Assembly: GCA_902762955.1 (NCBI GenBank)
Contig: CACWQH010000035.1
Location: forward strand, 1 to 34,362
Direction of reading: 5' to 3'
Length of the DNA: 34,362 nt
From: an uncultured Lachnospiraceae bacterium
GTDB lineage: Bacteria > Bacillota > Clostridia > Lachnospirales > Lachnospiraceae
In this document: positions 1-34,362 of the stretch, one piece after another
Layout: each line of letters begins with the position of its first letter
Numbering within the stretch: position 1 is the stretch's first letter
Position numbers and translations under genes: made by a program
The notes under the pieces: model-generated
Database searches by the model: none
The model's input: only the letters and a program-made list of their open reading frames with translations
What the model was told of the DNA's origin: nothing

Positions 1-73
1 TTGCTTTTGATGGTCAAAATAATGGTCAAATGACCACCCCATACCCTTCAAACCCGCATAAATACTGGATTTT

Positions 74-1693
74 TTAGGTTGTGCTTCGCATCGTCGGGAA
101 CAATAATACATCCCTGATCGCCGGACTATCCGTCAACAACATACACAACCTATCAATTCCATAACCGATACCACCCGTAGGAGGCATACCGATTTCAAGT
201 GCGTTTAAGAAATCCTCGTCGGTGTGGTTTGCTTCCTCATCACCTGCGTCGGCGAGCTTATCCTGCTCGGCGAAACGCTCTCTCTGGTCGATTGGGTCGT
301 TAAGCTCTGAGTATGCGTTACACATCTCCCATCCGTTCATGAACATTTCAAAACGCTCCACGTATTCCGGATTCTCAGGCTTCTTCTTGGTAAGAGGAGA
401 GATTTCGATAGGATGATCCATCACAAATGTAGGCTGGATAAGGTGCTCCTCAACATACTCCTCGAAGAAGAGGTTAAGTATGTCGCCCTTCTTGTGTCTG
501 TCCTCGTACTCTACGTGCTTTTCGTCTGCAATCTTTCTTGCATCCTCAAGTGTCTTTATCTCATTCCAGTCAACGCCTGCGTACTTCTTAACGGCATCAA
601 TCATGGTTATTCTCTCAAACGGCTTGCCGAGATCCATCTCCACGCCCTGATAGGTGATGGTGGTTGTGCCGAGCACCTCCTGTGCCACGTAGCGATACAT
701 TTCCTCAGTAAGATCCATCATTCCGTTGTAGTCGGTGTATGCCTGATAAAGCTCCATAAGTGTGAACTCAGGATTGTGTCTTGTATCAAGTCCTTCATTT
801 CTGAATACTCGACCTATCTCGTACACTCTTTCAAGTCCGCCGACGATAAGTCTCTTTAAGTATAACTCCAGTGAGATACGAAGCTTAAGGTCCTCGCCAA
901 GTGCGTTGAAATGTGTCTCAAACGGTCTAGCTGCAGCACCGCCCGCATTTGATACGAGCATCGGAGTTTCAACCTCCATGAAGTCCTTGCCTGCAAGGAA
1001 CCTTCTTATGGCTGCGATTATCTTGGAACGCTTGATAAATGTGTCCTTAACATCCGCATTCATGATAAGGTCGGTATATCTTTGTCTGTATCTCATATCC
1101 GTGTTGGTGAGTCCGTGGTATTTCTCAGGAAGTATCTGAAGTGACTTGGTAAGAAGTGTAACCTCATTTACATGGATTGAAATCTCACCTGTCATGGTTC
1201 TGAACACATATCCCTTTATACCAACGATATCACCCACATCGTATTTCTTATAATCTGCGTAGTTTTCCTCGCCGATATTGTCTCTTGCAACGTATATCTG
1301 GATATTGCCGGATTTATCCTGTACATTTGAAAATGAAGCCTTACCCATGATACGCTTGCTCATAAGACGGCCTGCTATGCTTACCTCGATAGGCGAAGCA
1401 TCCATGATGGCACGGCGCTCCTCGTAGTCCTTCTTTCTAAGAGGTCTTGCCTCCTCCTCAGGAAGTCCTGTTACATCCACAGGAGTTCTGCCTGCAAGTA
1501 ACTCGCTCTCTAATTTTTCATATAAAGCTACACAGTCGGCAGTATGATGTGTCACATCATACTTGGTTATTACAAATGGATCCTTGCCGTTTGCCTGAAG
1601 CTCTGCAAGCTTTTCTCTTCTTACCTTAAGAAGCTGGTTTATGTCCTGCTCCTTAGGCTGTTCGTTGTTGTTCTTATTTTGGTTTTCTGCCAT
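74..1693 (-). CDS. lysS: Lysyl-tRNA synthetase, class II
   Basis: Cytoplasmic enzyme that charges tRNA-Lys with lysine using ATP. The 539-residue product has an N-terminal helical stretch, an OB-fold anticodon-binding domain (about residues 100-190, with GRLMSKRIMGKASF), and a class II catalytic core: motif 1 near DFMEVETPML (237-246), motif 2 from RVFRNEGLDTRHNPEF (295-310), motif 3 GIGYGIDRLCMLL (508-520). The start follows AGGAAAG at good spacing. It lies 21 bases after greA on the same strand, the usual greA-lysS operon. Most bacterial LysS proteins are about 490-505 residues. The extra length here seems to be an insertion of roughly 40 residues (about 55-98) between the N-terminal helix and the OB fold, ending in a charged stretch with REERR-like composition. 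Function is not in doubt. Confidence 0.98.
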   Translation of the reverse strand: MAENQNKNNNEQPKEQDINQLLKVRREKLAELQANGKDPFVITKYDVTHHTADCVALYEKLESELLAGRTPVDVTGLPEEEARPLRKKDYEERRAIMDASPIEVSIAGRLMSKRIMGKASFSNVQDKSGNIQIYVARDNIGEENYADYKKYDVGDIVGIKGYVFRTMTGEISIHVNEVTLLTKSLQILPEKYHGLTNTDMRYRQRYTDLIMNADVKDTFIKRSKIIAAIRRFLAGKDFMEVETPMLVSNAGGAAARPFETHFNALGEDLKLRISLELYLKRLIVGGLERVYEIGRVFRNEGLDTRHNPEFTLMELYQAYTDYNGMMDLTEEMYRYVAQEVLGTTTITYQGVEMDLGKPFERITMIDAVKKYAGVDWNEIKTLEDARKIADEKHVEYEDRHKKGDILNLFFEEYVEEHLIQPTFVMDHPIEISPLTKKKPENPEYVERFEMFMNGWEMCNAYSELNDPIDQRERFAEQDKLADAGDEEANHTDEDFLNALEIGMPPTGGIGYGIDRLCMLLTDSPAIRDVLLFPTMRSTT

Positions 1694-1714
1694 ATCTTTT
1701 CTTTCCTAACTTTT

Positions 1715-2194
1715 TTACTTCTTCCTTATATCAAGTATCTTGTACTGGAACTCTCCGTCCGGAGCCTCAACAGTTACAACATCTCCGATTTTCTTTCTCA
1801 TGATTGCTGCGCCGAGAGGTGATTCATTTGAGATTTTGCCCTTAAGGAAGTTTGCCTCGGTTGAACCTACTATCTTGTACTCAACAACCTCGTCCATATC
1901 GATATCATGAAGCACAACCTTTGAACCGAAGTTTACAGTTCCTGCCTCTGACTCTTCCTCATCAAAAACCTCAGCATTTTTAAGTATCTTCTCTATCTCT
2001 TCTATTCTTGCCTCGATATCACGCTGTTCATCCTTAGCAGCATCATACTCAGCATTTTCAGATAAGTCACCCTGTGCTCTTGCTTCCTTTAACTTCTGAG
2101 CAACCTCCTGTCTTTTATTGACCTTTAACTCCTGTAACTCATCCTCTAATTCCTTAAGACCTTCATAACTAAGAATATTTTTCTTCTCTGCCAT
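1715..2194 (-). CDS. greA: Transcription elongation factor GreA
   Basis: Rescues backtracked RNA polymerase by stimulating cleavage of the 3' end of the transcript. The 159-residue product matches the normal family length of about 158. The N-terminal coiled-coil hairpin carries the conserved acidic tip GDLSENAEYDAAKDEQ (about 42-57), followed by the C-terminal FKBP-like domain ending in GEFQYKILDIRK. An in-frame start exists 60 bases further upstream, but the ATG at 2194 is preferred: AAAGGGA lies 6-7 bases before it and MAEKKNILSYEG is the family's usual beginning. It is the first gene of the greA-lysS operon, behind a strong promoter. Confidence 0.97.
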   Translation of the reverse strand: MAEKKNILSYEGLKELEDELQELKVNKRQEVAQKLKEARAQGDLSENAEYDAAKDEQRDIEARIEEIEKILKNAEVFDEEESEAGTVNFGSKVVLHDIDMDEVVEYKIVGSTEANFLKGKISNESPLGAAIMRKKIGDVVTVEAPDGEFQYKILDIRKK

Positions 2195-2288
2195 ATCAAA
2201 ATCCCTTTCTACATCTCGATGAATGAACTCAATCCGTATCCTTTGTTGTATCATTCACCATATTATTTCACAAAAATTCAATGCAACA

Positions 2289-2317
2289 ATTATACTCCAT
2301 TAAACCTATATTGTCAA
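2289..2317 (-). promoter_or_regulatory. Sigma-70-type promoter of greA-lysS
   Basis: Reading the minus strand, TTGACA (2317-2312) is followed by a 17-base spacer and TATAAT (2294-2289). Both hexamers are perfect matches to consensus. The predicted start of transcription is near 2282, giving a leader of about 88 bases before greA. Confidence 0.85.
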
Positions 2318-2324
2318 AGCATAA

Positions 2325-2340
2325 ATCGCTTTAAAGCGAT
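2325..2340. other. 16-bp perfect palindrome upstream of the greA promoter
   Basis: ATCGCTTTAAAGCGAT is a perfect palindrome just upstream of the greA -35 box and 50 bases after the stop of the LuxR/MFS gene on the same strand. It could be an operator for greA or a weak terminator stem for the upstream gene, since it is followed on the minus strand by TTATGCTTT. Nothing else supports either reading. Confidence 0.3.
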
Positions 2341-2391
2341 ATCCCATCTGCTCTGTCACAGCATTTTGTTTTTTTGTCAAAAATTCTTTGC

Positions 2392-4224
2392 CTACCTTCC
2401 CATCTTATCAAACATCACACTAAGTTCAACCAGTGATTTTGTGTTTGTTTTGGTACGTATATTAGCAAGGTGGCGCTGTATGGTTCGGAGTGTGGAGGTA
2501 CCCTGAAGCTCGGCGAGCTCCTTTTGAGTCTTGCCCGGATTTTCCACAAACAGCTTCAACACCTCTGTTTCCTTTGGAGTAAGTGAGTAGGTCTCGGCAA
2601 ATACTTCGAGCTTGTCCTCCAAAGCTGATGAATTAATCTCTTCCTCAGTTTCATCGGATGTTGCATCATTTTTTACATTTTCCGATATATCTTCATTATC
2701 CCAAACCTGAGAAGCGATTCGTTTCTTGACCGGCATCTGATAATAAAGATGCTTTACCTCCTGCAGATTATCCTGTGCGGTTTTACTGCAGATATTATTG
2801 ATATTTCGATATAAAATGCTTCGCGATATAAACAGCTTTCCTGCCAGCTCGGACATAGTACCGCTGTGGGACATTGCCGCAGTAAAAACTTCAGTCTCCT
2901 TATCCGTAAACTCAAAGTACTGCGCAAATTCCTCCGGCGTAATATGCTCCACAATTGTTTCTTCTTCGGAAGAAAAATTGAAATAACCGGAAAAGGCAAA
3001 CAAAATCATTATTATAATAATCGCGATAAGCTCCAAACCTATTATCAACGAAAGCGAAAGCTCCGCCCAAAACGAAGATACAAAAACAAAGGAAAAGATG
3101 CTGTCTATAACTCGTCCGCTGACTGAAATAAGCGGTGCATTTTTTTTGCCCTTCGCAAGCTTCCACGACATAAGCGCAAGGAAGCTGTTAATCGTTCCGG
3201 CAACAACATAATATATGCAGGTATTAAGGTATATATATGCCGGATCATGCAGCAAAACAGGATTGAGAATCCCGATAAGCACACCCACAAATGTAATAGC
3301 CGGAATATATTTCATCTCCTCTATATCGGCGATGATACCCATAAAAAGATAAGCAAGCATTATAAAAAGTCGCGGTGTCGAATATACAATCGGTTTACCA
3401 TCTGACATAAGCGCAAGCAGCGGATATGAAAGGAAGTTACCGGTAAATTCTAAAAGAATCATAACTATAACGAATGATATAAAGATAAAGCGAAAGCTTT
3501 TCTGTCCTTTTTTTCTTTCTTCTTCATTGTCCGAATCAGGCAGAAGCTGCTCTATCCTTTCGCTTTTTTTGGTGATGCCCGAGAAAAACATAAAGGCTGT
3601 AAAAAATGCAACGATTATAAGGCTAAATAATATTATATCCGTATTTTTAACCCGCATCTGAAATACATACTGAGTCAGAATCGAACATGAAACCGCAAGT
3701 CCGTAAACCTTTCCCGTATGTGACGCAGGAGATATGGATTCATACATAAGCTTATAAACATACACACCCTGAATTCCGGAAAAAATCATCAAGACAAAAA
3801 ATGATATAAGAAATAATGATGAATTTTCATATGTAAAATAAAGCATCAAAAAGGGCGGAGAAATCAGTGTAACGATACCCATAGCCAGTCTAAGGCGAGA
3901 AGCCTTGACTCTTTTAAAGCTAAGAAAAACAGCACAAAGCAAAAGCCCTGCCGCATAAAAAGCAAGCGACAGTCCCGCATAAAACACCTTCCTATCGGTA
4001 TCAAAAAAATCCCTCGCCAGAGTGGTAAAATAACTCTGCACCATAGAAAAAGAATAGCTATACAGATAAAACAGCAAAAAGAGAATTAGCTGCTTTTCAT
4101 ATCTGAAGTGTTTTTTAAAAAACACCTCTTCTGTATTATTTTCATCTAAATTATTCAGATCATTATTTTCTAAATTTTTATTTTCTAAATTTTTATTATT
4201 TAAATCTTTACTATTTAAATCCAT
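2392..4224 (-). CDS. MFS-like 12-TM membrane protein with two C-terminal LuxR-type HTH modules
   Basis: About 610 residues. Residues 1-35 are a hydrophilic, Asn/Lys/Leu-rich tail of pentapeptide repeats (DLNNK, NLENK). About 12 hydrophobic segments follow (roughly 45-420) with an MFS-like pattern. The cytoplasmic tail holds two helix-turn-helix modules: one around FTDKETEVFTAAMSHSG...SRSILYRNINNI and one around LTPKETEVLKLFVENPG...TLRTIQRHLANI. The second is a clear LuxR/GerE-type domain. The first is a divergent copy with the same (L/F)T-KETEV opening. Membrane-anchored regulators with 12 TM helices and a LuxR domain are known in anaerobic actinobacteria and some Firmicutes; two HTH copies are less usual. 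It probably senses a small molecule or membrane state and binds DNA. The ATG at 4224 is chosen over an upstream TTG (4239). Target genes are unknown. Confidence 0.8.
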   Translation of the reverse strand: MDLNSKDLNNKNLENKNLENNDLNNLDENNTEEVFFKKHFRYEKQLILFLLFYLYSYSFSMVQSYFTTLARDFFDTDRKVFYAGLSLAFYAAGLLLCAVFLSFKRVKASRLRLAMGIVTLISPPFLMLYFTYENSSLFLISFFVLMIFSGIQGVYVYKLMYESISPASHTGKVYGLAVSCSILTQYVFQMRVKNTDIILFSLIIVAFFTAFMFFSGITKKSERIEQLLPDSDNEEERKKGQKSFRFIFISFVIVMILLEFTGNFLSYPLLALMSDGKPIVYSTPRLFIMLAYLFMGIIADIEEMKYIPAITFVGVLIGILNPVLLHDPAYIYLNTCIYYVVAGTINSFLALMSWKLAKGKKNAPLISVSGRVIDSIFSFVFVSSFWAELSLSLIIGLELIAIIIIMILFAFSGYFNFSSEEETIVEHITPEEFAQYFEFTDKETEVFTAAMSHSGTMSELAGKLFISRSILYRNINNICSKTAQDNLQEVKHLYYQMPVKKRIASQVWDNEDISENVKNDATSDETEEEINSSALEDKLEVFAETYSLTPKETEVLKLFVENPGKTQKELAELQGTSTLRTIQRHLANIRTKTNTKSLVELSVMFDKMGR

Positions 4225-4336
4225 GTGACATAACCCCAATACTCGTACAATTAATACTTATACCATCAATACTCATACTATCAATACTCATACCATCAAT
4301 ACTCATACTATCAATACTCATACTATGAACACTCAT
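4211..4336 (-). CDS. Possible 41-residue upstream ORF made of MSID repeats
   Basis: The 15-bp tandem repeats upstream of the LuxR/MFS gene are open in one minus-strand frame, which reads MSVHSMSIDSMSIDG and continues with more MSIDS/MSIDG units. It ends in a TAG inside the fifth codon of the LuxR/MFS gene, in another frame. Translation of such an ORF would run through the downstream start site and could couple or block its translation. No good ribosome binding site precedes the ATG, so this may simply be repeat DNA without stops. Confidence 0.2.
   Translation of the reverse strand: MSVHSMSIDSMSIDGMSIDSMSIDGISINCTSIGVMSHGFK
4231..4335. repeat. 15-bp tandem repeat, about seven units
   Basis: Five near-identical units of the type TAC(C/T)ATCAATACTCA fill 4261-4335, alternating C and T at the fourth base so that a 30-bp higher-order period is visible. 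Two decayed units fill 4231-4260. The array sits directly before the LuxR/MFS start. The first 80 bases of that gene also repeat with a 15-base period (units like AAATTTTTATTTTCT on the plus strand), though with a different sequence. Confidence 0.9.
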
Positions 4337-4416
4337 TTTATAAAACTCATACTATAGAATTATAACGCATTTTCGTCAATAAAGAAAGTCTGATTATATT
4401 ATACGATACGTAAAAA

Positions 4417-4577
4417 CGGGATGGGTATAATTGACACATTTTTCAAAGCTGTAGGGATAGACAGAATATAAAAAGTATGTTGAATGGCGTTAAGTGACAA
4501 CGAGCCATTCAACATACTTATTTATTTCTGTCTATCATCAACCAACTATATAAAATGTGTCAATTATACCCATCCCG
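4417..4577. repeat. 161-bp nested palindromic element (MITE-like or giant terminator)
   Basis: Outer arms are a perfect 26-bp inverted repeat (4417-4442 and 4552-4577) beginning CGGGATGGGTATAATTGACA. Inside are a 10-bp arm pair (ATAGACAGAA, 4457-4466, with 4526-4535) and a perfect 16-bp stem (4473-4488 with 4504-4519) closing a 15-base loop. On the minus strand both the inner stem and the outer stem are followed by T5, so it can act as a terminator for the DUF6273 lipoprotein gene that ends at 4592. Its size and layered arms are larger than a normal terminator and resemble the element at 18653-18975. Confidence 0.85.
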
Positions 4578-4591
4578 TCGGGAGCACAAAA

Positions 4592-6346
4592 TTACGGTAT
4601 ACTTATCCACATCGCCGGACGTACTGTGTTTCCCATATCCGGCTGACTTCCGTTGAAGTTTCCGTAAACGTCTATGATGGATGCAAATTGCTCATTGTTT
4701 GCAAATCCGCTCGGTGAACGAAGCCACCACTGTGAGGTTCCGGTTGCACCGTCTGCCTTTTCGGTAACCGCAAAGTAACAGCCGCTTCCCTTTGCATGTC
4801 TTGTAGCATATACAAGTCTGTCACTGTATCCGTAATCGGTAAACTGTCCCTCCATAAATCCGTCTCTATCGGCAAAGTAGGTATTTACCTCGTCTATGTC
4901 AAGGCAGAAGAGCTTATCAACCGTATCATTTCCGGCAACCGCTGTAGCCTCCATCCAGCTGTAGCGGCTTGACCAAAAGCTGTTATACTCCGGATTGGAA
5001 ACAGTGGTATCAAGTATAAGCGCCTTTTCGGCATCGGTGAACATCTTATCATAATAATCCTCACCGTTAAGCTGCTCCCTTATGGTAGCATCCTCCCACT
5101 GAATCTTACTCCATTCTCCCTCATCATCCTTTTTGCTTTCATTTATCTCGAGGTACTTGCAATGCTCGATTCCGTACTCGGTTATCACAAGCATCTTTCC
5201 GTCTTCTACGGCAAGAACTCTCCAGGTAAGAGGCTCCGGTCCGTTAAAATAAAAATCGTCCTGTTCAAATGCTCCAAGTGTAATTATATCTCCCACCTGT
5301 GCATTTCTTATGGTATCGGCATAGCCTGAGTCAAGCGGTGCTGACATATCAAGACTAAGTATTCCACCGTCAGCCGTATCCGAAAATTCATTTTCACAGG
5401 CTGCTGCCTTGGCTCTGTCAACTCTTATAACAGGTCTTGAACCCATATAGCTTGCTGTAACCTCGACGCAAGGCATTTCAGTCCCCTCATCCAACGAGCC
5501 CAACGCATAGCAATAATAGGTATTATGAACTCCCGGTGTACGGGTCCAGAATCCGGCTATATCCTCACCGCTTAAAGTATAATCCGTCGTCCACAGGAAT
5601 CTGTTTTGGGCAAACTTTGTCGGCATGGAAAATCTGTCATTCATTTCAGGCATATACTGTCTTACCTCGCCTACATCAAGGTAGTACACCTTATCAACCG
5701 TATCTTCACCGTCATAGCAGTCAACCACTTCACCCTCATACCATTTTGCAAGATTCTCATCGTATTCCTCATGTATATAATCGGAATATGCTTTATTGGA
5801 TAGTGTAGTTTCAAGAATCGCATCCTGCTGCGCCTTGGAAAATGCATAATTGTAAAATGGTCCGTTGAGCATAGCCCTCGCATCACACATATCCCAGGTA
5901 CACATCTCCCAGTCATAATTAAATAAAGGCGAATCAATTACATACTCTGTTATAAGCACCAGAGTGCCGTCTGCTTCCTCATCAAGTACAAGCCAGGATA
6001 AAGGCTCCGCTCCGTTTTCAAAATCATCATCCTGCTCAAAATACCCAAAACGAACATAGTCACCTACCGCTGCATCCGCTATGGAAACTATGTCATTTTC
6101 AGTGTAAACCTCTTTAGATGCAAGTAATGAAATCTCCTCCTGCTGTTCCTCTGTAGATGCATCACCGCCTGTAGCTACATCTTCTGCATCCGTCGGAGTA
6201 TCGCCATCATTATTTCTTTGCTCCTCCCATTTTGCTCTTACGCCCTCATTATCCACATCAGATTTTTTGCCGCAGCCCGATAACAAAGCAGCGCTTAACA
6301 TAACCATCATACCTATGGATATAATCTTATTTTTTATTTTTTTCAT
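4592..6346 (-). CDS. Lipoprotein with two tandem DUF6273 units
   Basis: 584 residues. The N-terminus is a lipoprotein signal (MKKIKNKI..., hydrophobic core, LLSGC with Cys25), so the protein should be anchored to the outer face of the membrane. After an acidic, Thr-rich linker come two related units: about residues 92-330, opening VGDYVRFGYFEQDDD and EPLSWLVLDEE, and about 345-584, opening VGDIITLGAFEQDD and EPLTWRVLAVE. Both end in WxRxP...RPV/RPA, the pattern of DUF6273. This fold is thought to be carbohydrate- or surface-related, but no activity is established. A start 18 bases upstream overlaps the AAAGGAA ribosome binding site and is rejected. It is the last gene of the five-gene set, 69 bases after the previous one, and is followed by the 161-bp palindrome. 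Confidence 0.8.
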   Translation of the reverse strand: MKKIKNKIISIGMMVMLSAALLSGCGKKSDVDNEGVRAKWEEQRNNDGDTPTDAEDVATGGDASTEEQQEEISLLASKEVYTENDIVSIADAAVGDYVRFGYFEQDDDFENGAEPLSWLVLDEEADGTLVLITEYVIDSPLFNYDWEMCTWDMCDARAMLNGPFYNYAFSKAQQDAILETTLSNKAYSDYIHEEYDENLAKWYEGEVVDCYDGEDTVDKVYYLDVGEVRQYMPEMNDRFSMPTKFAQNRFLWTTDYTLSGEDIAGFWTRTPGVHNTYYCYALGSLDEGTEMPCVEVTASYMGSRPVIRVDRAKAAACENEFSDTADGGILSLDMSAPLDSGYADTIRNAQVGDIITLGAFEQDDFYFNGPEPLTWRVLAVEDGKMLVITEYGIEHCKYLEINESKKDDEGEWSKIQWEDATIREQLNGEDYYDKMFTDAEKALILDTTVSNPEYNSFWSSRYSWMEATAVAGNDTVDKLFCLDIDEVNTYFADRDGFMEGQFTDYGYSDRLVYATRHAKGSGCYFAVTEKADGATGTSQWWLRSPSGFANNEQFASIIDVYGNFNGSQPDMGNTVRPAMWISIP

Positions 6347-6415
6347 AAGCGGAATTCCTTTCATATATTATTATAACTAAGCTATCATCCTGGTCACATC
6401 ATAAACAAAGCATTA

Positions 6416-7678
6416 TTAAAGTGCTTGAAGCTGCGTCCAGCCCGTAGGCTCACTTCCCGGATCTCCATAATAGTATTGATCCCCGTTTTGATACAGCGAA
6501 CCGTTATCATGAGGTGTCTTTATTACGCTTCCGTCGAGAGACTGATATGAATCCCTCTCTGTTATAACGTCGCACCAGCTTTCGGTAAATCTGTCTGCAG
6601 CGGTTGCACCGCTGTAATCATTGAGCATGTCATTGAACTCTCTGTTGGAAGTATTTTGCGCATCCAGTCTTATAGCCCAGAGCTGATCGGAGTACGCCTT
6701 TATAAGATATACAAATCTCGGCATAACTGCCAAATTTTCATATATCATTTTATAGTAATTATAATACTCATTAAATGCTTCTTCGCTTGTTGCAGCATAC
6801 ATTATAACAAAATCGTTGTCCCACGAATCAAAGGTAAGCTGATATACCTGTGCATCATAAAATATCTCACAGGCATAATTGACTGCCATCGACTCTGTAT
6901 AGTAAGTAATTCCGTCATAGTTAAGGGTATCCTGTCTGTAACCTACGGTAGCCTCAGCACCTGCAAGTGTATAGTCATTTCCCATGGTATTGCCCGGAAC
7001 CGAATTGACCATCTGAAGCTGCTGCTCTGTCGAGGCAATCATTGTATTGAGATTGCCATTTACATAATCGATAAGCTCCTGCGGCTGTTCCATCTGATAG
7101 AGCAGGGTATGGTCTGTTGAAAAATAAGTATCCATAAAATACGAAATGTATTCGTCCGCTGTCATATAAGGCTGTTTTTTCACTCGCTTTACGGTATCTA
7201 TAACAGGCTCATCCATCTGTCCGAGTGAATCCCATGAAAATTCATAGTGTGACGAGGTCTGATATATGACCGTCGCCTGTCCGTCAGGACTTTGAAATAC
7301 CACTGTCGCCTGTCCCGGATAGGACATATCTGCCGTATTCCAGTTTACTGCGGTCTCCATAGTCCATCCGTATGGTACAAAGCCCTCAACTACCTCTACG
7401 CCGCTGGTCTGATCATATCCGGTTTGTAATTCACCAAATATTCCGCTGTATGCAGCTGTATTGATATTGGTAATCGGTTCTGCAACCTGTGTTTCCGTAT
7501 TATCGGAAGGAGACGGCGTTATCGGTGTAAGCGGTGTATAGCCTCCGTCTTCCGTATCATCATATATATCATATGAATTTTCTGTCGTATCACTCGTACT
7601 ACTCTCGCTGCAGCCTGTAAGCATCGAAAGCGACATAGCTCCTGCGAGTAATGCTGCAATTATCTTTTTTTTCTTCAT
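6416..7678 (-). CDS. Lipoprotein of unknown function
   Basis: 420 residues with a lipoprotein signal peptide (MKKKKIIAALLAGAMSLSML, lipobox LTGC, Cys23), then a Ser/Thr/Asp/Pro-rich linker to about residue 75. The remaining 340 residues look like a globular extracellular domain rich in Tyr, Asp and Gln, with VPYGWTMETAVNW near the start of the fold and a C-terminus GWTQLQAL. I recognise no family. AAAGGAATCTGCTT precedes the ATG and is almost the same as the site before the next gene. It lies 24 bases after the third Q-rich protein, so it is likely co-transcribed and may act with those envelope proteins. Confidence 0.75.
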   Translation of the reverse strand: MKKKKIIAALLAGAMSLSMLTGCSESSTSDTTENSYDIYDDTEDGGYTPLTPITPSPSDNTETQVAEPITNINTAAYSGIFGELQTGYDQTSGVEVVEGFVPYGWTMETAVNWNTADMSYPGQATVVFQSPDGQATVIYQTSSHYEFSWDSLGQMDEPVIDTVKRVKKQPYMTADEYISYFMDTYFSTDHTLLYQMEQPQELIDYVNGNLNTMIASTEQQLQMVNSVPGNTMGNDYTLAGAEATVGYRQDTLNYDGITYYTESMAVNYACEIFYDAQVYQLTFDSWDNDFVIMYAATSEEAFNEYYNYYKMIYENLAVMPRFVYLIKAYSDQLWAIRLDAQNTSNREFNDMLNDYSGATAADRFTESWCDVITERDSYQSLDGSVIKTPHDNGSLYQNGDQYYYGDPGSEPTGWTQLQAL

Positions 7679-7702
7679 AAGCAGATTCCTTTCTGATTAT
7701 AT

Positions 7703-9028
7703 TTAGTACATATGAGTACTTGTTTTTATTGCAGGAGCAATGCACTTAAACATCGTTCCCTCTACAACCGGATAAGGGTTATCACGATTTGTCCATATCC
7801 GGCCTATATCCATAAAGCATTCCGTCATTTCATACTGCATACCGATTTCCACATCTTCTCCGTCGTAGACATAATTGCCTTCCGGCAAATCCATCCACCC
7901 CTGGAAATAATGTACCGAATTCGGATATAAATCAAAGCCTAAAGAATTTCCAAATGCTCCGTTTCCGTTAACCTCAACCTCGTCACCCCAGCAGTTAAAA
8001 TCATAACCAATATCTGAATCATTAACTACAAAACCCTTTATGCAGATTGTATCATCATCTTCTTCCTGAGTATTGACTCTTGTTATATAAAATTTTACAC
8101 CGTTGTAATCAATCATAGGTGTGAGCCCTGACAGATCAGGCACATCACTTACAGCATTTTCCTGTCCGTTAGGGTAAAATGCAACATCTTCTCCGATAAG
8201 GAAATTATAGTCCTCATCCTCTGCTTCTGCGTAAAACTCCAAGCTCGACGGTTCCTCTGAAAAACCTGTATAATCATAATCCCAGTTGTGGTCATCCAGC
8301 CAGATTATAGAAACCTCTCTGGTCTGCCCTTTTGCTACACGTGACTGCGGTGTAAGTGCTTTTCTTCCGATCTCAACACCGTTATATCTTACAAAATAGA
8401 AATTAACCCAGATGCCGCCCTTTGCCCTGTTGTTGGTTACCTTCAAATCCCATCTGTAGCGGGCATCTTCAAAATCCTCTCCCGGCTGTGGATGGTGAAT
8501 ATTAACTATCTCAATTGTCATAACTTCATTATCAACTATTATAGGATTCTCCGGTACATAATCAGTTCCGACAGACGGATCATGATTTACATCATCAATG
8601 GCTTCCTCGGTAGAAGTATCTGCTTCCTCTGTCACTGTATCTTCAATAACTATATCACCCTCAGTAGTTCCGTCATCGGTGTCCTTTGCCTCGGTTATCT
8701 CACTCTCGGTAGTAGTCTTGGACTTCTTATCAGAGTCCTCTGATTTTTTATTTTTAGCAACAACTATTATTACAACTACAGCTATCACAGCCAAAATCGC
8801 AATTATAATTCCGATGATAAGACCGGTTTTCTTCTTACCACCGTTTCCACCGTTTGAAGAACCGGATGAAGCTCCGTTACCTGCCGGTGTCGTATAATTT
8901 CCACCTGACGGCTGACTGTAATTTTGCTGTTGCATCTCATACTGCTGCTGATAGTACTGCTGTTGCATCTCATACTGCTGCTGATAGTACTGCTGCTGCA
9001 TATTATTTTGCTGATTGTTATTATCCAT
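7703..9028 (-). CDS. Q/Y/N-rich single-TM envelope protein, paralogue 3
   Basis: 441 residues. Order: a Gln/Tyr/Asn-rich tail (about 1-40, with a repeated YYQQQYEMQQQ), a Gly/Ser/Asn linker, GGKKKTG, one TM helix (about 68-92, LIIGIIIAILAVIAVVVIIV), a Lys-rich then acidic Thr/Glu linker, and a C-terminal region with two related beta-rich units. The first has NPIIVDNEVMTIEIVNIHH and YRWDLKVTNNR; the second has MIDYNGVKFYITRV and FVVNDSDIGYDF. By the usual pattern for such proteins the Q-rich tail is cytoplasmic and the C-terminus outside. The beta units recall DUF4352-like lipoprotein domains, but that is weak. A TTG start 33 bases upstream is possible; ATG 9028 matches its paralogues (MDNN). 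Gap to the preceding gene is 26 bases. Confidence 0.8.
   Translation of the reverse strand: MDNNNQQNNMQQQYYQQQYEMQQQYYQQQYEMQQQNYSQPSGGNYTTPAGNGASSGSSNGGNGGKKKTGLIIGIIIAILAVIAVVVIIVVAKNKKSEDSDKKSKTTTESEITEAKDTDDGTTEGDIVIEDTVTEEADTSTEEAIDDVNHDPSVGTDYVPENPIIVDNEVMTIEIVNIHHPQPGEDFEDARYRWDLKVTNNRAKGGIWVNFYFVRYNGVEIGRKALTPQSRVAKGQTREVSIIWLDDHNWDYDYTGFSEEPSSLEFYAEAEDEDYNFLIGEDVAFYPNGQENAVSDVPDLSGLTPMIDYNGVKFYITRVNTQEEDDDTICIKGFVVNDSDIGYDFNCWGDEVEVNGNGAFGNSLGFDLYPNSVHYFQGWMDLPEGNYVYDGEDVEIGMQYEMTECFMDIGRIWTNRDNPYPVVEGTMFKCIAPAIKTSTHMY
8931..8996. repeat. 33-bp direct repeat, two units, coding for YYQQQYEMQQQ
   Basis: Two consecutive 33-base units, near-identical, encode the 11-residue Gln/Tyr repeat in paralogue 3. 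A closely similar stretch occurs in paralogue 2 around 10690-10740, so slippage or gene conversion between the paralogues is possible. Confidence 0.8.
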
Positions 9029-9054
9029 CTCCCATGTGCCCCCTGCTTTATATT

Positions 9055-10863
9055 TTACCAATCACTTATATCATACTCTTCGTAAATATCCTCAGGTTCT
9101 TCTGCCTCTTCCTTCTTGTACGGCATAGAGAAGCTGTACTGCTGTTCAGGTACAATTTCATCATATGTATCATAATCACGAATTGTATACGGAATACTTA
9201 TATTAAAGCCGTTCTCAGGTCCATATTCATCCTCCATTTTTATCCATCCCTGAAAATAAGACGTTGTATGAGGAGATACACCCATATGTATCCTGTCTGC
9301 TCTTTCAAATGCAACTCCGTTTACATATATGTCATCATTATAACATGCTTCAAGATAATAAAAAACATCCGAATCATTTACCAAAAAGCCTTCCATCATT
9401 ATATAATCATCTTCGTCAAGATAAGTGTCAGTTATATAGAATCTCATACCCTCGTATTCCAAAAACGGAGTATAGGCTGAAAGATCAGGAACAGCACTTG
9501 CATCATTTTCCACTCCGTTGGCATAGAACTCAATCGGCTTATCATACAAGTCATTATAGTCATCATCCTCGACATGCAAAGTAAATTTACAGGATGCCGC
9601 ATCACCAAAGTATCTATAGTTGTCAATAAACTCGAGCCATGAAAGGGATATCTCTCTTGTCTGTCCGACTCCTATAGGCGCATCATTATTAAGATGTCTT
9701 CCGCCTATAACAACATTGTTATACTGCATATCCATGAAATCAACATAGATACCGCCCTTTTTCCTGTTGTTGGTTATTTTGAGATCCCATCTGTAAAGCG
9801 CATCTTCCTTGTAATGCTCATCCGGTTCATACTTATGGATATTGGCGATCTCAATTGTCAACACGTCATCATCATAGAGGATAGGATTATCAGGAACATA
9901 ATCATACTCACCTGTCTGAACGGTCTCTCCGCCACCTGAGCCGCCGGAACCGCCAAATGTATCCGCATCAATTACGGCATACTCCTCGGCAGATATCTCG
10001 GTAAACTCAAGAATCATCTCGCCTGCATTATCCGAAAATGTAATCTTATCGTCCTTAAGAATAATACTAAAATCATCACATATCAGATATATCTCATCCG
10101 CATCAAACTCTGCACTGTCTATATCTGTAACATAATCACCTGACATATAGACATATCCTGTATACGAATCAGTATTAAGATAAACAAAAGAATGCATTCC
10201 GGACTGTTCGTAATCTAAAAATACATCAGTGTAATCATTTCCGTCCTTGTCATAAGCACGACTTAAAGAGAAATATCTCTCATTCGAAACTGCTTCCTCT
10301 GTTGTATCCTCTTCAGTCGTATCCGTATCCTCTGTAGAAGAAGCTTCTGTGGTTTTATCGTTTTTCTTATCGTCCTTATCTTTCTTCTTATTTTTCACAA
10401 CAACGATTGTAATAATTACAGCGACCAATATAACTACCGCTGCAATTATACCTATTATAAGACCGGTTTTCTTTTTCCCTCCGCCGGAAGTACCACCGGT
10501 TCCGTTGCCCGAAGCCTGATTATACTGATTATCCGGCTGTCCCACCGGATGTGCCTGCTGTTGATAATATTGCTGTGTGCCCTGCTGCCCGCTGTACTGT
10601 TGCTGCATAGCATCCTGTTGTCCGGCATACTGTTGCTGCACTGCATCCTGCTGTGGTTGCTGTGCCTGCTGCTGTGCATACATCTGTTGGTAGTACTGCT
10701 GTTGCATCTCGTACTGCTGCTGGTAGTACTGCTGCTGTGCAGCATTTTGAGCGGCATCATACTGCTGCTGGTTGTACTGCTGCTGTGCATTATACTGCTG
10801 CCCTGCGGCATTTTGTTGATAACCCTGTCCGGCATATCCTTGCTGATTTTGATTATTATCCAT
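9055..10863 (-). CDS. Q/Y/N-rich single-TM envelope protein, paralogue 2 (longest)
   Basis: 602 residues. The first 120 are dominated by Gln, Tyr, Ala and Gly (QQQYNQQQYDAAQNAAQQQY and similar), a composition typical of prion-like or phase-separating segments. GGGKKKTG and one TM helix (about 138-162) follow, then a Lys/Asp and Thr/Glu linker. Unlike its paralogues it has an extra domain of roughly 120 residues (RYFSLSRAYDKDGNDYTDVF to about 310), joined by GGSGGSGGGE to the shared C-terminal double beta unit (NPILYDDDVLTIEIANIH, YRWDLKITNNRKKGG; FLEYEGMRFYITDTY, GFLVNDSDVFYYLE). AAGGAG lies 7-8 bases before the ATG. It is 36 bases after paralogue 1 and 26 bases before paralogue 3. Function unknown. 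Confidence 0.8.
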   Translation of the reverse strand: MDNNQNQQGYAGQGYQQNAAGQQYNAQQQYNQQQYDAAQNAAQQQYYQQQYEMQQQYYQQMYAQQQAQQPQQDAVQQQYAGQQDAMQQQYSGQQGTQQYYQQQAHPVGQPDNQYNQASGNGTGGTSGGGKKKTGLIIGIIAAVVILVAVIITIVVVKNKKKDKDDKKNDKTTEASSTEDTDTTEEDTTEEAVSNERYFSLSRAYDKDGNDYTDVFLDYEQSGMHSFVYLNTDSYTGYVYMSGDYVTDIDSAEFDADEIYLICDDFSIILKDDKITFSDNAGEMILEFTEISAEEYAVIDADTFGGSGGSGGGETVQTGEYDYVPDNPILYDDDVLTIEIANIHKYEPDEHYKEDALYRWDLKITNNRKKGGIYVDFMDMQYNNVVIGGRHLNNDAPIGVGQTREISLSWLEFIDNYRYFGDAASCKFTLHVEDDDYNDLYDKPIEFYANGVENDASAVPDLSAYTPFLEYEGMRFYITDTYLDEDDYIMMEGFLVNDSDVFYYLEACYNDDIYVNGVAFERADRIHMGVSPHTTSYFQGWIKMEDEYGPENGFNISIPYTIRDYDTYDEIVPEQQYSFSMPYKKEEAEEPEDIYEEYDISDW

Positions 10864-10899
10864 TTCCCCTCTCCTTCAACATATGTCGTAATATTTTAA

Positions 10900-12282
10900 T
10901 CAATACTTATAAGACGGTAAAGTACATTCAAATATTGAATCATAAACCTCATCTTCCCAGGCATAAGTTCCTGCATCTTGTCTTGTGCATTCGATAAGCT
11001 TATATCTTATTTGGATAGTGTTAGAGTCTGATGCCATAACCGGTTCCTCGGTGCCATCAACCCATGCCTGGAAATAATATACCTTATGTGCACCGGCGTA
11101 AGTTGTCAGATAGTTTCCGCCTGTACTGACTCCGTTTAAGGTCATGTCCTCCCATTGATCTTCAAGATAATAATTCACATCGGAATCATTGATTATAAAT
11201 CCCTTAAGAGGCATTGACTCGTAAAATCCCTCTTCCTTGGTGTAAAAACAGGTTAAGTAAAATTTCAAGCCGTTATAATCTATCAAAGGTGTAAGACCGG
11301 ACAAATCCGGCAGATCACTTACAGCATTTTCCTCACCATAAGGATAGTACTCCACATCTTCGCCAATCAAAAACTGAAATTCCTCATCAACCGCCGTAAA
11401 ATACACCTTAATGCTTGTGGCATCGGTAAAGCCCGAATAATCGGATAACCAATCACTCTCATCCAGCCACATAAAAGACACCTCTCTGCTCTCGCCCGGA
11501 GCAATTACATCATCGGGATTAAGCTCTTTTCGACCGATTATGATTCCGTTATACTCACAATCCATTGCATTTACCTCTATTCCACCTTTTTTCCTGTTGT
11601 TGGTAATCTTCATATCCCATCTGTAGGATCTTTCTTCATAATCATACTCTTCCGCTTCAGGATGGAAATGGTGTATATTGGTTATCTCAACGGTAAAAAC
11701 CTCATTGTCAACTATAATTGGATTTTCCGGAACATAGTCCTCACCATTGTTCGGATCATGGTTTACATCCTTAGCTACATCCTCTGTTGTGTCCTCTGAC
11801 ACTTCGTTCGTGGCTTCTTCAGTAGCTTCTGTATCCCTTTCTGTCGCTTCGGTTAAATCCGCCTCGGTAACTGTTTCCGTTTTATCCGACTTACCTTTAG
11901 AATCAGAATCATCATCTTTCTTATTTTTCATCAAAACGACAACTATGATAATCGCAATAATAGCCACAGCAGCAATTATCAGGCCTACGATAAGACCTGT
12001 CTTCTTACCGCCATTATTTTGATTATTGCCGCCATTGTTGCCGTTTCCGCCACCCGTCTGATAGACAGGCTGTTGGTTATACATCTGTTGATTTGGCATC
12101 TGCTGCCCATTATATTGCTGCTGATAATTCTGTTGTTGATAGTTCTGCTGCTGGTAGCTCTGTTGCTGATAGTTCTGTTGCTGACCATTCTGCTGACCGT
12201 AATTATATTGTTGATTGTTTGTCATATTCGGGTTTACGTTATAGCCCTGACCATTTTGTCCGTTGCCATAATTGTTATCCAT
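10900..12282 (-). CDS. Q/Y/N-rich single-TM envelope protein, paralogue 1
   Basis: 460 residues. It begins MDNNYGNGQNGQGY and continues with repeated QQNYQQQ/QQSYQQQ units to about residue 70, then a Gly/Asn-rich linker, KKTG, one TM helix (about 97-120, LIVGLIIAAVAIIAIIIVVV), a Lys/Asp/Ser stretch, a Thr/Glu-rich linker, and the shared C-terminal double beta unit (NPIIVDNEVFTVEITNIHH, YRWDMKITNNRKKGG; LIDYNGLKFYLTCF, GFIINDSDVNYYLE). GAGGAG lies 8 bases before the ATG; a TTG 27 bases upstream is less likely. It is the first gene of the five-gene set, with the 89-bp repeat in its leader. No enzyme motif is visible, so a structural or sensing role at the envelope is the most I can infer. Confidence 0.8.
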   Translation of the reverse strand: MDNNYGNGQNGQGYNVNPNMTNNQQYNYGQQNGQQQNYQQQSYQQQNYQQQNYQQQYNGQQMPNQQMYNQQPVYQTGGGNGNNGGNNQNNGGKKTGLIVGLIIAAVAIIAIIIVVVLMKNKKDDDSDSKGKSDKTETVTEADLTEATERDTEATEEATNEVSEDTTEDVAKDVNHDPNNGEDYVPENPIIVDNEVFTVEITNIHHFHPEAEEYDYEERSYRWDMKITNNRKKGGIEVNAMDCEYNGIIIGRKELNPDDVIAPGESREVSFMWLDESDWLSDYSGFTDATSIKVYFTAVDEEFQFLIGEDVEYYPYGEENAVSDLPDLSGLTPLIDYNGLKFYLTCFYTKEEGFYESMPLKGFIINDSDVNYYLEDQWEDMTLNGVSTGGNYLTTYAGAHKVYYFQAWVDGTEEPVMASDSNTIQIRYKLIECTRQDAGTYAWEDEVYDSIFECTLPSYKY

Positions 12283-12321
12283 TAATGCTGCTCCTCTCAC
12301 ATATGCCAATTTATATTATTA

Positions 12322-12410
12322 ATCGAGTAGGGAAGATGAAATCGCACCCTACTCGCCGCGCCGCCCGCGTGTCACGCAGTGACAAATTTCATTACGCGAG
12401 CGTGTGCATA
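12322..12410. repeat. 89-bp interspersed repeat, copy 1
   Basis: Nearly identical (about 4 mismatches in 89) to the reverse complement of 26661-26749. It contains a perfect 8-bp stem GAGTAGGG/CCCTACTC around AAGATGAAATCGCA, a G+C-rich middle (CGCCGCGCCGCCCGCG) and a second imperfect stem GTGTCACGCAGTGACA. It is much richer in G+C than its surroundings. It lies about 40 bases upstream of the Q-rich operon start, so it is probably part of the leader. Confidence 0.92.
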
Positions 12411-12555
12411 AAAAAATTGTACAATAATACATTGTAATTCTATCATACTATAATTATAGATAGTAGTTCGTAAATACGACATTTTGGCGGGACACTTGTT
12501 TCTATTTTATTCGTATTACATAAAACACACGTATTTATCACATTTATTTAATGGT
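12411..12555. other. AT-rich intergenic stretch between the Q-rich operon and the radical SAM gene
   Basis: The non-coding space 12283-12618 holds the 89-bp repeat, this AT-rich stretch and the terminator at 12556. Within it CTATAATTATAG (about 12449-12460) is a short palindrome that could be an operator. The promoter of the five-gene operon should lie here, but I see no pair of hexamers good enough to name. Confidence 0.4.
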
Positions 12556-12594
12556 AAAAAAAAGTGTCAATCAGGCGTACGCCCAATTGACACA
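12556..12594 (-). terminator. Rho-independent terminator after the radical SAM gene
   Basis: On the minus strand GTGTCAAT, GGCGTACGCC and ATTGACAC form a long stem interrupted by two short bulges, followed directly by at least eight T. It starts about 25 bases after the radical SAM stop codon. Confidence 0.88.
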
Positions 12595-12618
12595 ATTGTC
12601 GTTCAAACAAACATTATA

Positions 12619-13692
12619 TTAAAACAATATATCCTTAAAGCACAAAATCGGTTCATTGTTTTCAAAGTCCCAGCTATGATAGGAATCCCCGTGACATCTG
12701 TCCTTTTCGCTGCAGCCTTGACATTTGTCGCATCTGTCGCTTAAGTCAATTCTAAATTCCCCAAACCGGTTTTCCCATACATCCTTAAATCTGTCCTTTA
12801 ATATATTTCCCTGCACCAGCTCCGGTCTTCTCTCGATATCAAGACATGCTATTATATCACCGCTTGCGGTTATACTTGCGACATAAAGGCCTGCCGAGCA
12901 GATGAAGTACCAGTCTCTTATCTCGCGCTCGTATTCTCCGCCAAGATAATGACTGCAGCCGTATTCCACAGGCTCACCGGCCATCCTCTTATCTCTGATA
13001 AATTCCATCAGATACCGATAATCCTCTTTGGTTAAAATAAGCTCCGGATGAAGCTTTGCCCTTCCCATAGGCTCGATATTTATTACTCTCCAGGAATCTA
13101 TATCCATTTTGTCAAATATTTCATATAACGCATCCAACTCGCCTATATTTTGATGGGTAACCACAGTAGTAACCTGAACGGCCTTGAATTTTCCTACATC
13201 TATAAGATTTTGGATACCCTCCATTGCCTTCTTGTAGCCGCCCGGAGTCTGTCTGAAAGCATCATGAGTTTCCTCAAGTCCGTCGATACTAACAGATATG
13301 GTGCTCATCCCTGCCTCATAGAGCTTCTTTGCAACTTTCGGCGTGATTAAAGTACCGTTACTCGTCATTCCCCACTTAAATCCAAGCATTTTTGCATAGC
13401 CCATTATGTCAAAGAAGTCTTTTCTGAGCAGCGGCTCCCCTCCGGTTATGCAAAGCATAAAGCCCTTTGTTCCAAAGTCTTCCTTTACCTCATCCAAAAA
13501 TGCTTTGTACTGCTCCAAGGTTAATTCTTCACTTTTAACATCTCCGCAGGAGCTTCCACAATGCAGGCAGCGTTCATTACACCGAAGTGTAAGCTCCAGA
13601 AAAAGATTCTTGAGTAACGGCTTTTTCTTAAGACCTTCCCTATACTCGGCGAGCTGCCTCATATGTTCATATTTTATATCAACATTTAACAT
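12619..13692 (-). CDS. Radical SAM/SPASM enzyme, probable peptide maturase
   Basis: 357 residues. The N-terminus carries the radical SAM iron-sulfur motif CNERCLHC (Cys38, Cys42, Cys45), then the usual glycine-rich SAM site (CITGGEPLLRKDFF) and DG motif (SVSIDGLEETHDAFR). The C-terminal third is a SPASM-type domain with many cysteines (YFICSAGLYVASITASGDII, then RCDKCQGCSEKDRCHG and PILCF) for auxiliary clusters. Such enzymes install cross-links or other changes on ribosomal peptides, or activate partner enzymes. The neighbour 54 bases upstream is a small lipoprotein with a repeated VYGPPxDF motif, a natural candidate substrate. GGGG lies 8 bases before the ATG at 13692; the ATG at 13710 has no ribosome binding site. 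A dedicated terminator follows. Substrate is inferred, not shown. Confidence 0.85.
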   Translation of the reverse strand: MLNVDIKYEHMRQLAEYREGLKKKPLLKNLFLELTLRCNERCLHCGSSCGDVKSEELTLEQYKAFLDEVKEDFGTKGFMLCITGGEPLLRKDFFDIMGYAKMLGFKWGMTSNGTLITPKVAKKLYEAGMSTISVSIDGLEETHDAFRQTPGGYKKAMEGIQNLIDVGKFKAVQVTTVVTHQNIGELDALYEIFDKMDIDSWRVINIEPMGRAKLHPELILTKEDYRYLMEFIRDKRMAGEPVEYGCSHYLGGEYEREIRDWYFICSAGLYVASITASGDIIACLDIERRPELVQGNILKDRFKDVWENRFGEFRIDLSDRCDKCQGCSEKDRCHGDSYHSWDFENNEPILCFKDILF

Positions 13693-13746
13693 ACAAATTA
13701 CCCCATGCAATCAACCGGCATATTTTATACAGCCCGACAAATTATT

Positions 13747-14016
13747 TTACTCAAAATCCTCCGGTGGTCCATACACATCCTCAGGTACATCATCCTCCGG
13801 ATTATATTTCTCGGTAGTTGTCTCTTCAGTAGTTGTATCATCAAAGTCTGTCGGCGGACCATACACCGTCGCCGGCTCCGTTATCTCGATATCCTCTGTT
13901 GTCGGCTTATCCGTTGTCTGATCGTTCTTGTTTGACCTGCAGCTTGTAAATCCGGCCAGAAACACTCCACTGGTCAAAGCTGCCGCTATCAGTTTTGTTT
14001 TGGTTGTTTTCTTCAT
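13747..14016 (-). CDS. Small lipoprotein with two VYGPPxDF motifs, candidate radical SAM substrate
   Basis: 89 residues. MKKTTKTKLIAAALTSGVFL and GFTSC form a lipoprotein-type signal with Cys26. The mature part is acidic and Thr-rich (16 Thr) and carries two copies of one motif: VYGPPTDF at 51-58 and VYGPPEDFE at the very C-terminus (81-89). Between them lies TTTEETTTEKYNPEDDVPED. No globular domain is likely. The radical SAM/SPASM gene follows after 54 bases. Repeated short motifs beside a SPASM enzyme are typical of modified precursor peptides, and radical SAM/lipoprotein pairs with a tyrosine-glycine-(x)-proline motif are described in Bacteroidales, as I recall. AGAAGG lies 6 bases before the ATG. 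Confidence 0.75.
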   Translation of the reverse strand: MKKTTKTKLIAAALTSGVFLAGFTSCRSNKNDQTTDKPTTEDIEITEPATVYGPPTDFDDTTTEETTTEKYNPEDDVPEDVYGPPEDFE

Positions 14017-14081
14017 ACGCTACCTTCTTCCCATATACTTTATGATCCAAATCGTGATTTGAAAATATTATAATCAATAAT

Positions 14082-14735
14082 TCATCTTCCTACAAGTGCC
14101 TTCGATACCTCAATAACTCCCTTATGCTTCAGTTCTCTTGGTTCAAACTTTATAAGATAATACACAAGCTGCATCACGAGTCCTGCTCCAAATGTACTTA
14201 TCAGAGTTCCTATACCTACCGAGCCTCCAAGCAGATACCCTGCCAGCAAAACCACAGCCCAAAGCATTACCTCAACTATGCCTATCGGGACCCTTGACAT
14301 TCTCTTTCCGAGTCCTACCAAAAGCGCATCTCTCGGACCACAGCACTGCTCCGCACTCATGTATATCCACATTCCGATTGCCATAAACACAAATCCGACA
14401 AGCATTATAACAATTCCCAACCAGAGATTATTATTTTCAGGAAACGGATTGAGACTGTTATACATCTGCACAAAATTACCTGTAAGGAGTGCATCTATGA
14501 TTGTTCCGTAGCCTATCTTTTCCTTGAGCAAAACATCTATCAAAAGAATAATCACTGCCATAATCGTCATGGAAATTCCATAATTAAACGGTGTATGCTT
14601 CGCCATACCCATCCCCAGGCAGTCCCATGGTGCAAGTCCGATATTGGCATATATCGTCATATGGACTCCCAATGCGAAAACCAGCAATCCGAACACAATT
14701 CTTATCCATTCCAAAAAAAGTCTTTTACGGGTCAT
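14082..14735 (-). CDS. YczE/YitT-type integral membrane protein
   Basis: 217 residues with about five hydrophobic segments. The opening FLEWIRIVFGLLVFALGVHM, then ANIGLAPWDCLGMGMA, and GPRDALLVGLGKR in the second half are the conserved loops of the YczE/YyaS family (COG2364), whose two halves are repeats. Transport or regulatory function is not established. Its ATG overlaps the stop of the acyltransferase gene (ATGA), so translation is probably coupled. The VYGPP lipoprotein follows after 65 bases on the same strand, so a longer transcript is possible. Confidence 0.85.
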   Translation of the reverse strand: MTRKRLFLEWIRIVFGLLVFALGVHMTIYANIGLAPWDCLGMGMAKHTPFNYGISMTIMAVIILLIDVLLKEKIGYGTIIDALLTGNFVQMYNSLNPFPENNNLWLGIVIMLVGFVFMAIGMWIYMSAEQCCGPRDALLVGLGKRMSRVPIGIVEVMLWAVVLLAGYLLGGSVGIGTLISTFGAGLVMQLVYYLIKFEPRELKHKGVIEVSKALVGR

Positions 14736-15811
14736 TTTTCTGTTTTCTCCCTAACCGCAATCTTTTTGATTAATTTCAGAACATATTTTGTCAATAGCTT
14801 AACCAAGAATGCAACAATTATTATAACTATAAACTGGTATAAAAACATTAGCAAAATCATATATTTGTTTACATACCATTTTGAAAGCCATGAACCCATA
14901 TCAAGAATTATGAAATGATGTACCAGCAATACTTCATAAGAAACACTACTCAAAAAATCAAGTATTCTTAATTTGTATTTTTTCAACAATTCTTCAAAAA
15001 ACGAACATGATACAAAAAAGGCAACTGAAGCCATCGTAATTTTCAACGCCACATTGATATTAAGCGCACTTTTACTGACAATAAAATATACCAGAACAGG
15101 AAATGAAACATACATACATTTAGAAGGAAATCTCTTAAAATATCTTCCAAAATACATTCCCAATATAAATTCGCAGCCCTTGATTATCAAATTCTCCCAA
15201 AGCGGCACTTTAAAACTTATGCCACTATATGCGGTAATTACATAAACGCACGCTGAAACGACAAAAAATATCTTAGGATATTTATCCATAAAAAATTTAA
15301 ATACCGGAAACAGTACATACAAGATAATTATCGCGCCTAGAAACCATTCGCCTATTGCCTTATAAAATGTAGGAACTTTGTGTATCGCGAGCCAACCGTC
15401 AATACCAAGAAATGAATAAATAAATCTCCATCTTGGAATGTCAGGAAGTCCTATGCCTTTTAATTTGATCCAAAGATACACATATAAGAGAATATTAACT
15501 ATATAAAACGAAGGCATCAGTCTTATAAATCTTTTCTTGTAAAAACTTTTCACACTGTATGATTTATCAGCACTTGTAATAAGTCCCGCACCTGAAAGAA
15601 TAAAAAATACAGAAACAGAAAGGGTTGCTATATGCATATTTGGATTTTGAAAATAAACAGCAACCTCTTCAAAAGTATAAACGCCACTTGAATATAGGTA
15701 CACAAGCATATGATAAAGCACAATCAACCCCAAGGATATCACCCTTATCAAGTCATAGTATCTATATCTTTCCGTATCTTTAACATTATCTTTCTTTAAT
15801 AACGAACTCAT
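14732..15811 (-). CDS. Acyltransferase 3 family membrane protein
   Basis: 359 residues with about ten TM segments. It has the family's opening (YYDLIRVISLGLIVLYHML), the FFILSGAGLI motif with KRFIRLMPSFY, and a late VSYEVLLVHHF. Members transfer acetyl or other acyl groups to surface sugars, peptidoglycan or lipids (OafA/PF01757). The ATG at 15811 follows AAAGAGG at 5-6 bases; earlier in-frame ATGs (15880, 15838) lack a good site. The gene overlaps the YczE-type gene by four bases. The substrate cannot be told from sequence. Confidence 0.88.
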   Translation of the reverse strand: MSSLLKKDNVKDTERYRYYDLIRVISLGLIVLYHMLVYLYSSGVYTFEEVAVYFQNPNMHIATLSVSVFFILSGAGLITSADKSYSVKSFYKKRFIRLMPSFYIVNILLYVYLWIKLKGIGLPDIPRWRFIYSFLGIDGWLAIHKVPTFYKAIGEWFLGAIIILYVLFPVFKFFMDKYPKIFFVVSACVYVITAYSGISFKVPLWENLIIKGCEFILGMYFGRYFKRFPSKCMYVSFPVLVYFIVSKSALNINVALKITMASVAFFVSCSFFEELLKKYKLRILDFLSSVSYEVLLVHHFIILDMGSWLSKWYVNKYMILLMFLYQFIVIIIVAFLVKLLTKYVLKLIKKIAVREKTEK

Positions 15812-15847
15812 AAAAACCTCTTTATCACTGTTAATCATATATGCACG

Positions 15848-15887
15848 TAAAAAGTGTGTCAAAATAAAATTATGACACACTTTTTTT
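15848..15887. terminator. Hairpin terminator between AICAR transformylase and acyltransferase genes
   Basis: AAAGTGTGTC (15851-15860) pairs perfectly with GACACACTTT (15874-15883) around a 13-base AT-rich loop. It begins 2 bases after the AICAR transformylase stop on the minus strand and is followed by a short T run there; T7 follows on the plus strand. It should end the purine transcript. Confidence 0.8.
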
Positions 15888-15889
15888 GA

Positions 15890-17068
15890 TTAGTGATGGA
15901 ACAATCTTATACCTGTAAACGCCATTACCATATCGTAGCTGTCGGCACACTCGATTACAAGGTCATCTCTTACCGAACCACCCGGCTGAGCGATATATTT
16001 TACGCCGCTCTTCTTAGCTCTTTCGATATTATCCGAAAATGGGAAGAACGCATCCGATCCAAGGATAACATCCTGATTTTTCTCTAACCATGCCTTCTTT
16101 TCTTCGCGTGTAAATACCTCAGGCTTAACCTTAAATCTCTTCTGCCATTCGCCCTCGCGAAGAACATCCTCGTACTCATCACCCATATATACATCGATTG
16201 CATTGTCTCTGTCTGCACGTCCGAGTGAATCGATAAACTGTAAACCAAGCACCTGTGGTGACTGACGCAAGAACCAGTTGTCAGCCTTCTGTCCGGCAAG
16301 TCTTGTACAGTGAATTCTTGACTGCTGTCCCGCACCGATACCGATTGCCTGACCATTCTTTACATAGCAAACCGAGTTTGACTGAGTATACTTTAAAATG
16401 ATAAGAGAAATCTTCATATCCATAAGTGCCCAGTCAGGTATATCCTTATTTTTTGTAACTATATTGGAAAGCAAATCGCCATTTACATCGAGCTCATTTC
16501 TTCCCTGCTCAAAGGTAATTCCGTAAACCTGCTTTTTCTCAAGCTCAGCAGGAACATAAGACTCATCTATCTGAATAACATTGTAGTTACCCTTCTTCTT
16601 TGCCTTTAAGATTTCAAGTGCCTCATCTGTATAGCCCGGAGCGATTACTCCGTCTGAAACCTCTCTTTTGATAAGCTTTGCTGTATCTACATCACACACA
16701 TCAGAAAGTGCGATAAAGTCACCGAAGGAAGACATTCTGTCTGCACCTCTTGCTCTTGCGTAAGCACATGCAAGCGGCGAAAGCTCACCCAAATCATCTA
16801 CCCAGTAAATCTTGGCAAGTGTATCCGAAAGTGGAAGTCCAACTGCAGCACCTGCAGGTGATACATGCTTAAAGGAAGTAGCTGCAGGAAGGTTAGTAGC
16901 AGCCTTTAACTCCTTAACCAGCTGCCAGCCGTTAAATGCATCAAGGAAATTGATATATCCCGGCTTGCCGTTTAACACTGTAACAGGAAGCTCGCTTCCG
17001 TCCTCCATATATATTCTTGATGGTTTCTGATTCGGATTGCATCCGTACTTTAATTCTATCTCTTTCAT
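15890..17068 (-). CDS. purH: Stand-alone AICAR formyltransferase
   Basis: Catalyses formylation of AICAR to FAICAR with 10-formyl-tetrahydrofolate, the ninth step toward IMP. The 392-residue protein corresponds to the C-terminal half of ordinary bifunctional PurH (about 510-530 residues); the N-terminal IMP cyclohydrolase domain is absent. Visible marks are [13 protein letters not shown] (Lys-His of the active site), [33 protein letters not shown] and [20 protein letters not shown] lies 5 bases before the ATG. The missing cyclohydrolase is supplied by the gene just upstream (17207-17920). An 87-bp palindrome separates the two genes. In this family the name purH fits only in part. Confidence 0.93.
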
Positions 17069-17089
17069 AGTTTCCTCCTAATTTCATTT

Positions 17090-17176
17090 TTCTGACTGAC
17101 TTTATATAAAATGTACACGCATGGCACGTGCTACTTAACGCCATGCTTAGCACATTTTATATAAAGTCAGTCAGAA
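17090..17176. repeat. 87-bp near-perfect palindrome (loop-conserved hairpin family, member B)
   Basis: Outer arms of 25 bp (17090-17114 with 17152-17176; TTCTGACTGACTTTATATAA... and its complement) are perfect. A second stem GCATGGC/GCCATGC closes the loop ACGTGCTACTTAAC. It lies between the IMP cyclohydrolase stop and the AICAR transformylase ribosome binding site, so it is probably transcribed and could tune the downstream gene by attenuation or RNA processing. The core (TACACGCATGGC...GCCATGCTTAGCAC) matches member C at 26769, while the outer arms do not. Confidence 0.88.
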
Positions 17177-17206
17177 TACTTATTATCAATTCGGGATAAA
17201 TAAATG

Positions 17207-17920
17207 TTACTTATTCTTATTTACTATCCTTGTCTCATACTTTCCGGTTGCGATATCTATGAATCGCACAAATAAAGATACTTTATTGTCTTCGTTCAAG
17301 CTTGTCCAGACCTCATCTGTGAAGGTGTCGATGTCGCCTGATATTTTTACCCACTTTGGCTCGCCCTCGAAGCTTGGGAGCGGATTGCCGTCGTGCATAT
17401 ATGTATGGATGAAATGTCCCTCACCTGCTACAGGATTTTGGTATGCAAAGGTGTATCTGTTGCATGCATCAGGATTTCCGTTATTGCTCTTTAATATTGA
17501 CATGGCATAGTTAAAGTTACCGCCTTCAACATGCATGATTCCGGAAATTCTCGGTGTATAATTAGGGCCGTCCGGCTCGAACTCGCGTGAGCGAAGCGAC
17601 TGTTCAAAGGTGCTCTGCTTGTCCATACCTTCATAGATTGTGTCTGTCTGATCACCGTTTGTAACTATGGTCTTATTACCAAGCACTCTAACAGGCACGT
17701 AAATTATAAGACTTGGGTCCTCAAGCTTGGAAGGATCAAAGGCTTCGGTACGGATACCCTCTCCTTCTTCCACAAATACTCTGTTTCTGCTGTTTGAACT
17801 TCTACCCATTATGAAGTAAGCGGTTACCGCCTTGGTACCGTCCTCGGATACTCCGATCACTATACCTCTTCCCGGATAAGCGTTCTCCTTTAACTCATTT
17901 GCAAGTGATAACATTTCCAT
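17207..17920 (-). CDS. purO: IMP cyclohydrolase, PurO type
   Basis: Closes the ring of FAICAR to give IMP, the last step of purine synthesis. The 237-residue product has the PurO-family opening YPGRGIVIGVSEDGTKAVTA, AYFIMGRSSNSRNRVF, and a late PNYTPRISGIMHVEGGNFNY, with no MGS-type fold of PurH. PurO was first described in archaea and a related form occurs in many Clostridia. The ATG at 17920 has GGAGG 8 bases upstream; the ATG at 17935 lies inside that site. It starts 18 bases after the SanA-like gene and precedes the AICAR transformylase, so the final two purine steps sit side by side on two genes. Confidence 0.88.
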   Translation of the reverse strand: MEMLSLANELKENAYPGRGIVIGVSEDGTKAVTAYFIMGRSSNSRNRVFVEEGEGIRTEAFDPSKLEDPSLIIYVPVRVLGNKTIVTNGDQTDTIYEGMDKQSTFEQSLRSREFEPDGPNYTPRISGIMHVEGGNFNYAMSILKSNNGNPDACNRYTFAYQNPVAGEGHFIHTYMHDGNPLPSFEGEPKWVKISGDIDTFTDEVWTSLNEDNKVSLFVRFIDIATGKYETRIVNKNK

Positions 17921-17938
17921 CAAAAAAACCTCCATTTT

Positions 17939-18637
17939 TTAATTTATATCCCCACCCTGATCGTTGGTCACATCACCGCTTTGGTCAAGCGGAATCTTAT
18001 CACCAAGAAATGTGGGTTTGAATTTAAAGATAGACCAGATAAAATCCTTGTCAACCGCAACTATCTCTCTTAAATCCCTTTTGGTCTGTCCGTGATATCT
18101 CTCATCCTTAGCTGCCACGCCGTACGAATCCATTCCAAGACTTTTTGCAACATATACCGAACGGTACAGATGATATCTCTGTGTTACGATAACGACCTTT
18201 TTTGCGCCAAATATTTCCTTAGCCCTATACATGGTATCATAGGTGGAAAATCCGGCATGATCCATAAATATATCCTCTGAAGGAACACCTCTTGCTATGG
18301 CATAATCCTTCATAACCTGAACCTCATTATAATACTTGCTGCCATGGTCACCGCTCATAATAATCTTAGGCGCCACACCTGCCTTATATAACTCAATCGC
18401 CCGATCAAGTCTGTCACTTAGCATAAGACTTGGAGTATCGCCGTGCTTAACCGAAGCACCCAACACGATGATACAGTCCACATCAGTAAGGTCTGCCGCC
18501 TCATCAGCATCAATTATTCTATTCTTTGTGCTAAATCTCACAAACGCATTTATGCCCACAGTAAAAAGAACCACCGCAAGCACAATCACACCAATCACAA
18601 TAACAAATATCTTAACAATCTTTTTAAAAGTCTTCAT
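17939..18637 (-). CDS. SanA/YdcF-type DUF218 membrane protein
   Basis: 232 residues. One N-terminal TM helix (about 10-30, IFVIVIGVIVLAVVLFTVGI) is followed by a DUF218 domain: DCIIVLGASVKHGDTPSLML, RLDRAIELYKAG, PKIIMSGDHG, EVQVMKDYAIARGVP, VTQRYHLYRSVYVAKSLGM. SanA-like proteins are tied to envelope barrier function and vancomycin tolerance in enterobacteria; the biochemical activity is unknown. The ATG at 18637 is preceded by TAGGA at 6-7 bases; the ATG-like start at 18691 would lie within the palindromic element. It precedes purO by 18 bases. Confidence 0.88.
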   Translation of the reverse strand: MKTFKKIVKIFVIVIGVIVLAVVLFTVGINAFVRFSTKNRIIDADEAADLTDVDCIIVLGASVKHGDTPSLMLSDRLDRAIELYKAGVAPKIIMSGDHGSKYYNEVQVMKDYAIARGVPSEDIFMDHAGFSTYDTMYRAKEIFGAKKVVIVTQRYHLYRSVYVAKSLGMDSYGVAAKDERYHGQTKRDLREIVAVDKDFIWSIFKFKPTFLGDKIPLDQSGDVTNDQGGDIN

Positions 18638-18652
18638 ACAAAATCCTACATA

Positions 18653-18975
18653 TGTGTCACCGGGGACGGTTCTTGTTGACACATTATCCAAAAATATAAC
18701 AGGATGTCAAGATGAGCTGTAATATAAATAAATATTTTGAAAGCATTTAGCCCGATTTGCTTAAAATCAGAAGTGAACCTTCGCATATGCTTGCTCAGAA
18801 ATCGAGTGTCTGAGCGAAGCGAGTTCTCGATTTCGTGCAAAGCATAAAGAAGGTGAACGTTCTGATTTAGCAAATTGATGGCTAGCTCTCACAACTATCT
18901 TATTTATATTTATAGCTCATCTTGATAACCTCATATAGCTTAAAATGTGTCAACAAGAACCGTCCCCTTGACACA
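18653..18975. repeat. 323-bp palindromic element with GGGGACGGTTCTTG arms (MITE-like)
   Basis: Outer arms 18653-18685 and 18944-18975 are inverted repeats opening TGTGTCA, then GGGGACGGTTCTTG and TTGACACATT; they differ by one indel. Inside, TCAAGATGAGCT...ATATAAATAA pairs imperfectly with its counterpart near 18898-18925, and TCAGAA...CCTTC...TATGCTT...AAATCGAG pairs with 18826-18870, so almost the whole element folds into one hairpin with a GAGCGAAGCGAG apex. No coding capacity is evident. GGGGACGGTTCTT motifs are common in Firmicutes repeats as far as I recall. It fills the 345-base gap between glgB and the SanA-like gene. Confidence 0.85.
18683..18710 (-). promoter_or_regulatory. Promoter inside the palindromic element, reading into the SanA-like/purO/purH genes
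   Basis: On the minus strand TTGACA (18710-18705) is followed by a 16-base spacer and GATAAT (18688-18683). Predicted start is near 18677, about 40 bases before the SanA-like ATG. Both hexamers belong to the palindromic element; the opposite arm has TTGATA but no matching -10. Confidence 0.65.
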
Positions 18976-18982
18976 TTAAAGT

Positions 18983-21211
18983 TTATTTTTTGTCTGTGTA
19001 ATCGTATCTGAATACCATTACTGAAAGCGGCGGTACATTTACGCAGATTGAATTCTTCATTCTGTCGCATGGCTGCGGAAGTGCGGTAACGGTTCCGTTT
19101 ACATTTCCGTGACCTCCAAACTTCTCGTCATCTGAATTTAATATCTCTTCATACTTTGTAAGGCAAGGTGCACCTATCATGTAATTATTTCTTTCAACAG
19201 GTACGAAGTTGCAGATGAACATAAGCTGATCTTTAGCGGTCTTTCCTCTTCTCATAAATGCCACGATACCTTCCTTGGCATCATCTACCTTGATCCACTC
19301 AAAGCCCATAACCTCATTATCATTATAATAAAGTGCATCGTACTTAGTGTACATATGGTTGAGCGCAGCCACAAAGTCCTTCATCTTGCTGTGAAGCGGC
19401 TGGTCTAACAGATACCAGTCAAGGCTTCTTGCCTCGCTCCACTCACGAAGCTGTGCAAACTCCTGTCCCATAAACAAGAGCTTCTTGCCCGGATGTCCAA
19501 GCATAAATCCGTATGCGGCACGAAGGTTCGCAAATTTATCAAACTCAAAGCCCGGCATTTTATTGATCATCGAACACTTAAGGTGTACAACCTCATCGTG
19601 TGAGATTACAAGTACATAGTTCTCCGAATAGGTATATGACAAACTGAAAGTGAGCTTGTTGTGGTTAAAGGATCTGAAGTACGGATCAAGCTTCATATAC
19701 TCAAGGAAGTCATTCATCCAACCCATGTTCCACTTAAATAAGAATCCAAGTCCCTTAAGTGAAGCCGGTGCAGTAACACCTGCCCATGCAGTAGACTCCT
19801 CAGCGATAAGATATGCTCCGGGATTTCTCTCCTCCATAACAGTATTTATCTTCTGCAAAAGCTTGATTGCATCATAGTTTTCATTTCCGCCGTCCTTGTT
19901 AGGAAGCCACTGTCCGCTCTGCTTACCGTAGTCAAGGTAAAGCATGGATGCAACCGCATCTACACGAAGTGCATCGATATGGAACTTCTCAACCCAGAAC
20001 AAAGCATTTGCAGTAAGGAAGTTACTAACCTCTTTTCTGCCGTAATCAAATATATAGGTACCCCAGTCAGGGTGCTCGCCTCTTCTTGAATCCGGATGCT
20101 CATATAAAGGCATACCGTCAAATCTTCCGAGTCCATGTGCATCTCTTGGGAAATGTGCCGGTACCCAGTCAAGGATAACGCCGATTCCCTTACTGTGCAT
20201 ATAATCAACGAAGTACATAAAGTCATCCGGTGCACCGTATCTTGAAGTAGGTGCATAATAATTGGTTACCTGATAACCCCAGGAACCGTCAAACGGATAC
20301 TCTGCGATACCCATAAGCTCGATATGTGTATAGCCCATCTCCTCCACATAATCACCGAGCATCTTAGCAAGCTCGCGATAGTTGTAAAAGCCGAAATCCG
20401 AATCCTCAATCTTTTTCTTCCAGGAACCGAGATGAACCTCGTATATAGACATCGGGCTCTTTATCCTGTCAACTCTTTTTATCTTATCTCTGTCCTCAAC
20501 CCACTTGGTATCGGTCCATTTGAACTTATTAAGATTTGCTACGATATTGGCATTGTCCGGTCTAACCTGATTGTAATTTCCGTACGGATCGGCCTTATAT
20601 AAAATCTCACCGTCTCTTGTAAGTATCTGGAACTTGTAAACCGCACCCTCTTTTACATCCGGTATAAAGAGCTCGTGAATTCCGGAAACCGAATGAAGCT
20701 GCATCGGATTGAGTCCGCCGTCCCACATATTGAAATCACCGACAACGCTTACACGTCTTGCATTTGGTGCCCATACCGCAAAGTAGGTTCCTTCAACGCC
20801 GTCTATCTTCATCGGATGTGCTCCAAGCTTCTCGTAGATATCATAGTTCTTACCCTCATTGAAAAGGTAAGTATCATAATCTGTTATAAGTCCATCGAAG
20901 GCATATGCATCAGCAGTTGTAACCGTAGTTCCGTCCTGATAGTTAGTCCGGATACGATACTTATTGCCCTTATATTTTTTCTTAGGGAAATATGCTCCGT
21001 AAAAGCCCTCTGCAAGCTTAACCATCTCCACAGGACTCTTACCCGTAACCGATGTTACAAACACCGAATCGGCATGAGGTCTGTACACGGTTATAACCTG
21101 TCCCTCTCCGTAATCATGTATTCCGAGAATATGCTTCGGTGCATTTATCTCGCCCTTTGCAAGCTCGTCATAAAGCACCCAGTTTACCCAGTTTTCAAGT
21201 CTCTCGTTCAT
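18983..21211 (-). CDS. glgB: 1,4-alpha-glucan branching enzyme
   Basis: Introduces alpha-1,6 branches in glycogen; cytoplasmic. 742 residues with an N1 domain (1-110), a CBM48 domain (about 125-230, with GTYFAVWAPNARRVSVVGDFN), and a GH13 catalytic barrel. The GH13 residues are in place: DWVPAHFPRDAHG (348-360), DALRVDAV with nucleophile Asp418, AEES with acid/base Glu471, and HDE at 538-540. The length is normal for the two-domain N-terminus type. GGAGG lies 8 bases before the ATG. It follows the DUF1461-type gene after 17 bases, and no other glycogen gene is in view. Confidence 0.96.
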   Translation of the reverse strand: MNERLENWVNWVLYDELAKGEINAPKHILGIHDYGEGQVITVYRPHADSVFVTSVTGKSPVEMVKLAEGFYGAYFPKKKYKGNKYRIRTNYQDGTTVTTADAYAFDGLITDYDTYLFNEGKNYDIYEKLGAHPMKIDGVEGTYFAVWAPNARRVSVVGDFNMWDGGLNPMQLHSVSGIHELFIPDVKEGAVYKFQILTRDGEILYKADPYGNYNQVRPDNANIVANLNKFKWTDTKWVEDRDKIKRVDRIKSPMSIYEVHLGSWKKKIEDSDFGFYNYRELAKMLGDYVEEMGYTHIELMGIAEYPFDGSWGYQVTNYYAPTSRYGAPDDFMYFVDYMHSKGIGVILDWVPAHFPRDAHGLGRFDGMPLYEHPDSRRGEHPDWGTYIFDYGRKEVSNFLTANALFWVEKFHIDALRVDAVASMLYLDYGKQSGQWLPNKDGGNENYDAIKLLQKINTVMEERNPGAYLIAEESTAWAGVTAPASLKGLGFLFKWNMGWMNDFLEYMKLDPYFRSFNHNKLTFSLSYTYSENYVLVISHDEVVHLKCSMINKMPGFEFDKFANLRAAYGFMLGHPGKKLLFMGQEFAQLREWSEARSLDWYLLDQPLHSKMKDFVAALNHMYTKYDALYYNDNEVMGFEWIKVDDAKEGIVAFMRRGKTAKDQLMFICNFVPVERNNYMIGAPCLTKYEEILNSDDEKFGGHGNVNGTVTALPQPCDRMKNSICVNVPPLSVMVFRYDYTDKK

Positions 21212-21228
21212 CCAAATAACCTCCGTAA

Positions 21229-21945
21229 TTAAAATTTATGCGGTCTTCCGCAGAATAATATAAACCATCTTATAAAAATCATTAATATTATAAGTACTGC
21301 CACAAACAAAAGATATGCTATCGCCATCCACCTTGCATAATCAGGCGGTAAAATCTGCAGCAGTATATCCTTATCACTGAAATAACTATAGTTTTTTCTG
21401 AAAACCATATCCCTTGCAGCTACGTAAAATTCCTTATCTGATTTCATGAACACCAATGCATTGACAGATGTAAAAAATGCAGCCAGCACTCCACCGTATA
21501 TAAACGGCATAAACATCCTTCTCTTTGACAAAATAACAAAGGAATGCACCATGCCTGCAAGTGTCGCAATCGACACAAACCATGCAAGTCTGTAAAACCA
21601 CTTTATATGATTTAATCTATCCACATTGTGCTCATCCAATTCATATCCGATAAGCTCATATTTCCCTTTAAAAAATGCTTTGAAATCCTCCGAAAGCTTT
21701 TCAAAATTGGCCTTCCTTTCAAAATCTTCAAGTCGCACGCTGTAATCAGCATCTGTGTCTGTCGCAGTCGATACATCTAAAGTTAAGTCCTCTTCTACAT
21801 TTACATCTGCAACATAATTTTCAAAGCATCTTTCATAAACAGCCTTATTCATGCAAAGGATACAGAATGCAAAATTTATAATAAACAGCGCCACACAAAG
21901 GCTCGCAATAAATGAAATCTTTCTGTATCTTTCCATAACCATCAT
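21229..21945 (-). CDS. DUF1461-type integral membrane protein
   Basis: About 238 residues, with a first TM helix (ISFIASLCVALFIINFAFCI), an extracellular acidic loop of about 90 residues (ADVNVEEDLTLDVSTATDTD), and three further TM helices. The stretch NHIKWFYRLAWFVSI, then ARDMVFRKNYSYFSDKDILL and QILPPDYARW fits the DUF1461/TIGR01906 family. Function unknown. The start is uncertain: a TTG at 21987 and ATGs at 21945, 21942 and 21936 are in frame, and none has a clean ribosome binding site. A strong promoter precedes it, and glgB follows after 17 bases, so this gene leads the glgB operon. Confidence 0.75.
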   Translation of the reverse strand: MMVMERYRKISFIASLCVALFIINFAFCILCMNKAVYERCFENYVADVNVEEDLTLDVSTATDTDADYSVRLEDFERKANFEKLSEDFKAFFKGKYELIGYELDEHNVDRLNHIKWFYRLAWFVSIATLAGMVHSFVILSKRRMFMPFIYGGVLAAFFTSVNALVFMKSDKEFYVAARDMVFRKNYSYFSDKDILLQILPPDYARWMAIAYLLFVAVLIILMIFIRWFILFCGRPHKF

Positions 21946-22023
21946 CTTCTTGTAAATATTGTAAACATTATGTCTATTCCTAACCAAAAGTCCTTTCGGC
22001 CGGTCAAGACAATTACCTTTTCC

Positions 22024-22052
22024 ATTGTACCATTTTTAACCTTATCTGTAAA
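22024..22052 (-). promoter_or_regulatory. Promoter of the DUF1461-glgB operon
   Basis: On the minus strand TTTACA (22052-22047), a 17-base spacer and TACAAT (22029-22024). Predicted start is near 22017, about 70 bases before the coding region. It diverges from the promoter of the c-di-GMP gene. Confidence 0.7.
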
Positions 22053-22119
22053 GAATTCTTTGGTTTTTAGGACACGTTTTTAAAGTGTATTTTACTTTAT
22101 TTACAGTAGTGTATTTTTC

Positions 22120-22149
22120 TTGCCATAATACCTTTAGCCATGTTATAAT
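22120..22149 (+). promoter_or_regulatory. Promoter of the PAS/GGDEF/EAL gene
   Basis: TTGCCA (22120-22125), an 18-base spacer and TATAAT (22144-22149). Predicted start near 22156 leaves a leader of about 25 bases before the ATG at 22181, which argues against the longer ORF starting at 22085. Confidence 0.6.
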
Positions 22150-22180
22150 TTTTACATATTTTGTTATGGGTGGTGAAATT

Positions 22181-25100
22181 ATGGCAGCAACAGCAAAGCC
22201 AAAGGAAAATGTGGTGGCAACCTTTGTTCTCGATACGGCTGCTCCATATAACATACTTGATTTTGATCAGGGACTATGTGTTATGACAGGCTATTCTCCG
22301 AGAGAGTTAGCCGGAAAAATCAATACTCTCGATAAGCTTCTTTATGTTGATGATTTTACCGAAACTATCACTTCCATCAACTATCAGCTTAGCATATCCA
22401 ATCTTATTACATTTCAAAAAAGAGTAGTTACAAAAACCGGTGACATACTCACTGTTTTATGTAACGGACAGGCATATTCCTTAAATGACGGAAGGGATGT
22501 ACTTCAATGCGTCTTCACGGACATCACCCACCTTGAAACTGCTGCCAGCGAAACTGCCCAGGCAAAGACGGACCTTGAGATTTTTGCCAACACCGTTCCG
22601 AGCGGATTAAGCAAGCATCTTCTTGATAATAACTTAAGTCTCATATGGGCAAACAACTATTTTTACAGTATATGCGGTTATACAAAGGATTCATATAAAG
22701 AAACCTTTGGAAGAAGCATGCTTACCCTTATCTTTAGCGAAGACCTCGCTACAGTTATCGATGCCCTTGCCGACCTTAAGGAAGAGGGCAAATCCCAGAT
22801 AGTAAACTTTAGAATCAAAAGCGCAGGCGACAATATAAAATGGGTCAATGCGGTATTTGCCAACGCCGGCGAAACTTCAGAGGGCTTCCCTGTTGTCAAT
22901 ATAGTTTTATCGGATATTACCAATCTGAAAGAGGCAGAGATGAAGGCTGCCTTAGAGGAGCAAAAATATCTGATAATTTCTGACATTTCCGAAGAGCTTC
23001 CGTACGAGTACGACATAGCTACGGATACCATTAAATTTGCAGATAAATTTGAGAACATTTTTGAAGGACATGCCGTTATGGAAAATCCTTCTGTCAATAT
23101 GATTAAAACAGGACTTGCATCGGCAGATAGCAAAAGTGCAATCGAGGAGCTTTTTTATCTTGCAAAAACCGGAACCGAGTATCATGCTTCAGAGTTTAAA
23201 CTGAACACTAAAAACGGCGGATACCAGTGGTATTTTTCATCCTTTTCAAGCATTTACAACGAGAAGGAGGAACCGGTAAGAGCTATCGGTCTTTTGCGTA
23301 ACATCCATGCACAAAAGGTGGAGCAGCAAAGACTTATCGAAAAGTCCGAAACCGACCAGATGACCGGACTTTTAAACAAGGTTACAACCGAAAATAAAAT
23401 CAAATCAAGCTTAAGAGAATTAGACGGTAATTCCTACAATGTATTTATGCTGATTGATATAGATGATTTCAAAAATATAAACGACACCTACGGTCATCTT
23501 ACCGGCGACGAGGTCATCATCTCTATAGCCGAATCCATCAAAAAATATGCCGGTGATTACGGCTGCGGAGGTCGTCTCGGCGGAGATGAATTTTGTCTTT
23601 TCTTAACCAATGTTCTTGATATGACACTTGCCCTTGAAAAAGCGGCTTATATATGTGAAAGCATAAGAAACCGCTATCCCGGCAGTGCAGATGCGCCAAA
23701 GGTTACACTTAGTATCGGTATAGCCGCTACCAATGAACAGCTTCCTATGAATGTCCTTATGGAAAATGCCGACACCGCCCTTTATCAGGTTAAGCAGCGC
23801 GGCAAAAACGGTTTCTTCTTATATGAGGATGATATGGAGCGTGCGGAGTACAAAAACAGCCGTGAGTCCTCTACCGGCAACAGCACCATAAATGATATAA
23901 TGTCAACTCTCTTTACGGGCAGCAATACCTATACCTGTATAGAGCGTGCATTAAAGCTTGTAGGTGCAACTTATCCTATCGACAAGATAAGCATTTTCGA
24001 ATACGGCTTTAACAGAAATTTTGTAAACTGTACTCACCAGTGGTGTGCCGAAGGAGTCAAAAATGACATAACGAAAAAGCAGCATACTCCGGCGACCGTA
24101 TTTGAAGAGATAGATTCCATGGGCAATGACGGAATAGCGTATTCATCGGATACCTCAATTTTAAAGCTCAATAATTCCAGCATGAACCCTTCCCTCGAAG
24201 GAATCAAAAAACTGGTTCAATCCGAGATAATGCTGACAGGAAAGGTTATAGGTTATATCTGCTTTTATTCCATGGATATAAATGTAAACTGGACTGCTGA
24301 TACTCTTTCCTCCTTTAAGCTTTTATTTAAGCTTTTTGCGGAGGCTATATGTACCAAGCAAAATCAAAAGGCTCTCGACTTTTTGCGTGATGATACGGCA
24401 CAGGCCTTTGATATAGTTCAAAATCCTATGATAATAATTGACAGAGATACCTACGAAGTAGTTTACTCCAACGACATAAGCAAGGACTACTATCCTGAAA
24501 TATCTGTCGGTTCCAAATGCTACATGTGCATTTCCCAGAAAAATTCTCCTTGTGAGGATTGCCCTATGCACAAAGCAAGCGACAGAATCGTTACAATTTC
24601 AAGATACAACAAGATCTTTGATGAAAGTCTGGACGCAAGCTTTATCCCTATCAATTGGAGCATAGGTAAAAATACATATCTCATGTCTATGGCGGCTCAC
24701 AAGCAGACCAAGGCAGAAAAGCTCAAACTCGAATTAGAACAAAACATCAATATCGAAAAGAAAATCGCCGAAGCCTCATATAAGGATATGGTTACAGGCT
24801 ATGGCAATTTTGAGAAGTTTAAGCTTGATGCACAAAAGATACTTGATGAAAACAAAAATGAAAATTATGTACTTGCATATTTAAATATTAAAAGCTTTAA
24901 GTATATCAATGAAGCATACGGTTATTCAGTCGGAGATACAACTCTTAAAACCGTTGCAGATATATTTAAGAAATATATAGGTGAAAATGAAGCCTTTGCC
25001 AGAGTAATAAACGATACATTTATCTTGCTGATGCGCTATCCGGACAATGCAAGCTTTATGCGTTCCTTTGAAAATATCAAAAATGAAGTTCATGATGCAT

Positions 25101-26083
25101 GCAAGCTGATTCAGGATAAGTTCTCAGTGGATTTCATAACCGGTATACTTATAATCGATGACAGCGTACGCTCCTATGACATAATGCACTTAGTCGACAG
25201 GTCAATCATGACCGAAAAATCCATCGACGAAAAATCAGGTATAAGCTACGCTTATTATGATGATGAATACCACAAGAGAATTCTCAACGCCGCCCAGATA
25301 GAAAACAGCATGTACGATGCTCTGGAAAACGGTGAGTTCTGTGCCTATGCACAGCCAAAATACGATATAAGCACCAAGAAGCTTATCGGCAGCGAGCTCT
25401 TGGTAAGATGGCTGTCTCCTACCAGAGGATTCTTGGAGCCGGGAAGCTTTATACCTACCTTTGAGAAAAACGGATTTATATATAACATCGACTTCTTTAT
25501 GCTTGAAGAAGCCTGCAAATCCATAAGAAAATATCTTGATGAGGACGTGGAAGCACTTCCGTTTTCGGTAAATCTTTCAAGGGCAACCGTTTCCCATGCG
25601 GATTTACTCACCCGCATACAAAACACGGTTGATAAATACTTTATCCCTCATCACTACATAGAGTTTGAAATAACAGAAAGCATATTTGCCGAGCACTATG
25701 ATGAAATGATAACCGTCTTAAAACAGCTAAAGGATATGGACTTCCTTATTAACATGGATGACTTCGGTTCAGGCTACTCTTCTCTTACCTTACTTAAGGA
25801 TTTGCCTGTCGATATCATTAAGCTTGACCACGACTTTTTATCACGCTCTGCCGCAAATGACGAGCGTGCTGTAAAGATACTCCAGGGCATCATCGATATG
25901 GCACACGCCATGGATATAAAGATTGTAAGTGAAGGTATCGAAACCGATGAACAGCTCGATATGCTCCGCTCCATCAACTGCGAAATCGGTCAGGGCTTCC
26001 TGTTTGCAAAGCCTATGCCTATCGACGATTACGACAAGCTTATTTTAAACAACGGAGTTGTTGATGGTGACAGTTCTGACTGA
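22181..26083 (+). CDS. Multi-domain c-di-GMP enzyme: PAS x3, GGDEF, GAF-like, PAS, degenerate GGDEF, EAL
   Basis: 1300 residues, no TM segment, likely cytoplasmic. Order: PAS about 1-120, PAS 130-250, PAS 260-380, GGDEF 390-550 with intact GGDEF at 467-471 and no RxxD inhibitory site, a GAF-like region 560-730, a PAS 735-845 with a Cys4 cluster (C780, C783, C791, C794), a second GGDEF 865-1025 whose signature has become RVINDTF (941-947), and EAL 1040-1290. The EAL residues are kept: Glu1072 (SELLVRW), Asn1131, Glu1163, Asp1193-Asp1194 (MDDFGSG), Lys1214, Glu1251, Gln1271. It should both make and break c-di-GMP, with the dead GGDEF possibly a GTP sensor. GGTGG lies before the ATG at 22181; the longer ORF from 22085 includes the promoter. 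Confidence 0.92.
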   Translation: MAATAKPKENVVATFVLDTAAPYNILDFDQGLCVMTGYSPRELAGKINTLDKLLYVDDFTETITSINYQLSISNLITFQKRVVTKTGDILTVLCNGQAYSLNDGRDVLQCVFTDITHLETAASETAQAKTDLEIFANTVPSGLSKHLLDNNLSLIWANNYFYSICGYTKDSYKETFGRSMLTLIFSEDLATVIDALADLKEEGKSQIVNFRIKSAGDNIKWVNAVFANAGETSEGFPVVNIVLSDITNLKEAEMKAALEEQKYLIISDISEELPYEYDIATDTIKFADKFENIFEGHAVMENPSVNMIKTGLASADSKSAIEELFYLAKTGTEYHASEFKLNTKNGGYQWYFSSFSSIYNEKEEPVRAIGLLRNIHAQKVEQQRLIEKSETDQMTGLLNKVTTENKIKSSLRELDGNSYNVFMLIDIDDFKNINDTYGHLTGDEVIISIAESIKKYAGDYGCGGRLGGDEFCLFLTNVLDMTLALEKAAYICESIRNRYPGSADAPKVTLSIGIAATNEQLPMNVLMENADTALYQVKQRGKNGFFLYEDDMERAEYKNSRESSTGNSTINDIMSTLFTGSNTYTCIERALKLVGATYPIDKISIFEYGFNRNFVNCTHQWCAEGVKNDITKKQHTPATVFEEIDSMGNDGIAYSSDTSILKLNNSSMNPSLEGIKKLVQSEIMLTGKVIGYICFYSMDINVNWTADTLSSFKLLFKLFAEAICTKQNQKALDFLRDDTAQAFDIVQNPMIIIDRDTYEVVYSNDISKDYYPEISVGSKCYMCISQKNSPCEDCPMHKASDRIVTISRYNKIFDESLDASFIPINWSIGKNTYLMSMAAHKQTKAEKLKLELEQNINIEKKIAEASYKDMVTGYGNFEKFKLDAQKILDENKNENYVLAYLNIKSFKYINEAYGYSVGDTTLKTVADIFKKYIGENEAFARVINDTFILLMRYPDNASFMRSFENIKNEVHDACKLIQDKFSVDFITGILIIDDSVRSYDIMHLVDRSIMTEKSIDEKSGISYAYYDDEYHKRILNAAQIENSMYDALENGEFCAYAQPKYDISTKKLIGSELLVRWLSPTRGFLEPGSFIPTFEKNGFIYNIDFFMLEEACKSIRKYLDEDVEALPFSVNLSRATVSHADLLTRIQNTVDKYFIPHHYIEFEITESIFAEHYDEMITVLKQLKDMDFLINMDDFGSGYSSLTLLKDLPVDIIKLDHDFLSRSAANDERAVKILQGIIDMAHAMDIKIVSEGIETDEQLDMLRSINCEIGQGFLFAKPMPIDDYDKLILNNGVVDGDSSD

Positions 26084-26185
26084 TACGCAAAAATGTTGTT
26101 ATTGGGTAAAACGTTGAAATATACCAATAAAATATGCAACAGATGAAATAAACAGATGAAACAGATGAAATATTTGATTTTTTAC

Positions 26186-26214
26186 TTGACATACTTGTTA
26201 TTTTTTGCTATTTT
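26186..26214 (+). promoter_or_regulatory. Possible upstream promoter of rpsT
   Basis: TTGACA (26186-26191), a 17-base spacer and TATTTT (26209-26214). It sits in the 280-base non-coding gap before rpsT. Just upstream, ACAGATGAAA occurs three times between about 26138 and 26170. Confidence 0.5.
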
Positions 26215-26303
26215 ATTTGTTGCGTGTTGTTTAACGTAGTATTTTTGTAAGATATTTTCGATTGGTCCGATGTATCTGGTGGTGTGGGTACATTGTTCGT
26301 GTC

Positions 26304-26332
26304 TTGACCTAATTGAAATTATTATACATACT
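26304..26332 (+). promoter_or_regulatory. Possible proximal promoter of rpsT
   Basis: TTGACC (26304-26309), a 17-base spacer and CATACT (26327-26332). It would start transcription about 25 bases before the TTG start codon. Two promoters before rpsT would resemble the arrangement in E. coli. Confidence 0.45.
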
Positions 26333-26363
26333 GTAAATTAATTTTAAAATGGAGGTGTCTGAT

Positions 26364-26624
26364 TTGGCTAATATCAAATCTGCAAAGAAGAGAATTAAGG
26401 TAATCGAGACCAAGACTATGAGAAATAAAGCTATCAGGTCTAAGGTTAAGACAATGATTAAGAAGGTTGATGCAGCTATCGAAGCAAAGGATAAGGCAGC
26501 AGCTGAGGCAGCACTTAAGGTTGCAATCTCAGAAATCAACAAAGCAGCTTCTAAGGGAATATACCACAAGAACAATGCAGCTAGAAAAGTATCCCGTTTA
26601 ACTCTTGCAGTTAACCGTCTTTAA
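26364..26624 (+). CDS. rpsT: 30S ribosomal protein S20
   Basis: Primary 16S rRNA-binding protein of the small subunit. 86 residues, normal length. It reads (M)ANIKSAKKRIKVIETKTMRN and ends SRLTLAVNRL, highly basic and helical as in the family. The start is TTG at 26364: GGAGGTG lies 6 bases upstream and ANIKSAKKR is the standard S20 beginning. The ATG at 26349 overlaps that ribosome binding site. S20 in other bacteria also uses weak start codons, and this is tied to its autoregulation there. It faces holA, its usual partner. Confidence 0.96.
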   Translation: MANIKSAKKRIKVIETKTMRNKAIRSKVKTMIKKVDAAIEAKDKAAAEAALKVAISEINKAASKGIYHKNNAARKVSRLTLAVNRL

Positions 26625-26628
26625 TAAA

Positions 26629-26660
26629 AAAACAGCGAGCCGATGGTTCGCTGTTTTTTA
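26629..26660 (+). terminator. Rho-independent terminator of rpsT
   Basis: AACAGCGAGCC (26631-26641) pairs with GGTTCGCTGTT (26645-26655) around GAT, one G-T pair, followed by a run of T. It begins right after the rpsT stop. Confidence 0.93.
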
Positions 26661-26749
26661 TATGCACACGCCCGTGTAATGAAAATTGTCACTTCGTGAC
26701 ACGCGGGCGGCGCGGCGAGTAGGGTGCGATTTCATCTTCCCTACTCGAT
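26661..26749. repeat. 89-bp interspersed repeat, copy 2 (inverted relative to copy 1)
   Basis: The reverse complement of this segment matches 12322-12410 with about 4 mismatches. It abuts the rpsT terminator exactly and ends with the GAGTAGGG/CCCTACTC stem. No coding content. Confidence 0.92.
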
Positions 26750-26768
26750 TTATCAATGGGGATTGGAA

Positions 26769-26830
26769 TCTAAATTCAGATACACGCATAGCCCGCTTGC
26801 GCTCACGCTATGCTTAGCACTCGAATTAGA
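26769..26830. repeat. Hairpin of the loop-conserved family, member C
   Basis: TCTAA...TACACGCATAGC (26769-26792) pairs imperfectly with GCTATGCTTAGCAC...TTAGA (26807-26830) around a 14-base loop CCGCTTGCGCTCAC. The core matches member B (17090-17176), with the loop of the same length. It follows the holA stop on the minus strand but lacks a T run there, so it is not a standard terminator. Confidence 0.75.
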
Positions 26831-26854
26831 AAGCTCATACTTGCTAACTTATAT

Positions 26855-27871
26855 TCACTTAAGAAGATTAAGAATCATCATCTCTGCTGCTAATTCTTTT
26901 TTCATCCTGCCGGTCTTTACCATCCGGTCTGCATCCATACAAAAATTAACCTTTTCGACAAGCTGTTTTGTAGTATAGTTATCACAAATTGCCATATATT
27001 TTTTCGCCTGCCACTCCTGAACCTTTGCATACGAAGCAACTCTTTTTAAATCCTTTCCGGTTTCCAAAACCTCAGAGGTTTTAAGAAGTTTTCCATACTG
27101 ACGGAGAGTAAGAGAAATTATACTCATTGCATCCGTCTTCAGATATAAAAGGTCATCATAAAGCTTAAATACCCTCTTATTATTTTTCCTGGAGATTTCA
27201 TCAATCATTTCAAAGATTTTATCTTCAACCAAATCAGCACTCAATGCATTTACATCTGCAATAGTTATCTTTTTGCTTTCAGCACCATAGGACTTAAGCT
27301 TCTCAACCTCTGTAAAGATACGGTTCATATTGTTGCCCGTACAGTCTATAAGTCTGTAGATTGCCACATCCTCTATAGCGATATCATCATCTGCAAAAAG
27401 CTTCCTTACCCATTTGACCAATGAAGCAGAATCAGGCGTACTAAATCCGGCTATTGTTCCATTTTGGGAAAACAAATTGTATAGCTTTAGCTTCCCGTCA
27501 GTATTACTTTCAATAAATATGATTACGGTAGTTTCAGGGATATCGCTCATGGCATCCACAAAAGCATCATCCATTTTCCTGGCGAAAAAGCCGCTTTCCT
27601 CCACGACAATTACTCTTCTATCAGCAAAAAAAGGCATAGTCTGTGCTATGGATATAATTTCATTTTCCGATATACTCTCATCACGAAAAACCGAGTAATT
27701 CATAGTATCGGTCTTATCAATAAGAGCCCCAACAAGATTGTCTCTATACTGAAGCATCAGATATTTCTCATCGCCTGTAAAAAGATACAGGTTACTAAAG
27801 CTCCCACTTTTTATATGCGAGTTAATTATCTGCATTCCATTATTAACTATTTTTTCCTTTTTTGCTGCCAT
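26855..27871 (-). CDS. holA: DNA polymerase III, delta subunit
   Basis: Clamp-loader subunit that opens the beta sliding clamp at the replication fork. 338 residues, normal length. N-terminal AAA+-like region with NLYLFTGDEKYLMLQYRDNL and MPFFADRRVIVVEESGFF; the middle has GNNMNRIFTEVEKLKSY; the C-terminal collar domain ends MVKTGRMKKELAAEMMILNLL. No Walker lysine is expected in delta. AAAGGAG lies 5 bases before the ATG. It converges on rpsT, as in many Firmicutes. Confidence 0.94.
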   Translation of the reverse strand: MAAKKEKIVNNGMQIINSHIKSGSFSNLYLFTGDEKYLMLQYRDNLVGALIDKTDTMNYSVFRDESISENEIISIAQTMPFFADRRVIVVEESGFFARKMDDAFVDAMSDIPETTVIIFIESNTDGKLKLYNLFSQNGTIAGFSTPDSASLVKWVRKLFADDDIAIEDVAIYRLIDCTGNNMNRIFTEVEKLKSYGAESKKITIADVNALSADLVEDKIFEMIDEISRKNNKRVFKLYDDLLYLKTDAMSIISLTLRQYGKLLKTSEVLETGKDLKRVASYAKVQEWQAKKYMAICDNYTTKQLVEKVNFCMDADRMVKTGRMKKELAAEMMILNLLK

Positions 27872-27918
27872 AGCTGCTCCTTTTTGTCACGGGTATGTCA
27901 TGTGGCGTAAACTTCACA

Positions 27919-28659
27919 CTATGCAGGTGTATATGCACCCAATATTATGTCCTTATACTTTTTTCTTTTATCTTGTGGTATTTCTAAAACTTCCATAGAA
28001 CGATCAATGTCGAGATTCATATTTTTTGAAAGCTTTATTATAGCTTCAATAGTTTTTTCTTCATAACCCGAATTATGACCTTGCTTATGACCTTCTTCCA
28101 AGCCTTCTTTAAGACCTTCTTTAAGACCTTCTTTATGACCATCCACATATCCATCCTCATACCCTTCGGATAAAAGCGTTTTCTTATGAAGTTCTTCATC
28201 ATATTCAAATATACTCATACTTATGACCTCACTTTTGTTTGCTAATAAGAAGTCCTTTAGTATATCATGTTCTATGCAGTAATCAACAGTAATTATAACA
28301 GCCTCTTTAAGAGGGTGAGATTTCATGTTTTCCCTCAAAATATCTACGTACTGCATATATTGAAATAAACTTGGACATTTACTTTTTATATCTTCATTAT
28401 AGCCCTTGTTTATGTTCAATTGCAATACTTTTAACTCAAGATTTACCTCTTTTTCCTTATGCTCATACGCCGATGACAGATACAAGGTTTCGGTTTCCGG
28501 CTGTTCGTCGGTTCCATTATAAAACACGATAAATCTGGGGTTCGGAAGAGTTATAAGCTTTCTACCGTATAAATCCTTTTTTACAATCAGCTTTTCCAAC
28601 TGTTTTGTTATGTACATAAGATTTCTAAGCGGCATGTTGGGATTAATAGTCGATTGATG
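27919..28659 (-). pseudogene. C-terminal part of a PD-(D/E)XK (Rpn/PDDEXK_2) gene split by the RIT element
   Basis: Reading from the element boundary, codons give HQSTINPNMPLRNLMYITKQ, then YGRKLITLPNPRFIVFYNGT and the long tail. This is the middle and end of Rpn-type PD-(D/E)XK nuclease/transposase proteins, in which YEHQSTxNPNMPLR is a continuous hallmark. The matching N-terminal part, ending NLQIYEHQ, lies at 32163-32441. The tail has the family's Gly-Glu repeats (EGLKEGLKEGLEEGHKQG), coded by 12-bp direct repeats at about 28090-28140. An ATG at 28635 (MPLRNL) could start a 238-residue fragment, but no ribosome binding site is seen. Probably inactive unless the element excises. Confidence 0.88.
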
Positions 28660-28686
28660 TTATGTGCAGGAGCCACTTATGTTAAG
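28658..28686 (+). repeat. Left 29-bp inverted repeat of the RIT element
   Basis: TGTTATGTGCAGGAGCCACT plus nine more bases; exact reverse complement of 32073-32101. The first two bases overlap the TGATG at the junction. Confidence 0.93.
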
Positions 28687-28732
28687 TTTAGCATGTGTTT
28701 TATGAATTTACTAGTGGCTCCTGCATATTTCT

Positions 28733-29758
28733 TTACATAATTACCCTTGTATGCATCTCCAGCCAATCCATTAAATCCATATCTGATGCCCATGCCGGTA
28801 TAGATGAATCGGTTTCTATATGAATTCTCGCTTTTTCCAAGGCATCCCTTTTGGCTGACATATCGGCTCTTGCATATATCTGTGTTGTAGTGACATCCGC
28901 ATGACCAAGAATATCCTTTATATAAATGATATTTACACCAGCTTGAAGAAGATGCATTGCCTTGCTGTGCCGAAGTAAATGAGGAGTGACCTTTTCAGGA
29001 AGATCCGTGCATTTGGAACGGGCAGCGTCAACATATTTTTTTAATATGTATGATATTCCCGCTCTTGTGAACTTCTCGCCGTTATGTGAACAGAAAAGAA
29101 AAGCCGTCCCTGATGTTTCATATAGTTTTTCCCGTTCCTTCAAGTACTGCTTCAAACAGGTAACCGTATCATCCATTAAAGGTACTGATCGTTGTTTTTC
29201 CCCCTTCCCATAAAGTGTAATACGAGCCGGTGAATCTACCCGAATATCCCGCAGTCTTATGTTTATCAGTTCGCTAACCCTTGCACCTGTATCATAAAGA
29301 AGACAGATAATCATCCGATCCCTGCGTCCTTTTGATGTGGATATGTCAGGCATTTCAAGAATATGTTTCATGTCTTCAAACAGTATGAATTTGATTTCTC
29401 GCTGAGGTGTCTTTTTGGGAGGGATGGAAAGAATCTTTTGAAACTCACATAGATACTCAGGTGAATATATTTGCACATAACGTAAGAAAGAGTGTAGTGC
29501 TGCCATGCGCTGATTTCTGGTCGATACCGAACATCCCCTTTCATTTTCAATCCAGTTAAGGAATTTGGTAACATGATCCACAGTAATATCTGACAGATGT
29601 ATTTTTTCAGGAGGAATGCTTTCATATCGGCTAAAATACTCCAAAAAGAGACGAAATGTATCACGGTATGAGAATATCGTGTTTTTGCTAACACCTTTCA
29701 CTTCAGGAAGATGATGGACTAAAAAATCAGACAAATGTATCGCAAAGTCAGTCTGCAT
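28733..29758 (-). CDS. ritC: Tyrosine recombinase, third of the RIT trio
   Basis: 341 residues. A SAM-like N-terminal DNA-binding domain (about 1-110) is followed by the phage-integrase catalytic domain with all expected residues: Arg160 (YDTGARVSEL), Lys185 (YGKGEKQR), His260 and Arg263 (HLLRHSKAMHLL), His286 (DILGHADVTTT) and nucleophile Tyr295. GGGAGG lies 6 bases before the ATG at 29758 and within the end of the previous gene, with an 11-base overlap, so translation is coupled. A GTG 9 bases upstream is in frame but less likely. In RIT elements all three recombinases are thought to act together. Its stop codon touches the inner 15-bp inverted repeat. Confidence 0.9.
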   Translation of the reverse strand: MQTDFAIHLSDFLVHHLPEVKGVSKNTIFSYRDTFRLFLEYFSRYESIPPEKIHLSDITVDHVTKFLNWIENERGCSVSTRNQRMAALHSFLRYVQIYSPEYLCEFQKILSIPPKKTPQREIKFILFEDMKHILEMPDISTSKGRRDRMIICLLYDTGARVSELINIRLRDIRVDSPARITLYGKGEKQRSVPLMDDTVTCLKQYLKEREKLYETSGTAFLFCSHNGEKFTRAGISYILKKYVDAARSKCTDLPEKVTPHLLRHSKAMHLLQAGVNIIYIKDILGHADVTTTQIYARADMSAKRDALEKARIHIETDSSIPAWASDMDLMDWLEMHTRVIM

Positions 29759-30746
29759 CCGAAACACCTCCCTCTATAAGAGTGCCATGCTTTTCTTTGA
29801 GAGCTGAAATAACATGTGGGTACAATTCAGTAGTAAGCCTTAAATAAGTCTGTGTTCCACGCAGATCCTTATGTCCCAGATATGCTGACAACACTGGAAG
29901 CATTGTGGATACATCTCCACCCTCAAGAATATATCTTCTGAGGCAGTGTACTGCAAAAGTATGGCGAAAGTCATGAACACGAGGACCGTACCCTTTTCCG
30001 TGATGATCAATACCGGCATTTTTCAAAAGTTTCATGAACCAATAATGAACCTCATTAGAACAATATGGTCGGTTTTCCGTCTTTGCAATGAAGAAAAAGT
30101 TCATAGGGCTTGCTGCATGCCTTTCCTTCAAATAGCGATTCAAATGCTTTGCAAGTGAAGCTGAAAAGGGCACATACCTTGCCTTGTTGAACTTCGCATT
30201 TTTGATATATATGGTCATGTTATTTATATCAATATCACTTATTTTTAAATTCAACAGTTCAGACACACGCATCCCACAACCATAGAGTATCCTGAATGTT
30301 ATAGGAACAGACAGATGCAAATAAGGTGCTGTCTGTGTGGAAGGGTAATTATCTGCCGCTGCAAATATACTTGCAATTTCATCATCGGAGAATATATAAG
30401 GCACATAATCAGATTGTGTGTGCCGTAGTTCAACTCGAGGCTCATCAGCCTGAATTCCCGTACTGCGCAAGTATCGGATTACCTTCTTAGTACTGTTTAA
30501 GCGTTTGCTTTGTGTAATAACTTTCTCATGTGGTTTACGAGACATCCAATCATCCCAAAACTCACTCGTCAAAGGTATGCGTTCATCGGTTTGCTCATTA
30601 ATGTATTTATCCAGTCTGTGCAGAAACCCTTCTTCAGACAATCCCCCATTTTCGGAAAGTTCTATTTTCCTTATATGAAGAAACTCTTCCAACTCTTTTG
30701 CATAGCAGCTTATAAATTTTTTAGAATCTGATATGGAGATGATCAT
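29748..30746 (-). CDS. ritB: Tyrosine recombinase, second of the RIT trio
   Basis: 332 residues. Catalytic set complete: Arg160 (YGCGMRVSELLNL), a lysine near 185-188 in the KNAKFNKARY beta hairpin, His258 and Arg261 (HDFRHTFAVH), His292 (YLGHKDLRGTQ) and Tyr301. The ATG at 30746 shares one base with the stop of the first recombinase (TAATG), and GGAGGTGG lies just upstream. An in-frame ATG at 30773 lies within the previous gene. It ends 11 bases inside the third recombinase gene. Confidence 0.9.
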   Translation of the reverse strand: MIISISDSKKFISCYAKELEEFLHIRKIELSENGGLSEEGFLHRLDKYINEQTDERIPLTSEFWDDWMSRKPHEKVITQSKRLNSTKKVIRYLRSTGIQADEPRVELRHTQSDYVPYIFSDDEIASIFAAADNYPSTQTAPYLHLSVPITFRILYGCGMRVSELLNLKISDIDINNMTIYIKNAKFNKARYVPFSASLAKHLNRYLKERHAASPMNFFFIAKTENRPYCSNEVHYWFMKLLKNAGIDHHGKGYGPRVHDFRHTFAVHCLRRYILEGGDVSTMLPVLSAYLGHKDLRGTQTYLRLTTELYPHVISALKEKHGTLIEGGVSDAD

Positions 30747-31960
30747 TATTCCACCTCCGTTTCCAGTGAACATTTACGAAGTTGATCAATACTAATTTGT
30801 AGATAATCAACAGTTGAGTTAATGTTTATATGTCCAAGAACTTCTGATATCGTCTCTGTGGATGTTCCGCTTTCAAGCATCCTTGTGGCGAGCGAATGAC
30901 GCAGCGAATGCAATCCATGCATTTGATCCTTATTGTAACTAATGCCCGCACGCTCCACATATTTCTGAAGGCAAACATTGAAGCTGTTCATCGGAATATA
31001 AGGTGCCTTTGCCTGCAAAAATATGTTAGGGTATTGTTTAATGTTTGGACGTCCATTTTTCAGATAGTCGATAATTGCCCATCCGGTTGCATCGTCAAGA
31101 ATAACTGTTCCTGCACCACCAGTCTTTTTTTGCACAAAATGTATCTCGCCGGCATGCCAATCTATGTCAGAGAATGTAAGATTTAGGACATCGCTGGTTC
31201 TAAGCCCATGATTAATCACAAGCATGAGTATGGCAAAATCCCTTTTCCCTGTAGGCGAGTTACGATTCACCGCCTCCAGCACCCTGCGACATTCGTCATC
31301 ACTCCAGATTTTGGGAAGATGTCTCCGGCTGACATAATGCACCTTTGGAAGAGCCTGTTTTGACAAGTCGCTATTAATTCCTGTATCCGCTAGAAAATCA
31401 ACAAAAACACGCAATGCATACATTGAAGCAGCCGCACTTTTTTTCGAATAACCCATCTGTACGGAAGAAAATGCCAATAAATCTTCCATTGTCATTTCGG
31501 CAAAATTTTTACACTTGCGTTGTATTAGGAAATCCGACAGACGCTCTAATACAAAACGGTCTCTTTCTGATGTGCCTTTTGACAGACCACCAGTGATCAA
31601 TCGATCACAAAAAACATTTATCACATCATTATATTCCTTTGGAGGCGTTTTATCTCTAAGTCGGTGATGAAGAATAACTCCATACAAGTGATAATCACGC
31701 ATCATGTTAAAGAATCGCATCACTTCACGAAGTCTTTTTTTTCCATTAGATGATTGGGTGTCATGTCTGGAGATATAGTCCTCTGTGTATACAGAGATAC
31801 ATTGCTCCATTAAATCTTCATTGATTTCATTTGGTGAAAGAGAATTTAGAAAATCGGAATAAATCCTTTTATATGAATTAATCGAAGCATCTGAATACCC
31901 CAATTCTTTCATAAGAATAAATAGTCCCTCCCCGATGTCTGTGATCTTTGTTAATTCCAT
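30746..31960 (-). CDS. ritA: Tyrosine recombinase, first of the RIT trio
   Basis: 404 residues, the longest of the three, with a longer N-terminal DNA-binding part (about 1-210). Catalytic set complete: Arg254 (NHGLRTSDVLNL), Lys278 or Lys279 (FVQKKTGG), His351 and Arg354 (HSLRHSLATRML), His377 (EVLGHININST) and Tyr386. GAGG lies 5 bases before the ATG. The 112 bases upstream to the right inverted repeat hold TATACT near 32010 that may be a -10 box overlapping the inner 15-bp repeat, which could let the recombinases control their own transcription. Confidence 0.9.
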   Translation of the reverse strand: MELTKITDIGEGLFILMKELGYSDASINSYKRIYSDFLNSLSPNEINEDLMEQCISVYTEDYISRHDTQSSNGKKRLREVMRFFNMMRDYHLYGVILHHRLRDKTPPKEYNDVINVFCDRLITGGLSKGTSERDRFVLERLSDFLIQRKCKNFAEMTMEDLLAFSSVQMGYSKKSAAASMYALRVFVDFLADTGINSDLSKQALPKVHYVSRRHLPKIWSDDECRRVLEAVNRNSPTGKRDFAILMLVINHGLRTSDVLNLTFSDIDWHAGEIHFVQKKTGGAGTVILDDATGWAIIDYLKNGRPNIKQYPNIFLQAKAPYIPMNSFNVCLQKYVERAGISYNKDQMHGLHSLRHSLATRMLESGTSTETISEVLGHININSTVDYLQISIDQLRKCSLETEVE

Positions 31961-32072
31961 AAGTACCTCACTTTCTATAAACTAATTGATAATAGTTACA
32001 GAAATGAGTATAATGGAATTATGTAAAGAAAAATAGGAGAAAACTCAATATATACAGGCATTTTAGATGTGT

Positions 32073-32101
32073 CTTAACATAAGTGGCTCCTGCACATAAC
32101 A
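32073..32101 (-). repeat. Right 29-bp inverted repeat of the RIT element
   Basis: Exact reverse complement of 28658-28686. It does not form the outermost edge: two palindromic 31-bp units follow before host sequence resumes. Confidence 0.93.
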
Positions 32102-32162
32102 GCAGTTATGTAAAGTTTTACATAACTGATGAGCAGTTATGTAAAGTTTTACATAACTGATG
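32101..32162. repeat. Two identical 31-bp palindromic units at the right RIT end
   Basis: 32101-32131 and 32132-32162 are identical. Each contains CAGTTATGTAAA and TTTACATAACTG in inverted orientation around one base, and ends TGATG. The TTATGTAAA half-site also occurs in the inner 15-bp repeat, so these look like recombinase binding sites. The last TGATG joins the host gene in frame. Confidence 0.92.
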
Positions 32163-32441
32163 CTCGTATATCTGGAGATTCATATCAAGCAGGCATGATA
32201 CATCATTTTTCATCGACATATATACTGCGTTTTCCAAGGTTACAATCTCCAGTTCATCCTCACTTTCATAATTAGTACTATTTACAGCATTAAAAAGCGG
32301 CAGAAGTTCTTTTTTTGTTTTGTATAACATCCTAAAAACAGTATCTTTTTGATTTCTTTTTACATTAACATTTTTATATTTATTGGAAATATAAGATTTT
32401 TTACTTCGCTTTCGTTTGCTGTTTTTCTTTCTTCTACCCAT
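32163..32441 (-). pseudogene. N-terminal part of the PD-(D/E)XK (Rpn/PDDEXK_2) gene split by the RIT element
   Basis: 93 codons of host frame plus the junction codons. A very basic start (MGRRKKNSKRKRSKKSYIS) is followed by KDTVFRMLYKTKKELLPLFN, ESEDELEIVTLENAVYMSMK and DVSCLLDMNLQIYEHQ, the conserved beginning of PDDEXK_2 proteins with the D...NLQIYEHQ active-site strand (many relatives have NLYEHQ). Reading on into the element gives 12 foreign codons and a stop at 32118. Joined at the shared TGATG with 28659 downward it makes a continuous frame of about 339 residues. GAGGGGG lies 8 bases before the ATG, so the truncated product may still be translated. Confidence 0.88.
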
Positions 32442-32754
32442 ATAGTATACCCCCTCAATTATATGTTAAAAAAGTGTGCAAAAATAACACCTAACAATGT
32501 CTGTTAAGCAAAAATACATATTAAGCAGGAATTATGTTTCTTTATAGATTGTTCGCGAACAGTAGATTAAATAACTGCTATAGGAAAATAATAGTCTCAT
32601 AAATGCAAAAAGGCAAGATTAAATTTTGCACATTTGTATCCGTTTGGATACATTTTGGGTTAGAAAAATGAGATGAATAAATATATAATCTAATATAAAT
32701 AAGGATATAATTTTTATAAAAAAAATTTGTATATCTAAAATAATAGTTATGACG
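32442..32754. other. AT-rich non-coding stretch
   Basis: About 310 bases between the split nuclease gene and the MFS terminator. Very AT-rich, stops in all frames, no stem or clear repeat recognised. It must hold the promoter of the split gene, but no convincing hexamer pair was found. Confidence 0.4.
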
Positions 32755-32763
32755 TCTAAAAAA

Positions 32764-32818
32764 TAAAGAGCCAAACAATCAAAATGAGGTAAACTCTCAA
32801 AATGATTGCTTGACTCTT
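32764..32818 (-). terminator. Terminator of the MFS exporter gene
   Basis: A 22-bp stem with a few mismatches (32767-32788 with 32796-32817) around a short loop, followed on the minus strand by an AT-rich tract with T6. It starts about 6 bases after the MFS stop. Confidence 0.82.
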
Positions 32819-32822
32819 ATTA

Positions 32823-34106
32823 TTAGTCCTCACTGTAATGATATTTTTTCAATCTTCTTCCCATAATTATGCAAAGAAGGCTTCCTGTAGCTCCGAGTAT
32901 AAACATCATGAGTGCCGCTCCCGAACCTTTCCCGCTGCCAAAAAGCATCGTCAATACCTTCGAATAGCTATGGCTATCCATAAATGGTTCGCACACACGA
33001 TCCACCATCGCGCCACCTATGAAAAGCCCTATCGGTATCGTAAAAAACTGAAGCGTATTTCTGCAAGCATATACTCTCCCCTGCAGGTCAACCGGGATTA
33101 CATTTCTAAGTATAACGTCAAGATTTGTGCTCATAACCGGAACTAAAATCCAGCCTATCACCTGTCCGATACACCATACAACCGGCTCTCTTGCAAATGC
33201 CAAAATAAAATTCTCGCTTCCGAGGGAAATGAGCATCGTCATATATACAACTCTTACCCTGTCCTTCGGCTTTGGCAAAACAGACACCATCAGGCTTCCG
33301 ACAATCATCGCCAAACCTGCGGCAGAGGTCACAACACCCAGCACATTTGATCCGCCCTTGGGATTAGGTATAACATATCCCGGAAGCGTCGCATTAAATG
33401 CTGATGATATCAGATTGACACCCGACATAAATAAAATCAATGTCAGCACCATCGGTGTTTTCTTTAAAAATGTTAAGCCTTCCTTTGCCAGCTTTATAGT
33501 GCTTTCTTTCGCTTTCCCGATTTCCTCCGGAATTTTGATAAATCCCGCCAAAGCTATAAATGCAACAACAAAGCTAATAAGATCCACCGCAATTACCAAA
33601 TCCAATCCTGCAAATGAATATAACGCCACAGATATCAATGGATTAAGTACCGATATCACCGATCTTGATAAAGACTTAAGTCCGCTTGTCTTTTGATAAT
33701 AATCCTTTGGAACAATCAATGTCATCGTTACTTCAGACGCAGGCTGTTGAACCGTATTCATAAGTCCCGAGATAACATTAACCAGATACAGATGCCATAT
33801 TAAAAGGCTGTCCGTCTTATAAAGCACAAATAAGACCACCGTACACATCGCCGCAAGCGTGTCACATACAAGCATCGTCTTTTTCTTGTTAAAACGATCC
33901 GTCAGCGCACCTGCAAATATACTCATAACCACATACGGCGCATAAGAGCAGATCGTAAGTGCTGCCGTACTCAAAGCCGACCCTGTCTTCTCATACAACC
34001 ACAGCGTAAGTGCAAATACAGTAATACTGCTTCCCAGCTGCGACAAACTCTGCGTACTCCAAAGGATGTAAAAATCCCGTAAAACATTCTCTTTTTTATT
34101 CTTCAT
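32823..34106 (-). CDS. MFS exporter of the macrolide-efflux (Mef) type
   Basis: 427 residues, about 12 TM segments. The opening FYILWSTQSLSQLGSSIT, LWLYEKTGSALSTAAL, the loop GALTDRFNKKKTMLVCDTLAA and NTVQQPASEVTMTLIVPK follow the pattern of MFS_3 exporters such as Mef (FYTIWAGQAVS, YLTEKTGSA, GVLVDRHDRKKIMIGADL). It likely pumps a drug or other small amphiphile out of the cell; the true substrate is unknown. AAGGAG lies 7 bases before the ATG. The stop of a 29-residue upstream ORF overlaps the start (ATGA), which suggests translational control. Confidence 0.88.
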   Translation of the reverse strand: MKNKKENVLRDFYILWSTQSLSQLGSSITVFALTLWLYEKTGSALSTAALTICSYAPYVVMSIFAGALTDRFNKKKTMLVCDTLAAMCTVVLFVLYKTDSLLIWHLYLVNVISGLMNTVQQPASEVTMTLIVPKDYYQKTSGLKSLSRSVISVLNPLISVALYSFAGLDLVIAVDLISFVVAFIALAGFIKIPEEIGKAKESTIKLAKEGLTFLKKTPMVLTLILFMSGVNLISSAFNATLPGYVIPNPKGGSNVLGVVTSAAGLAMIVGSLMVSVLPKPKDRVRVVYMTMLISLGSENFILAFAREPVVWCIGQVIGWILVPVMSTNLDVILRNVIPVDLQGRVYACRNTLQFFTIPIGLFIGGAMVDRVCEPFMDSHSYSKVLTMLFGSGKGSGAALMMFILGATGSLLCIIMGRRLKKYHYSED

Positions 34107-34192
34107 ATCTTTGCTCCTTTTTTCTTATATTTTTTCAAGAAGCAAAGCTTGAGGATATACGGATTTTCATTTTCCCAAATCCATTCCTCCAT
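34103..34192 (-). CDS. 29-residue upstream ORF overlapping the exporter start
   Basis: Starts MEEWIWENENPYILKLCF, ends in KKYKKKGAKI, and stops in the TGA that overlaps the exporter ATG. GAGGAG lies 5 bases before its ATG, partly inside the end of the preceding 12-residue ORF. No known family. It may be a leader peptide whose translation opens the exporter start, or a relic. Confidence 0.45.
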   Translation of the reverse strand: MEEWIWENENPYILKLCFLKKYKKKGAKI

Positions 34193-34201
34193 ACAGTCTC
34201 C

Positions 34202-34240
34202 TCAAACTCTGCATGGAGCTAAAGCAATGCAAAGAATCAT
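34202..34240 (-). CDS. 12-residue leader peptide candidate
   Basis: MILCIALAPCRV, preceded by AAGGAGGG at good spacing, a much stronger site than chance would usually give. It lies in the same frame as the 29-residue ORF, separated by one TGA and three codons. Short leader peptides before drug-efflux genes often sense ribosome-stalling antibiotics. Confidence 0.4.
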   Translation of the reverse strand: MILCIALAPCRV

Positions 34241-34266
34241 ATTTCTCCCTCCTTATGTAAGTCGGT

Positions 34267-34283
34267 AGTGTCAAGTTGACACT
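34267..34283. promoter_or_regulatory. 17-bp palindrome, operator candidate
   Basis: AGTGTCAAGTTGACACT is a perfect inverted repeat around one central base, upstream of the leader ORFs of the exporter gene. It could be bound by a repressor. A regulator gene is not in the window. Confidence 0.45.
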
Positions 34284-34362
34284 CCTTTTTTTCTATATAA
34301 ATCTTTTATTTTAAAGGGATTTTCAAAAAAATAGTGATAACCCCCTAAAAAGCCAGTATAAT

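Follow-up and report, generated by a model that had tools for sequence, protein, structure and literature searches.

The systems closest to the locus described here are the radical SAM/lipoprotein pairs captured by the NCBIfam models TIGR04133 (rSAM_w_lipo) and TIGR04134 (lipo_with_rSAM), the splicease PlpXY, and mycofactocin MftC, which acts on a C-terminal Val-Tyr. Two reports describe PlpXY as excising tyramine at X-Tyr-Gly (natural sites MYG and LYG) with no need for a leader, and count 27 other characterised and 939 predicted systems (PMC10533398; PMC11002830); PlpX works with PlpY (PMC11002830). The former report has PlpXY acting on short tags inside proteins, each spliced site bringing a loss of 135.0757 Da, and records that many inserted tags were not accepted (PMC10533398), which means that XYG alone does not make a site. 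For the cellulosome of Ruminococcus flavefaciens FD-1, 222 dockerin proteins (118 of them with unknown regions) and three serpin modules have been described, and the portion of that report available to us contains no mention that we saw of YGPP repeats or of a radical SAM partner (PMC2930009).

The gene pair of the window

The window (the whole stretch of 34,362 nucleotides that was analysed, from an uncultured Lachnospiraceae bacterium) carries on its reverse strand a gene for a putative lipoprotein (13747..14016, 89 aa), directly followed, on the same strand, by a radical SAM/SPASM enzyme gene (12619..13692, 357 aa from the ATG at 13692). The lipoprotein, which we regard as the candidate substrate, consists of a putative N-terminal signal, an acidic Thr-rich spacer and two VYGPPxDF copies: the first (VYGPPTDF, residues 51-58, 13843..13866; DNA match 13853-13866) has Tyr52 as its putative modification site, and the second (VYGPPEDF, residues 81-88, 13753..13776; DNA match 13763-13776) has Tyr82 and is followed by a single Glu that ends the protein. 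The signal peptide with the putative lipidated Cys26 (13939..14016) ends, as read from the translation, in ..FLAGFTSC26, which is lipobox-like with a non-canonical Phe at -3; Cys26 is invariant in all 14 rows of the alignment. The same alignment presents the protein and its relatives as motif repeats on a disordered-looking chain, and scans of the window lipoprotein with Pfam and NCBIfam returned non-significant matches only.

The enzyme scores above the Pfam cut-offs for PF04055 and PF13186. A TTG at 13710 would provide an alternative start and a form six residues longer (363 aa, 12619-13710), but the ATG at 13692 is likelier, since this is where a close relative and the majority of the ruminococcal enzymes begin. 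In the 357-aa form the CxxxCxxC radical SAM cluster motif (C38, C42 and C45; 13558..13581) is invariant in the alignments, and the SPASM region (12640..12900) contains six conserved cysteines (C265, C283, C324, C327, C333 and C351), the canonical SPASM Cys that precedes the last one being absent by our reading of the alignment. With only 37 residues ahead of the first cluster Cys, an N-terminal recognition domain would hardly fit. The predicted structure (mean pLDDT 85, pTM 0.87) matched SkfB, SuiB, a sactipeptide-type thioether enzyme, anSME and ChlB in a fold search; as modelled, the fold of the enzyme is that of peptide-modifying SPASM enzymes. A strong intrinsic terminator (12556..12593, with a 13-pair stem followed by T8 at 12593-12564) lies directly 3' of the enzyme gene. 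An earlier, sequence-only reading of this stretch had described a lipoprotein built from a signal, an acidic Thr-rich spacer and two VYGPP(T/E)DF copies, with the second copy at the C-terminus, and a SPASM enzyme gene directly after it with a terminator of its own; the translation and the stem bear out this description throughout. Downstream of the module (7703-12309, reverse strand) the window encodes three tandem proteins, paralogous by eye, with a Gln-rich N-terminus, one transmembrane-like stretch, an acidic Thr/Glu-rich spacer and a C-terminal domain.

Pairing of enzyme and motif across genomes

The sequence-only reading had proposed asking, for each homologue of the enzyme, whether a neighbour with VYGPP repeats accompanies it, and the answer was positive in both of the genome sets consulted. 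The enzyme is present in 14 of 99 genomes, that of the window included (E <= 1e-60), and a VYGPP lipoprotein ORF adjoins it in 13 of them, again with the window's; the fourteenth (G029) has its enzyme close to where the stretch ends, and its lipoprotein ORF is cut off by the end of a different contig. Of the 37 genomes of the genus, 12 encode the enzyme, and the lipoprotein search finds those same 12; its weak matches in four genomes that lack the enzyme show YGPP in none of the frames. A one-genome-per-species scan yielded 499 relatives, from which the closest 80 were kept (mostly Ruminococcus, with many named R. flavefaciens), so that the rates given for them leave the more distant relatives outside; since several of these loci evidently come from the same genomes as the 14 (identical sequences), the two sets are not independent. 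At each locus the ORF was chosen blindly, with the motif ignored, as the longest of those on the enzyme's strand that end close to where the enzyme begins. This nearest upstream ORF has YG with a Pro within the next two places in 80 of 80 cases, and contains the motif at least twice in 78 of 80 (best 80 of 499 in both counts). ORFs with at least two YG(x)P motifs make up 140 of the 405 upstream of the enzyme vs 1 of the 963 downstream (the sole downstream one being that of L093). Among five matches of one search, L131 is truncated by its contig start, which puts the neighbour out of view. Judged by gene neighbourhood, the pairing of enzyme and motif protein is conserved.

The position of the motif in whole genomes is in line with this pairing. 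The DNA pattern for V-Y-G-P-P matches twice in the entire window genome, both times inside the lipoprotein gene; as the backwards-read control pattern also matches (once in the window genome, 0-3 times across 15 genomes), the number of matches proves nothing by itself and it is their place that carries the point. All seven of the enzyme-bearing genomes tested have at least two matches at the locus, and of eight enzyme-less genomes seven have no match, the eighth having just one, which falls in a short frame. Matches in G497, in G032 (contig C21) and in G018, the last without the enzyme, fall in short frames and are chance-like. In six ruminococcal genomes 34 matches were found, vs 1 in all for the backwards control; going by the coordinates, 27 of the 34 belong to the enzyme locus or to the 1 kb or so around it; six of the remaining seven are in four further substrate-like ORFs and one is chance-like.

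No further gene travels widely with the pair: with shadow frames of the two genes set aside, every ORF cluster is confined to 19 or fewer of the 80 neighbourhoods (ORFs of at least 50 aa; best 80 of 499), which leaves no dedicated exporter, protease or PlpY-like partner in sight. A larger operon that would include the upstream YczE-like gene (14082-14735) and the upstream gene at 14732-15880 was considered and rejected, as these recur in 2 and 1 of the 80 scan loci, respectively.

The 80 blind-chosen ORFs (best 80 of 499) contain 348 YG; a Pro occupies either of the two following positions in 293 of them and the first of these in 278. The position preceding Tyr is variable (V 172, L 72, A 31, E 14, D 14, T 12, and others). 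In a set of 499 distinct stretches taken from the substrates, the shares of the two prolines (96% and 87%) are inflated, since the stretches were picked for a Pro within two places after YG; besides Y, G, P and P, only V at -1 (60%) reaches half, while 45% have Gln at -3 and 47% have Phe or Tyr at +6. That no other residue reaches half counts against cross-linking with a fixed partner. Furthermore, Cys after residue 45 is absent in 110 of 156 distinct substrate ORFs and occurs one or more times in the other 46, and we rejected thioether chemistry (of the sactipeptide or ranthipeptide type) on account of the former. The substrate ORFs have one to eight motifs each, and each locus has one to six such ORFs. 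At L119 (148-3982) six tandem ORFs with YGPP motifs stand before one enzyme, several of them with dockerin-like stretches.

One motif on changing scaffolds

As read across these loci, the motif stays constant while the scaffold that carries it changes. All ten ruminococcal substrates submitted to Pfam exceeded the Dockerin_1 cut-off, and a dockerin profile built from ten Pfam-confirmed segments (which replaced a regular-expression count of 73) was positive for 98 of the 148 substrate ORFs, and at 65 of the 80 loci (R. flavefaciens and kin; best 80 of 499), the 148 being mechanical, motif-chosen lists with some shadow frames or over-long starts and with L085, which does have a substrate, omitted. 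A crude lipobox pattern was found in 41 of the 50 ORFs without a dockerin vs 4 of the 98 with one, and lipobox-like and dockerin-type substrates are both present at 25 loci, including that of R. flavefaciens FD-1 (L104). In the lipoproteins of four genus g60 genomes and two of the ruminococcal order the motif stands at or beside the putative lipidated Cys. On an enzyme tree (65 rows, a subset of the loci) the dockerin association needs 3 changes vs 21 in shuffles, and the window enzyme is grouped with four lipoprotein-type enzymes of its kin (support 98/100); the branches of MftC and an Agathobacter enzyme are very long, and the placement of these two is uninformative. A dockerin substrate had no match in the plasmid collection. 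The phage collection gave two weak matches, the one inspected being uninformative. The window genome has a single dockerin above the Pfam cut-off, in a 650-aa frame (G000:C42:21351-21506).

A third kind of carrier resembles zinc ribbons. On a contig of the viral collection (L140, 3015-5077) a zinc-ribbon-type protein with CxxC pairs is encoded directly upstream of a 59%-identical enzyme; it contains IYGSP and LYGSP and a C-terminal hydrophobic stretch, and scores below the cut-off for Pfam Zn_ribbon_8. Small zinc-ribbon-like proteins with YGPP between the CxxC pairs, unlinked to the enzyme, were found in 4 of 99 relatives (L149 1444-1755, L150 1483-1764, L151 1438-1872 and L152 1018-1329), all four being enzyme-bearing genomes out of the 14 and close relatives of one another. 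R. flavefaciens MC2020 likewise has an unlinked zinc-ribbon protein with V-Y-G-P-P (L158 969-2204). These unlinked proteins are possibly cytosolic substrates that are modified in trans. A search for the zinc-ribbon protein in the ruminococcal order was negative in 255 of 255 cases, although MC2020 has one, so that this empty result reflects threshold or sampling; the same search in plasmids, phages and viral contigs found none.

Other carriers are without a recognisable signal or far from the enzyme. Signal-less VYGPP ORFs stand in front of the usual exported substrate at two loci (L121 3289-3549; L051 3133-3468), an unlinked 305-aa VYGPP protein without a signal is encoded in G499 (L156 787-1704), and R. 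flavefaciens FD-1 has two unlinked VYGPP lipoproteins far from its enzyme locus (L154 1367-1696; L155 952-1176). In a separate case (L132, 975-3132) the gene for an FHA-domain protein with LYGCPNAD overlaps the start of that for a more distant radical SAM/SPASM protein with a JAB-like end (FHA above the Pfam cut-off, JAB just below), and this pair may be a cytosolic cousin of the module.

These carriers bear on two claims of the sequence-only reading. Its surface-tethered lipoprotein product stands in part: the motif is not bound to a lipoprotein, for dockerin and zinc-ribbon proteins and a few signal-less ORFs have it as well. Its choice of Tyr as the likely modified residue is well supported by the comparison, because Y-G-P is the sole near-constant part of the motif; from its constancy on otherwise unrelated scaffolds we infer, with considerable confidence, that the motif Tyr is modified.

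Candidate chemistry and relation to described systems

We propose a two-gene protein-modification module, in which a substrate gene is followed by the gene of a radical SAM/SPASM enzyme. The substrate would be made with an N-terminal signal, the enzyme would modify the Tyr of X-Tyr-Gly-Pro in the cytosol before export, and Sec would export the modified protein to a surface anchor (a lipid here, a dockerin in ruminococci). Were the modification a splicing, the outcome would be a surface-tethered array of ketoamides, which, as a guess, might act as covalent inhibitors of proteases guarding the envelope or the cellulosome. For the proposal of such a module together with its tethered ketoamide array we consider the chances to be even. 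With few constant atoms in the motif (Tyr, Gly and Pro), splicing fits, as it needs only X-Tyr-Gly with a variable X; the missing PlpY and a low score to TIGR04103 weaken it. To that model, which we take to be the PlpX family (IPR026482), the enzyme scores 116 bits of a 725-bit cut-off, below its scores to the models of heme b synthase AhbD (158) and MftC (150), and a TIGR04103 search of 398 genomes gave 0 matches, with none in the controls either. On this balance splicing is a credible chemistry that falls a little short of probable. A further-reaching version is more speculative, and we hold it tentatively: a PlpY-free, splicease-like branch would write reactive alpha-keto-beta-amino acid arrays into surface lipoproteins and cellulosome-docking proteins, its short X-Tyr-Gly-Pro tag having been transplanted between unrelated scaffolds, linked and unlinked. 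If true, both the membrane and the cellulosome of fibre-degrading gut bacteria would bear covalent warheads.

The alternative that survives best, although we find it somewhat improbable, is that the motif Tyr (or Gly/Pro) is modified in another way, e.g. by C-beta or ring oxidation, Tyr-Pro or Tyr-Gly ring closure, dehydrogenation or epimerisation, and that the product is a stable surface decoration and not a ketoamide. SPASM enzymes of the same fold perform many peptide chemistries, MftC (150 bits; target a Val-Tyr end) is among the next best models after TIGR04133, and a Pro directly after Gly in 278 of the 348 YG exceeds what splicing demands; against this, the residue before Tyr is variable and nothing is constant past the prolines, which leaves few cross-link partners, and XYG fits the splicease rule.

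A second alternative, which we regard as unlikely, would make the pair a plain member of the known TIGR04133/TIGR04134 radical SAM/lipoprotein system. TIGR04133 is by far the best of the NCBIfam models and aligns with almost the entire enzyme, and the window enzyme is 34-35% identical to the enzymes of three loci from the plasmid collection: those of Treponema saccharophilum and Parabacteroides distasonis, annotated as TIGR04133, and that of Phocaeicola massiliensis, which is unannotated. It shares with the TIGR04133-type enzymes Cys49, Cys246, the six SPASM Cys and the missing canonical penultimate SPASM Cys. Moreover, the lipoproteins of these three loci have one YGxP motif each (SCYGMP in Treponema, CEYGSP in Parabacteroides and CEYGTP in Phocaeicola), either at the lipobox or no more than some twelve residues from it, and followed by a beta domain of the CarboxypepD_reg type (above cut-off in 1 of 3); YGxP in these proteins is our own observation on three members and is not part of the model text. 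In the Phocaeicola locus the lipoprotein gene comes after that of the enzyme. On the other hand, the window enzyme reaches 276.5 bits against a cut-off of 425, where the two annotated members score 451 and 608, and TIGR04134 has no match to the window lipoprotein at E <= 1, while the Treponema, Parabacteroides and Phocaeicola lipoproteins exceed its cut-off; a disordered-looking repeat chain also contrasts with one motif and a beta domain. Plain membership was rejected on these scores. In 61 relatives TIGR04134 gave 0 matches, with none in the controls of that search either, and TIGR04133 at E <= 1e-60 over 398 genomes of the phylum matched only the window genome and G026. The comparison with this pair, which the sequence-only reading had suggested, thus came out divided: the kinship is real and YGxP is shared, but enzyme and lipoprotein both fall outside the curated models. 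A score under the cut-off, together with the cysteine pattern, makes the window enzyme a sister branch of TIGR04133, and the shared cysteines and YGxP suggest that the window pair works like the TIGR04133/TIGR04134 system, as its sister.

It is very unlikely, lastly, that the enzyme's real substrate is elsewhere and VYGPP is an unmodified binding or adhesion motif travelling with it: the modification is indeed something we infer, and Pro-rich motifs are common in surface proteins, but enzyme neighbours that are otherwise dissimilar share the motif, 33 of the 34 ruminococcal V-Y-G-P-P matches are at the locus or in signal-less or other substrate-like ORFs, and surface adhesion would not explain a motif carried by signal-less proteins.

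The presence of the motif on cellulosome-docking proteins of rumen fibre-degraders seems to be a new use for an enzyme-substrate pair of known type. We found nothing on TIGR04133 or VYGPP in the open literature searched, and nothing on this subject among the titles and abstract beginnings of the literature on dockerin and radical SAM. The preferred reading, a two-gene module that modifies the motif Tyr, would link an orphan radical SAM family with a short, defined target tag able to move from scaffold to scaffold, and may give a function to part of the large set of R. flavefaciens dockerin proteins whose function is unknown. If these are modified, cellulosomes would bear a post-translational chemistry for which no report was found in the literature searched, and an enzyme directed by such a tag would serve as a protein-labelling tool.

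Set against the described systems, the locus resembles each of them in part. Like PlpXY, it has a SPASM enzyme and, in the neighbouring substrate, X-Y-G sites at which X can vary; it differs in that no PlpY-like gene is common to the 80 neighbourhoods (ORFs of at least 50 aa), in the weak TIGR04103 score, in that neither a Nif11 nor a nitrile hydratase leader was seen, and in the near-constant Pro after Gly, which is not part of the splicease XYG rule. The likeness to mycofactocin lies in the SPASM enzyme and its 150 bits to the MftC model; MftC is encoded beside mftB and targets a C-terminal Val-Tyr, whereas here the Tyr is internal and followed by Gly-Pro. With the TIGR04133/TIGR04134 pair the locus shares the best-matching enzyme family, an adjacent gene for a putative lipoprotein with a lipobox-like sequence, and the X-Y-G-x-P motif, although the window pair misses both curated models; the three TIGR04134 lipoproteins have one motif each before a beta domain, whereas the window kin have up to 8 motifs per ORF and no beta domain, and, unlike that pair, the kin of the window enzyme have dockerin, zinc-ribbon and signal-less substrate versions. 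The dockerin versions, finally, connect the module with the R. flavefaciens cellulosome, whose dockerin proteins of unknown function are matched by the ruminococcal motif substrates in likewise carrying Dockerin_1.
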